Shown: positions 1 to 49,578 of the stretch, in pieces
Layout: each line of letters starts with the position of its first letter
How positions within the stretch are numbered: the stretch's first letter is position 1
Origin: an uncultured Thomasclavelia sp.
Lineage (GTDB): Bacteria > Bacillota_I > Bacilli_A > Erysipelotrichales > Coprobacillaceae
DNA length: 49,578 bases
Reading direction: 5' to 3'
NCBI RefSeq assembly: GCF_944324745.1
Contig: NZ_CALUXO010000070.1
Location: 1 to 49,578 of the forward strand
The notes under the pieces: model-generated
Database searches by the model: none
The model's input: only the letters and a program-made list of their open reading frames with translations
What the model was told of the DNA's origin: nothing
Translations under genes and position numbers: made by a program

Positions 1-172
1 TAGAAAATTAATCAGTAAATATTAAAGATATTTATCTTGGAAAGATAAAGGGATATTGTTTATTGACAAACTAATTATTGCATAAATATTGATATAATTT
101 ATCTCAAATTTATCTCATGTTTCTATCAAACATTGGACTTTTAGTTCAATGACTAGTAGATGGTTGTAATGG

Positions 173-178
173 TATAAT
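173..178 (+). promoter_or_regulatory. -10 box of the first gene
   Basis: TATAAT lies 25 bases before the ATG at 203. Transcription would start near 185, which makes the upstream in-frame ATG at 185 an unlikely start. No convincing -35 hexamer is visible; the best candidate is TGACTA about 17 bases upstream. Confidence 0.55.
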
Positions 179-202
179 TGGGTTATGAAAGAAGGAATTA
201 AT

Positions 203-544
203 ATGAGTGAAATTGATGATAAGATTAAATTAGAAAAGTATTATCAACTTAGAAATAGTAAAGCTATTGATGATTTAAATTATTGTAATGCTTTTTTGAA
301 AGAATACCGTGATAGTTATCAAATGTTTTATATTGAATCATATAATGAATTTTTGGGTGATATAAAATTGACAGAGGGTGTTGTAGCAATATTAAAAGAG
401 TGGTTATTTGATCGTGATTTAGAATATATTGATAAACTATCAGGAAATCAGGGGATGCTGGTATATGGATTGTTTTTAGAGGGATTATCTTTTGATGAGA
501 TTAAAGAAGTAATTGATCGGGCTAGAATGAGGAAAAATAATTGA
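203..544 (+). CDS. Small hypothetical protein, 113 aa
   Basis: I do not recognise the family. The protein is charged, has no signal peptide or membrane segment, and looks alpha-helical; the last 40 residues (GLSFDEIKEVIDRARMR) resemble a short helix-turn-helix or binding helix. The start at 203 is chosen over the in-frame ATG at 185 because AGAAGGA sits six to seven bases before it and the -10 box at 173-178 would leave the earlier ATG leaderless. It is a single-gene unit: a strong hairpin follows the stop codon directly, and the next gene faces it. A cytosolic regulatory or adaptor role is possible, but nothing in the sequence proves it. Confidence 0.6.
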   Translation: MSEIDDKIKLEKYYQLRNSKAIDDLNYCNAFLKEYRDSYQMFYIESYNEFLGDIKLTEGVVAILKEWLFDRDLEYIDKLSGNQGMLVYGLFLEGLSFDEIKEVIDRARMRKNN

Positions 545-550
545 GTGAAA

Positions 551-576
551 AGAAACTTACAAAAAAGTAAGTTTCT
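551..576. terminator. Bidirectional intrinsic terminator
   Basis: A ten-base perfect stem (AGAAACTTAC and its complement) encloses a six-A loop and is followed by TTTT. It lies between two convergent genes and can serve both. Confidence 0.8.
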
Positions 577-581
577 TTTGG

Positions 582-1733
582 TTACATATCAATTTGAATA
601 TCAGGATTAATTTTATTTGTAATTGATTGTTTTAAAGTATCTACAGAAATAGTGATATTATTATAACCGTTCAATCCATGTTGATTAGCTAAATCTTGAG
701 TATAATCCTTTAATCGATAAACAGTAAAACCATAACGATTATCCATGATATTTTGTTTGTTATCACAATAATAGTGATTCATAACAGGTGTTAATACTAC
801 ATTTTCAATCGAAACAGAGCTTCCTTGTTTAACAATATCAAAATTTAACATCCCGCCTATTTGGGTATTTTCCTCTAACATGCCACTAATAAAATTACCT
901 AAACTATAGGCAACTAATGTTCGATGATTGTTACTATTAGTGAGCCATTCAATATTTTGAAGCGTATGCGTGTGTGTTCCAATAATAACATCAACTCCTA
1001 AATCCGCTAAATATTGAGCATATTCTCGTTGAAAATCACTAGGTTCATCACTATACTCTTGTCCCCAATGACAGGAAACAACAATAGCATCACTAATTGC
1101 TTTGGCTTTTTTAACATCATTTTTCATGCTTTCCTTATCAAAGGAATTATAGCGAAAGGCAACAGGCACATAATCATAATTAATATATTGATTATATGAT
1201 AGAAAAGCAATTTTAACTCCATTTTTTTCAATTACTGGAATTTCACTTTTTTCAGTTTCGTTTTGATATAGACCGATATATTTGATATTAGAAAACTGTT
1301 TAAATACCTGGATTGAGTGATCAACAGCACTTTCACCGACATCAAAGGCATGATTGGTAGAACCGTTCACTACATCAAAGCCAAGTTCGTTTAAAGTATT
1401 GGCCATTTCATCAGGGGTATTAAATACAGGATAGCCCTTATAACCATATTGAGCGCCACCTAGTATTGTTTCTTGATTGATAAAAGCAATATCAGGTGTT
1501 TCTATGTATTCACGGATATTTTGATAATAATCAGAAAAATCATAACCATTATCACGTTTAGCATTTTGAATTAAAGGATCATGCATTATATTATCACCAA
1601 CAGCAGTGAAAGTGACACAAGTTTTAGAATCATCAAAACCCTTAGTTAAATTATAAGTACCCGAAATTCCGTTATCAGAAGTTTGACACCCAACTAAAAA
1701 AAGAATTATAACTAATAATTTTAGTATTTTCAT
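582..1733 (-). CDS. CapA-family lipoprotein, PGA_cap metallophosphatase fold
   Basis: A 383-residue exported protein with a lipobox (LFLVGC, lipid-attached Cys16). The calcineurin-like motifs of the CapA family are present in order: FTAVGDNIMHD near residue 41, NQETILGG near 86, GSTNHAFDVG near 123, SCHWGQEYS near 220 and GTHTHTLQN near 252. CapA proteins take part in poly-gamma-glutamate capsule synthesis or, as stand-alone lipoproteins, in less well defined envelope phosphoesterase roles. No capB or capC homologue is in the window, so a capsule role is not supported. Its start overlaps the end of the M15 peptidase gene by four bases (ATGA), which indicates translational coupling and a shared envelope function. 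Confidence 0.85.
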   Translation of the reverse strand: MKILKLLVIILFLVGCQTSDNGISGTYNLTKGFDDSKTCVTFTAVGDNIMHDPLIQNAKRDNGYDFSDYYQNIREYIETPDIAFINQETILGGAQYGYKGYPVFNTPDEMANTLNELGFDVVNGSTNHAFDVGESAVDHSIQVFKQFSNIKYIGLYQNETEKSEIPVIEKNGVKIAFLSYNQYINYDYVPVAFRYNSFDKESMKNDVKKAKAISDAIVVSCHWGQEYSDEPSDFQREYAQYLADLGVDVIIGTHTHTLQNIEWLTNSNNHRTLVAYSLGNFISGMLEENTQIGGMLNFDIVKQGSSVSIENVVLTPVMNHYYCDNKQNIMDNRYGFTVYRLKDYTQDLANQHGLNGYNNITISVDTLKQSITNKINPDIQIDM

Positions 1734-2656
1734 GATTGACTTTCCTCGATGTATTCTTCAAATGTTATACCTCTTTGATGAATTTCTTGAGCTGCTTCTT
1801 TACCAACATAGCGCATATGCCATGGTTCATAACCATAATTAGTAATACTAACTTTATCTTGAGGATATCTTAAAATAAATCCATATTTATAACCATCACT
1901 AATAATAAATTTTCCAATATCACTATCAGCAACTTGTTCAGTTAAACGATCACCGCTTATTTGATTAGAAATATCGATTGCTAGTCCTAGCTGATGTTCA
2001 CTTCTTCCGGGATAAGCACTATATTGAGAAGCATATTCTTCACCATAAATTTCTACTTGTCTTTGCCAATATAATGCTTGAGTTTCATTTGAACGATATC
2101 CAGAGATAATATAGCAGGTAATTCCTTGACTTTGAGCAGCATCATAAAATTCTTGAAAAGCCTGAGCAGCTTCTTGTCTTAATTGTTGGTGGCTGCCAGC
2201 TACTTCGACTAAATCATCAGGTACCCAACCTTCAGGAATTTTATGGGTTTTATTAACTAGAGCAGTGATAGATTCAGGGTTACTTATAGTTTCTGGAATC
2301 ACATCAGTTGGATTAAAGATTTCATTATCATAGGTTCTAACAACATCAACAATTAATGTTTTAGCATCTTGATCTTCGGTATTTTCATCTTCTGATGGTA
2401 ATGTATATTCAACTTCATATGTTCCTAAATTTGTTGTATCGATCGGAGTATACTGAACATCTTCTTTATCACCACTAATATAATCTAAATAATTAATAGT
2501 TTCATATTGATTTACTTGAATTCTATCACTATTTAAAGTAAAAGATTTAGTTTGTTGGGGTGGTGTTTGAGAGGCTGTAGTCTTATTAGAATGGCAACCG
2601 GTAAGTAATAACACTACTCCCAAAATTAATTTGGTTTTATTAGATGTTTTTTTCAT
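1730..2656 (-). CDS. M15B D-alanyl-D-alanine carboxypeptidase lipoprotein (VanY/DdcB type)
   Basis: The protein has 308 residues and a lipobox at LLLTGC (Cys21). Residues about 40-105 look like an Ig/DUF5011-type beta domain, and residues about 140-300 are the zinc peptidase. The M15B signatures are SGYRSNETQ, SEHQLGLAIDIS (the SxHxxGxAxD zinc motif) and EPWHMRY (the ExxH motif). The family trims the terminal D-Ala from peptidoglycan stem peptides outside the membrane. It is the first gene of a two-gene operon with the CapA-like lipoprotein. Family members can act in glycopeptide resistance, but there are no van partners here, so a housekeeping wall-trimming role is more likely. Confidence 0.88.
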   Translation of the reverse strand: MKKTSNKTKLILGVVLLLTGCHSNKTTASQTPPQQTKSFTLNSDRIQVNQYETINYLDYISGDKEDVQYTPIDTTNLGTYEVEYTLPSEDENTEDQDAKTLIVDVVRTYDNEIFNPTDVIPETISNPESITALVNKTHKIPEGWVPDDLVEVAGSHQQLRQEAAQAFQEFYDAAQSQGITCYIISGYRSNETQALYWQRQVEIYGEEYASQYSAYPGRSEHQLGLAIDISNQISGDRLTEQVADSDIGKFIISDGYKYGFILRYPQDKVSITNYGYEPWHMRYVGKEAAQEIHQRGITFEEYIEESQS

Positions 2657-2992
2657 AACATTTCATCACCTTTATACTTGTTAACTATTTTCATTTTTAA
2701 TCATAATTAAGTCAACTAAAATAAATATTATCTTTAATATCAAAAAATTTCATTTTAAAATATAATTTTCAGTTTAAAGTTATCGTATTTTAGCCAAAAA
2801 ATCAATATTTTTTATGAATTTTGGATTATTACACATACAATGGTAATTTTAGGAAGAATTTTATTGATTAAATAAGAATATTGAAATAAATGTTTGTTTT
2901 ACATTATTGATAAATTTGGTATAATATGTCATAATCGTGAATTATTATTCATGTTTTTAAGATTGATAATTTAAAAAGAGAGGGAAGAAAAG
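2657..2992. promoter_or_regulatory. Divergent promoter region between two lipoprotein loci
   Basis: This 336-base gap holds no gene. The rightward promoter is readable: TTTACA at 2898-2903, a 16-base spacer, then TATAAT at 2920-2925. An imperfect TGAAT/ATTCA repeat follows in the 5' leader near 2939-2952. The RBS GAGAGGGAAG precedes the ATG at 2993. The leftward promoter of the carboxypeptidase operon is not obvious. Confidence 0.6.
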
Positions 2993-3979
2993 ATGAAAAT
3001 AACTAAAAAGGGTAAAGTTATTGGAGTAGTACTAGTCTTATTTATATTTTTGGCTGGGATGATGGGATGTAGCAGTACTCCAGAAGTTGAATTAAAAAGT
3101 GAAACACTAACGATTGAATATGGGCAAGATATCAGCAGTTGTCTAAAAGACAATATAAAAGCTTCTGCTTATGATGATCAGGATATTATTGATGATATCG
3201 AATACAGTTGTGATCAAGCTGATGATGTAGATGATTTAGATGTTGGTAAATATACTATTACATATAAATTAAAAAGCAATGAAAAAACGGTTGCACTGAC
3301 AATTCAAGATACTACAGCACCAGAAATAACATTAAAAAATGAGCCAAGTATTTTTGAAAATGATAGTATCAACTACGATGATTTAATAACAGTTAAAGAG
3401 TTATCATCATACGATACTTCATATGATGATTCACAAGTTAACTATAATACACCAGGTAATTACGTTGCCACATATAATGTAAAAGATAAATATGGAAATG
3501 TTGCTTCAATTGATATACCAGTAACAGTAAATGAATTATTATTACAAACTTCTTCACCAGCAAGTATTTCATTAAATCCTAGTGGAACTTCTAAATTCGA
3601 AGTTTCTACTAATTGTAATGATGCTATAACTTATACTTCTAGTGATGAAAATGTTGTCAGTGTTGATAGTGCTGGTAATCTAACAGCTAAAAATGCTGGT
3701 AGTGCAACAATTACTGCCACAGTTAAAGGAAAAAATATCTCTACTAATGTTGTAGTAACAAATCCTAAACCTGTAGTAAATCAAAGTAAAACAACCAGCA
3801 GCCAAGCTTCTAGTAGTAGCAGTAGTAATGATAATATATCTTATACAGTTTATCGAACTAAAACGGGTGATTGTTATCATCGTGATGGATGTCGTTATTT
3901 ATCAAGAAGTAAAATTGCGATTTCTAAAAGTTCTGCTATTTCTCAAGGACTAAGAGCTTGTAGTGTTTGTAATCCATAA
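2993..3979 (+). CDS. Surface lipoprotein with Ig-like repeats and a Cys/His zinc-binding tail
   Basis: The protein has 328 residues with a lipobox (GMMGC, Cys26). Two DUF5011-like beta domains follow (about 30-105 and 108-182; note TAPEITLKNEPSIFENDSINY), then a Big_2 domain (about 184-257; ITYTSSDENVVSVDSAGNL), a Ser-rich linker, and a C-terminal module with the pattern GDCYHRDGCRYL...ACSVCNP. That tail resembles the Ada-like metal-binding domain found on many Firmicute surface proteins, with Cys and His residues placed to bind zinc. Its role is probably envelope-associated binding or sensing; no catalytic domain is seen. It is a single-gene unit with its own promoter and terminator. Confidence 0.8.
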   Translation: MKITKKGKVIGVVLVLFIFLAGMMGCSSTPEVELKSETLTIEYGQDISSCLKDNIKASAYDDQDIIDDIEYSCDQADDVDDLDVGKYTITYKLKSNEKTVALTIQDTTAPEITLKNEPSIFENDSINYDDLITVKELSSYDTSYDDSQVNYNTPGNYVATYNVKDKYGNVASIDIPVTVNELLLQTSSPASISLNPSGTSKFEVSTNCNDAITYTSSDENVVSVDSAGNLTAKNAGSATITATVKGKNISTNVVVTNPKPVVNQSKTTSSQASSSSSSNDNISYTVYRTKTGDCYHRDGCRYLSRSKIAISKSSAISQGLRACSVCNP

Positions 3980-4003
3980 AATATAAAAAAATAAACATAT
4001 CAT

Positions 4004-4027
4004 ATGTCAGTGATTAATCACTGACAT
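4004..4027 (+). terminator. Intrinsic terminator
   Basis: A perfect ten-base stem (ATGTCAGTGA / TCACTGACAT) with a TTAA loop, followed by TTTTG. Confidence 0.85.
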
Positions 4028-4129
4028 TTTGTATATATAGATAAATATGTAAATACAACTAGTTTTATTTTGAAAATTATCATAATTGTAAATAATAGAG
4101 CTATTTTATATAGTAAACTTATGTATATT

Positions 4130-4460
4130 AAGTAGGAAATTGAGAAATTGTTTTATTATACCGATAAGGAAATAATAAAAATTCTTGGTATCAAAAGAAT
4201 GCAGTTCTTTTTTTTGAAATATGTACCGATTATATTACCGGATATATACATAAAGAAGCATATGAATTAGTTAAAAAATAATTAACAAAGTAAGGATATA
4301 TAGTTATTGATGAATTAAGAAATTATATTCAGCTTTATAGATGTATTTGACAATAATTTAAGAAATGCATCCAAAAAGTAAAATAATCGCTTTAAAATGT
4401 TAATAAAGTTAATGATATTTTTATCAATTATATCAGAGAAATACTTAATTGTCTGTCATG
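4130..4460 (+). pseudogene. Decayed small DNA-binding-like gene
   Basis: This gene-free gap keeps protein-like sense only when the frame is switched. One frame gives FYYTDKEIIKILGIKRMQFFF; a second frame then gives DYITGYIHKEAYELVKK, a stop, and GYIVIDELRNYIQLYR. The first part resembles the helix-turn-helix start of an excisionase-like protein, and the pieces join in the right order around frame shifts and stops. I read it as a remnant of a small HTH gene, perhaps from a lost mobile element. The rest of 4030-4570 is AT-rich and shows nothing else. Confidence 0.35.
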
Positions 4461-4575
4461 AGTAAAATTAATATTTCTATTTTCTATTATTAAAATTAAT
4501 CGGCAAATTTAATGCTAATATGATAGAATAATATAAAATATTTGTTGTTAATTTGTATTAGAAAGAAGGAATATG

Positions 4576-5361
4576 ATGAATTCATTAATTGATCAGTTAG
4601 TATATTATTATAATTCTAGATTGCAAGATGATATAATGCATAATATTGCTTGTTATATCATTGATCATATAAATGATATTGAATCAATTACGGCTAAGAA
4701 GATTGTTCATGATTGTTATACTTCACTTACAACAGTTAATAAATTTAGTCGTTTGTTTGGAACTGGTAATTTTAATATGTTTAAAAATCTGTTGATTGCC
4801 CATCGTGTTATCAAAATGAAACAGGTTTTTAATCGCTATGAAAATACGAATTTTAATCAGTTATATGATGTTTATGTTAGTTCATGTCATGGACAAGATG
4901 TCTATGATCAAGATTATTTGTTTTCTTTAGCTAATAAAATAGCTGAATTAATTCACGAAACTAATCGGGTTAATTTTTATGGGGCTATTTTTCCATTATC
5001 ATTGATTTTCAACTTTCAGGTTGATTTTATTACAATTGGAAAGCCTGTTTTTATTTATACACCTAAAGATGATTATCAGGGTTACTTATTAAATGATGAT
5101 GATTTAAGTATTATTTTAAGTATTACTGGTTCTTATATTACTTTAGCTAAAAGAGAGTTTATGGATATATATCATAGTGGGACAAAGAAAGTTTTTGTTT
5201 CTCAAAAAAGTGATGTGGTTTTGGAATATATAAATAATTTTGATGAGTATTTTTGTTTACCTAATCATTGTGAAAAAGTTGAATCAAATTATATTATTTT
5301 ACTTTTATTTGATTTAGTTAGATATTTTTATATTAAACGTTATGTAATTATGGAGAAGTGA
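4576..5361 (+). CDS. RpiR/MurR-type transcriptional regulator, pair 1 member A
   Basis: Residues 1-75 form an RpiR-like helix-turn-helix (IVHDCYTSLTTVNKFSRLFG), and residues about 115-255 form a degenerate SIS-type sugar-phosphate-binding fold (NFYGAIFPLSL...IILSITGSY). The family senses phosphosugars and represses or activates sugar operons. The second of two adjacent ATGs is chosen because AGAAGGA ends five bases before it but only two before the first. The next gene, also RpiR-like, starts four bases after the stop. The member resembles the second gene of the pair at 19-20.6 kb (IYIYGAVFPVML there), so the two loci are probably paralogous. Confidence 0.75.
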   Translation: MNSLIDQLVYYYNSRLQDDIMHNIACYIIDHINDIESITAKKIVHDCYTSLTTVNKFSRLFGTGNFNMFKNLLIAHRVIKMKQVFNRYENTNFNQLYDVYVSSCHGQDVYDQDYLFSLANKIAELIHETNRVNFYGAIFPLSLIFNFQVDFITIGKPVFIYTPKDDYQGYLLNDDDLSIILSITGSYITLAKREFMDIYHSGTKKVFVSQKSDVVLEYINNFDEYFCLPNHCEKVESNYIILLLFDLVRYFYIKRYVIMEK

Positions 5362-5365
5362 TGAG

Positions 5366-6136
5366 ATGTATTTGTTGGAAAAACTGGAACTATTAGTTGA
5401 TAATCTGGAGTTAGAAAAGATTGATTATAAAATTGCCAAATATATTTTATATCATCAAGATGAAGTTTTAAAAGATACAGTACGCCAGTTAGCTAAAAAA
5501 ACTTATGTATCGCCTTCGGCAATTATCCGCTTTGTCAATAAGATGGGTTATCGTGATTATAATCATTTTAAAGAAGCTTTAGCTTATGAAATTGAAAATG
5601 AAAAAGCTAAAAGTGAGGAAGCAAAAGATATAAAGCAGTTAACTTATAAACAATATTTTAGTAAGCTGGAAGCTAGTTTTAATCAGGTCTATCAAAACTC
5701 TTTATCAGATTTGGATAAATTGATTTTATTATTGAAGAATAATGATGAAATTATTTTTTATTTAGAACCTGGTTATCATGATATTTTTTTGCCACTAATG
5801 AATCGTTTAAGAAAATTGGGTAAAGAAGTAAAAGATATAACTTATAAAAGTGAGGTTAATAAAATCGATATTATTAAAGAACGGGAAAATAATAGTGTAA
5901 TTATTATGTTTTTTCCTAGTGATGATTATAGTATTGTTTATATGCGGCATGTTCAAATGTATTCTAAGTTTATTTATGAATTAGAGCATAATGATATTCC
6001 GAAGTTTTTTATTGGGCAAGATGCCCGTTCTTTTTATGGCTTTGATGATAATCTGGTTTTACCGTATTTAAAAGATAAATCGATGTATAAAATAATCATG
6101 ATTTTATTAATTGATTATCTTATTTCTAAATTATGA
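5366..6136 (+). CDS. RpiR/MurR-type transcriptional regulator, pair 1 member B
   Basis: A 256-residue protein with a classical RpiR HTH (RQLAKKTYVSPSAIIRFVNKMGYRDYNHFK, key residues near 36-65) and a SIS-like C-terminal domain that has lost the usual Ser-rich phosphate loop; FYLEPGYHD stands where FYGxGxS is expected. It is translationally close to the preceding RpiR gene, and the two may form a heterodimer. A 17-base palindrome-like site of the type also seen after the second RpiR pair begins nine bases after the stop codon. No intact target gene follows. Confidence 0.75.
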   Translation: MYLLEKLELLVDNLELEKIDYKIAKYILYHQDEVLKDTVRQLAKKTYVSPSAIIRFVNKMGYRDYNHFKEALAYEIENEKAKSEEAKDIKQLTYKQYFSKLEASFNQVYQNSLSDLDKLILLLKNNDEIIFYLEPGYHDIFLPLMNRLRKLGKEVKDITYKSEVNKIDIIKERENNSVIIMFFPSDDYSIVYMRHVQMYSKFIYELEHNDIPKFFIGQDARSFYGFDDNLVLPYLKDKSMYKIIMILLIDYLISKL

Positions 6137-6144
6137 TTCTTTTT

Positions 6145-6161
6145 GTTTTAAAAATTGAAAC
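6145..6161. promoter_or_regulatory. Putative RpiR operator, copy 1
   Basis: GTTTTAAAAATTGAAAC is an imperfect dyad matching the perfect dyad at 20695-20711 in 13 of 17 positions. Both follow a tandem RpiR pair and precede an RBS and ATG by about 110-120 bases. The assignment to RpiR binding is inference. Confidence 0.45.
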
Positions 6162-6282
6162 AAAATCAACTATCGATTATTTGTTTTAAAACTAAAATCA
6201 TTTTATGTAATAAAAAACTGTTTAAAAATAAAGATGGTGTTAAAATAGAGTTAGAAAAATTTTTAAAAGAAGGGAGTGTTCG

Positions 6283-6291
6283 ATGAGGTAA
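6283..6291 (+). other. Two-codon minigene / truncated gene start (ATG AGG TAA)
   Basis: A strong Shine-Dalgarno (AGAAGGGAG) is set seven bases before ATG, which is followed at once by AGG and TAA. A promoter-like TGTTAAAAT lies upstream near 6237. A seven-base stem (AAGATAC 6290-6296 / GTATCTT 6324-6330) follows. This is either the start of a gene lost by deletion or a deliberate minigene. The remaining sequence to 6570 is AT-rich with no gene that I can support. Confidence 0.4.
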
Positions 6292-6574
6292 GATACTTGA
6301 TAGTGAATAGATATGTCATACCTGTATCTTTTCTGCTTATATATATCTCAAATTAATAAAAAGTTTGTTTAATAATAATTAAGCGTAAATTTAAACTTCA
6401 AACAATAAAGAATATTAGTGTGCCCTAAATATAATAATAACATTTAAACAATCTATTATCTGATACAACATATCTATTCACTTTAAATTTGAATTAATAA
6501 TTATTGGTGATTATAGCGGGGGTTTTATAATTTAAAATTACTAATAATTAGGTAAACTCCTCCTGGTTTCAGCA

Positions 6575-6600
6575 AAAAAACGAGTTCTAGCTCGTTTTTT
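6575..6600. terminator. Intrinsic terminator of the helicase gene
   Basis: The stem AAAAAACGAG / CTCGTTTTTT is perfect over ten bases with a six-base loop. The helicase stop codon lies inside the loop. It would work on either strand. Confidence 0.8.
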
Positions 6601-8176
6601 TAGTTAACTTTAATTCAGTAGTTTCAATTAACTTTTTAACTTCTACTGGTAATTTAGCTTTAATATTATCATCAAGATTATATAAACTGCGTCCTAATTC
6701 TTCGAATAATTGGCTTTCATCAATATTTTCTGTTTTTATCTGGTAAAATTTTTTGACTAGATTATCACAAATTAAATCAGCTGGTTTCATGGCATTGATT
6801 AAATGTAAACCTTCAATTGATTTAATGCGACTTAAAGCAACATATAACTGACCACAGTCAAATGAGTAAGGGATTAAATTTATTTGGTCATATGTTTGTC
6901 CCTGACTTTTATGAATTGTGATGGCATATGCTAGTTTCAAAGGTATTTGAGTGAAAGAACCAATTTTATTTTTCCTTACCAGATGTTGTTTAACACCATC
7001 GATTTCTTTGGTTTCTACTACATAATTTTCAATTTTCCATTCATGATATGAAAAAGTAATATTTTGCTTAGTTTTATCGAGTTTAACAACGACAGCATTT
7101 TCTTTTAGCGAAAAGACAGTTCCTAGTGATCCGTTTTGAAAATGAACTAAGTCAGTATCATTGATCAAGACCATTACCCGTGCTCCAACTTTAAGTTTTA
7201 AAATATCACTAGTTGGTTTGTCAGATGGTTTGACCTCGCCTTCTACAATTGCTTCATAAGTAACTAATGGGGTAGTTAGTTTATCTAGTTCAGTTTGATT
7301 AATTTCATCTACGACTCGATTAATAGCTGATAAAGTAATTCCATTAGTAAACTTCTTTCCTTTGGTGCGTTGATTAAAATAAGCTATTCCATGACTGTCA
7401 CCAATTCGAATCATGTTTAAATGATTAATAAAATTATGATCATTTTGTCTGATGACATTAGTTAGATTAATGGTTGTAAAGTGACAATCTAACCATTTTT
7501 CCGATTCAAAGGCAAAGCCTTTATCGTAATTTGGATAAACTTTTTTTAGTACTTTACGGTCATTGCTTGTTGTCACTGGTGGTAATTGAAAAAAGTCACC
7601 AACAACAATTAATTGAATCTTTTTGTGGATTTTTTCAATTACTTTGATCATATATTCAAAAAGATCAATACGACACATACTAATTTCATCTACGACAATT
7701 ATATCTGCCTGTTGAATTTGACGTGGAACTGAGGTGATTTTAGGATTAATCTGAGGTTCCAGGCTTATTTGAAAACAGCGATGAATCGTTACACCACCAA
7801 TATTGATTGCGGCAATACCGGTTGGGGCACAAACTAGAATATTTTTCTTTTGTTTATTTATTTCGTTAATAAAAGTATTAACCAGATAGGATTTACCGGT
7901 TCCGGCTTTACCAGTAATAAAAACATTTTTACCAGATAACATTATATCTAAAGCTTCTTGCTGCTGCCTGGTTAAATGTGAATTACGATTATTTTGAGCA
8001 GGAGAATTTTTATGATTAGGATTAGGGGAATCTTGGATAAATTTGTCAGCATCTTCTTTATTTTTAAAACTTTTAAAAATTGAACCAGAATAACCGATGA
8101 TTTGTTTTTGACATTCTTCCCACGTTTGATAAACACCAGGAACTCGCCCTTTTTTTACAGCATAATATTTACTCAT
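6587..8176 (-). CDS. PIF1-like helicase with N-terminal viroplasmin (RNase H1 N-like) domain
   Basis: The first 47 residues are a viroplasmin / RNase H1 hybrid-binding domain (KYYAVKKGRVPGVYQTWEEC...FKSFKNKEDADKFI). The rest is a superfamily 1 helicase of the PIF1/RecD2 kind: Walker A GKAGTGKS (89-96), Walker B ADIIVVDEISM, motif III VVGDFFQLPPV, and the C-terminal motifs AITIHKSQGQTYD and LYVALSRIKS. PIF1 enzymes unwind DNA 5' to 3' and are active on G-quadruplexes and RNA-DNA hybrids. The viroplasmin domain binds RNA-DNA hybrids, so a role at R-loops is a reasonable inference. It is a single-gene unit; the RBS GGAAGTG precedes the ATG. Confidence 0.85.
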   Translation of the reverse strand: MSKYYAVKKGRVPGVYQTWEECQKQIIGYSGSIFKSFKNKEDADKFIQDSPNPNHKNSPAQNNRNSHLTRQQQEALDIMLSGKNVFITGKAGTGKSYLVNTFINEINKQKKNILVCAPTGIAAINIGGVTIHRCFQISLEPQINPKITSVPRQIQQADIIVVDEISMCRIDLFEYMIKVIEKIHKKIQLIVVGDFFQLPPVTTSNDRKVLKKVYPNYDKGFAFESEKWLDCHFTTINLTNVIRQNDHNFINHLNMIRIGDSHGIAYFNQRTKGKKFTNGITLSAINRVVDEINQTELDKLTTPLVTYEAIVEGEVKPSDKPTSDILKLKVGARVMVLINDTDLVHFQNGSLGTVFSLKENAVVVKLDKTKQNITFSYHEWKIENYVVETKEIDGVKQHLVRKNKIGSFTQIPLKLAYAITIHKSQGQTYDQINLIPYSFDCGQLYVALSRIKSIEGLHLINAMKPADLICDNLVKKFYQIKTENIDESQLFEELGRSLYNLDDNIKAKLPVEVKKLIETTELKLTKKTS

Positions 8177-8333
8177 GAATTCACTTCCTTATATGATTTA
8201 GTCCCAAGATTAAATTATCATAGTTTTACACTAGTTTCTTAATACAAGTATAACGTAATCGTCTTATTTTGCCAAAACATTATCAGTTTTTAATCTCATA
8301 AACCTAGTTGTTATAGAAGACTAAGTTAATAAA

Positions 8334-8388
8334 TTGAAAAAATGAAATTCATTAGTATACTAATATTAGTTATCAATAGCTAACTAAT
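8334..8388 (+). promoter_or_regulatory. Promoter with nested operators before the DUF3793 gene
   Basis: TTGAAA (8334-8339), a 16-base spacer and TATACT (8356-8361) form a good promoter. Three dyads overlap it: AATGAAATTCATT in the spacer, the perfect palindrome ATTAGTATACTAAT (8351-8364) on the -10 box, and ATTAGTTA-N8-TAACTAAT (8365-8388) over the start site. Such crowding points to tight repression. DUF3793 genes are often found near iron-related genes, so a Fur-like repressor is one guess. Confidence 0.5.
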
Positions 8389-8411
8389 AAATAAACAGGT
8401 AGGAAATAATC

Positions 8412-8931
8412 ATGAGCAATGAACAATTAAAGTTTGAACAGTTATTAGCACGTCACTGTGTTCTGGCATTATGTAAACAAAAGACCGCAAATATGTTTCA
8501 TATTAATCGAAACTGTATTAATGATCTTGAATGAAATGGTTAATTGGTATAATCGGTTATTTGCTGCTAAAGGAATTAAAATAAGAATTTTTCAATCAAA
8601 GCAACAGCGTGTGATGATTTATGTTTATTGTCCTAAATTAGTAGAGCAGTTGCTTCACGATGATTCAGTAGTAAAGTTATTATCAAAGTTTAATTATCCA
8701 GAAGATGATATGCAAAAAGTTTTTCAGTATTTAGAGTATCGCTTAAATACATGTAAGACTTTTCCTCATGAAATAGGAATATTTTTAGGTTATCCTTTAA
8801 GTGATGTGATTGGTTTTTTACAAAATATTCCATGTTTATATGTAGCTAATTGGAAAGTTTATAGTAATGTAAATGAATCAAAGAAGAGATTTAAACAGTT
8901 TCAGGAAACGAAGGATTTATTAAAACAGTAA
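8412..8931 (+). pseudogene. DUF3793 family gene interrupted by a +1 frame change
   Basis: The first frame starts at an ATG with a good RBS (GTAGGAAA) and reads MSNEQLKFEQLLARHCVLAL...NCINDLE before TGA at 8532. Skipping one T at 8532 gives a continuous protein: INDLE joins EMVNWYNRLFAAKGIKI and then the DUF3793 hallmark FPHEIGIFLGYPLSDVIGF and the terminal WKVYSN. The joined protein would have 172 residues, near the family's usual length. The downstream frame alone lacks the family's N-terminus and has no RBS at its GTG. A one-base insertion is simplest; programmed +1 shifting at GAA-TGA-A, as at prfB, cannot be excluded. The function of DUF3793 is unknown. Confidence 0.7.
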
Positions 8932-9044
8932 ATTAGGGAAAGTCGGTTATTAATTTAATGTAATTAGTATATTTCGAAATGTTATTTAGATCTAATTCGT
9001 CATATGATTATTATTCTTAACTTTTTTTGATGATTAATAAATTT

Positions 9045-9061
9045 GTTTTCAAAATTGAAAA
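9045..9061. promoter_or_regulatory. RpiR-like operator before the MATE gene
   Basis: GTTTTCAAAATTGAAAA contains the perfect dyad TTTTCAA-AA-TTGAAAA. It resembles the sites at 6145 and 20695 and lies just upstream of the extended -10 box TGTTATAAT (9086-9094). Chance is a real risk in AT-rich DNA. Confidence 0.35.
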
Positions 9062-9121
9062 AAATGTTTTATATTGTTAGTGGTCTTGTTATAATATCTA
9101 TTTAGAAAGAAGGGGGACGTA

Positions 9122-10474
9122 GTGAAAAAATATGAAATAGATATGTGCAATGGACCATTACTTAAATCGTTGATCGTTTTTGCGGTTCCATTGATGTTAT
9201 CAGGTATTTTACAGTTGTTATTTAATGCAGCTGATATTATTGTTTTGGGGCGATTTTCTGGTAGTGATTCGATGGCGGCTGTTGGTTCAACCACATCATT
9301 GATCAATCTATTAGTTAATTTGTTTATTGGGATATCTGTTGGGGCCAATGTATTATTAGGGCGTTATTGTGGAGCTAATGATGAAAAAAATGCTTCACAA
9401 ACGGTACACACTGCTATTTGTACAGCACTTTATGGTGGAATTATTATGATTTTTGTGGGAATTATTTTAGCTAGACCACTATTAGAGTTGATGGGAACCC
9501 CTAGTAATGTTATTGATTTATCGACGGTATATATGCGGATCTATTTTGTGGGAATGCCTGGATTTATGATTTATAACTTTGGGGCAGCGTTACTTAGAGC
9601 GATTGGGGATACCAAAAGACCGCTTTACTTTTTAACAATAGCTGGAATTGTTAATGTATTTGGAAATTTATTTTTTGTTTTAATTCTTAATTTAGGAGTA
9701 GCCGGTGTAGCTATTTCAACAACTTTATCACAATATATGTCAGCTATTTTAGTTTTAAGATGTATGTATAAAGATGATGGAATTTTAAAGATTCATAAAG
9801 AATTATTACATTTTCATCGAGATAAATTAATTGCTATGTTAAAAATTGGTTTACCAGCTGGATTACAGGGAATGCTTTTTAACATTTCCAATGTTTTAAT
9901 CCAATCATCTGTTAATTCTTTTGGTTCGGTGGTTGTTGCTGGAAATACTGCCGCCAATAACATAGAAGGTTTTGTTTATACGGCGATGAATGCCGTTTAT
10001 CAAACTGCTTTAAGTTTTACCAGTCAAAATATGGGAGCTAGAAATTATAAACGTGTTGATAAAATATTAATTAATTGTTTAGGCTTTGTCAGTGTTGTTG
10101 GATTAATACTTGGTATTGGAGCATATTTAGGTTCTGATGCTTTGTTACATATATATTCAAATGAAACTGAAGTTATTAAAGCGGGAGTTTTACGAATGAG
10201 TATTATTTGTTCAACTTATTTTACATGTGGCATGATGGATGTAATTGTTGGTAGTCTTAGAGGAATGGGATATTCAATTATGCCAATGATCGTTTCACTA
10301 ACCGGTGCTTGTTTATTTAGGGTCGTTTGGATTTTTACGATTTTTGCAATCGATCGTTCATTATTTGTCTTATATATATCTTATCCAATTTCTTGGATTT
10401 TAACTTTTGGAGTTCATTTAATCTGTTATTTTAAAGTCAGAAAAAAAGCTTTTAATCTTAGTACGTTAAGTTAG
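9122..10474 (+). CDS. MATE family multidrug exporter
   Basis: A polytopic protein of 450 residues with about 12 membrane helices and the MATE repeat pattern: PLMLSGILQLLFNAADIIVLGRFSG in half one (quoted in parts, residues 20-44) and KIGLPAGLQGMLFNISNV in half two. Proteins of this family expel cationic drugs or metabolites against Na+ or H+. The start is GTG at 9122, set by AGGGGG six bases upstream. It has its own extended -10 promoter (TGTTATAAT). It is one of three MATE genes in the window and closest in length to the one at 43.8 kb. Substrate cannot be read from sequence. Confidence 0.88.
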   Translation: MKKYEIDMCNGPLLKSLIVFAVPLMLSGILQLLFNAADIIVLGRFSGSDSMAAVGSTTSLINLLVNLFIGISVGANVLLGRYCGANDEKNASQTVHTAICTALYGGIIMIFVGIILARPLLELMGTPSNVIDLSTVYMRIYFVGMPGFMIYNFGAALLRAIGDTKRPLYFLTIAGIVNVFGNLFFVLILNLGVAGVAISTTLSQYMSAILVLRCMYKDDGILKIHKELLHFHRDKLIAMLKIGLPAGLQGMLFNISNVLIQSSVNSFGSVVVAGNTAANNIEGFVYTAMNAVYQTALSFTSQNMGARNYKRVDKILINCLGFVSVVGLILGIGAYLGSDALLHIYSNETEVIKAGVLRMSIICSTYFTCGMMDVIVGSLRGMGYSIMPMIVSLTGACLFRVVWIFTIFAIDRSLFVLYISYPISWILTFGVHLICYFKVRKKAFNLSTLS

Positions 10475-10874
10475 GTAAGTATTAAAAATTACATTTATTG
10501 AATGGAAATATGTAAAATATAATTGTTGTAATATTTGATAATAAATGTTTCAGCAAAGTTATAGATTGTCTAAGACCTTGGTAGTTTGCTGATGAGGAAA
10601 TTTAGTTTATTGAATTGTAGATGGTTAAGAATTATATCATAAAATTATACCATTAGAAGATTTAAATAGTGAAAAACTCATTTAAGTATAACAAAGCAAG
10701 AAAAATGATAATCAAAATTGATTCCGCTATGTCAGTATGAGTACTGGTAAAAAGAATAGTTGAAAAAGATGGGTCAATATTAGCAACTAGAATAATTTAT
10801 AGTTTGGATAACCAAATTTTATTATGGTGATTATTTTATAAAGAAAAAATAAATAAGAAAAGAGTGTGAAATAG
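10475..10874. other. Gene-free AT-rich gap
   Basis: No intact gene. Short protein-like stretches such as LYHKIIPLEDLNSEKLI and VKRIVEKDGSILATRIIYSL are separated by stops and may be debris of a lost gene. CAGCAAA and TTTGCTG near 10551-10602 could close a long weak hairpin. No promoter that I would defend precedes 10875. Confidence 0.3.
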
Positions 10875-11528
10875 ATGTTACATTATTTACCAGGGTGCGA
10901 TGTCAAGAAAAATCATAATGACGCAATTAATAAAATAATAAGGTACATGGAAAGTAAAGGAGCTATTATTGACCAGTGTTGCCGTGTTAAAAAAAAGTTA
11001 TTAAATGAAAATGACATTATGATTAATAACTGTACTTTATGTGAATTAGTTTTGAGTGAAACACATCAAGAGAATGAATGTAAAAGTTTATACGAATTTG
11101 TATTACAAGATGAGAGTTTTCCTTGGTCAGATCATCATCGTGATAAAATAACAATACAGGATTGTTGGCGAACTAGAGATAATTTAAAGTTACAAAACGC
11201 AATTAGAGAGTGTCTTATTAAAATGAATTTTGAAATTATTGAATTAGAAGAAAATTATAACCAGACAAAGTTTGATGGTGTATGGTTATATAACAATCCG
11301 GCTCAAAATTGTTTAGAAACAGCTCCGATAACTTTTAAAAATATTCAAGATAATTATGTTATGTTATTGGATGAAGAAGAGCAGATTAAAAAAATGCAAG
11401 ATTGGTGTAAGAAGTATGAGACTGATAAAGTTCTTGTGTATTGTAATGGTTGTGAAAGAGGAATTAAAATAGGTGGAGGTAAACCTGTTCATATTGTAGA
11501 ACTCATAGCTGAAAATTTAAATGGGTAG
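10875..11528 (+). CDS. Cysteine-rich CCG-domain-like protein (HdrB/GlpC-like)
   Basis: The 217 residues contain the layout of a CCG-type cysteine-rich domain: LPGCD near residue 8, DQCCR near 36, NCTLCEL near 54, DCWRT near 97 and YCNGCERG with a following HIVELIAENL near 195-215. This layout is found in HdrB, GlpC and related proteins that bind Fe-S clusters or zinc in thiol and quinone redox chemistry. The first CC is followed by Arg instead of Gly, so the domain is atypical. There is no signal peptide and no ferredoxin domain. The RBS is weak (AAAGAGTG). It could instead be a thiol-redox regulator. The family call is moderate. Confidence 0.5.
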   Translation: MLHYLPGCDVKKNHNDAINKIIRYMESKGAIIDQCCRVKKKLLNENDIMINNCTLCELVLSETHQENECKSLYEFVLQDESFPWSDHHRDKITIQDCWRTRDNLKLQNAIRECLIKMNFEIIELEENYNQTKFDGVWLYNNPAQNCLETAPITFKNIQDNYVMLLDEEEQIKKMQDWCKKYETDKVLVYCNGCERGIKIGGGKPVHIVELIAENLNG

Positions 11529-11646
11529 TATTAAATATCATGGTTTGACTAAATAGTATGTTAAATAATTAAAATATTAACAATAATGAGATTATATGTT
11601 TTATTATAAAAAATATGATATTAGACTATGACCTTGATGAAAGATA

Positions 11647-11672
11647 AAAAGCTCGATATTGCGAGCTTTTTA
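11647..11672. terminator. Intrinsic terminator
   Basis: AAAAAGCTCG / CGAGCTTTTT form a perfect ten-base stem with a six-base loop. It is about 120 bases after the cysteine-rich gene. The remainder of 11529-11955 is AT-rich and holds no gene. Confidence 0.75.
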
Positions 11673-11878
11673 ATTGTTTGGAATTAGTGAAGATAAAATA
11701 TGGTTATAAAAGTGGCTAATGAGATAAATAGGGGATTGTATATTTATAAATATTCTATATATAGTTAAAGTTATTTCTTAAATAATGGTATTTGTAATGC
11801 AGTGGTTTTTGCCTATAAATATATTAACTTTAAGATAAATAATGAGACTGAATTTGTAAAGTGAATATCAAAATAAAA

Positions 11879-11912
11879 ACCAGAAGACTATATGATATCA
11901 ATATAGTTCCTG
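11879..11912 (-). terminator. Terminator of the PTS operon
   Basis: Read on the minus strand, a long imperfect stem (CCAGGA-ACTATAT / ATATAGT-CTTCTGG) is followed by TTTTTATTTT. It closes the operon that ends with the 2-hydroxyacid dehydrogenase. Confidence 0.7.
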
Positions 11913-11955
11913 GCATAAATCATATAATTTAATAACATTGTTTTTTGATTACTTT

Positions 11956-12924
11956 TCATTGGTCGTGATAAATTACTTTTTTACGGTAACCAGTTTTAAA
12001 ATCGACTTCATTTTCTAACGGTTCATTTTTATCTAGATGATCAATATTTCTAATTACTAGATTTAAAAAGAATTCATGAACACTAGGCCATTCAAAACCA
12101 CCAGAAACATGAGGGGTAATCAAAACATTATCATAGTCCCATAGTTCATCATCACTAGGATATGGTTCTGGGTCGATAACATCTAAAGCGACACCATAGA
12201 GATGACCAGTCTTTAAAACCGTTTTTAAATCATTTGTATTAATTGCTGATCCTCGTCCGACATTGACTAACATGGCATCTTTTTTTAAGCGCATTAATCG
12301 TTGATAATTAAACATGTTGATAGTTTCTTTTGATTGTGGTAAACAAAGAATGACAAAATCACCGCGAGGCAAAACTTCATCTAGTTTATCAATCGAATAT
12401 AACTCATCAACACCAGTAATAGAGTTAGTAACATGACGTTTTAAACCAATAATTTTACAATTAAACGCTTTTAATCTTTTAGCTAATTCATAACCTAAAT
12501 CACCTAATCCCACGATAATAACAGTACTATGATAGATTTCTTTACCACCAGTTTCTTCTTGCCATAAATGATCTTGCATATGTTTAAAATAAATTTTAAA
12601 ATTTTTATTTAAAGCTAAAATCATTCCAATTGTATGTTCGGCAATTGCTTTTCCATAGTTACCACTGGCATTAGCTAATTTGGTATTTGAATGTAAGATA
12701 CCATCTTTGACATACGTATCACTTCCAGCACTAGCTAATTGCAAAGCTTTTAGATTACTACGATTTATATTTATTTTTTTAGATGGATTTCCAATTATCA
12801 TTTCAGTTTCATCAACCATTTCTTGAGTGATTTTTCTAGTAAAATTGAATTGATGTTGGGGAAATCTAGTAATTAATGTTTCTTTTTCTTCTTGAGTAAA
12901 TGGAGCTAAAACTAATATTTTCAT
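11956..12924 (-). CDS. D-isomer-specific 2-hydroxyacid dehydrogenase
   Basis: The Rossmann NAD site is clear (VIIVGLGDLGYELAKRL near residue 134), as are LVNVGRGSAINTNDL near 225 and the C-terminal DVIDPEPYPSDDELWDYDNVLITPHVSG (His near 273), which hold the Arg, Glu and His of the family. These enzymes reduce 2-keto acids to D-2-hydroxy acids with NAD(P)H. The ATG at 12924 is preferred over the upstream in-frame TTG because GGAAG stands six bases before it. It is the last gene of the PTS/GH4 cluster, only 60 bases after the PRD regulator. A role with a keto-acid or keto-sugar product of that pathway is inferred. Residues of family relatives such as GhrB or phosphoglycerate dehydrogenase do not decide the substrate. 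Confidence 0.85.
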   Translation of the reverse strand: MKILVLAPFTQEEKETLITRFPQHQFNFTRKITQEMVDETEMIIGNPSKKININRSNLKALQLASAGSDTYVKDGILHSNTKLANASGNYGKAIAEHTIGMILALNKNFKIYFKHMQDHLWQEETGGKEIYHSTVIIVGLGDLGYELAKRLKAFNCKIIGLKRHVTNSITGVDELYSIDKLDEVLPRGDFVILCLPQSKETINMFNYQRLMRLKKDAMLVNVGRGSAINTNDLKTVLKTGHLYGVALDVIDPEPYPSDDELWDYDNVLITPHVSGGFEWPSVHEFFLNLVIRNIDHLDKNEPLENEVDFKTGYRKKVIYHDQ

Positions 12925-12984
12925 ATACAACTTCCTTTCGATAATATTATAGCAGATAAATAAAAGAACTTGAAAATCAAGTTC

Positions 12985-14814
12985 TTAAAAAGTCAGCTTT
13001 GATAATAGTTTGTTTAGACTTTTAGTATCATTAACTAGAGTTAGTTGTTCGATATTTTTAGGATTAACTAAAAACTTTTGTAAACTTTCAATCATATATT
13101 CATGATGATTATAAATGTTTAATAAGATAATCGTTTTAATATATTTGCTTTTCCATAAAATAGGTCTAGTTAGACAATATATTTGAATTTTATTAGCTAA
13201 TCGTGGCTTATATGAATATTTAATTAATACATGATTACTTAATTCAAATTCCTGATTAGAATTTTGGTTTATAATTTGATAAAACTGTTGTTTTGAAGTT
13301 ATTTCTATTAAGTGGATATCTTGTTTATTCAAATAGTCAGTTAATAAATGTCGATCTTCTTTTAAAAATAAACGTAATTTTTTTAAATCTTGATCATTAA
13401 TAATTGGATTGATTCGTAAAACTGGAATATTAATATTGTCAGGTAGTAAAACAGTAGAAATAAGACAATCATAGTTGGTTAAATCATAGTTGTTTAGTTC
13501 ACTAACAGCAATTGAATTTTCAATTGTCAGAGAATCACGATAGTGTTTTAAAATAGTAAAACTAATAAGTTCGCTAGTAGCAATACTATAGTCATTAACT
13601 AATAATACTCTTTTTTTAGAAATATTTCGTTTTCTTCTTTCGAATGCATATTGAAAGTGGACAGCTATATAACCAATCTCAGCTTCTTCATTGATAAATT
13701 GCTGATTAGTTGATAGAGTTTTCCATGCTTCTAAAGACATCATATAACCATAAAGATATTTTTCTTTAATATCATCAATCAAAGGATTACGAAGAAAAGT
13801 ATTAAATTTGATTCGATTTTGGGTGGAAATGATATGCATTCCGATAGCTTTTCTTAAATACATATCTTGACTAAAGTCAATTTTAAATATTTGATTAATG
13901 CGCTGTAACATTTTTAAAACAATATGATCAATTTCCGGTTTTAATTGGTCATTAATACAGCTTTCAATAGCACTAGTTGAATTACTTTTTTTACCAAGAA
14001 TATGAATTGTTAAATAATCCTTTTCCCTGTCAGTTAAGGTAATATTAAAATATTTTTGAATTAGAGTAGCAATATCTTTGGCTACTAAAAATTCGTACTC
14101 ATTTTCAATTTGAATTTGTTTGTTACGATTAAAAGTTATTTGATAACCAGCTTCAAAGCGTTCAATTTGCACTTGGATATGAATAACAAAGTTATCAAAG
14201 ACTCTTTTGGGCATTGTAATACCATCATTAAAGATAATCTGATTTAGTTCTTGAATAAATTCATGATCACCGGCAATTTTTGGAATAGTCATTTCTGAAT
14301 TATGATATACATATTCAGCCATGCATTGTCGGTAGCAAAATTCATCTCCAATGATTTTTAATCCTTTTTTGGCTTTTTGAATTAACTGTAGGTTATAACG
14401 TTCTAAGATTTCACGAATGATTTTAAGACTGCGACTAACTGAAGTTCGGTCAATATATAATAATTCTGATAAATCATCGATTTTAATGTATTCTTGTCTT
14501 TTTAACATTAAACCTAGAATATAATAAGCTCTTTCTAATGGAGTGGCTGGAATATAATTAGCATCTTCTATGTGTAACTGGTTTAAAAACTCATTCATTT
14601 TTTGTTGATCAAGGACTTGAATCGTATAACCTTTTCCATAAACAGGATTGATGCAGGCAAAATCCAAAATAACAGTATTAATATTTTTGATTTCATTTCG
14701 AATAGTTTTAGATCCAATATTCAAAAGAAGAGCTAGTTTTTTACTAGTCAAAAAGTCTGAAGATTCAACGAAAAACATTAGGATTCTTTGTTGCCGTTTA
14801 GTAAGTAATGACAT
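12985..14814 (-). CDS. PRD-containing PTS-controlled regulator (BglG/MtlR type)
   Basis: A 609-residue regulator with two N-terminal helix-turn-helix segments (LTKRQQRILMFFVESSDFLT near 4-23 and KIDDLSELLYIDRTSVSRSL near 115), then two PTS-regulation domains with the expected histidines (FVIHIQVQ and LTIHILG; IGMHIIST and IAVHFQYAF), and a GatB-like EIIB segment (RVLLVNDYSIATSELISF) in which the usual Cys is replaced. HTH domains rather than an RNA-binding CAT domain indicate a DNA-binding activator. PTS proteins phosphorylate PRD histidines to switch activity. It sits inside the EIIC-GH4-SIS operon and is its probable regulator. RBS GGAGGTGAAGG is strong. Confidence 0.85.
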   Translation of the reverse strand: MSLLTKRQQRILMFFVESSDFLTSKKLALLLNIGSKTIRNEIKNINTVILDFACINPVYGKGYTIQVLDQQKMNEFLNQLHIEDANYIPATPLERAYYILGLMLKRQEYIKIDDLSELLYIDRTSVSRSLKIIREILERYNLQLIQKAKKGLKIIGDEFCYRQCMAEYVYHNSEMTIPKIAGDHEFIQELNQIIFNDGITMPKRVFDNFVIHIQVQIERFEAGYQITFNRNKQIQIENEYEFLVAKDIATLIQKYFNITLTDREKDYLTIHILGKKSNSTSAIESCINDQLKPEIDHIVLKMLQRINQIFKIDFSQDMYLRKAIGMHIISTQNRIKFNTFLRNPLIDDIKEKYLYGYMMSLEAWKTLSTNQQFINEEAEIGYIAVHFQYAFERRKRNISKKRVLLVNDYSIATSELISFTILKHYRDSLTIENSIAVSELNNYDLTNYDCLISTVLLPDNINIPVLRINPIINDQDLKKLRLFLKEDRHLLTDYLNKQDIHLIEITSKQQFYQIINQNSNQEFELSNHVLIKYSYKPRLANKIQIYCLTRPILWKSKYIKTIILLNIYNHHEYMIESLQKFLVNPKNIEQLTLVNDTKSLNKLLSKLTF

Positions 14815-14878
14815 ATTCCTTCACCTCCAGTTAATATTATAATTTGTTTAAAAAAGTATGTCTAAACATAAGCAAAAT

Positions 14879-14903
14879 AAATCAGTTTATGAAAAACTGA
14901 TTT
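14879..14903 (-). terminator. Hairpin at the end of the SIS gene
   Basis: AAATCAGTTT / AAACTGATTT is a perfect ten-base stem covering the stop of the SIS gene, followed on the minus strand by TATTTTG. It may partly separate the catabolic genes from the regulator gene downstream. Confidence 0.55.
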
Positions 14904-15945
14904 ATGGAATACGAGTACCAACAGTGGTTGCAAAATCACCATAAATTGGATTGGATGAGTTAATACCGTTTATTTCTGGTAAATAAGTACAGATAACTTG
15001 AAATATTACTAAAATGTTGAACCAGGAACTAGTTAATGAATAATCATTAACATTGATAATATTATTACTAGTCTGTTTTCTAGATGAGATAACTAAATAA
15101 TTATTAGTTTTAGATTTGATAAACTCAATTAAATTATCCATTAGTTCACTGCCAGGACCGGGAGTATCAATCAAAATAATATAAGAATCATTAACAATAG
15201 TTCGATGTGGTCCATGCATAAATTCTTCAAGCTCATAGTTCATGATCGAGATTTGCATGGTTTCTAAAATTTTTAAACTTCCTTCTAGACTAGTTGGATA
15301 ATTAATTCCAAATCCGGTAATACTCATAGTTTTAGCTTTTGACCAGTTTTGATGATGATAGCACCAATTTTTAATTGCTTGAATATTTTGTGGTAAATCT
15401 TGGATACTATTTCTATATTCAATTAGAAAATCTTGATTTTCTAGTTTTAAAATTTTCATTAATAATAATTGTAATACTAGTACAGTAGCGCTAAATCCTT
15501 TTGTTTTAGGGCCAACGCTTTCGTTGCCACAAAGGATGTTTTGATGATAGTTTGCTTGCTTGGCAATAGGACTTTCATCATCACTAGTCAAGGCAATTAC
15601 TGGAATATGATTAGCTTTAGCTAAATTTAAGCATTCTAGAGTACCTACGCTTTTACCAGTTTGTGATAAGACGATTAGTAAATAGTTTTCGTTATGATTT
15701 AATAAGTTGGAATAATATCTTAAATGAAACGGAGTTTCAATAATAATTGGTTTTGAACTATTTTTTTCAATTAGAGCTTTGGCTAATTTAGCTGCATTAT
15801 AAGAAGATCCAGAAGCGGTAATAATTATTTTAGATACATTGATGAAAGATTCAGGAAGTAAAGAAGTTATCTTTGCTTCCTGTTTAATAATCTTATTTAT
15901 AATCGTCGGTTGTTCATCAATGTAATCCCACATCTTATTGTTCAT
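14902..15945 (-). CDS. SIS-domain phosphosugar isomerase/deglycase (GlmS-C/FrlB-like)
   Basis: Two SIS domains span the 347 residues: ITASGSSYNAAKLAK near 46 and LSQTGKSVGTLECLN near 93 in the first, and MSITGFGINYPTSLEG near 213 in the second, with the family motif EEFMHGPHR near 242. This is the arrangement of the GlmS isomerase half, AgaS and FrlB, which isomerise or deglycate amino-sugar or amino-acid-linked hexose 6-phosphates. There is no glutaminase domain, so it is not a complete GlmS. It overlaps the GH4 gene by 11 bases and should act on that enzyme's product. A substrate with an amino or Amadori linkage is an inference from the family. Confidence 0.82.
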   Translation of the reverse strand: MNNKMWDYIDEQPTIINKIIKQEAKITSLLPESFINVSKIIITASGSSYNAAKLAKALIEKNSSKPIIIETPFHLRYYSNLLNHNENYLLIVLSQTGKSVGTLECLNLAKANHIPVIALTSDDESPIAKQANYHQNILCGNESVGPKTKGFSATVLVLQLLLMKILKLENQDFLIEYRNSIQDLPQNIQAIKNWCYHHQNWSKAKTMSITGFGINYPTSLEGSLKILETMQISIMNYELEEFMHGPHRTIVNDSYIILIDTPGPGSELMDNLIEFIKSKTNNYLVISSRKQTSNNIINVNDYSLTSSWFNILVIFQVICTYLPEINGINSSNPIYGDFATTVGTRIP

Positions 15946-17212
15946 GATTAAAGAATTGTGGTAAATATTGTTTATGTGCTTCTAGCATTTCTTCTAATAA
16001 TGGTTTGGCAATATCATAGTCTCTAACTAATGGATGTGCAACTAAGGCCTCCAAAGCAATTTTACGATCTCCAGTAATTGCTGCTTCTACTGCTAAAGAT
16101 TCATAAGTTTTTACAGCACTGATTAATCCAACTACAGCTTTAGGATAATGAGGAATAGTTAGTGGCTGCATCCCGTTTTTACTAACGTAACAAGCAGTTT
16201 CGATGACAGCATCGTCATCTAAAAAACGAACTGTTCCATTGTTGGCAACATTAATAACCATCCATTTTCCAGTATCATTGTAAATAGCATCCATAACGCC
16301 AATGGCAACTTTAGAATAACCGCCACCACCACGTTTAGCTAAAGTTTTTGGTTTTTGGTAATTAGAAGTATCGGCATATTCTCTAAAAATTTGTTTTTCT
16401 AATTCTAAAATAGCTTCACCTCTAGTTTTATCTTGTTCTTTTAGCTGTTGTACTCTTTCTTTAGTGTGAAAGTAGTATTGAGTATATTGACTAGGAATTA
16501 AATGGAGCGTTTCCATCCATTCTTGTTTTACAGTGGTACATTTTTTGATTATTTGGCTGAATTCTTGATCAGTAATTGATCGACCATCAATAGTCATATT
16601 GTAAGAAAAATTCATATGATTTAAACCTAGATAATCATAATAAATCTTTTCTTCGGGAACATTCAAGGCTTCCGCTGCCCACCAGCGCGGACGCATACCT
16701 CCAGCACACAATCCAGCAACTTTAACATTGCAAACTTTATTTAAGGCTTCAGTTACTAATCTGGTTGGATTTGAGTAGTTGATGATCCAGGCATCAGGAC
16801 AATATTTTTCGACATCTTTAGCAATTTCAATCATTACGGGGATAACTCGAAAGCCATTGAACATGCCACCGGCTCCTGTTGTTTCTTGACCAATCAAACC
16901 ATATTTTAATGGGATTTTTTCATCAAGAATTCGCGCTTTATTGCCACCTACTCGAATTTGCGTTGAGACAAAATCAGCCCCGGTAAAAGCTTCTTTTCTA
17001 GAAGTTGTTGACCAAGCATCAACTTTATAGTCTAAATGCTGGATATATCTTTTAACAAAGCTTTCCATAATTTTTAATCTTTCTTCGTTAATATCTAATA
17101 ATACTATTTCTTTTACTGGAAGGGTATCACGATGGTCGGATAACCCTTCAATTAATTCAGGTGTATATGAGCTTCCAGCTCCTACGATTGCTATCTTCAA
17201 CTGTTTATTCAT
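15935..17212 (-). CDS. GH4 family 6-phospho-glycosidase, atypical metal-site motif
   Basis: An NAD- and Mn-dependent glycoside hydrolase of family 4. The NAD loop is VGAGSSYTPELIEGL (residues 10-24), the core GQETTGAGGMFNGFRVIP lies near 110, and the metal ligands are Cys in GLCAGGMRPRW near 173 and His in GLNHMNFSYN near 204. Most 6-phospho-beta-glucosidases carry CN[VI]P at the Cys; here it is CAGG, whereas the second GH4 in this window has the standard CNVP. The family removes the anomeric sugar by oxidation and elimination at C3. It lies three bases after the PTS EIIC gene, so its substrate is a PTS-imported phosphodisaccharide or glycoside. The motif change suggests a different aglycone or sugar. 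Confidence 0.85.
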   Translation of the reverse strand: MNKQLKIAIVGAGSSYTPELIEGLSDHRDTLPVKEIVLLDINEERLKIMESFVKRYIQHLDYKVDAWSTTSRKEAFTGADFVSTQIRVGGNKARILDEKIPLKYGLIGQETTGAGGMFNGFRVIPVMIEIAKDVEKYCPDAWIINYSNPTRLVTEALNKVCNVKVAGLCAGGMRPRWWAAEALNVPEEKIYYDYLGLNHMNFSYNMTIDGRSITDQEFSQIIKKCTTVKQEWMETLHLIPSQYTQYYFHTKERVQQLKEQDKTRGEAILELEKQIFREYADTSNYQKPKTLAKRGGGGYSKVAIGVMDAIYNDTGKWMVINVANNGTVRFLDDDAVIETACYVSKNGMQPLTIPHYPKAVVGLISAVKTYESLAVEAAITGDRKIALEALVAHPLVRDYDIAKPLLEEMLEAHKQYLPQFFNHEQ

Positions 17213-17215
17213 TTT

Positions 17216-18460
17216 CTATACCTCACTTTTACTTTCATTTCCTGATAATCTTTGTCTTTCCATGGGTTTAAAGAATGGATAATAGATACATCCAGCGATA
17301 ACTAGGGAAACAACACCCCAAATAACTGCTGGAATATTACCGCCAGTCACTAAATAATGAGAGAATAGTGGTGGTGTGGTCCATGGAATATTGGCAACTG
17401 GACGACCAATGATATTAAAGAACATTAATAAATACGTTCCAGCTGATAGGGTTAAAGTTGTTAGGGTATAAGGAATAATCATATATGGATTCATAACTAA
17501 TGGGACCCCAAAAACAACTGGTTCGTTAATTTCAAAAATACTAGCTGGTAAACATAATTTGCCTAGAGTACTAAATCCTTTTTCTTTAGACCGGATCATC
17601 ATTAAAACTAATGGTAAAGTAGCGCCACCGCCACCTAAGAAAACAAACATCGTAAATCCGCTTGCAGTAATATAAGGAGGTGTTGTACCAGCAGCATATG
17701 CAGCAGCGTTAGCGCCAAACATCGTTAAGAAAAACGGATCAGCAATAGCTAAAACCGCACCACCGTGGATTCCAATGCTCCAAAGCATAGAACGAATAAA
17801 CATAAAGACTAAAAATCCTGGTAATGTATTTAACGCAAAGACAAATGGTGAAAAACAATCCATTAAAATCGAATTAATGTTTAAACCAAATATTACACGA
17901 ATAATCCAAACTAATGTTAAAATCACTAAGGCTGGAACTAGAGACATAAATGATTTGGATACTAATGGTGGAACTGTATCTGGAAAATGAATGACTAAAT
18001 CACGTTTTTGAAAAAAATGCATGATTGTTCCAGTAACCAAAGCAACAATGATAGCCGTAAATAATCCTGTTGTTCCAAATACTGATGTATCAATAGTATA
18101 ATCATCGCTCAATGTTATTAATAAAAAGGCAGCGATTGATATAATTGCGGTAATTAAAGGATCAATTTTAATATCGGTATATCCTTTAGCAAAATAATAA
18201 GCAACGCTGGCAGCACTGACTAATCCTACTATCCCAATAGTAATACTATTGACAGTAGTAATCATTGAAGCATATGGTTCAAAAAATGATTGAATAAAAC
18301 TAATTGGAATATTAGGGATTAGTAAAAAGATACTTCCGATAATAGTAAGTGGAACTGTGACCATCATCCCATTTTTAACGGCATTTAAATGATGTTGAGT
18401 AGCTAGTTTATTTAATGGCGGAGCCATCTTTTGTTCAACAAAATTAAGTATTGTATTCAT
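17216..18460 (-). CDS. PTS EIIC permease, lactose/cellobiose family
   Basis: The 414-residue membrane protein has about 10 helices and the family signatures KNGMMVTVPLTIIGSIFLL near the N-terminus and FEINEPVVFGVPLVMNPY near residue 308, the substrate-site motif of the Lac/Cel EIIC family. It transports a sugar while it is phosphorylated. No EIIA or EIIB gene accompanies it, so those parts must come from another locus. First gene of the operon EIIC-GH4-SIS-regulator-dehydrogenase. RBS AAAGGAAA precedes ATG by about eight bases. Confidence 0.88.
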   Translation of the reverse strand: MNTILNFVEQKMAPPLNKLATQHHLNAVKNGMMVTVPLTIIGSIFLLIPNIPISFIQSFFEPYASMITTVNSITIGIVGLVSAASVAYYFAKGYTDIKIDPLITAIISIAAFLLITLSDDYTIDTSVFGTTGLFTAIIVALVTGTIMHFFQKRDLVIHFPDTVPPLVSKSFMSLVPALVILTLVWIIRVIFGLNINSILMDCFSPFVFALNTLPGFLVFMFIRSMLWSIGIHGGAVLAIADPFFLTMFGANAAAYAAGTTPPYITASGFTMFVFLGGGGATLPLVLMMIRSKEKGFSTLGKLCLPASIFEINEPVVFGVPLVMNPYMIIPYTLTTLTLSAGTYLLMFFNIIGRPVANIPWTTPPLFSHYLVTGGNIPAVIWGVVSLVIAGCIYYPFFKPMERQRLSGNESKSEV

Positions 18461-18668
18461 AACTATTTTTCCTTTCTCTATTATTTTAAGAGCTCTTATC
18501 TTTACATATTCATCATATAATGATTATTTATTTTTTTGAATTGTCACTATGACCATTGCCTTTGTGGAAAAAAATGCACTAGTTAAAAAAATAATATTAA
18601 ATATTTGTTATAAAAATATTAAATTAATGATTTTTATTTCATTAATTTGTGATTTAGATATAATTATA
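18461..18668 (-). promoter_or_regulatory. Leftward promoter region of the PTS operon
   Basis: Read on the minus strand, TATATGAT-like -10 sequence near 18515-18522 lies behind a weak GTGACA -35. A palindrome AAGAGCTCTT (18488-18497) lies in the leader and may be a regulator site. No antiterminator-type RNA hairpin of the BglG class is visible, in line with a DNA-binding PRD regulator. Confidence 0.4.
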
Positions 18669-18696
18669 TTGAAAACGAGCCTGTTTTTGATATAAT
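18669..18696 (+). promoter_or_regulatory. Promoter of the 18.7-kb structured RNA
   Basis: TTGAAA (18669-18674), a 16-base spacer and a consensus TATAAT (18691-18696). Transcription should begin close to 18702, at the base of the first hairpin. Confidence 0.65.
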
Positions 18697-18701
18697 TCGA
18701 C

Positions 18702-18840
18702 TATAGTCTACTTTAAAGACTATATGAAATTATTTTTAAATCAGTAATCATCGTCTAGGGCGTGTTACTGATTTAAAATGGCAATAAGGTTTCTTGTACA
18801 CACTTTTTTAAGTAGCGTATAGGAATTTTATTGCTTTTTA
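18702..18840 (+). ncRNA. Candidate structured small RNA, about 140 nt
   Basis: Three helices follow the promoter with little space between. Helix 1 is TATAGTCT / AGACTATA (18702-18724). Helix 2 is a perfect 14-base stem (18734-18747 with 18765-18778) capped by a 17-base loop that contains TCTAGGGCG. Helix 3 is a long interrupted terminator hairpin whose base is GCAATAA / TTATTGC (18781-18834), followed by TTTTTATTT. No open frame of note lies within. It ends 300 bases before the next gene, so it looks like an independent RNA rather than a leader. I do not recognise an Rfam family. Confidence 0.55.
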
Positions 18841-18908
18841 TTTATAAAAATTTTTGGTAACAATATAGAGTAATACTATCGAATAAAGGATATTAGATTG
18901 GCAAGAAG

Positions 18909-18950
18909 ATGAAAATAAATAGAAAATTTAAATTGAATTTTAAGCAATAG
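18909..18950 (+). CDS. Possible 13-residue peptide (speculative)
   Basis: ATG at 18909 opens a short basic frame, MKINRKFKLNFKQ, whose TAG lies in the 5' arm of the following terminator. The RBS is only AAGAAG. It could be a leader peptide or chance. Confidence 0.15.
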   Translation: MKINRKFKLNFKQ

Positions 18951-18969
18951 GGTAATAACTCTATTGCTT
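18942..18969 (+). terminator. Intrinsic terminator
   Basis: AAGCAATAG / CTATTGCTT with a ten-base loop, then TTTTTT. It is a second terminator behind the structured RNA and insulates the regulator pair that follows. Confidence 0.75.
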
Positions 18970-19078
18970 TTTTTGTATCTAGAATAAATAAAATAATAAC
19001 TAGAGGAATATTAAGCTATAAAAATGGTTTAGATATTTTTAACAATTTGTGAAATTAATAAAAAATATATCAATTATT

Positions 19079-19135
19079 TGTTATAATAAAATCATACTTA
19101 GGTTGATATGATATTGTTGTAAAACGATATCATAT
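19079..19135 (+). promoter_or_regulatory. Promoter and dyad before RpiR pair 2
   Basis: An extended -10 box TGTTATAAT lies at 19079-19087. Downstream, ATATGATAT (19106-19114) and ATATCATAT (19127-19135) form a perfect inverted repeat with a 12-base gap, in the 5' leader. This may be an autoregulatory operator. Confidence 0.5.
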
Positions 19136-19168
19136 TTATTAATGGTTAGAAAGTTTTAGGTGGTGAAT

Positions 19169-19885
19169 ATGTATACTATAGAAAGATTACAAAATTTGAC
19201 AGAATATTCAGATATCGATAGTGTTGATCGGATATTAGCTGAATATTTTTTAGCTAATTTAAATAATTTATCACATCTAACATTAAAAAAATGTATTCAA
19301 GAAACAGGGGTATCTAAAGCTTCTATTCATCGTTTTTATAGTCATGGTGGTTTTAATAATTTTAAATCACTCCTTACAGTACTTTCTCGAGAAGTTAGTG
19401 ATGGTTATAGTTATTCAAGTAATTATGATAGTAATATTGAATTTAATAGTAACCAGTTAAAATATTTATGTAATTGTTTAATTAAAGCTAAGCAAGTAAT
19501 GTTTTATGGTAAACAAGATGAAATAGATTATTTTAATCATCTAAAATATCTTTTGGTGCGAGCTGGAATTACTGTTTTATCCTTAAATTTATGGGATATG
19601 GAGATGGTTAATAATCGCATTGATCGTTTAAATGATAATGATGTTTTAATTGTTGTTGATAGTACTTTAAGAATTCAAAACATGTTTGAAATGACGATGA
19701 CTAGAAGTTATTTATTGAATTTTGAACGATTAAAAAATGCTAAATTTTATTGTTTCTATTTAGGCAGTAGTAATTGTGACCAGTATTTTGGATTCAAAAA
19801 TATTAAGATAAAAAATGACAATCGTATAGAGATTAGTCTATTAGTTGATGAAATGATTAAAAGATTAAAGAAGAAGGGATTTTAG
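19169..19885 (+). CDS. RpiR-type transcriptional regulator, pair 2 member B
   Basis: The 238-residue protein has an RpiR-like HTH (LKKCIQETGVSKASIHRFYS, near residues 39-58) and a SIS-like domain without the phosphate-loop serines (QVMFYGKQDEIDYF). The ATG at 19169 is chosen because AGGTGG lies five bases before it; the two GTG codons upstream are part of that Shine-Dalgarno. It resembles member B of the first pair, which comes second there, so gene order is reversed between the two loci. Its stop overlaps the start of the next gene by one base. Confidence 0.72.
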   Translation: MYTIERLQNLTEYSDIDSVDRILAEYFLANLNNLSHLTLKKCIQETGVSKASIHRFYSHGGFNNFKSLLTVLSREVSDGYSYSSNYDSNIEFNSNQLKYLCNCLIKAKQVMFYGKQDEIDYFNHLKYLLVRAGITVLSLNLWDMEMVNNRIDRLNDNDVLIVVDSTLRIQNMFEMTMTRSYLLNFERLKNAKFYCFYLGSSNCDQYFGFKNIKIKNDNRIEISLLVDEMIKRLKKKGF

Positions 19886-20646
19886 TGAATACAGTTTTAG
19901 GATTAATTATTCTTTTATCGCAGAATAATATCGAAAAGGGAATTGCTTATAATCTTTCTAATTTTATTATTGATAATTTAGCTGAAATCAACAATATGAG
20001 TATGCAAGAATTAGCTAAACGTTGTTTTATTTCAACTTCATCAGTAATAAAATATTGTCGTTTATTAGGATTTAATAGTTATAGTGATTTTAAATGGCAG
20101 TTACAGTCTACGTATCAAAACCGTAAATTGCAATTGTTTGAAAAACAAGAGAAAATATCTTTTGAAAAATTATTTGAAAAAATTCAAAATCTTAGTATTG
20201 ATCCAATTAATCAAACAGAACTATTTGAAAAAGTCAGTAATACAGCTAAGATTATCAACCAAACTAAATCAATTTATATTTATGGAGCGGTTTTTCCAGT
20301 TATGCTGACTCAGGCATTTTGTGAGGATATGTTGATGATGGGGGTTGCTGTCCATATGAAACATATTAGCTATGCACCATTAGAAATTGAAAATAATAAT
20401 AATGATACTGTAATGATCATTTCTATTTCAGGTCGTTTTCAAGAAACTCATCAAGCTGAATACCAAAAAATGTGTCAACTTAATCCTAACACTATCTTAT
20501 TTTCTCAAGATATTGAACATATAAATAATCTAAAAATTAATTTTGCATTACCGAAAACTGATAGCAGTGAATATGATGATTTAGTTTTGCTACTAACATT
20601 AGATATGATCAAAAATAAATATTATTTAGACTTTTACCAGAGATAA
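19885..20646 (+). CDS. RpiR-type transcriptional regulator, pair 2 member A
   Basis: GTG start at 19885, one-base overlap with the previous stop and RBS AAGAAGGGA. The N-terminal HTH reads MQELAKRCFISTSSVIKYCR near residues 38-57. The C-terminal SIS-like domain includes IYIYGAVFPVMLTQAF and MIISISGRF, the latter with part of the phosphate loop intact. Together with member B it forms a tightly coupled pair, probably a heteromeric sensor of a phosphosugar. The terminator at 20657 closes the operon, and the operator and promoter of the large surface protein follow at once; that gene is the most likely target. Confidence 0.78.
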   Translation: MNTVLGLIILLSQNNIEKGIAYNLSNFIIDNLAEINNMSMQELAKRCFISTSSVIKYCRLLGFNSYSDFKWQLQSTYQNRKLQLFEKQEKISFEKLFEKIQNLSIDPINQTELFEKVSNTAKIINQTKSIYIYGAVFPVMLTQAFCEDMLMMGVAVHMKHISYAPLEIENNNNDTVMIISISGRFQETHQAEYQKMCQLNPNTILFSQDIEHINNLKINFALPKTDSSEYDDLVLLLTLDMIKNKYYLDFYQR

Positions 20647-20656
20647 GTATCAAACT

Positions 20657-20680
20657 AACTAAACTGATAATGGTTTAGTT
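20657..20680 (+). terminator. Terminator of RpiR pair 2
   Basis: AACTAAAC / GTTTAGTT with an eight-base loop, followed by TTTTTTG. Confidence 0.75.
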
Positions 20681-20694
20681 TTTTTGCTTTTTAA

Positions 20695-20711
20695 GTCTCA
20701 AAATTTGAGAC
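20695..20711. promoter_or_regulatory. Putative RpiR operator, copy 2 (perfect dyad)
   Basis: GTCTCAAAATTTGAGAC is a perfect 8-1-8 palindrome, 80 bases before the -10 box of the MBL-fold surface protein and 49 bases after the RpiR pair. Dyads of this size and TGA-rich arms fit known RpiR-family sites. Confidence 0.55.
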
Positions 20712-20768
20712 AAATTCCAAAATAAAAAAATTGGTTCAATAAAAGAAATCAATGTGATTTTAAAAAGT

Positions 20769-20796
20769 AAGAAAGCGATTTCATTAGTGATATGAT
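20769..20796 (+). promoter_or_regulatory. cre-like CcpA site and extended -10 promoter
   Basis: AAGAAAGCGATTTCAT (20769-20784) matches the catabolite-responsive consensus WTGNAARCGNWWWCAW with one mismatch. It covers the -35 region of the promoter whose extended -10 is TGATATGAT (20788-20796). Position predicts repression in preferred sugars. Confidence 0.6.
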
Positions 20797-20819
20797 AGAG
20801 GCAAGGAGGAAAGGTATAG

Positions 20820-23800
20820 ATGAAAAAAGGAAAAAACATATGTGCCTCAGTAATTGCCTTGACATTAATGTTTAGTCAAGTAAGTACTAATTTTATTAAT
20901 GTCTATGCAAATGAGACCGACGGGACTGTGGGAACAGTCATTGACAATAATCAATTAAATACTGAAAATGCCGCTACAGAAACGGTAACTGGAAATTATG
21001 AACAGGCAATCAGTGAAGTAACTTTCCCTAAATATGAAAGTGATGGCACTAAGGAAGATGTTCATGTTTCAGATTTATTAAAACAACACTTAGATACGAC
21101 AAATTTAACTGGTGTTAAAAATGATAATAATCAAACTTTGACATTCAGTGATGTTCAATTAAAAGACGTTTACTTAAATTCAGAATACTTAAATGGGGTA
21201 TCTGAAGCAGGTATTAGTTTCTACAACATGGTAAATTATTTTACTGATGTTAAACAAATAAAACAGATGTTAGATGCTAATCCAGGATATAGTGTCATTG
21301 ATAGTGCTGGTAATGTTGTTGATAGCAGCTATATCGACGAATTATTAGGATTAATCAATCAAATCTTGAATTTTGATACATCAACAAACTTAAAATATGA
21401 TTATGATTCAGTTTATGATAGTAATGTATTTGCCCAAAATCCAGAAGTAGGTGGAACAGATGTCATTGCTACTAGTGAAGCTGGAAATGTAACCCTTAAA
21501 TTCCATATCGATTCACATGGTTGGTGGGGATATGATTTAGGTGCTGATGATTCAATTACTGGGTTAGTATTAGGATTTTCACAAGAGGAAATTGATGCTG
21601 ATCATGCTGAACATGAAGGACCATTAACTCATGCATACGCAAACTTCTTTGCGATTGATATGCAGACAAAAGGTAATGGAAGCTGGTATATGTTAAGAAA
21701 TACGGATTTGGAAAATCCAGTAATTTATGTCAGTGAAGATGGAAAAGAAGCCTTTATGATCGATGTTGACTTCTATGGTGAAAATGTTATTAATAAAGTA
21801 ATCAAAGATGTCATTGGACCAGAATGTGAGTCTTTAAAGATTTTCTTAACTCATAATCATAGTGATCATGTCAATAACTTGGCTATCATTGCTCAAGATG
21901 AAAGATTAAAAGATATTACATCAATCTATTGGCCAGAAAATGAACCACATACGCAATTAGATGGAGTAGATTTAGTAACTTTATTTGGAGAAGATAAAGT
22001 AACGACCATCGCTGATGGACAAAAATTCAGTGTGGCTGACCATGAATTCCAATTTGTTGAAATTCCTGATGAACATACACCAGGTGGTGGACAATTAGCT
22101 GATTTAACTAATAATGTTTTATACAGTGGTGATACTTTAGGAGCTCAGGTTCATTTAGGAGGATCAACAGTAAGTTTATCATCATTAGACGGCTGGTTAG
22201 CTGGAGCTCAAAAGACAGTTAAATATATTGAAGATAACGATATTAATTACATTATTGGTGGTCATACTGGATATTTGAATAATCCAGCCTATGCATCATG
22301 GGTTGAAACAGCAATGCAATATGCTAAAAATCAATTTAACGCTGATCCATTATGGACAGGTGGTTTAGTAATTGTCGAAAATGGAGAAGTAGTAACTGGA
22401 GACCGTTTAGGAGAAATCTTTAGTAATGGATTATCAGATCGTGAAGAATTAAATGTTGCATCAGCTAATTTTAGAAATAATGTCACTTCTCAGGTTCAAG
22501 GAGACTATGAACAAGCAATCAGTGAAGTAACTTTCCCTAAATACGAAAGTGATGGAACTAAAGAAGATGTTCATGTTTCAGATTTATTGAAACAACACTT
22601 AGATACGACAAATTTAACTGGTATTAAAAATAGCACTAATCAAACTTTGACATTCAGTGATGTTCAATTAAAAGATGTTTACTTAAATTCAAAATACTTA
22701 AATGGGGTATCAGAAGCAGGTATTAGCTTCTATAATATGGTAAATTACTATACTGATGTTTTACAAATTAAACAGATGTTAGATGCTAATCCAGGATATA
22801 GTGTTGTTGATAGTGCTGGTAATGTTGTTGATAGCAGTTATATTGATGAATTATTAGGATTAATCAATCAAATCTTGAATTTTGATACATCTACAGATTT
22901 AAAATATGATATGGATTCAGTTTATGATAGTGAGGCATTTGCTCAAAATCCTGAAGTAGGTGGAACTGATGTTATTGCTACTAGTGAAGCTGGAAATGTA
23001 ACTTTTAAATTCCATATCGATTCTCATGGTTGGTGGGGATATGATTTAGGTGCTGATGATTCAATTACTTCTTTAGTATTAGGATTCTCACAAGAAGAAA
23101 TTGATGCTGATCGAGCTGAACATGAAAGTCCAATTACTAGAGCTTATGGAAACTTCTTTGTTATTGAAATTCCTACTGCTGGTAATGGAAGTTTATACAT
23201 GTTAAGAAATACCGATTTAGAAAATCCTATTATTTATGTTAATGAAGATAAAACGGAAGCCTTTATGATCGATGTTGATTTCTATGGTGAAAACGTTCTT
23301 AATAAAGTAATCAAAGATGTTATTGGACCAGACTGTGAGTCTTTAAAGATTTTCTTTACTCATAATCATGGTGACCATGTTAATAACTTAGCTGTAATTG
23401 CTCAAGATGAATACTTAAGTGATATTGCCACAGTATATTGGCCAGAAAATGAGCCACACACTCAATTAGATGGAGTTGATTTAGTAACTTTATTTGGAGA
23501 AGATAAAATTGTTGAAATCGCTGACGGACAAAAATTCGAAGCAGCTGGACATGAATTCCAATTTGTTGAAATTCCTGATGAACATACTCCAGGTGGTGGG
23601 CAAGTTGCAGATCTAACTAATAAAATCTTATATAGTGGAGATACTTTAGGAGCTCAGGTTCATTTAGGAGGAACAACAGTTGGTTTATCATCATTGGATG
23701 GATGGTTAGCTGGAGCTCAAAAGACAGTTAAATATATCGAAGATAACGATATTAATTACATCATTGGTGGTCATACTGGATATTTAAACAACCCAGCATT

Positions 23801-24254
23801 CGCATCATGGATTGAAACAGCAATGCAATATGCTAAAGATCAGTTGGCAGCAGATGCTTCATGGGCTGGTGGTTTAGTAATTGTTGAAAATGGAGAAGTA
23901 GTAACTGAAGATCGTTTAGGAGAAATCTTTAGTAATGGATTATCAGATCGTGAAGAATTGAATGTTGCATCAGTTAATTTCAGAAATGATCTACAAACTG
24001 AAGAACCTGGTCAAGATGAACCTGGTCAAGAAGATCCGGGACAAACACCTGGTCAAACACCAAGCGGTGATAATCAAAATCCAGGTACAACTGATGATAA
24101 TACTCAAACTCCTGCAGGTACTGTAACTCCTCAAAACAATCAAAATACGGCAGTAAAAACAGGTGATAATACTACTATGGAATTAAGCCTATTAGGATTG
24201 GCTGGAGCTGTAGCAGTATTGACAGTATTAAAGAAAATGCGTAAATTTAATTAG
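20820..24254 (+). CDS. Wall-anchored protein with two tandem 503-residue MBL-fold hydrolase units
   Basis: The 1144-residue protein starts with a signal peptide (to about residue 30, ending VYA). Two repeats of exactly 503 codons follow (58-560 and 561-1063), without any insertion or deletion between them. Each holds a full metallo-beta-lactamase site: HNHSDH at 345-350 and HNHGDH at 848-853, EHTPGG (His419, His922), SGDTLG (Asp438, Asp941) and GGHTG (His482, His985). Then come a Pro/Gln/Glu-rich spacer and a sorting signal with VKTGD, a hydrophobic stretch and a basic end (LKKMRK), as used by sortase. The substrate is unknown; MBL folds of this layout include lactonases, sulfatases and phosphodiesterases. 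Control by the adjoining RpiR pair and by CcpA is suggested by sites at 20695 and 20769. Confidence 0.8.
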   Translation: MKKGKNICASVIALTLMFSQVSTNFINVYANETDGTVGTVIDNNQLNTENAATETVTGNYEQAISEVTFPKYESDGTKEDVHVSDLLKQHLDTTNLTGVKNDNNQTLTFSDVQLKDVYLNSEYLNGVSEAGISFYNMVNYFTDVKQIKQMLDANPGYSVIDSAGNVVDSSYIDELLGLINQILNFDTSTNLKYDYDSVYDSNVFAQNPEVGGTDVIATSEAGNVTLKFHIDSHGWWGYDLGADDSITGLVLGFSQEEIDADHAEHEGPLTHAYANFFAIDMQTKGNGSWYMLRNTDLENPVIYVSEDGKEAFMIDVDFYGENVINKVIKDVIGPECESLKIFLTHNHSDHVNNLAIIAQDERLKDITSIYWPENEPHTQLDGVDLVTLFGEDKVTTIADGQKFSVADHEFQFVEIPDEHTPGGGQLADLTNNVLYSGDTLGAQVHLGGSTVSLSSLDGWLAGAQKTVKYIEDNDINYIIGGHTGYLNNPAYASWVETAMQYAKNQFNADPLWTGGLVIVENGEVVTGDRLGEIFSNGLSDREELNVASANFRNNVTSQVQGDYEQAISEVTFPKYESDGTKEDVHVSDLLKQHLDTTNLTGIKNSTNQTLTFSDVQLKDVYLNSKYLNGVSEAGISFYNMVNYYTDVLQIKQMLDANPGYSVVDSAGNVVDSSYIDELLGLINQILNFDTSTDLKYDMDSVYDSEAFAQNPEVGGTDVIATSEAGNVTFKFHIDSHGWWGYDLGADDSITSLVLGFSQEEIDADRAEHESPITRAYGNFFVIEIPTAGNGSLYMLRNTDLENPIIYVNEDKTEAFMIDVDFYGENVLNKVIKDVIGPDCESLKIFFTHNHGDHVNNLAVIAQDEYLSDIATVYWPENEPHTQLDGVDLVTLFGEDKIVEIADGQKFEAAGHEFQFVEIPDEHTPGGGQVADLTNKILYSGDTLGAQVHLGGTTVGLSSLDGWLAGAQKTVKYIEDNDINYIIGGHTGYLNNPAFASWIETAMQYAKDQLAADASWAGGLVIVENGEVVTEDRLGEIFSNGLSDREELNVASVNFRNDLQTEEPGQDEPGQEDPGQTPGQTPSGDNQNPGTTDDNTQTPAGTVTPQNNQNTAVKTGDNTTMELSLLGLAGAVAVLTVLKKMRKFN
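20991..24008 (+). repeat. Intragenic tandem duplication, 2 x 1509 bp
   Basis: Matching landmarks in both copies are always 1509 bases apart (GGAAATTATG at 20991 and GGAGACTATG at 22500; AATGTTGCAT at 22452 and 23961). The copies look about 85-90% identical by eye. Differences cluster in a few patches, such as residues 259-285 of copy one. Confidence 0.85.
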
Positions 24255-24261
24255 TTGTATT

Positions 24262-24288
24262 AAGCACTTCTAGTAAATGGAAGTGCTT
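24262..24288 (+). terminator. Intrinsic terminator
   Basis: AAGCACTTC / GAAGTGCTT with a nine-base loop, followed by TTTATTTTG. Confidence 0.85.
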
Positions 24289-24359
24289 TTTATTTTGATA
24301 AATGAATAATGGTAAAAGAAAATGTGGTATAATTTAAGTACTAGATAGGAGGTTTTTTT

Positions 24360-24632
24360 ATGAAAGTAAGAAAACATTATATATTTAAAGGTCGGGTTCA
24401 GGGCGTTGGCTTTCGCTTTAGTACTTATCAAATAGCCCAACAACTTGGACTTACTGGCTGGGTTCGTAATTTATATGATGGAACGGTCGAAGCTTGTTTT
24501 CAGGGTGAAGAAGAAACAATTAAACAGTTAGTCGATGAGTTAAACAAGATTAGATATATTAGAATAGATTCGATGGATATCGAAGATTTAGATGTATTAC
24601 CATCAGAAAAAGCTTTTAATATCGGATTTTAA
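24360..24632 (+). CDS. acyP: Acylphosphatase
   Basis: A 90-residue enzyme of normal family length. [10 protein letters not shown] holds the phosphate loop and catalytic Arg19, and [12 protein letters not shown] holds catalytic Asn37. It hydrolyses the carboxyl-phosphate bond of acylphosphates in the cytosol. RBS AGGAGG is ideal. The phosphoesterase gene starts two bases after its stop, so the two are co-transcribed. Confidence 0.95.
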
Positions 24633-24634
24633 AA

Positions 24635-25078
24635 ATGATTAAAATAGGGATTATTTCCGATACTCATAATGTCTTAAAAGAGGAAGTAATAGCTGATTTA
24701 AAAACGTGTGCTTATATTATTCATGCCGGAGATTTTGTCAAAAAAGAAATACTTGATCAGCTAAAAGAAATAGCGCCGGTTTTTGCAGTTAAAGGTAATA
24801 ATGATCAACTTGATTTAAAGGAAGAAGAATTATTTGAAATTGCGGGTTATCAATTTTATCTGGTGCATCAACTGAATACCGCCAAGAACGTAGATTTCTA
24901 TATTTATGGACATTCTCATCAATTGGCTTGTTATCAAAAGGGGAAAACATTGTATTTAAATCCGGGTGGTTGTGGTCGTCGTCGTTTTTCTTTACCATTA
25001 ACGTATCTTGTCTTATATTTACAAGATAATAATTATCGAATTGAAATTAAAAAAATTCCCACAAATAAAGGTAGTTAG
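24635..25078 (+). CDS. YfcE/MJ0936-family metallophosphodiesterase
   Basis: The 147 residues carry the compact calcineurin-like site: GIISDTHN near 5-12, HAGDFV near 32, VKGNNDQ near 52, HQ near 75 and YGHSHQ near 91, plus the family tail LNPGGCGRRRF. Small proteins of this type hydrolyse phosphodiesters in the cytosol; the natural substrate is uncertain. It is co-transcribed with acylphosphatase and ends within a long bidirectional terminator. Confidence 0.9.
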   Translation: MIKIGIISDTHNVLKEEVIADLKTCAYIIHAGDFVKKEILDQLKEIAPVFAVKGNNDQLDLKEEELFEIAGYQFYLVHQLNTAKNVDFYIYGHSHQLACYQKGKTLYLNPGGCGRRRFSLPLTYLVLYLQDNNYRIEIKKIPTNKGS

Positions 25079-25097
25079 TAAATAACTACCTTTATTT
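25063..25097. terminator. Bidirectional terminator
   Basis: A 15-base perfect stem (25063-25077 with 25083-25097) and a five-base loop, with A and T tracts on either side. It contains the stop codons of both convergent genes. Confidence 0.9.
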
Positions 25098-26423
25098 ATT
25101 GGTAAATTGTGGCAAGTATTCTTTATGGGCTTCGATCAGTTCATCAACAACGATGTTTGCTAAAGCATCACTAGGACATAATGGATTAATATTTAAAGCG
25201 GTAACTGCCAGGTCACGATTACCAGTGACTGCAGCTTCACATACTAAGCGTTCAAAAGTTTTCATCATGTGAACATAACCGCTGATTGGTAATTTCAATG
25301 GTCCAGTAGCGATTGGTTTTGGTCCATCAGCAGTAATTCGACAAGCTATTTCAACAGCACTGTCATATGGTAAATCAGCAATAGCACCATTGTTTCTAAC
25401 ATCAACATATTGAATATCACCAGTATTATTATAGATAGATTGGATCAAGTTGCAGGCAGCATCTGAATATTTGGCTCCACCGCGCATTTCTAATTGTTTT
25501 GGTTTGACATCTAGGTCCTGGTGACTATATAATTCAAATAATTCTTCTTCAGTCTTACTAACAACTTCACCACGAACAGTACCCGTTTTAAATTGTTCTT
25601 GTTCTTCTGCTAGCTGTTCTTTAGTATAGAAGTAGTAATTATGATATGGACATGGAATAGCGTTTAATCCTTTGATAAAAGAAGGTGAATATGGTAATGA
25701 AACAAAGTTTTTCATTTGAATGGTATCTTCTTCTTTTAAATTAGCATATTGATTTAATAATTGTTCAAAGCAAGATTCTCCATTAACAAATACGTCAGTG
25801 GCAAAGATAAAATGGTTAACTCCTTGAATCTCCATTGTAACGTCTTTTTCATCAGCTTGTAACATTTTTGCAAAACCGCTAACCATATTTACTGGTACAT
25901 TGCAAAGCCCAATTGCTCGCTTAAAATCAGTATAACGATAAATAGCTTCAGTTACCATTCCAGCCGGGTTAGTAAAGTTAATTAACCAGGCATCAGGACA
26001 AATTTCTTGAATATCTTTAACGATATCTATGATAACCGGGATCGTTCTAAATGCTTTAAACATTCCTCCAGCACCGTTAGTTTCTTGTCCGATCATTCCA
26101 TGAGAAATAGGAATTCTTTCATCTAAAATACGCGCTGGTAAACGCCCGATACGCATTTGAGTTGTAACAAAATCAGCTCCTTTTAATGCTTCTTTTCGAT
26201 CATATGATAGAGTAACTTTCATTGGTAATCCGGCTTTTTTAACCATTCTTTGAGCTAAAGCCCCAACAGTTTCTAATTTTTCTTTCCCTTCAGGAATATC
26301 AACTAAACATAATTCTTCAATTGGTAATGTATCATAACGATTAATAAATCCTTCAACTAATTCGGGAGTATAACTACTACCACCACCAATAGTAACGATT
26401 TTTACGGCTTTCTTTTTATTCAT
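25092..26423 (-). CDS. GH4 6-phospho-beta-glucosidase
   Basis: A 443-residue family 4 glycosidase with the NAD loop IGGGSSYTPELVEGF near 13, GQETNGAGGMFKAFRTIP near 113, the typical GLCNVPVNM metal-site motif near 173-181 and GVNHFIF with the second ligand His near 201. It cleaves 6-phospho-beta-glucosides such as cellobiose-6-phosphate in the cytosol, using NAD and Mn. No PTS gene is beside it, in contrast with the GH4 at 15.9 kb. It is divergent from a MocR-type regulator, the probable local controller. RBS AAAGGAG. Confidence 0.92.
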   Translation of the reverse strand: MNKKKAVKIVTIGGGSSYTPELVEGFINRYDTLPIEELCLVDIPEGKEKLETVGALAQRMVKKAGLPMKVTLSYDRKEALKGADFVTTQMRIGRLPARILDERIPISHGMIGQETNGAGGMFKAFRTIPVIIDIVKDIQEICPDAWLINFTNPAGMVTEAIYRYTDFKRAIGLCNVPVNMVSGFAKMLQADEKDVTMEIQGVNHFIFATDVFVNGESCFEQLLNQYANLKEEDTIQMKNFVSLPYSPSFIKGLNAIPCPYHNYYFYTKEQLAEEQEQFKTGTVRGEVVSKTEEELFELYSHQDLDVKPKQLEMRGGAKYSDAACNLIQSIYNNTGDIQYVDVRNNGAIADLPYDSAVEIACRITADGPKPIATGPLKLPISGYVHMMKTFERLVCEAAVTGNRDLAVTALNINPLCPSDALANIVVDELIEAHKEYLPQFTNK

Positions 26424-26503
26424 AACGCGTCTCCTTTACATCATTTTTTATTTACAACTAGATTATACAAGCTAAGAATTAAAAAACAATCGTGACAACT
26501 TAT

Positions 26504-26521
26504 AACTATACTAGTACAGTT
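26504..26521. promoter_or_regulatory. Dyad between GH4 and MocR genes
   Basis: An 18-base near-perfect palindrome with the core TACTAGTA flanked by AACT and AGTT. It lies just before TATAAT (near 26528) of the MocR gene and within the divergent promoter region, as expected for an autoregulatory operator. Confidence 0.5.
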
Positions 26522-26553
26522 TATGATATAATCATTGTATAGAAAGTAAAGGA

Positions 26554-27903
26554 ATGAAAGCTATGAAACAATATGAAAAAATAGTTGCTGATATTAAAAC
26601 AGCTATAACTAATAAACAATATTTACCTGGTGATAAACTCCCGTCATTACTAACCATGGCTAATAAATATCAAGTTAGTAAAGGGACAGTCTTAAAAGCC
26701 TATGAAACTTTGGAAAAACAATGTCTGATTTTTTCAAAACCCCAAAGTGGTTTTTACTTGGCCGATGGAATTCATAGTGATTCTAAAGCCTTAGATGGAT
26801 ATCATCTTGAAACTGGTAATCCTCAGGTTAATTCCCATCTCTTCAATGAAATGAAACAATGCTTAAACATTGCAGCTGAATTATATTCATTTAAAACCTT
26901 AGATACCACTGTCAGAGGGGTTGATAGTTTAAATGAATTATTACCGGATTATTTAGCTTTAGATGCCATTTATACTAAACCTGATAATATTTATCTAATT
27001 CAGGGGATTATGCAGATGTTAACTATTTTTACTAATAGTCCTTTTCCTAATCATAAAGATATGATTTTAATTGAAGAACCGAGCTATTCATTTTATATTA
27101 AGTATCTAAAAAAGATGCAGGTTCCTGTTAAGGTGATCAAAAGAAATATTCATGGGATTGATTTAAAAGAATTGGAGCGGATTTTTAAAGAAGAACCGAT
27201 CAAATTTTTTTATACTATTTGTCGTCATCATAATCCTTTAGGAACTTATTATGATCATCAAACCCGTAAAAAAATCATGGAATTAGCAATCAAATATGAT
27301 GTTTACATTATTGAAGACGATTACTTTAGTCATTATGATCAAATTCCTAAATATTTACCACTGTATTATTTTTCTAATCGAGATCATTGTATCTATTTAC
27401 GCAGTTATACTAAAACGATTCCTTTTATTAGAATCGGGATTGCTGTTGTCCCTGATGATTTTATCGAAGTGATGGATCAAATCAGTGAATTATCATATTA
27501 TTATTCATATCATATGCCGTCACTTGTTTCACAAGCCACATTAGAAGCGTATATTCGTAGTAATATTCATCAATATCAATCGAAAATTATTACTAAAGAA
27601 ATCCAAAAAAAACGACGTTTGATAAAACAAATTACTAGTCACTGGGACCAAAACTTAGTCCCTTTAGTTTCTGGAACATGTGGTTATTATTGTTCAATTA
27701 CATTGAATAATAAGATAGATGTCACAAAATTAATCAGAAGATTAGCACAAGAAAAGATTTATGTTGCTAGTAATCAAAGCAGTTTTTATGGTGATAATTA
27801 TGATAATAGTATTCGGTTTAGTCTTTCGCGAGTTGAAGAAGGAGAGTTAAAAATTGTTTTGAACCGATTTTATGAAATTGTTCTTGAACTAACAAATAAT
27901 TAA
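26554..27903 (+). CDS. MocR/GabR-type regulator (GntR HTH fused to aminotransferase fold)
   Basis: An N-terminal GntR winged helix (LPGDKLPSLLTMANKYQVSKG near 25-45) is joined to a fold-type I aminotransferase domain. PLP-site features are present: CRHHNPLGTYYD near 226, IIEDDYFSHY near 248, and YLRSYTKTIPFIRIG near 282 with the PLP-binding Lys. MocR proteins bind PLP as effector or cofactor and control transcription. An in-frame ATG nine bases later has better spacing to AAAGGA and may be the true start. The divergent GH4 gene and the dyad between them suggest its target; a glycosidase is an unusual partner for this family. Confidence 0.85.
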   Translation: MKAMKQYEKIVADIKTAITNKQYLPGDKLPSLLTMANKYQVSKGTVLKAYETLEKQCLIFSKPQSGFYLADGIHSDSKALDGYHLETGNPQVNSHLFNEMKQCLNIAAELYSFKTLDTTVRGVDSLNELLPDYLALDAIYTKPDNIYLIQGIMQMLTIFTNSPFPNHKDMILIEEPSYSFYIKYLKKMQVPVKVIKRNIHGIDLKELERIFKEEPIKFFYTICRHHNPLGTYYDHQTRKKIMELAIKYDVYIIEDDYFSHYDQIPKYLPLYYFSNRDHCIYLRSYTKTIPFIRIGIAVVPDDFIEVMDQISELSYYYSYHMPSLVSQATLEAYIRSNIHQYQSKIITKEIQKKRRLIKQITSHWDQNLVPLVSGTCGYYCSITLNNKIDVTKLIRRLAQEKIYVASNQSSFYGDNYDNSIRFSLSRVEEGELKIVLNRFYEIVLELTNN

Positions 27904-27922
27904 GGCTTAATCGCCTTTTTTT
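27902..27922 (+). terminator. Short intrinsic terminator
   Basis: AAGGC / GCCTT stem overlapping the stop region, then TTTTT. Confidence 0.6.
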
Positions 27923-28064
27923 AATTTGACAATAACTAAGATATTTCTTATAATTTTTCCGAAAACTAACTAAATATTTAGGAAACGAAGTTAATATCGA
28001 TAATAACTAGGTAGTTAATCTTGAGTTAATAGTAACTTAAAATTAGTTAATTTAATGATAAAAT

Positions 28065-28083
28065 GTTAACTAAAAAAGTTAGC
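28065..28083. promoter_or_regulatory. Inverted repeat before the MarR gene
   Basis: GTTAACT-AAAAA-AGTTAGC, one mismatch, in the leader of the MarR gene. MarR proteins commonly bind such dyads to repress themselves. Related GTTAAT and AGTTAA half-sites occur just upstream. Confidence 0.4.
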
Positions 28084-28148
28084 TTTTAAAACTGATAAAT
28101 ATGTCGTTATTTTAATAATTAAAGATTCCTAAAGGATGGTGAACAATA

Positions 28149-28571
28149 ATGAAAACAAACTATGGTCGCGATATTAGTAAATTGGCCAATCAGATCAAAC
28201 GTCAGATTAATCTATTGATTACTAAAATTGGTTTACCTGGGGCCCAGGGACGGACACTTCATTTTCTGGCTGCTCATCAAGATGAAGATATGTATCAAAA
28301 AGATATTGAAGAAGAATTTAATTTACGCCCATCAACAGCTACTGGTTTATTGCAGGCATTGGAAAAAGAAGGGTATATCCATCGTTATAGCTGTAAGGAA
28401 GATGGCCGACTAAAAAAGATCGTATTAGACAAAAAAGCTGATGATATTGCCAGACAAGCCAATGATGATTTGTTGCGATTAGAAAAAAAGCTGCTTGAAG
28501 GAATTGATCCCCAGGATTTAAAAGTATTTGAGCGAGTTTTGCAACAAATGTTTGATAATATCAAGTTATAA
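28149..28571 (+). CDS. MarR family transcriptional regulator
   Basis: The 140 residues form a winged helix: recognition region MYQKDIEEEFNLRPSTATGLLQALEKEG (near 49-76, quoted as landmarks) and wing YIHRYSCKEDGRLKKIVL. It should act as a dimeric repressor that responds to small phenolic or drug-like ligands or to oxidation. It is a single gene; no exporter follows at once. RBS AAAGGATGG. Confidence 0.88.
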   Translation: MKTNYGRDISKLANQIKRQINLLITKIGLPGAQGRTLHFLAAHQDEDMYQKDIEEEFNLRPSTATGLLQALEKEGYIHRYSCKEDGRLKKIVLDKKADDIARQANDDLLRLEKKLLEGIDPQDLKVFERVLQQMFDNIKL

Positions 28572-28646
28572 TCACGATGACATATTTTACCAAAATCATT
28601 ATATATTTTTCAAAAATTATGATTAATTATAACGATAATTTTAAAC

Positions 28647-28780
28647 TATACTTACAACTGTAGTCAGGATATTTTATAGTTTTTTCAATCCTTCCCCTAA
28701 CATAGACTACAAAATAAATATTATTACATAGATTTAGAAAAGGTTAAAATTAATTACGGTTGATTTTAACCTTTTCTTTT
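28647..28780 (+). ncRNA. Possible small RNA with C-rich loop and terminator
   Basis: After a TATACT box (28647-28652), TGTAGTC and GACTACA can close a stem around an AGGAT / ATCCT inner stem and an unpaired CTTCCCCTAAC. A strong terminator follows (AAAAGGTTAAAAT / ATTTTAACCTTTT, 28738-28775, then CTTTTT). C-rich single-stranded loops that can pair with Shine-Dalgarno sequences are typical of Firmicute regulatory RNAs. The -35 is weak, and it may simply be the MarR 3' end. The gap 28572-28881 holds no protein gene. Confidence 0.35.
28738..28775 (+). terminator. Intrinsic terminator
   Basis: A 13-base perfect stem with a 12-base loop, followed by CTTTTTAG. Confidence 0.8.
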
Positions 28781-28881
28781 TAGATTAATGACAATTTTGT
28801 AAGTTTATGTAATTTATATCAATGGTAAAATAATAGATAAACTGCTATATTAGTAATATAAAAGGCAAAAGAGGTAAGAAA

Positions 28882-29487
28882 ATGAAAAAGATAATTATTC
28901 GTTTAATAATAATTTTAATATTAGTAACTTTAGTGTTTACTGGCGTTTATGCCTATCGAGGATATCAGGTTTATGAAGATGTTATTGAAGAAGAAAGCAT
29001 TGAACAAAGAGTAGCAACGCTTCAAAGTAAAGAAGATTATGTAGCTTTAGATGATATTGCCGATGTTTATAAAGAATTAGTTGTTGCCAGTGAAGATCAT
29101 CGTTTTTACTCACACCATGGGGTTGATTATATTGGATTAGCTAGAGCTTTAGTAACTAATCTAGTGACTTGGTCTTTTAAAGAAGGTGGTAGCACTATTA
29201 CGCAACAGCTGGCTAAAAATCTTTGTTTGTCGTTTGAAAAAAGTCTTGATCGTAAGTTTGCCGAAATGTATATTGCCTGGAAGTTGGAAGATGAATATAG
29301 TAAGGATGAAATTTTAGAAATGTATCTAAATATTACTTATTTAGGTGAAGGTAATTATGGGATTAAAGCTGCCTGTAACTATTATTATCATATTGAACCA
29401 AGTCAATTGAACCAGCAGCAAGCTGAACAATTAGTAGCAACATTAAAAGCTCCTAGTGTAAATAATCCATCGACAATTAATCAATAA
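28882..29487 (+). CDS. Monofunctional peptidoglycan glycosyltransferase (GT51)
   Basis: A 201-residue membrane-anchored enzyme with one N-terminal helix (residues 5-24) and a GT51 domain: ASEDHRFYSHHGVD with catalytic Glu71, GGSTITQQLAKNL near 106-118 and KDEILEMYLNITYLGEGNYG near 146. It polymerises lipid II into glycan strands outside the membrane. There is no transpeptidase domain, so it is of the MtgA type rather than a class A PBP. RBS AGAGGTAAG. Single gene. Confidence 0.9.
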   Translation: MKKIIIRLIIILILVTLVFTGVYAYRGYQVYEDVIEEESIEQRVATLQSKEDYVALDDIADVYKELVVASEDHRFYSHHGVDYIGLARALVTNLVTWSFKEGGSTITQQLAKNLCLSFEKSLDRKFAEMYIAWKLEDEYSKDEILEMYLNITYLGEGNYGIKAACNYYYHIEPSQLNQQQAEQLVATLKAPSVNNPSTINQ

Positions 29488-29490
29488 TAC

Positions 29491-29521
29491 TTGACTTAAA
29501 GTCAACTTTAGACGTTATAAT
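29491..29521 (+). promoter_or_regulatory. Operator-like palindrome and promoter before DUF3842-larC
   Basis: TTGACTTAAAGTCAA (29491-29505) is a perfect 7-1-7 palindrome that also supplies a TTGACT -35 hexamer; TATAAT follows at 29516-29521 with a 19-base spacer. A repressor on this dyad would block the promoter. Confidence 0.5.
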
Positions 29522-29550
29522 ATTATAGATATAAAAAGGTAGGTAGAAAA

Positions 29551-29946
29551 ATGGAAGTTGTAGTAATAGATGGTCAAGGTGGCGGAATTGGCAGCAGTGT
29601 GATTGAAATCTTGAAAAAAGAATTAGCGGATATCTATATTGTGGCCATTGGGACCAATAGCGCCGCTACTAATCGAATGAAAAAAGCTGGAGCTGATGTA
29701 GTAGCTACTGGTGAAAACGCCATTATTTATAATGCTAAAAATGCTAAAATAATTATTGGACCAATCGGTTTTGTTTTTGCTAATTCAATGTATGGAGAGG
29801 TTTCACCGGCCATGGCACAAGCAATCAGCTGTAGTGAAGCCACTAAATATTTTATTCCTGTTAGTAAATGTTCTGGTCATGTTTTAGGAGTTGCCAGCAA
29901 GTCAATTCAAGAATATATTAAAGAATTGGTAACAATATTAAAATAA
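29551..29946 (+). CDS. DUF3842 family protein
   Basis: A 131-residue cytosolic protein with a Rossmann-like start (VVVIDGQGGGIGSSVIEILK) and conserved stretches VAIGTNSAATNRMKKAGAD and VGP-like IIIGPIGFVFANSMYGEVSP. Function is unknown; the fold suggests nucleotide or dinucleotide binding. It is 14 bases ahead of larC and shares its promoter, so a link to nickel-pincer cofactor chemistry is possible but unproven. Confidence 0.8.
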   Translation: MEVVVIDGQGGGIGSSVIEILKKELADIYIVAIGTNSAATNRMKKAGADVVATGENAIIYNAKNAKIIIGPIGFVFANSMYGEVSPAMAQAISCSEATKYFIPVSKCSGHVLGVASKSIQEYIKELVTILK

Positions 29947-29960
29947 CGGAGTCAAAAGTA

Positions 29961-31108
29961 ATGGAAATATTATATATTGATTGTAGCTGTGGTATTAGTG
30001 GTCATAAGCTAGTTGGTGCATTATTAGATTTAATCGATGATGCTGATTATTTATTAGCGGAATTGAAAAAATTAAATTTAGATGATTGTTTCTTGCAGGT
30101 AGAACGTAAAACTAAACAAGGAATTAGTGCTAATGTTGTTGAAATATCTTTAGATGAAGATGGTGGTCAACTCTATCAATATGATACAATTATAAAATTG
30201 CTTGATCATAGTGATTTTAATGATACAATCAAAAAATTAGCTATTCAAATTTTTAATCGAATGGCTAAAGCAAAAAGTCAGTTATCTGATGTAGCTGTTA
30301 AACAATTAGAATTTAAAAAAAATAATATTTTAGAATCATTGATATTGATAGTTGCTGTGGCAATCTTAATTGATAAAATTAATCCTGATAAGATTATCAG
30401 CAGTGTTGTAAATGACGGTTGTGGTTTTGAAAATACTGGTAAAAGCTTTTTGCCAATCCCATTACCACTAACTACTCAAATTTTTGCTGATAGCTCAGTT
30501 ATCTTGCAACAAATTGCTGTTAAGGGAAAACTGGTAACTCCAACTGGGGCAGCTATTATTAGTGAATTGACTGATTGCTTTCAACCAATGCCAGCGATGA
30601 AAATCAATCAAACTGGTTGGGGGTTTGGTAACCAGACTGTTAAAATCTTAGATATGGTCAAAGTTTCATTAGGAAGTGTTGTTCAAAATAATGATGAAAT
30701 CATTGTTTTAGAAACTAATATCGATGATACTACCAGTGAAGTATTAGGTTATACGTCACAATTATTATTTGAACATGGGGCATTGGATGTTTTCTTTACA
30801 CCAATCTATATGAAAAAAATCGTCCCGCATATCGTTTAAGTGTTGCGTGTAAAGAAGAAAAGTTAGAAACAATGCAAAATATTATCTTTAAAGAAACGAC
30901 GACAATTGGAATGCGTTATCGTCGCGAACAGCGTAAAATATTAAGTCGTAAACAAGTATTTATTGATAGTCCTTATGGTAAAGTAATGGCTAAAGAAGTT
31001 ATCTTTGATGGCCAAAAATTTGTCTATCCGGAATTTGAGGATGTTAAACGAGTTGCTCAGGCTACGGGCTTAGCTTTTAAAGATATTTATCGATCTCTAG
31101 TTAAATAG
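29961..31108 (+). CDS. larC: LarC nickel-insertion protein encoded in two frames (-1 shift at A7)
   Basis: LarC inserts nickel into the pincer cofactor of lactate racemase. The first frame (29961-30839) gives the N-terminal 292 residues and ends in IVPHIV. The second (C-terminal 78 or more residues from 30872) has no RBS. A -1 shift on the seven A of 30813-30819 changes KIVPHIV to KNRPAYRLSVACKEEKLETM and joins the halves into 382 residues, the usual LarC length. LarC of Lactobacillus plantarum is known to be made as larC1/larC2 by programmed frameshifting, so this is probably functional recoding. The motif GISGDM reads GISGHK here, which is odd. No larA, larB or larE is in the window. Confidence 0.8.
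30813..30819 (+). promoter_or_regulatory. Slippery A7 site in larC
   Basis: Seven A follow ATG; frame 0 reads ATG AAA AAA ATC, and a -1 slip continues AAT CGT CCC. CGCA (30827-30830) and TGCG (30842-30845), about eight bases after the site, could form a modest stimulatory stem. Confidence 0.65.
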
Positions 31109-31116
31109 CTAGAGAT
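31093..31116 (+). terminator. Terminator of the DUF3842-larC operon
   Basis: ATCTCTAG / CTAGAGAT with an eight-base loop, then TTGTTTTTG. The larC stop lies in the loop. Confidence 0.7.
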
Positions 31117-31204
31117 TTGTTTTTGAAAAACGTTAAATTATTTACGAATTTATAAAAATGTGTATAATAAAAACTAAAGTCTAAATTTATATGGGGGTGA
31201 AAAA

Positions 31205-32566
31205 TTGGATAACTATTCTTCAAAAATTAGAGCAATACTTTTATTAGCCTGGCCAGCTATAATTCAAGAAGCCATGAACGTAGTTGTGTCCTATGTCGAT
31301 ACCGCGATGGTTGGGGTTTTAGGTGCTAATGCATCGGCTGCTGTTGGTTTAACTTCATCAGTGACTTGGCTGGTTACCAGTGTTGCTATTGCCATTGGAG
31401 TAGGAATATTGGCAGTCTGTGCTCAGGCAGCTGGAGCTAATGATCGTAAAAAAGTCCAGCGAACTAGTCAGCAGGCAATTTTCTTTACTTTGATTGTCGG
31501 AATTTTGTTAACGATTATTTGTGTTACGGTTTCACCGTTTTTACCCGGCTGGTTAAATGGTGATAAATCAATCCGCCATGATGCTTCAATGTATTTTATG
31601 ATTATTTCTATTCCATTGTTGTTTAGATCCACTGTTTTGATTTTATCATCGGTTTTACGCAGTGTTCAGGATATGAAAACACCGATGTTAATAAGTTTAT
31701 ATATGAATTTAATTAATATTGTAATTAACTTTTTCTTGATTTATCCAACTCGTGAAATTATGGGAATAACGGTTTATGGGGCTGGTTTAGGTGTTGAAGG
31801 AGCGGCAATTGCTACAGCAATTTCATTTGTTGCCGGTGGTATTATGATGTTTCGACGCTACTATAAAAATGAATATTTTAATTTTAAACAAACTGGTTTT
31901 CATTTTTATCCTTCAGAATTTAAAGAATGTTTGACTATTGGTATACCGGTAGTTTTAGAACGTGGAGTTATTTGTTTAGGACATGTTACTTTTTCTTCAT
32001 TGATAGCTCGCTTAGGGGTAGTTCCATTTGCAGCCCATACGATTGCAATTCAAGCAGAACAAGCTTTCTATATTCCCGGCTATGGATTCCAAAGTGCAGC
32101 TTCAACTTTAGTTGGTAATGCTATTGGTCAAAAAAGCGAAAAGAGAGTTAAAGAGATAACTTATATGATCAGTGCTATTACAATGTCATTGATGATTGTT
32201 TGTGCAATTGCATTATTTGTCTTTGCTGAAAGTTTAATGGGGATTTTTACTCCTGATCCGGAAGTTATTCGTTTAGGAGCACGTGTTTTAAGAATTGTTT
32301 CGGTTTCAGAACCAATTTATGGAATTTTAATTATTCTAGAAGGAACCTTTAATGGAATGGGGGATACCAAAGCACCATTTACTTTTTCACTATTTACGAT
32401 GTGGGGAATTAGAGTTTTTGGTTCTTGGTTGATGATTAATATCTTTACTCAAGGAATTGAAGCGGTTTGGATCATGATGGTAGCTGATAATGTGACTCGT
32501 TGTTTTTTATTAGCACGAAGATTTTTAAAAGGAAACTGGAAATATCGAATTGAAAGCGAGCATTAA
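31205..32566 (+). CDS. MATE family exporter (NorM-like)
   Basis: The 453 residues form about 12 membrane helices with MATE signatures: ILLLAWPAIIQEAMNVVVSY near 12, DTAMVGVLGANASAAVG near 33 and the half-two counterpart IGIPVVLERGVICLGHVTFSS near 243 (read in parts). The start is TTG, with GGGGG seven bases upstream. It differs clearly from the other two MATE proteins, so it probably handles other substrates. It converges with the next gene, and the stop codons overlap by four bases inside a shared hairpin. Confidence 0.88.
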   Translation: MDNYSSKIRAILLLAWPAIIQEAMNVVVSYVDTAMVGVLGANASAAVGLTSSVTWLVTSVAIAIGVGILAVCAQAAGANDRKKVQRTSQQAIFFTLIVGILLTIICVTVSPFLPGWLNGDKSIRHDASMYFMIISIPLLFRSTVLILSSVLRSVQDMKTPMLISLYMNLINIVINFFLIYPTREIMGITVYGAGLGVEGAAIATAISFVAGGIMMFRRYYKNEYFNFKQTGFHFYPSEFKECLTIGIPVVLERGVICLGHVTFSSLIARLGVVPFAAHTIAIQAEQAFYIPGYGFQSAASTLVGNAIGQKSEKRVKEITYMISAITMSLMIVCAIALFVFAESLMGIFTPDPEVIRLGARVLRIVSVSEPIYGILIILEGTFNGMGDTKAPFTFSLFTMWGIRVFGSWLMINIFTQGIEAVWIMMVADNVTRCFLLARRFLKGNWKYRIESEH

Positions 32567-32574
32567 CTCGCTTT
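32553..32574. terminator. Bidirectional hairpin over overlapping stops
   Basis: AAAGCGAG / CTCGCTTT with the loop CATTAA that contains both stop codons. Confidence 0.7.
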
Positions 32575-33150
32575 AATAATAATTTTACGCCGAGGTTTTT
32601 GACAATGTTTTTCAAAATCCAAAGCTATATCATTCATTGTTATTAATTCATCTTTTTGATAGTAAAATTGCTGGATAGTATCATTTTGACAATCATATTC
32701 ATAAATATGATCAACACAGTTAATAAATACATGATCATAAAAACTATTAACCATTGAATGAGATTTAAAAAAATCTAACAACATACTTTCTGGTAAATTA
32801 TGACAATGAGAAAAAATATAGAGAGCATTATGATCATAACGTTGATAATTTTTGCTCTTTTTTTCTTTACGATTAATGGCATTTTCAATTTTTTGCATCA
32901 CAAATTCTAAATCAGCTTCCAGATGATCAAAAGGGTTGATTTTTAAAATCGCATAAAGAGGCTTTTTAATATCGGCAACTGCTTCTTCAGGTGTTAAAGC
33001 CTGAGTAACCTCAATACCATAATTAAGAGTTTCGATTCTTAAATCGGGTCGATCGTCCTGGATAATTTGCTTACTGTTAATACTTAAAATTTTAGCTAGT
33101 GTCAAAGCAGCATATTTTTCAAAATAGTTTTTACTATATGTCTCTTTCAT
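32563..33150 (-). CDS. Hypothetical protein, 195 aa, nuclease-fold-like core
   Basis: I do not recognise the family. The segment RPDLRIETLNYGIEVTQAL (near residues 33-51), with Asp then Glu-Val-Thr in a beta-strand context, resembles the core of PD-(D/E)XK nuclease-like folds, and a helical, charged middle follows. A nuclease role is not proven. The ATG at 33150 is preferred over upstream in-frame starts because GATGAGG stands six bases before it. No signal peptide. It is a single gene, convergent with MATE. Confidence 0.6.
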   Translation of the reverse strand: MKETYSKNYFEKYAALTLAKILSINSKQIIQDDRPDLRIETLNYGIEVTQALTPEEAVADIKKPLYAILKINPFDHLEADLEFVMQKIENAINRKEKKSKNYQRYDHNALYIFSHCHNLPESMLLDFFKSHSMVNSFYDHVFINCVDHIYEYDCQNDTIQQFYYQKDELITMNDIALDFEKHCQKPRRKIIIKAS

Positions 33151-33296
33151 TTTAATCCTCATCTGTAATAATATTGTTATCAAATATTATAGCATATAAG
33201 CAATTATTTTCATAATTTGAAATGGCATTTTATTGCGATAAAAGTAGCTAACTGCTATACTTTTGATAAAGAATTAGACAAGGAGATATAAAACAA

Positions 33297-33947
33297 ATGA
33301 AAAAAGCAGTAATATTTGATATGGACGGATTAATGATTGATAGTGAGCGAGTAACTTATGAAGAATATTGCCGTAAGTTAGCAACTTTGAATTTAACTTT
33401 CGATGAAGATACATATCGATTATGTTTAGGAAAAAATAAAGCCGGAATCTGTCAGGTTTTTATTGATCATTTCGGTGATGATTTTCCAATGACAGAAGTA
33501 TGGGATGATGTTCATGTTTGGATCGATGAACGTTTAGCTAAAGAAGTGCCTTTAAAAGATGGATTAATTGATTTATTAAAATATCTAAAAAATAATAATT
33601 ACAAAACAATAGTAGCTACAAGCAGTGCTCGCATTCGAGTTGATCAGATATTAAAAAACGCTGCAATTACTGAATATTTTGATGATAGTATCTGTGGTGA
33701 TGAAGTTGCTCATGGCAAACCAAATCCAGAAATCTTTTTAACAGCTTGTCAAAAATTAGGAGTAACTCCACAAGAGGCTTTAGTACTTGAAGATAGTGAA
33801 GCCGGTATTTTAGCGGCTTATAATGGTAATATTGATGTTATTTGTGTTCCTGATATGAAATATCCAGAACCAGCATATCAAGAAAAAACAACAAAAATTG
33901 TCAAATCGTTACATGATGTAATTGATTATTTAGAAGATAATAAATAG
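33297..33947 (+). CDS. HAD family hydrolase, beta-phosphoglucomutase-like
   Basis: The 216 residues show HAD motif I FDMDGLMIDSE (Asp8, Asp10), motif II ATSSAR near 106, a Lys near 144 (HGKPNPE) and motif III LEDSEAG near 164. The small cap follows motif I, as in PgmB and sugar-phosphate phosphatases. It acts on a small phosphorylated metabolite in the cytosol; whether it is a mutase or phosphatase cannot be decided. RBS AAGGAGA. Its terminator is at 33957. Confidence 0.88.
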   Translation: MKKAVIFDMDGLMIDSERVTYEEYCRKLATLNLTFDEDTYRLCLGKNKAGICQVFIDHFGDDFPMTEVWDDVHVWIDERLAKEVPLKDGLIDLLKYLKNNNYKTIVATSSARIRVDQILKNAAITEYFDDSICGDEVAHGKPNPEIFLTACQKLGVTPQEALVLEDSEAGILAAYNGNIDVICVPDMKYPEPAYQEKTTKIVKSLHDVIDYLEDNK

Positions 33948-33956
33948 TTATAAATG

Positions 33957-33989
33957 AATATGATTTGTCTAAGTAAGATAAATCGTATT
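33957..33989 (+). terminator. Intrinsic terminator
   Basis: AATATGATTT / AAATCGTATT with one G-T pair, followed by TTTATA. Confidence 0.6.
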
Positions 33990-34067
33990 TTTATATAGAG
34001 AATTATATCTTACTTTACATTTTAGTTAAATGAGATAAAATAAAATTGTTGTAAAGCAGGTGAGATT

Positions 34068-34736
34068 ATGGAAAGTACAGTAACTAAATTTTTTGATGAT
34101 TTATATATTATTGATGATAATCGCGTAAGAGCATTTTTGATTGTTCAAGAAGATCAGGCTCTTTTAATTGATACTGGTTTTAGTGATAGTGATTTTGTCT
34201 TAAAGGCCAAAGAAATTACCGATTTACCCCTTAAAGTGGTTTTAACTCATGGTGATTTAGATCATAGTGGAAACTTAAAATACTTTGATCAATGTTATCT
34301 CCATCCAGATGATCGTTCATTGATTAAAGACGAGATCCAATTTAATGATTTATTAGATGGTGATAAAATCATAATCGGTAATTATCACTTTGAGGTCATT
34401 TCTATACCTGGACATACTTATGGCAGCATTGCTTTATTAGAACGAAATAAAAAGCTGCTGTTACCAGGTGATAGTGTTCAAATTGGTCCTATTTATATGT
34501 TTGGAAGTCATCGTAACTTAGATTTATATTTTCAAAGTTTACAGAAACTTTTAAGTTATCAAGATGATATTGAAACTATTTTGCCTAGTCATCATCAATA
34601 TCCATTGTCCAATGAATATATTAAGTATTGTTTAGATGATGCCAAGTTATTAAAAGCTAATAAATTAAAAGGAACTAAGCATCCAACGATGCCATGTTGT
34701 CAATATGATGGAAAACATGTTTCATTTTATTATTAA
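34068..34736 (+). CDS. MBL-fold metallo-hydrolase
   Basis: A 222-residue cytosolic protein with LTHGDLDHSGN (His61, Asp63, Asp65, His66), IPGHTYGS near 112, LPGDSV near 134 and SHHQYP near 187. The second His of HxHxDH is Asp, a variant seen in part of the superfamily. Related small proteins include glyoxalase II-like thioesterases and lactonases; the substrate is unknown. The next gene begins right after it, so it leads an operon with peroxiredoxin and a HAD phosphatase. Confidence 0.85.
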   Translation: MESTVTKFFDDLYIIDDNRVRAFLIVQEDQALLIDTGFSDSDFVLKAKEITDLPLKVVLTHGDLDHSGNLKYFDQCYLHPDDRSLIKDEIQFNDLLDGDKIIIGNYHFEVISIPGHTYGSIALLERNKKLLLPGDSVQIGPIYMFGSHRNLDLYFQSLQKLLSYQDDIETILPSHHQYPLSNEYIKYCLDDAKLLKANKLKGTKHPTMPCCQYDGKHVSFYY

Positions 34737-34754
34737 GAAGTGGAGGAATTTAAA

Positions 34755-35213
34755 ATGTTAGAAGTAGGAACTAAGGCGCCAGATTTTACATTATTAGATC
34801 AAAATGGTCAGGAAGTAAGTTTAAGTCAATTTAAAGGGAAAAAAGTAATCCTATATTTTTATAGTAAGGATAATACACCAGGTTGTACTAAACAGGCCTG
34901 TAATTATGCTGAAAACTATCTGAATATCGAAGCTAAGAATGCTGTAGTTATTGGTATTAGTAAGGATAGTGTTAAATCACATGATAAATTTGCTCAAAAG
35001 TATCAATTGCCATTTACTATTTTAGCTGATCCAGAACTTGAAGTTTTAAAAGCTTATGATGTTTGGAAATTAAAAAAGATGTATGGGCGTGAATTTATGG
35101 GTGTTGTCAGAACTACTTATTTAATTGATGAACAAGGGACAATTATTAAAGCTTTTGGTAAGGTTAAAGCTGCCGAAGATGGAAACAAAATGTTACAGGA
35201 ATTAACTGATTAA
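34755..35213 (+). CDS. bcp: Peroxiredoxin, Bcp/PrxQ type
   Basis: A thioredoxin-fold peroxidase of 152 residues with the PrxQ signature TPGCTKQAC (peroxidatic Cys44, resolving Cys49). It reduces hydroperoxides in the cytosol. The ATG at 34755 follows GTGGAGGA by seven bases; the upstream in-frame GTG is that Shine-Dalgarno itself. The middle gene of a three-gene operon. Confidence 0.92.
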   Translation: MLEVGTKAPDFTLLDQNGQEVSLSQFKGKKVILYFYSKDNTPGCTKQACNYAENYLNIEAKNAVVIGISKDSVKSHDKFAQKYQLPFTILADPELEVLKAYDVWKLKKMYGREFMGVVRTTYLIDEQGTIIKAFGKVKAAEDGNKMLQELTD

Positions 35214-35231
35214 TTGAATTTGGAGGAAAAA

Positions 35232-36020
35232 ATGATTAAATTAATTGCTACCGATATGGATGGAACGTTTTTAGATTCTAATAAACAGTTTAGTCCAGAA
35301 TTCATCGATATTTTTTATCAATTAAAAGAAAGAGGAATAAAATTTGTTATTGCCAGCGGGAATCAGTATTATCGTTTATATCAAAAATTTTTACCGCTCA
35401 GTGATCAGATGTATTTTATTGCTGAAAATGGCTGTTATATTGCTAAAGGAGCTACTGAGCTATATCATAATACCATTTCCAATGCCAATGTAAATCAGAT
35501 CATTGCTGTTTTGCAGGATCATCCACAACTGCCAGTAATTATGTGCGGTCGTAAAGGAGCTTATATTTTAGACAAAAATAAAAGCTATGAAAGTTTGGTT
35601 AAGCTTCATTATTGTAATTATCAATTTGTTTCTTCATATGATCAAATTGATGATGAAATTATGAAAATATCAATTAATGATCCCGAAGGTAAGATTGAAG
35701 AAAAATTAGCGCTAGTAAAACCTCGCTTACCTGAAGAAGTAAAAATAGTAACGGCTGGAAATATCTGGATGGATATTCATAACAAAGAAATCAATAAAGG
35801 TATTGGAATGCGTTTTTTACAGGCTATTTATGAAATTGAACCAGATGAATGTATGGCTTTTGGTGATCAAATGAACGATTATGAATTATTGCAGCAGGTT
35901 AAATATGGTTATGCTATGGCCAATGCTGTTGACCCAATTAAAGAAATCGCCTATGGAATAACTCTTTCTAATGATGAACAAGGAGTAATAGTAAAAATTA
36001 AAGAAGTATTGGGCTTATAA
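35232..36020 (+). CDS. Cof-type HAD phosphatase
   Basis: The 262 residues start with IATDMDGTFLDSN (motif I), followed by the large C2 cap of Cof enzymes and motif IV AFGDQMNDYELL near 209. Cof proteins dephosphorylate sugar phosphates, flavin or pyridoxal phosphate. The ATG at 35232 is set by TTGGAGG; an in-frame TTG 18 bases earlier is discounted. It ends the operon before a strong terminator. Confidence 0.9.
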   Translation: MIKLIATDMDGTFLDSNKQFSPEFIDIFYQLKERGIKFVIASGNQYYRLYQKFLPLSDQMYFIAENGCYIAKGATELYHNTISNANVNQIIAVLQDHPQLPVIMCGRKGAYILDKNKSYESLVKLHYCNYQFVSSYDQIDDEIMKISINDPEGKIEEKLALVKPRLPEEVKIVTAGNIWMDIHNKEINKGIGMRFLQAIYEIEPDECMAFGDQMNDYELLQQVKYGYAMANAVDPIKEIAYGITLSNDEQGVIVKIKEVLGL

Positions 36021-36038
36021 AATTAAGTCTGTTTAATA

Positions 36039-36077
36039 AATACCAGGAGTACAGCATATAAATGTACTCCTGGTATT
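36039..36077. terminator. Bidirectional terminator
   Basis: A 15-base perfect stem (36039-36053 with 36063-36077) and a nine-base loop between convergent genes. Confidence 0.85.
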
Positions 36078-36091
36078 GTTATAGTTGAATT

Positions 36092-36715
36092 TTAGCGCTT
36101 ATTGATAACTAAAGAAAGTTTACCGATAATTTTAAAACCAGCTTGGTTTTCTTGATTGATGACAATTGGAGAATATTCCGGATTAGCCGGTTGTAAGATA
36201 ATACATTGATTACTATTATCACGGTAAAATTTCTTACATGTAGCAACATTATCTTCAATCGTGAAACATCCAATATCACCATTTCTTAAATGATTGATTT
36301 TTTCAAAAACGATCAAATCACCAGGATTGATATTTTCATCAATCATACTATCACCATTAGCGTATTGACAGAAATATTCTTTATGAGGGGATAATAGTGA
36401 TTCTGGCAGCGAAATATATTCATCAATATTATCATCCACGAACATCCCGGTTCCACAGCTGACATCATTATATAAAGGAATAACGAGGGAATCACTTACT
36501 AATGGCTGATTATCAGTTTCAAATCCTAAAAAATACGAAGGGGAAACATTAAAAATTTCAGATAATTTTTGAATCGTTTCTTTTTTTAAGTTAGAAACCC
36601 GGTTATTTTCATATTTGGCAACAGCCGATTTTTTAACCCCTAATAAGTTTCCTAATTGTTCCTGGGTCATTTTATGTTCTTTTCTTAGTTTTTTTATTCT
36701 TTCACCAGTCATCAT
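36092..36715 (-). CDS. LexA-like S24 repressor with XRE HTH (HdiR-like)
   Basis: Residues 5-60 are an XRE/Cro HTH (MTQEQLGNLLGVKKSAVAKY). Residues 80-207 are an S24 self-cleavage domain with a Cys87-Gly88 cleavage site (NDVSCGTG), nucleophile Ser123 (ANGDSM) and a general-base Lys161/162 (ATCKKFY). Such repressors cut themselves when RecA filaments form and so release their promoters after DNA damage. It has no phage neighbours. The divergent operon of two small proteins lies behind two copies of GTGTCTTAAAAAGATA, and a half copy lies next to its own start, so it should control both directions. Confidence 0.9.
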   Translation of the reverse strand: MMTGERIKKLRKEHKMTQEQLGNLLGVKKSAVAKYENNRVSNLKKETIQKLSEIFNVSPSYFLGFETDNQPLVSDSLVIPLYNDVSCGTGMFVDDNIDEYISLPESLLSPHKEYFCQYANGDSMIDENINPGDLIVFEKINHLRNGDIGCFTIEDNVATCKKFYRDNSNQCIILQPANPEYSPIVINQENQAGFKIIGKLSLVINKR

Positions 36716-36747
36716 CGTTTTTTACCATTCCTTTCTTTAATTATCTT

Positions 36748-36755
36748 GTGTCTTA
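36748..36755. promoter_or_regulatory. Operator half-site for the S24 repressor
   Basis: GTGTCTTA repeats the left half of the two complete operators and lies 33 bases before the repressor start, suiting autoregulation. Confidence 0.4.
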
Positions 36756-36800
36756 ATTTTACTATTTATTTACTTGCTATGCAAGATAAAAAAAGATAAA

Positions 36801-36817
36801 GTGTCTTAAAAAGATAT
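36801..36817. promoter_or_regulatory. S24 repressor operator O1
   Basis: GTGTCTTAAAAAGATAT, an imperfect dyad (TGTCTT / AAGATA). It ends six bases before the -35 box of the divergent promoter. Confidence 0.65.
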
Positions 36818-36822
36818 TTTTG

Positions 36823-36851
36823 TTGACAAACAATAAAAATGGGTTTATATT
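36823..36851 (+). promoter_or_regulatory. Promoter of the micropeptide operon
   Basis: Consensus TTGACA (36823-36828), a 17-base spacer and TATATT (36846-36851). O1 lies directly upstream and O2 directly downstream. Confidence 0.75.
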
Positions 36852-36855
36852 AAAA

Positions 36856-36872
36856 GTGTCTTAAAAAGATAC
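36856..36872. promoter_or_regulatory. S24 repressor operator O2
   Basis: GTGTCTTAAAAAGATAC matches O1 in 16 of 17 bases, 55 bases downstream (about five helix turns). It covers the transcription start. Confidence 0.65.
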
Positions 36873-36929
36873 ATTTAATGTAATGATAGATAAAAGATGA
36901 ATGGTAAGAAACTTTAAGGGGGATTTACA

Positions 36930-37052
36930 ATGGAGAAGAAAGAATTAAATTTAAGTGGTCGTGGTATATTAACTATTTTAACGGGAATAGTAATTTTGGG
37001 GTCAACAATAGCTAGTTTAAGTGGTTATTTGTTAGATTTAATTTTATTATAA
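36930..37052 (+). CDS. Small membrane protein, 40 aa, under S24 control
   Basis: MEKKELNLSGRGILTILTGI begins a 40-residue protein with one hydrophobic helix (about residues 13-40) and a charged N-terminus. RBS AAGGGGG stands seven bases before ATG. The promoter is consensus and flanked by two repressor sites, which supports expression. It is shorter than common gene-finder limits. I do not recognise it; small SOS-induced membrane peptides in other bacteria act as toxins or division inhibitors, which is only an analogy. Confidence 0.6.
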   Translation: MEKKELNLSGRGILTILTGIVILGSTIASLSGYLLDLILL

Positions 37053-37069
37053 TTTTGAGGTGAATCTTA

Positions 37070-37189
37070 ATGAAAAAAGAATCTGATTCTAAAGTAAAAG
37101 ATGAATTAGATTATGATAATCATATTGTTGAATATGATAAACAGTATATTGATAATTCAAATGCTCAAGCAAAATCAGTCACTGACTGA
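37070..37189 (+). CDS. Small acidic protein, 39 aa, second gene of the S24-controlled operon
   Basis: The 39-residue frame has RBS GAGGTG seven to eight bases before its ATG and starts 17 bases after the membrane-peptide stop. The product is hydrophilic and acidic (KVKDELDYDNHIVEYDKQY in the middle). The stop lies within the operon terminator. It could be an antidote, partner or regulator of the first peptide; no family is known to me. Confidence 0.55.
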   Translation: MKKESDSKVKDELDYDNHIVEYDKQYIDNSNAQAKSVTD

Positions 37190-37193
37190 TTTT
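37171..37193 (+). terminator. Terminator of the micropeptide operon
   Basis: AAAATCAGT / ACTGATTTT with a five-base loop and a run of nine T. Confidence 0.85.
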
Positions 37194-37267
37194 TTTTTAA
37201 TCTAAATTAGAAAAAATCCGCGTTATAACAATCATTTTGGTAAAATGGAATAAAAGAGGTGGCAGTA

Positions 37268-37732
37268 ATGATTGAATTTTACCAGGCTAAAAAAGAAAAT
37301 ATCGATTTATTAGTGAAAATTAGAGTCCGTGATCTAGAGATGTTTTCAAATCAGAAAATAGAGTTAGAAACAATAAAAAATATTAGACGCTTTTATCTTA
37401 ACAAACTTAATGACCATTCTTTGATCACATTATTATGTTATAAAAATAGGGAACTAATTGGTTCAGGAACCATTTATTTTTATGATGTAATTCCTTCAAA
37501 TATTAATTCAAAGGGAATTATGGGCCAAATAACTAATGTTTATATTGATGAAAACTATCGACATCAAGGAATTGGGACCATGTTAATAAGGCAATTATTA
37601 GAATTAGCACAACCTAGGTGTAATGTTGTATGTCTTAATTCTTCAAAAGAAGCCTTAAAATTATATCAAAAATGTGGTTTTGAGTTTAAAGATAGGTATA
37701 TGATTAAGTATATAGATGGAAATGATGGTTAA
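37268..37732 (+). CDS. GNAT family N-acetyltransferase
   Basis: A 154-residue acetyltransferase with the acetyl-CoA loop YRHQGIGTMLI near 97-107 and a terminal YQKCGFEFKDRYMIKY typical of GNAT. The acceptor is unknown. The ATG at 37268 is set by GAGGTGG; the in-frame GTG nine bases earlier is discounted. It is followed after 43 bases by the EIIB-like gene and may head that operon. Confidence 0.88.
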   Translation: MIEFYQAKKENIDLLVKIRVRDLEMFSNQKIELETIKNIRRFYLNKLNDHSLITLLCYKNRELIGSGTIYFYDVIPSNINSKGIMGQITNVYIDENYRHQGIGTMLIRQLLELAQPRCNVVCLNSSKEALKLYQKCGFEFKDRYMIKYIDGNDG

Positions 37733-37775
37733 CTTACTGGTCACATATATTGGCTAGAGATTGGGAGGGATGATC

Positions 37776-38393
37776 ATGGATGAGTTTTTACAAGAAATAA
37801 ATGCAGCTATTTATATGAAATGGATCTTGCTACAAAATAATGATCATGATGTAGAAATTATAAAAGATCAAGATGATGATAAGATAATAATTATTAAAAA
37901 TACAATCGTAGAGGGAAAGATTATTTTTTATGGAAATGGAATATTCGAAGAAGAATTGACTGACCGGTTAACTAATAAGAAGATTTTTTATCTTCATTTT
38001 CAGTTAACTTATATGAATCATGCCATTGAATTGTTTAAAGAAATGCTCAACTGCGCCAAAGAGGCAACCAGTCGACCAATGGTTCAAGTTTTATTGTGTT
38101 GCAGTGGGGGATTAACGACCACTTTGTTTGCCTGTCAAATGCAAGAATTAGCTGATTTAGAAAGCTTTCCATATAAAATTGAAGCCACTGGATATTCGTG
38201 TTTATTTGAACGTGCTGGGGAATATGATATCATTTTGTTAGCTCCACAAGTGGCTTATATGTTACCTCAAGCTAAAAGAAGATTACCGGATAAGGAAGTT
38301 ATGGTAATTCCAACTAAGATTTTTGCTACCAATGATTTTTCTGGAGCCTTAAAATTAGTTTATGACTGGAATCAAAGCAAGGAGGAAAGCTAA
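37776..38393 (+). CDS. Stand-alone PTS EIIB-like protein with N-terminal extension
   Basis: Residues about 102-200 match the lactose/cellobiose EIIB fold: VLLCCSGGLTTTLFACQMQE with the phospho-acceptor at Cys109, and IILLAPQVAYMLPQAKRRLP near 158. EIIB normally passes phosphate from EIIA to the sugar. The first 95 residues match nothing I know, and no EIIC or EIIA is near. The ROK-like regulator gene starts directly after the TAA. I infer a regulatory EIIB that reports PTS state to that regulator; it could also serve the orphan EIIC at 17.2 kb. The start at 37776 is set by GGGAGGG. Confidence 0.72.
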   Translation: MDEFLQEINAAIYMKWILLQNNDHDVEIIKDQDDDKIIIIKNTIVEGKIIFYGNGIFEEELTDRLTNKKIFYLHFQLTYMNHAIELFKEMLNCAKEATSRPMVQVLLCCSGGLTTTLFACQMQELADLESFPYKIEATGYSCLFERAGEYDIILLAPQVAYMLPQAKRRLPDKEVMVIPTKIFATNDFSGALKLVYDWNQSKEES

Positions 38394-39386
38394 ATGAATA
38401 TGAAAGATACTCGGAATTTAAGAGACCAAAATCGTGATAAAATATTAGCGGTTTTTATGGAACGGGAGTTGTGCACCAAAAATCAATTGGCATTGGCTTC
38501 ATCTTTGACTCTTACGACAGTGGACAATATTTTGCAAGAATTAATTGATGATAATAAAGTAAAAAAGGAGATGCTTAAAGATAATGATAAAATAACTGAA
38601 TGTTATTCATTAAATAAAGATTTTTGTCGTTTTTTGACTATCTCAATTATTAAAGAATTTCGACGAGTTAACATAATTTATCGAATTAGTAATTTAGCTG
38701 ATGAGATAATTTATAGCGATGAAGTAATCAAAAAAGTTGTAAAAATTAATGATATTTATGATGTAATTAATATTGTTTTAGTACGATTCGATAATATTAA
38801 AGTAATTGGGATTAGTATTCCTGGAATTATAAATGATGGTAAAGTGACATCGACGGGATTAGTAAATTTTAATGATATTGATTTATATTTACTGTTGAAA
38901 AATAAATATGATCAAAAGATAATTTTAGGTAATGATGTCAATGTTGCAGCAATAGGGTTTTATTTAACACAGGAAAGTTATCAAAATGTTTGTTTATTAT
39001 TTCAGCCTGGAGATGGCTATGGTGGGGTTGGAACAGTTATTAATGGACAATTATTAACGGGTAAAACTAATTGTGCCGGTGAAGTTCAATATTTACCTTT
39101 AAGTAATGAAGATCAACTAAAGCTTCTACAAACACCTGATGGTACAATTGAATTATTGAGTAAAATTGTGGCTTGTTTAACTGCTATTGTTAATCCTGAA
39201 ATTGTAGCTATAAGTTGCACTAATTTAGAAAAAGCCAGTGATTTAGATGATTGTTTAGCTACAATGATACCCGCCAAGTATTTGCCAAGAATAGTGAAAA
39301 TAACTAATTTAAGTAAATATGTTTTAAATGGGTTGCAATATATTTGTAAAGAGTCGTTAAAAATGAATTATTTAAAAGAAAAATAA
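38394..39386 (+). CDS. ROK-like transcriptional regulator (NagC/XylR type), divergent
   Basis: A winged helix occupies residues 1-70 (KNQLALASSLTLTTVDNILQ), and a ROK domain follows: VIGISIPGIINDGKV near 140, LGNDVNVAAIGF near 179 and GYGGVGTVINGQLLTGKTNC near 209 with AGEVQYLP. The zinc-binding CGCxGC motif of ROK proteins is missing, and the Gly-rich loops are altered, so it is probably a sugar sensor without kinase activity. It starts at the base after the EIIB-like stop and must be translated with it. RBS AGGAGG. Confidence 0.8.
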   Translation: MNMKDTRNLRDQNRDKILAVFMERELCTKNQLALASSLTLTTVDNILQELIDDNKVKKEMLKDNDKITECYSLNKDFCRFLTISIIKEFRRVNIIYRISNLADEIIYSDEVIKKVVKINDIYDVINIVLVRFDNIKVIGISIPGIINDGKVTSTGLVNFNDIDLYLLLKNKYDQKIILGNDVNVAAIGFYLTQESYQNVCLLFQPGDGYGGVGTVINGQLLTGKTNCAGEVQYLPLSNEDQLKLLQTPDGTIELLSKIVACLTAIVNPEIVAISCTNLEKASDLDDCLATMIPAKYLPRIVKITNLSKYVLNGLQYICKESLKMNYLKEK

Positions 39387-39405
39387 GTGAATTTATAATG
39401 GGAAT

Positions 39406-39435
39406 TTGAAAATACTAAGGGATTTTGTTTATAAT
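39406..39435 (+). promoter_or_regulatory. Promoter of the 116-aa gene
   Basis: TTGAAA (39406-39411), an 18-base spacer and TATAAT (39430-39435). The start codon is only 17 bases downstream. Confidence 0.6.
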
Positions 39436-39451
39436 AGATTGTGGTGATATT

Positions 39452-39802
39452 ATGTTGGAAAAGGATATTGAATTATTAATGATTTGCTTAAGTGAGTATA
39501 TTAAAGATATTGATGGTGAACAATTCAAAAAATTGTTTTTGGGTTATGTGGAATATATGGCTAGAAATTATGGTCAAGATTGTCTGATAGATGAATATGG
39601 TGAAATGATGATTAAGGTTAAACAATTTGTTACCAATCATAATTTAGATTTAGATAGCTTAACACCATATAAACGTAATGTTTTATATCATTGGATACGT
39701 GATGATTATGACAGACAGGATATTTTAAATTTATATTATTTTGATGAAAAAGTTAATGCTTTAGAGTGCTTTATTGATACAATTAATGAAAAGTACCAAT
39801 AA
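39452..39802 (+). CDS. Hypothetical protein, 116 aa
   Basis: I do not recognise this protein. It is acidic, helical and soluble, with aromatic-rich segments (KRNVLYHWIRDDYDRQD). The ATG at 39452 is chosen because TATAAT lies inside the longer frame and would remove the upstream codons from the mRNA. It is a single gene just before the ABC-F attenuator, and there is no visible terminator between them. Confidence 0.55.
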   Translation: MLEKDIELLMICLSEYIKDIDGEQFKKLFLGYVEYMARNYGQDCLIDEYGEMMIKVKQFVTNHNLDLDSLTPYKRNVLYHWIRDDYDRQDILNLYYFDEKVNALECFIDTINEKYQ

Positions 39803-39806
39803 ATGA

Positions 39807-39834
39807 TTGCAAAAAAATAAATATTTGATATGAT
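39807..39834 (+). promoter_or_regulatory. Promoter of the ABC-F attenuator
   Basis: TTGCAA (39807-39812), a 16-base spacer and TATGAT (39829-39834). The RNA should begin near 39841, just before the leader peptide's ribosome binding site. Confidence 0.65.
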
Positions 39835-39856
39835 GATAGAGAAATGAGGTGGAAGG

Positions 39857-39877
39857 ATGTATAAATTTTCTTGCTAA
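39857..39877 (+). CDS. Attenuator leader peptide MYKFSC
   Basis: A six-codon frame with Shine-Dalgarno GAGGTG seven bases upstream. Its last codons form the 5' arm of the first attenuator stem, so a ribosome stalled here by an antibiotic would change RNA folding downstream. Confidence 0.65.
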   Translation: MYKFSC

Positions 39878-40008
39878 AAATTTATTTGCAGTAAGTTATT
39901 TACTGTTTTTGTGCGCAAGAAAATATATCCTTTATTATCATATCTTAATCAAGTTTATCTTTTCTAAGATTTTTTAGGCTACAAGAATATATTTTCTTGT
40001 AGCCTTTT
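39865..40008 (+). promoter_or_regulatory. Ribosome-mediated transcription attenuator of the ABC-F gene
   Basis: Three mutually exclusive arms are exact. Arm 1 (39865-39874, ATTTTCTTGC, in the leader peptide) pairs with arm 2 (39915-39924). Arm 2 extended (39916-39928) pairs over 13 bases with 39987-39999. That last segment is the 3' part of a 12-base terminator stem (39976-39987 with 39994-40005) followed by TTTT. With free translation arm 1-arm 2 forms and the terminator folds; with a stalled leader ribosome, arm 2 captures the terminator and the gene is read. Confidence 0.85.
39976..40008 (+). terminator. Attenuator terminator
   Basis: AGGCTACAAGAA / TTCTTGTAGCCT, a perfect 12-base stem with loop TATATT, then TTTT, 19 bases before the ABC-F start. 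Confidence 0.9.
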
Positions 40009-40026
40009 AACTTGGAGGGGATATAA

Positions 40027-41496
40027 ATGTCGTTATTAGAAATAAAAAATTTAACATTTAGATATGATAATCAAATTGAAGAATTATTTAATAATATAAG
40101 TTTTCAAATCGATACTAATTGGAAACTGGGTTTAATTGGTTGTAATGGTAAAGGGAAAACAACTTTGTTAGAACTGCTACAAAATAAATATTCTTATCAA
40201 GGTTATATTACACCTGGATTTGTATTTGATTATTTTCCATATCATATTAAAGATCCAAATCAGATAACGATTAGTATCATCAATCAAATCGGAGATTTTG
40301 AACGATGGGAGATAGAAAGAGAATTATCACTTTTAGAAGTGAATGAAGATGTATTGGAAAGGCCTTTTAGTACTTTGTCTAATGGTGAACAAACTAAAGT
40401 AATGCTGGCAGCATTATTTTTAAAAAATCACGATTTATTATTAATTGATGAACCAACTAATCATTTAGATTTATCAGGGCGAATAGCTTTAAGTAATTAT
40501 TTAAAAAGAAAACGCAGTTTTATTTTAGTAAGTCATGACCGAAATTTCATTGATAATTGTGTAGATCATATTTTAGCTATAAATCGTAATGATGTTGAAA
40601 TAATCAAAGGTAATTTTACCACCTGGTATCAACAAAAAAATGATCAAGATAACTTAGAATTGAAGCAAAATGAAAAACTGACCAAAGAAATTAAACGATT
40701 AAAAGAAGCCTCAAAACAAAATAGCTTATGGTCTGATAAAGTCGAAAAAAGTAAGAATACTCGAATATCGGGATTAAAACCAGATAAAGGTTATATTGGG
40801 CATAAAGCAGCTAAAATGATGCAACGTTCTAAAAATGTAGCCCGTCGTCAGCAAAGAGCAGTGGAAGAAAAAAAGCAGTTACTAAAGAATATTGAAGTGA
40901 TTGAATCACTAAAAATTAATTGTTTGGCTTATCCTAAAAAACAGTTATGTAGTTTAAATGATGTTTCTCTTTATTATGGAAATCGCCAAATTCTAGAACA
41001 CATTAGTTTTACAATTAATCAAGGTGATCGTATTAATCTCTCTGGCCAAAATGGTAGTGGAAAGACTAGTATAATTAAATTGCTTTTAGCAGAAAATGAT
41101 AATTATCAAGGTAATATTAAAATAGCAAGCAATTTAAAAATATCTTATTTGCCACAACAAGATGGTCTTTCTGGTTCATTATCAAAATATATCGACGAAA
41201 ATCAATTGGATCCTAGTCTTTTTAAAACGATTTTAAGAAAAATGGATTTTTCACGCGAATTATTTAATCAGGATCTAAGCACATATAGTAAAGGACAAAA
41301 AAAGAAAGTGATGTTGGCCAAATGCCTTAGTACACCAGCTCATCTTTATATTATGGATGAGCCGTTAAATTATCTTGATATCTTTACAAGAATTCAAATT
41401 CAAGAGATGTTGCTTAAATATCAGCCTACTATTTTATTTGTTGAACATGATCAATATTTTTGTAGTCAAATTAAAACTAAAGAAGTAAAATTATAG
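40027..41496 (+). CDS. ABC-F ribosomal protection protein, Lsa/Vga/Vml group
   Basis: A 489-residue protein of two ABC domains without membrane segments. Domain 1 has Walker A GCNGKGKTT near 38, signature LSNGEQ near 118 and Walker B LLLIDEPTNHLD near 138. Domain 2 has GQNGSGKTS near 339, YSKGQKKK near 420 and LYIMDEPLNYLD near 440. The linker (about 195-290) is long and basic, with GYIGHKAAKMMQRSKN as in Lsa-type factors. Such proteins enter the ribosomal E site and remove lincosamide, streptogramin A and pleuromutilin drugs. The upstream peptide attenuator fits an inducible resistance gene. Exact drug range is not readable from sequence. Confidence 0.88.
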   Translation: MSLLEIKNLTFRYDNQIEELFNNISFQIDTNWKLGLIGCNGKGKTTLLELLQNKYSYQGYITPGFVFDYFPYHIKDPNQITISIINQIGDFERWEIERELSLLEVNEDVLERPFSTLSNGEQTKVMLAALFLKNHDLLLIDEPTNHLDLSGRIALSNYLKRKRSFILVSHDRNFIDNCVDHILAINRNDVEIIKGNFTTWYQQKNDQDNLELKQNEKLTKEIKRLKEASKQNSLWSDKVEKSKNTRISGLKPDKGYIGHKAAKMMQRSKNVARRQQRAVEEKKQLLKNIEVIESLKINCLAYPKKQLCSLNDVSLYYGNRQILEHISFTINQGDRINLSGQNGSGKTSIIKLLLAENDNYQGNIKIASNLKISYLPQQDGLSGSLSKYIDENQLDPSLFKTILRKMDFSRELFNQDLSTYSKGQKKKVMLAKCLSTPAHLYIMDEPLNYLDIFTRIQIQEMLLKYQPTILFVEHDQYFCSQIKTKEVKL

Positions 41497-41527
41497 ATTA
41501 TTTTAAATAATTATTGTAGAGTACAAA

Positions 41528-41560
41528 AAAGAATTATGGTTTACTCAGCCATAATTCTTT
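41528..41560 (+). terminator. Intrinsic terminator after ABC-F
   Basis: AAAGAATTATGG / CCATAATTCTTT with a nine-base loop, then TT. Confidence 0.85.
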
Positions 41561-41599
41561 TTGCTATATAGAACCTTTTGATAACTTTTTATTTTTATA

Positions 41600-42480
41600 A
41601 TCTACGCAACATTCATACCTTACTTCAAAACCCACATGTTATCAATCGGTTCTTTCATTAAAAAGGATTCGTTCTAAATTTGAATTGATGTCTCGTTCAT
41701 CTTATTATTATTTAGATTATTTGGTATTTTGTAGAAAACAATTTAAATTATTAATCGAATAACTCTATTTTAAAATTACTCTTGATGAATTTTTGGAATC
41801 AATCCATTTTCCAAATCCAATTTTATAATCAAATTATTATATATATCAAAACTTTTACTATCATAATGATTTTAACTTTTTCTAATTAAATTATCACTCA
41901 TGATTAATTCAGTTCGTTTATCATCATTAATTTAATAATTACTTTTTGCTTTAATTAACTCAATTACTGATTTCTATCAATTAATCAACTTTCTAATTAT
42001 TAATTCATCTCTTTAATAATCTTTGCTCGATTACTAATCTGATTTTGATTTTCATTAAGTAAATCAGCTTTTTAATTATTAGTTCATTTCTTTAATAATC
42101 TTCACTTGATTACTAACCTGATTTTGATCTTCATTAAGTTAATCAGCTTTTTTAATTATTAATTCATATCTTTAATAATCTTTGCTTGATTACTAACTTG
42201 ATCTTAATCTTCATTAAGTTAATCAGCTTTTTAATTATTAATTCATATCTTTAATAATCTTTACTTGATTACTAACCTGATTTTTGATCTTCATTAAGTA
42301 AATCAATTTTGATTATCAAGCTTTTTAATAACTAATTCCTTAATCTCTATTTTCAACTTTCTGATCAATTTTAATAGATTAGTTTTAATTATTAATCTTT
42401 GAACCAGCTTTTTGAATGTTTAGTAGACTAGTATTTGTTATTATGATGATTACTGGTTAATCACTTATTAATAATTTTAT
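41600..42480 (-). pseudogene. Decayed repetitive coiled-coil-type gene (minus strand)
   Basis: No intact frame survives, but the minus strand keeps protein-like pieces: KKLVQRLIIKTNLLKLIRK, KIEIKELVIKKLDNQN, several copies of LNEDQNQVSNQVKIIKEMN, then NLIIKLDLENGLIPKIHQE and HVGFEVRYECCVDYKNKK. They are separated by frame shifts and stops. I infer a former gene with a heptad-like repeat region. Family unknown. Confidence 0.45.
41983..42300. repeat. Tandem repeat, four units of 79-80 bp
   Basis: Units start at 41983, 42062, 42141 and 42221 (AATCAACTTT or AATCAGCTTT) and end in CATTAAGT. A degenerate fifth unit follows at 42301. The extra bases in units three and four are single T insertions in T runs. 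Confidence 0.85.
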
Positions 42481-42716
42481 TAGCTTTTATATTCAATTGT
42501 TTTGATTATTTCTTTTATTATTGTTGTTAGAAATAATTTAATTATTTATGATTTTTGGATTTGTTTTTTAGAACTCTTCCTTTTATCTGTCTTAAATATA
42601 TATCAAAAAAATCGTGATTTCAAGCGGCTTTCAAAAGTTGTTGTTTTTATTTATTTTTACTTGATTTGTAGTATAATTATATTTAGGGGAGTTTTTAAGT
42701 AAGGAGTGCGTCTGCG

Positions 42717-43712
42717 ATGAGAAAACTGATTAAAATTTTGCTGATATTTACAGTGGTTTTTACGATTACTGCTTGTAACAAAAATGATACTAGTGATACT
42801 GTAAAAAATATTGATATTGAATGGAATAGTGATAATAATTTGGCAGATGTTATTAGGTTTAAAATTGAAGCAATTGATACTACTAAACAGATTACACCAG
42901 ATGTGATTGGTGATTCATATACTTATTTTGGACCAGCTGATGAAAATAATTATTTAGTCGATTTAATATTATGGATGACTAATACTACTGATCAGGATAT
43001 TCATCTTAATAGTTCTTTTTCGGGTTTATTTATTACTGAGGATACTAACTACAAAGCGGCTGTTTTATCATTGAATGATGATGGTACTATACTTTCTGAT
43101 AGTGACTTATTGTCGGCTGGATCTACTAAAAAGATTCATTATTATGCTGAGATGCCAGAAAAATCTTTACAAAAAGAAATTGAATTTGAATTAAGTAATC
43201 AAAAGCAAGATTCAGACAAACAAGAGATAAGCCCAGTCTGTGCTTCTTTGAAATTTGAAGTTAATAAAACTAATAATAATTATGAGACTAAAAATATGGG
43301 TGAAGTTATTAATTTGGATGGTTATGCGGATGTTACTTTAACTGGAGCTAATATAATTAAAGAATTGCGTCCGGCTAGTCCTGCTGGACTGTATAATACT
43401 TATACAGTCCAACAAGAAAGTAATAGTTTAGTTGATTTTAGTGTTGTGATTAATAATATTAGTGGTAATGATATTAATGCTGGTAATGTTATCACAGCCA
43501 GATTGCTTGATGTTAATAGTAATTCATATCCGGCAACTGTAGTATACGAAGATGATAATCATAGTAATTTACAGAATGCTACATCAATTACGATAAAAAA
43601 TAATCAAAGCGCTATAATTCATTATCTTTTTGAAGTTAGTGATGAGGTAGTTAATGAAAGTAAAAAGATTAGAATATCTTGGCAGGGAAATGTTTATTTA
43701 ATTAATCTTTAA
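42717..43712 (+). CDS. Lipoprotein with two beta-sandwich domains, 331 aa
   Basis: Signal peptide and lipobox ITACN (Cys20). Two similar domains follow, about 50-190 and 195-330, each with an extended-strand pattern (LVDLILWMTNTTDQDIHLN and LVDFSVVINNISGNDINAG), like DUF4352/DUF5067 lipoproteins with an immunoglobulin-like fold. It is on the outer face of the membrane; its function is unknown. RBS AAGGAG is ten bases before ATG, slightly long. The following terminator and a MATE gene suggest it stands alone. Confidence 0.7.
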   Translation: MRKLIKILLIFTVVFTITACNKNDTSDTVKNIDIEWNSDNNLADVIRFKIEAIDTTKQITPDVIGDSYTYFGPADENNYLVDLILWMTNTTDQDIHLNSSFSGLFITEDTNYKAAVLSLNDDGTILSDSDLLSAGSTKKIHYYAEMPEKSLQKEIEFELSNQKQDSDKQEISPVCASLKFEVNKTNNNYETKNMGEVINLDGYADVTLTGANIIKELRPASPAGLYNTYTVQQESNSLVDFSVVINNISGNDINAGNVITARLLDVNSNSYPATVVYEDDNHSNLQNATSITIKNNQSAIIHYLFEVSDEVVNESKKIRISWQGNVYLINL

Positions 43713-43734
43713 ATCTAGTTTAAATACTAGATTT
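43711..43734 (+). terminator. Intrinsic terminator
   Basis: AAATCTAGT / ACTAGATTT with a six-base loop, followed by TTTATT. The lipoprotein stop overlaps its first base. Confidence 0.75.
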
Positions 43735-43762
43735 TTTATTTAAGATGAAGGGAAGGAAAATA

Positions 43763-45097
43763 ATGGGAAAAAATAACGGTTTAATGATTAAAGGAAATAT
43801 TTGGAAGCAATTAGTTATTTTTGCTATTCCACTATTAATAGGTAATTTGTTTCAACAACTTTATAATACAGTTGATAGTGTTGTTGTAGGTAATTTTATT
43901 GGTGATCAGGCTTTAGCTGCTGTAAATTCAAGTGGGCCAATTATTGACATGTTGGTGAGCTTTTTTACTGGCTTATCTTTAGGATCTGGAGTCTTGATTT
44001 CCAATTATTATGGTGGTCAAGATCGTCAAGGAGTTTTCTGTAGTGTTCATACAGCTATGGCACTAGGAATTGTTTTTAGTTTATTTGCTACAATAGTTGG
44101 AATCATTTTTACGCCAAGTATTCTTACTTTGGTTAAAGTTGATCCATCAGTAATTAATCAAAGCATTGTTTATCTTAGACTTTATTTTCTGGGGGTATCT
44201 GGTTTAATTATTTATAATATGGTCAGCGGTATTTTACGAGCAGTTGGTGATTCTAGACATCCGCTTTATTTTTTAATTGTTTCATCATTTATTAATGTTG
44301 TCTTAGATTTGTTGTTTGTAATTGTTTTTAAAATGGGTATTGCTGGGGTGGCAATAGCTACCTCAATTGCTCAAGTGGCTAGTGCTATTTTATCAATTTA
44401 TATTTTAATTACTACTGTGGAAATTTATCGTTTACAGCCAAGAAAAATTAGATTTTATTGGAATTTTTTAAAACGAACGATTGAAATTGGTTTACCTAGT
44501 GCTTTACAAAATGCTGTAGTTTCTTTTTCTAATATTATTATGCAAACTAATATTAATGTTTTTGGAGCTTATGCCATGGCTGGTAGTGGTTCTTATACTA
44601 AAATTGATGGTTTTGTAATTCTACCAGTAATAAGTATGTCAATGGCTTTGACTACTTTTGTAGGTCAAAATAAAGGAGCTAATAATTACCAAAGGATTAA
44701 AAAGGGTGCTAGAACCGGTATCTTGATCAGTTGTGGGATTATTGTAGTTTTAAGTGTTGGAATTATTTTTACGACACCATATTTATTACATTTTTTCTCA
44801 TCAAATACGGAAGTAATTAATTATGGTTTAATTATGATGAAGTGTTTAGTTCCTGGTTACATATTTTTAACTTTATCGCAAGCAATCTGTGGTATTTTAA
44901 GAGGGGTAGGTAAAACTAAGATTCCGATGATCGTATTAATTGGCTGCTGGTGTCTTTTTAGAGTCTTGTGGGTTATGATTACCGTAAGGTTATTCCATAA
45001 TATTGTTTATGTTAATTTAGGATGGCCAGTATCTTGGGTTTTAAGTACCATTATTTTATTAGTTTATTATTATAAAGTTGATTGGATCAAAGATTAA
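43763..45097 (+). CDS. MATE family exporter
   Basis: A 444-residue membrane protein with 12 helices and the motifs AIPLLIGNLFQQLYNTVDSV near 20 and EIGLPSALQNAVVSFSN near 240. It resembles the exporter at 9.1 kb more than the one at 31.2 kb. The ATG at 43763 follows GGGAAGG by six bases; the in-frame ATG at 43745 lacks an RBS. Like other MATE proteins it exports drugs or metabolites by Na+ or H+ antiport. The substrate is unknown. Confidence 0.88.
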   Translation: MGKNNGLMIKGNIWKQLVIFAIPLLIGNLFQQLYNTVDSVVVGNFIGDQALAAVNSSGPIIDMLVSFFTGLSLGSGVLISNYYGGQDRQGVFCSVHTAMALGIVFSLFATIVGIIFTPSILTLVKVDPSVINQSIVYLRLYFLGVSGLIIYNMVSGILRAVGDSRHPLYFLIVSSFINVVLDLLFVIVFKMGIAGVAIATSIAQVASAILSIYILITTVEIYRLQPRKIRFYWNFLKRTIEIGLPSALQNAVVSFSNIIMQTNINVFGAYAMAGSGSYTKIDGFVILPVISMSMALTTFVGQNKGANNYQRIKKGARTGILISCGIIVVLSVGIIFTTPYLLHFFSSNTEVINYGLIMMKCLVPGYIFLTLSQAICGILRGVGKTKIPMIVLIGCWCLFRVLWVMITVRLFHNIVYVNLGWPVSWVLSTIILLVYYYKVDWIKD

Positions 45098-45118
45098 TTT
45101 AAATATTTTGAAAAAAGT

Positions 45119-45145
45119 TTAGCACTTGTATTGACAAAGTGCTAA
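45119..45145. promoter_or_regulatory. CIRCE element 1
   Basis: TTAGCACTT-N9-AAGTGCTAA. The N9 spacer ends in TTGACA (45131-45136), the -35 box of the groESL promoter; the -10 TATAAT is at 45153-45158. HrcA bound here blocks the promoter until heat or misfolding stress. Confidence 0.93.
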
Positions 45146-45163
45146 AAAAGAATATAATAATTT

Positions 45164-45190
45164 TTAGCACAAGGGTGTAGCAAGTGCTAA
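45164..45190. promoter_or_regulatory. CIRCE element 2 (variant)
   Basis: TTAGCACAA-N9-AAGTGCTAA, with two base changes at the inner end of the left arm. It lies in the 5' leader, 45 bases after the first, a tandem layout known for strong HrcA control. Confidence 0.85.
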
Positions 45191-45210
45191 AAGATAAAGG
45201 AGTGATTTAG

Positions 45211-45471
45211 ATGATTAAGCCATTGCATAACAATGTTATTTTAAAAAAAGAAGAAGTAGAAAATAAAACATCAAGTGGAATTATTTTGACAACTGAAACT
45301 AAAAAGGAACCAGGTGTTGCTAAAGTTGTTGCATTAGGTCCTGATTGTAAAGCTGATATTAAAGAAAATGATAAAGTAGTTTATAAAGAATATTCAGGAA
45401 CTAATATTAAAGTTGATGATGTTGAATATATTGTAATCGAAGAAAAAGATATTTTAGCTTGTATAGCTTAA
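45211..45471 (+). CDS. groES: GroES co-chaperonin
   Basis: The 86-residue protein is slightly short, but all landmarks are there: IKPLHNNVILKK at the start, the mobile loop KTSSGIILTTETKKEP near 20-35, VVALGP and the end KVDDVEYIVIEEKDILACIA. It forms the heptameric lid of GroEL. RBS AAAGGAGTG; nine-base gap plus RBS to groEL. Promoter with two CIRCE sites. Confidence 0.97.
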   Translation: MIKPLHNNVILKKEEVENKTSSGIILTTETKKEPGVAKVVALGPDCKADIKENDKVVYKEYSGTNIKVDDVEYIVIEEKDILACIA

Positions 45472-45479
45472 GGAGGTAA

Positions 45480-47105
<1,626 letters not shown>

Positions 47106-47117
47106 TAAAATAAATTA

Positions 47118-47141
47118 GGATTGACTTTAAAAGTCAATCCT
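47118..47141. terminator. Intrinsic terminator after groEL
   Basis: AGGATTGACT / AGTCAATCCT-type stem with a short TTAA loop, then TTTTTG. Confidence 0.85.
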
Positions 47142-47147
47142 TTTTGT

Positions 47148-48077
47148 TTATAGTAATTGATATATAATTACCATTAATGGCATGGTGACTGCACTAAAAA
47201 TTACTGACATAGTATTCATGACACTGGCATAACCAGGATGTTTGTTATAAAGCTGAGCAAATTGGGTAATAGTAGCAGCGGCTGGAGCACTGGCGGCTAA
47301 AACAGTAATCAAAAAGATTTGTGAAGCATCAGGCGTTAATGTTGTTAATCCAGTTAATTTTAAAACTAAAATCGTAATTAATGGGAAAACGATTAATCGC
47401 ATTATAGCTACTAAATAAGTTCTTTTTTCACTAAAAATATTTTTAAAGTTCATTTCACCAATAAGCATTCCAATAACGATCATCGCCAAAGGACCAATCA
47501 TTCCACCAACAGTATCAAAGGTGTCTAAAACCAAAGCAGGTAACTGTAATTGGAATAAAAATAAGCAGATACCTAAAATAATAGCTAAAACATTAATGTT
47601 TAAAATAATCTTCTTTAAATCATAATTTTTTTCATTACATACTAAACTTTTTGCATGCGTCCACAATAAAATAGTTTGAACTACCATATAACCACTGGTA
47701 TATAAGACCCACTCTTGACCTAATATAGCACCAACTAAAGGAATGATTAAATTCCCGGAATTGGAATAAATAATTGTTGCTTTTTCAATTGGGGCAAACC
47801 CAAATATCTTTGATAAAATATTAGCTAAAGGAATATAAATAATATGAACTATTATTGCTCCTAAAAACGATAGCCCTAAACCAACTAATTTATCAGGTGT
47901 GAATTCAATTGCAAAAGAAGTTAGAATTGCACAAGGTGAAGCAACATATAAAACTAACATTGAAATAACTTTACTATTTTCTGTTGTTAGAATTTTGGTT
48001 TTGACTAATAGAAAACCAAAGAAAATCATAATAAAAAGTTCAAGAATTTGTTGCATTAATAATATACTAAGTTCCAT
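47148..48077 (-). CDS. AEC family transporter
   Basis: A 309-residue membrane protein with ten predicted helices in two halves of five and the AEC motifs ENSKVISMLVLYVASPCAI near 33, YSNSGNLIIPLVGAILG near 106 and SAPAAATITQFAQLY near 267. AEC carriers move small organic acids such as malate, in bacteria often beside fermentation genes. Convergent with groEL. Its upstream region is the probable insertion point of the mobile element. Confidence 0.85.
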   Translation of the reverse strand: MELSILLMQQILELFIMIFFGFLLVKTKILTTENSKVISMLVLYVASPCAILTSFAIEFTPDKLVGLGLSFLGAIIVHIIYIPLANILSKIFGFAPIEKATIIYSNSGNLIIPLVGAILGQEWVLYTSGYMVVQTILLWTHAKSLVCNEKNYDLKKIILNINVLAIILGICLFLFQLQLPALVLDTFDTVGGMIGPLAMIVIGMLIGEMNFKNIFSEKRTYLVAIMRLIVFPLITILVLKLTGLTTLTPDASQIFLITVLAASAPAAATITQFAQLYNKHPGYASVMNTMSVIFSAVTMPLMVIIYQLL

Positions 48078-48248
48078 TATTCCCCTCCAGATATGTCAAC
48101 TAAATGTTAAATAATTGTTAAATCTGGTAAAATCTTAGCATAGCTTTAAAAAAAGCAACATTATATTTCAAAAAATGAAACATTTTATTAATAAAATTAG
48201 CATAAAATAAAGACTTTTGACCAATAAAAAGTCCTAAATTGTACCTCG
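48078..48248. other. Junction of chromosome and mobile element
   Basis: Between the AEC gene and the arm-like repeats at 48249 the sequence is AT-rich without a gene. The element boundary (att site) should lie here or just at the repeats. I cannot fix the core because the other end is outside the window. Confidence 0.4.
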
Positions 48249-48270
48249 TAAGTAACAAATAAGTAACAAA
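48249..48270. repeat. Direct repeats, arm-type integrase sites
   Basis: Two perfect tandem copies of TAAGTAACAAA just beyond the 3' end of the integrase gene. Short direct repeats at the int end are typical of arm-binding sites for Tn916-type recombinases. Confidence 0.6.
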
Positions 48271-48271
48271 A

Positions 48272-48299
48272 AAAATCAAGGTGAGGGAGCCTTGATTTT
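48272..48299 (-). terminator. Terminator of the integrase gene
   Basis: AAAATCAAGG / CCTTGATTTT with an eight-base loop; on the minus strand it is followed by TTTTTG. The integrase stop codon lies within. Confidence 0.8.
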
Positions 48300-49388
48300 T
48301 ATGATTTCGTTGTACAAATCTTCGATAACAGTATCTGTGTAAGTATCGAATGTTAGGTCCTTGAATTTGTGTCCTAATATTCGTTTTCTTGCAAAGACAT
48401 CTACGCTATATGTTTGACATAACGTCGCAAATGTATCGCGGGTATCGTGCATCGTATGCTGCATATTAAGTTTGTCCATTAATACATAAAATTTTTTAGC
48501 CTTAAAATTTTGATAGCTAAAATCTATTAGTCTTTTCTTCTTGCACGTTAACAATCGTTTTACATCTTCTTGAATAAAAGGGTGGATAGGAATTATCCGA
48601 TTTTTTCCAGCTTTCGTTTTAGATCCAGCGACCATGTACGGTGGATCGTTTTCCAGATATATTGCTTTTCTGTCCAGGTTTAACAGTTCACTAGCTCTAA
48701 GACCAGTATAGATATAAATAAGTACGATTTTTGCAATATCGCTGCCTTCTTCTATTAAAGTCAATATTTCTTCATTGCTAAAAGCATAATGCTTTTTGGA
48801 TTCTACCGCATCTCCACATTTTATATATTCGACGTAGTTATTATCCCTGCTTATATATTGATGTATTACTGCATACTCGAATATCTTCGAACACAATACT
48901 TTCATATGGGCCTTCGTACCATGCCCCGCTTTATCCCGGTCAAATATTTCCTGCAGATCGGCAAGAGTTATCTGTGATATTTTTCTATTGTAAAGTGATT
49001 TAAAACGCTTAATCCAGGCCTTATACCCAACTTGTGAAGATTTAGATAGCTTTGATAAATCTTTTTCATATATAATATCAAAGATTTCTTTAAATGTAGG
49101 AAGGTTCTTTTCACGCTGATCAACTAATTTTTGGAAAGTATCTGGAGCAAGGGCACTTGCTTCTTTGTCGGTTATGGTCTTTTTGTTTGTCAATCTATAA
49201 AGTGTTAAGGCATCATCAGCTTCTTGCCAAGTTTCAAATGTACCGATACTTTTCTGCACCTGATTACCTGTTAGTAAGTCATAACCGGTTGTTATTTTAG
49301 CGCAGAAAGGTCTTCTTCTTTTACCAGACAGTTTTACTACAGTACCGGCTTGGTTTGGTCTACGTCTAAACGTTTGCTTTCTAGCCAT
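48276..49388 (-). CDS. Tyrosine recombinase / integrase (Tn916-type)
   Basis: A 370-residue recombinase: an N-terminal arm-binding domain (KRRRPFCAKITTGYD), a SAM-like core-binding domain (FKEIFDIIYEKDLSK) and a catalytic domain with all residues present: Arg in TGLRASELL, Lys in KTKAGKNRIIP, HDTR, LGHK and the nucleophile Tyr in DTYTDT. It cuts and joins DNA for insertion and excision. The ATG at 49388 (MARKQTF) is more typical of the family than the TTG seven codons earlier, though its spacing to AAAGGA is long. Base composition is visibly richer in G+C than the neighbours, in keeping with transfer. No xis is within the window. Confidence 0.9.
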   Translation of the reverse strand: MARKQTFRRRPNQAGTVVKLSGKRRRPFCAKITTGYDLLTGNQVQKSIGTFETWQEADDALTLYRLTNKKTITDKEASALAPDTFQKLVDQREKNLPTFKEIFDIIYEKDLSKLSKSSQVGYKAWIKRFKSLYNRKISQITLADLQEIFDRDKAGHGTKAHMKVLCSKIFEYAVIHQYISRDNNYVEYIKCGDAVESKKHYAFSNEEILTLIEEGSDIAKIVLIYIYTGLRASELLNLDRKAIYLENDPPYMVAGSKTKAGKNRIIPIHPFIQEDVKRLLTCKKKRLIDFSYQNFKAKKFYVLMDKLNMQHTMHDTRDTFATLCQTYSVDVFARKRILGHKFKDLTFDTYTDTVIEDLYNEIIKIKAPSP

Positions 49389-49425
49389 AATAAAAACACG
49401 TCCTTTCAATTGTCATTTGCCTTGA

Positions 49426-49578
49426 ACGTGCTCTTATGGTAAAATTGAGTACGTAAAAGGACTTTTGAGAGAGTCTTTTATATTAAGTGATATTGGCGTA
49501 TCACTTTTAATTTAGCGATGGTATCTCTACGGGGACCATTGCGTAAACCATCCTATTGGCGTAGGGTGGTTTATTTTT
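49426..49578 (+). ncRNA. Five-hairpin structured RNA or leader ending in a terminator
   Basis: Five adjacent stems: 49426-49454 (ACGTGCTC / GAGTACGT); 49456-49479; 49485-49506 (AAGTGATA / TATCACTT, loop TTGGCG); 49515-49542 (GCGATGG / CCATTGC with an inner stem capped by the cTACGg tetraloop); 49545-49572 (11 base pairs, loop TTGGCG) followed by ATTTTT. G-T pairs in several stems favour the plus-strand RNA. It lies upstream of, and opposite to, the integrase gene. It may be an independent RNA or the leader of a gene beyond the edge. I do not recognise the family. Confidence 0.5.

Follow-up and report, generated by a model that had tools for sequence, protein, structure and literature searches.

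A ribosome-mediated transcription attenuator predicted upstream of an Lsa-type ABC-F gene in Thomasclavelia, with start-stop relatives in Paenibacillaceae

The window, a stretch of 49,578 nucleotides from an uncultured Thomasclavelia sp. (contig NZ_CALUXO010000070.1), carries on its forward strand a gene for an ABC-F ribosomal protection protein and, immediately before it, a compact leader with a short uORF and several RNA arms. The features are as follows.

39807 to 39834, plus strand: putative promoter, read from the sequence, with -35 TTGCAA (39807-39812), a 16-nt spacer, and an extended -10 TATGAT (39829-39834) preceded by TG
39846 to 39856, plus strand: uORF Shine-Dalgarno region GAGGTGGAAGG, with GAGG at 39846-39849, 7 nt before the ATG, kept in aligned leaders
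39857 to 39877, plus strand: uORF ATG TAT AAA TTT TCT TGC TAA, six codons, peptide MYKFSC
39865 to 39874, plus strand: arm 1, AUUUUCUUGC, 5' strand of the anti-antiterminator, within the uORF
39889 to 39905, plus strand: small hairpin CAGTAA-GTTAT-TTACTG in the anti-antiterminator loop, from the fold
39915 to 39928, plus strand: arm 2, GCAAGAAAAUAUAU, partner of arm 1 (anti-antiterminator) or of arm 4 (antiterminator)
39976 to 39987, plus strand: arm 3, AGGCTACAAGAA, 5' strand of the terminator
39987 to 40005, plus strand: arm 4, the terminator loop and 3' strand, of which 39987-39999 pairs with arm 2 and 39994-40005 with arm 3
40014 to 40018, plus strand: Shine-Dalgarno sequence GGAGG of the ABC-F gene, predicted to pair with bases immediately 5' of the terminator
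40027 to 41496, plus strand: Lsa-type (ARE3) ABC-F ribosomal protection protein, 489 aa, from NCBIfam models and structure search

Three helices can form from these arms: an anti-antiterminator of 10 exact pairs (AUUUUCUUGC, 39865-39874, with GCAAGAAAAU, 39915-39924), an antiterminator of 13 (39916-39928 with 39987-39999), and a terminator of 12 (39976-39987 with 39994-40005) followed by a T-rich tail from 40005. The promoter, the MYKFSC uORF, and exact competing helices of these lengths had all been named in the original prediction, and each can be read directly in the sequence. The 190-nt leader folds at -61.9 kcal/mol, compared with -32.0 (standard deviation, 3.7) for shuffled sequence (z = -8.2; none of 200 shuffles as low), and a terminator scan found one terminator, with 0.0 expected in shuffled sequence. 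The promoter hexamers alone were not above chance (5 found and 4.3 expected in the scan); the promoter is credible mainly because a similar pair (TTGnnn and a TATAAT-like hexamer) recurs at about the same position in the relatives whose leaders were compared. Transcription is expected to start near 39841. The hairpin at 39889-39905 is perhaps a pause hairpin akin to SL-2 of vmlR. A search of the leader against Rfam gave no match at the gathering score and nothing convincing at a relaxed threshold. A candidate second copy in the same genome was rejected, as the match was to the palindromic terminator itself.

The encoded protein matched NF000167 (ABCF_Lsa_all), by far its best family, over the full length at 694.6 bits; we call the product Lsa-type rather than Lsa because this score lies below the curated cutoff of 750. 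It also scored 475.9 bits against NF000355, the general model for ribosomal protection ABC-F proteins, which exceeds the cutoff of 380. Among solved structures, Lsa(A) (7nhk; E value, 1.2e-128) is the nearest, and the drug spectrum presumably comprises lincosamides, pleuromutilins, and streptogramin A. Among named genome records, the nearest are from Thomasclavelia; the closest plasmid-borne relative of the gene is mobile lsa(E), the product of which is 55 to 56% identical to that of the window. In two other Thomasclavelia genomes (locus L236 in G002 and locus L239 in G007), the ABC-F frame is cut short at an A-rich run, about 286 codons in; the remaining coding sequence lies in another frame and the leader upstream is intact. 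The split frame may reflect a broken gene, an assembly error, or frameshifting. Downstream of the gene in the window, a 79-bp tandem repeat of 4.1 copies (41981-42310) lies inside the 1.2-kb AT-rich gap that separates the ABC-F gene from an open reading frame at 42717.

The arms are conserved among relatives of the window, and an alignment of 18 of their leaders contains compensatory changes. In these 18 leaders, 99.4% of cells in the anti-antiterminator core are paired, with two-sided change at 2 pairs and no variation at 4 of the 9. Pairing is retained in 95.7% of antiterminator cells and 92.2% of terminator cells, each with 17 two-sided changes. Antiterminator covariation was 0.250, compared with 0.133 for shuffled controls, which do not remove the relatedness of the rows, and at most 0.079 for slid controls, which keep that relatedness. 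All three helices are therefore maintained, and compensatory change is clear for the antiterminator and the terminator. In a larger set of 150 leaders, the extension of arm 2 fits its own arm 4 better than swapped ones (4.95 versus 4.05 of 6; 0 of 200 permutations), a pairing that is absent from the rule used to search for leaders (a Shine-Dalgarno sequence, a start codon, an arm rich in pyrimidines between +6 and +15, and a complement downstream). Arm 1 likewise prefers its own arm 2 over swapped ones (0 of 500 permutations), although this pairing is not independent evidence since the rule demands that the arm 1 core be complementary to arm 2.

Folding of partial transcripts, at equilibrium rather than kinetically, predicted a switch. 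With the start-codon footprint masked (to one base past +16), the antiterminator of the window had a probability of 0.86 to 0.97 when the exposed end lay at 39997-40001, and with no mask the terminator had one of 0.71 to 0.98 at the same ends; masking arm 1 thus shifts the fold from terminator to antiterminator. From exposed end 40002 on, the terminator is favored whether or not arm 1 is masked. Since the antiterminator wins only transiently in the window, the switch must be kinetic, and the choice would fall while polymerase is on the T tract. The same behavior was predicted for the 150 leaders, in four classes, with a mask that ended at +16. At 4 nt before the end of the stem, the mean probability of the terminator was 0.80 to 0.93 when free, 0.02 to 0.16 when masked, and 0.79 to 0.86 under a control mask of the same length placed in the spacer instead. 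It fell below 0.5 in 140 of the 150 masked leaders, compared with 8 free and 18 under the shifted mask. According to these models, a ribosome on the start codon would suffice to flip the switch.

Based on these observations, we consider it very probable that the leader is a ribosome-mediated transcription attenuator through which drugs that halt ribosomes at initiation or immediately afterward induce the Lsa-type gene. In the absence of drug, ribosomes would complete the six-codon uORF and depart, leaving arm 1 to pair with arm 2; arm 2 could not then reach arm 4, arms 3 and 4 would form the terminator, and transcription would end at about 40005-40012. With drug present, a ribosome held at the start codon would cover the RNA to about +16, hiding arm 1 and freeing arm 2, which would capture the terminator loop and 3' strand during the stay of polymerase on the T tract and allow read-through into the gene. 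What is sensed would be a ribosome parked close enough to reach arm 1, and not a peptide. By analogy with the tested relatives vmlR, cplR, are5sc, and tiaA, the inducers would be lincosamides, pleuromutilins, and streptogramin A, with stalling on the start codon. Features expected of ABC-F attenuators are present: an ABC-F gene directly downstream, a uORF with a Shine-Dalgarno sequence overlapping the anti-antiterminator, an antiterminator and an intrinsic terminator that exclude each other and are conserved with covariation, and, as judged by folding, a shift toward the antiterminator when the uORF region is blocked. The central claim of the original prediction, a uORF-coupled transcription attenuator in front of an Lsa-type ABC-F gene, is borne out by the three competing arms and their covariation.

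The leader had also been described as peptide sensing, and on this point the comparison with relatives disagrees. Specific arrest by nascent MYKFSC, and especially by its conserved Ser-Cys, would stall the ribosome together with drug, as in the macrolide leaders ermCL and MsrDL. Ser-Cys does end most six-codon leaders across wide distances, and uORF identity mattered for vmlR induction (PMC9226507, PMC10201436). However, while the other Thomasclavelia leaders examined encode MYKFSC or MYRFSC, codons 2 to 4 vary freely among relatives (MYKFSC, MRNFSC, MIILSC, and MHNASC, among others), and the Ser-Cys ending follows from arm 1, since UUCUUGC at its commonest offset (11) reads U-UCU-UGC in frame. 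The Ser codon in Ser-Cys leaders is UCU or UCC and never AGY. Where arm 1 has changed, arm 2 has changed to match (UUCUUAC with GUAAGAA, UUCCUGC with GCAGGAA, and UUUCUGC with GCAGAAA) and the peptide simply follows, with UUCUUAC giving MKTVSY and UUUCUGC giving MFNFFCR. Relatives with start-stop, MK, MR, ME, or MN uORFs retain the architecture, and the switch predicted by folding works without a peptide. In arrest leaders of the ermCL and MsrDL type, selection is expected to act on the peptide and not on the RNA, which is not the pattern found here. Peptide-specific arrest is therefore improbable; what the leader probably senses is the parked ribosome and not a peptide. Apparent conservation of a short ABC-F leader peptide need not mean that the peptide is the sensor: here, the conserved part is an RNA arm read in frame.

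The start-stop uORFs are the extreme case. A stop codon directly follows the start codon in 57 of the 84 distinct Paenibacillaceae leaders (27 UAA, 20 UAG, and 10 UGA), with the start codon and arm 1 kept; the same arrangement occurs at 37 of the 829 other ATGs of Paenibacillaceae regions (4.5%) and in 8 of the 75 distinct leaders of the non-Paenibacillaceae set. Six changes are required to explain the start-stop state on the protein tree, and well-supported branches force at least two of them. Start-stop leaders respond to masking as strongly as longer ones, with the terminator falling below 0.5 in 63 of 64. Their Shine-Dalgarno spacing is long, mostly 11 to 12 nt; use of the AUG in these leaders is likely. 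In 55 of 65 start-stop leaders, the stop codon is paired at all three bases, most often with arm 2. Because these bases usually pair, the early stop may have arisen as a side effect of base pairing. Selection of AUG-stop for early termination was rejected as a separate explanation, as it is not separable from pairing (GURR opposite UUAC gives UAA, UAG, UGA, or UGG).

Two other explanations were weighed against the attenuator driven by a parked ribosome. If control were mainly translational, the chief lock would be sequestration of the Shine-Dalgarno sequence of the gene, and the terminator would play a minor role, as partly found for cplR, which combines both layers (PMC10201436). The Shine-Dalgarno sequence of the window gene is indeed predicted to be paired, but this pairing was unchanged when the start-codon footprint was masked and was inconsistent among relatives, while the terminator and antiterminator covary. 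We rejected a Shine-Dalgarno switch for lack of any consistent change in the folds of the window and its relatives, and consider mainly translational control very unlikely. Least probable of all is an amino acid starvation sensor in which a shortage of Cys, Tyr, or Phe tRNA holds up the ribosome on the uORF and drug induction is secondary: a ribosome slowed at any of the six codons would cover arm 1 too, but the uORF codons vary, start-stop relatives read no elongator tRNA, and the downstream gene encodes a ribosomal protection ABC-F protein rather than a biosynthetic enzyme.

The window attenuator is genuine, conserved, and of the vmlR/cplR kind. What is surprising is the start-stop form of its relatives. 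In Bacillus subtilis vmlR (ARE2), a ribosome stalled on the three-codon uORF MIN prevents formation of the anti-antiterminator, and lincosamides and pleuromutilins induce the gene, with stalling thought to occur at initiation (PMC9226507). The window leader shares with vmlR a uORF within the anti-antiterminator, a stalled ribosome (here predicted) that lets an antiterminator block intrinsic termination, and an ABC-F target, but it has other arms, the six-codon MYKFSC, and an ABC-F gene of another subfamily. The uORF of Clostridioides difficile cplR (ARE1) reads MR[I/M], and the Shine-Dalgarno sequence of the gene is hidden in the terminator (PMC10201436). Here too the uORF is short and the terminator lies just before an ABC-F gene; unlike in cplR, no consistent switch involving the Shine-Dalgarno sequence of the gene was found in the window and its relatives. 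The leader of Enterococcus faecalis lsaA likewise places a uORF before an Lsa-family gene, but its published consensus, MAGN (PMC10201436), is unlike the uORF of the window, and in other Lactobacillales homologs examined (e.g., L258 to L269), the leader is unrelated and lacks the UUCUUGC arms. Instead, the leader GAGGGATCC...TTGAAAAAnTAAG...GTGCAGATTTTCAGGATTGG is conserved among many of these homologs. Toeprinting of Streptomyces ABC-F uORFs showed start-codon stalling by lincosamides, pleuromutilins, and streptogramin A (PMC12421871), and we infer by analogy that the window leader would respond to the same drugs. For vmlR and cplR, it is an open question whether conservation of the uORF sequence reflects sequence-specific stalling (PMC10201436). 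The leader described here bears on that question, and its start-stop relatives are a natural experiment on the need for a peptide.

The arrangement had been thought specific to this lineage, which does not hold, as the same arms precede Lsa-type genes across Bacillota and mobile lsa(E). We took upstream regions of Lsa-type homologs from genome loci, down to about 48% protein identity, and the search rule found the architecture in 82 of 104 homolog regions and 85 of 108 Paenibacillaceae regions. The rule missed 45 of the 212 homologous regions (about a fifth), a few of them through its narrowness. The architecture precedes Lsa-type genes of Coprobacillaceae, Paenibacillaceae, Sporomusaceae, Lachnospiraceae, and Oscillospiraceae, among others. 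In four loci (L055, L064, L250, and L015), an additional short reading frame lies between the attenuator terminator and the ABC-F gene. A pattern search of 98 genomes of relatives found the leader in 23, as a single copy in each except for two in G047. The G047 copies (L245 and L246) lie near contig ends, with no ABC-F frame after them in the available DNA; all other copies inspected from this search precede an Lsa-type gene, and the idea that the leader also precedes unrelated genes was therefore rejected.

On balance, we lean toward the view that the window leader belongs to a broad and apparently undescribed Bacillota family of attenuators that would sense a drug-parked initiating ribosome by its position alone. 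The Paenibacillaceae form would work with a start-stop uORF (AUG followed by UAA, UAG, or UGA), needing no elongation, no peptide, and no elongator tRNA. If this is true, the start-stop form would be a direct reporter of blocked fMet release or of a block at the first catalytic step. Searching the literature for the leader peptides as text words retrieved nothing relevant.

The same architecture is present upstream of mobile lsa(E), where the uORF reads MYNFSC and is accompanied by UUCUUGC, GCAAGAAAGUUA, and a terminator. Loci L251 and L252, with proteins 100% identical to that of lsa(E), carry this attenuator with the MYNFSC uORF. No published description of an attenuator upstream of lsa(E) was found in the literature searched. 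The attenuator occurs at 99% identity or more in 106 plasmid records, and 114 records contain the lsa(E) gene, with the position of the attenuator before its lsa(E) copy judged from coordinates in the records listed. The switch precedes lsa(E) on plasmids of Enterococcus, Staphylococcus, and Listeria, and it may help in understanding how lsa(E) is induced. In one plasmid record (L247), an IS1216 end lies directly upstream of lsa(E), in the place of the attenuator. Loss of the attenuator from mobile lsa(E), an idea based on this one record, was rejected, as the attenuator is retained in the 106.
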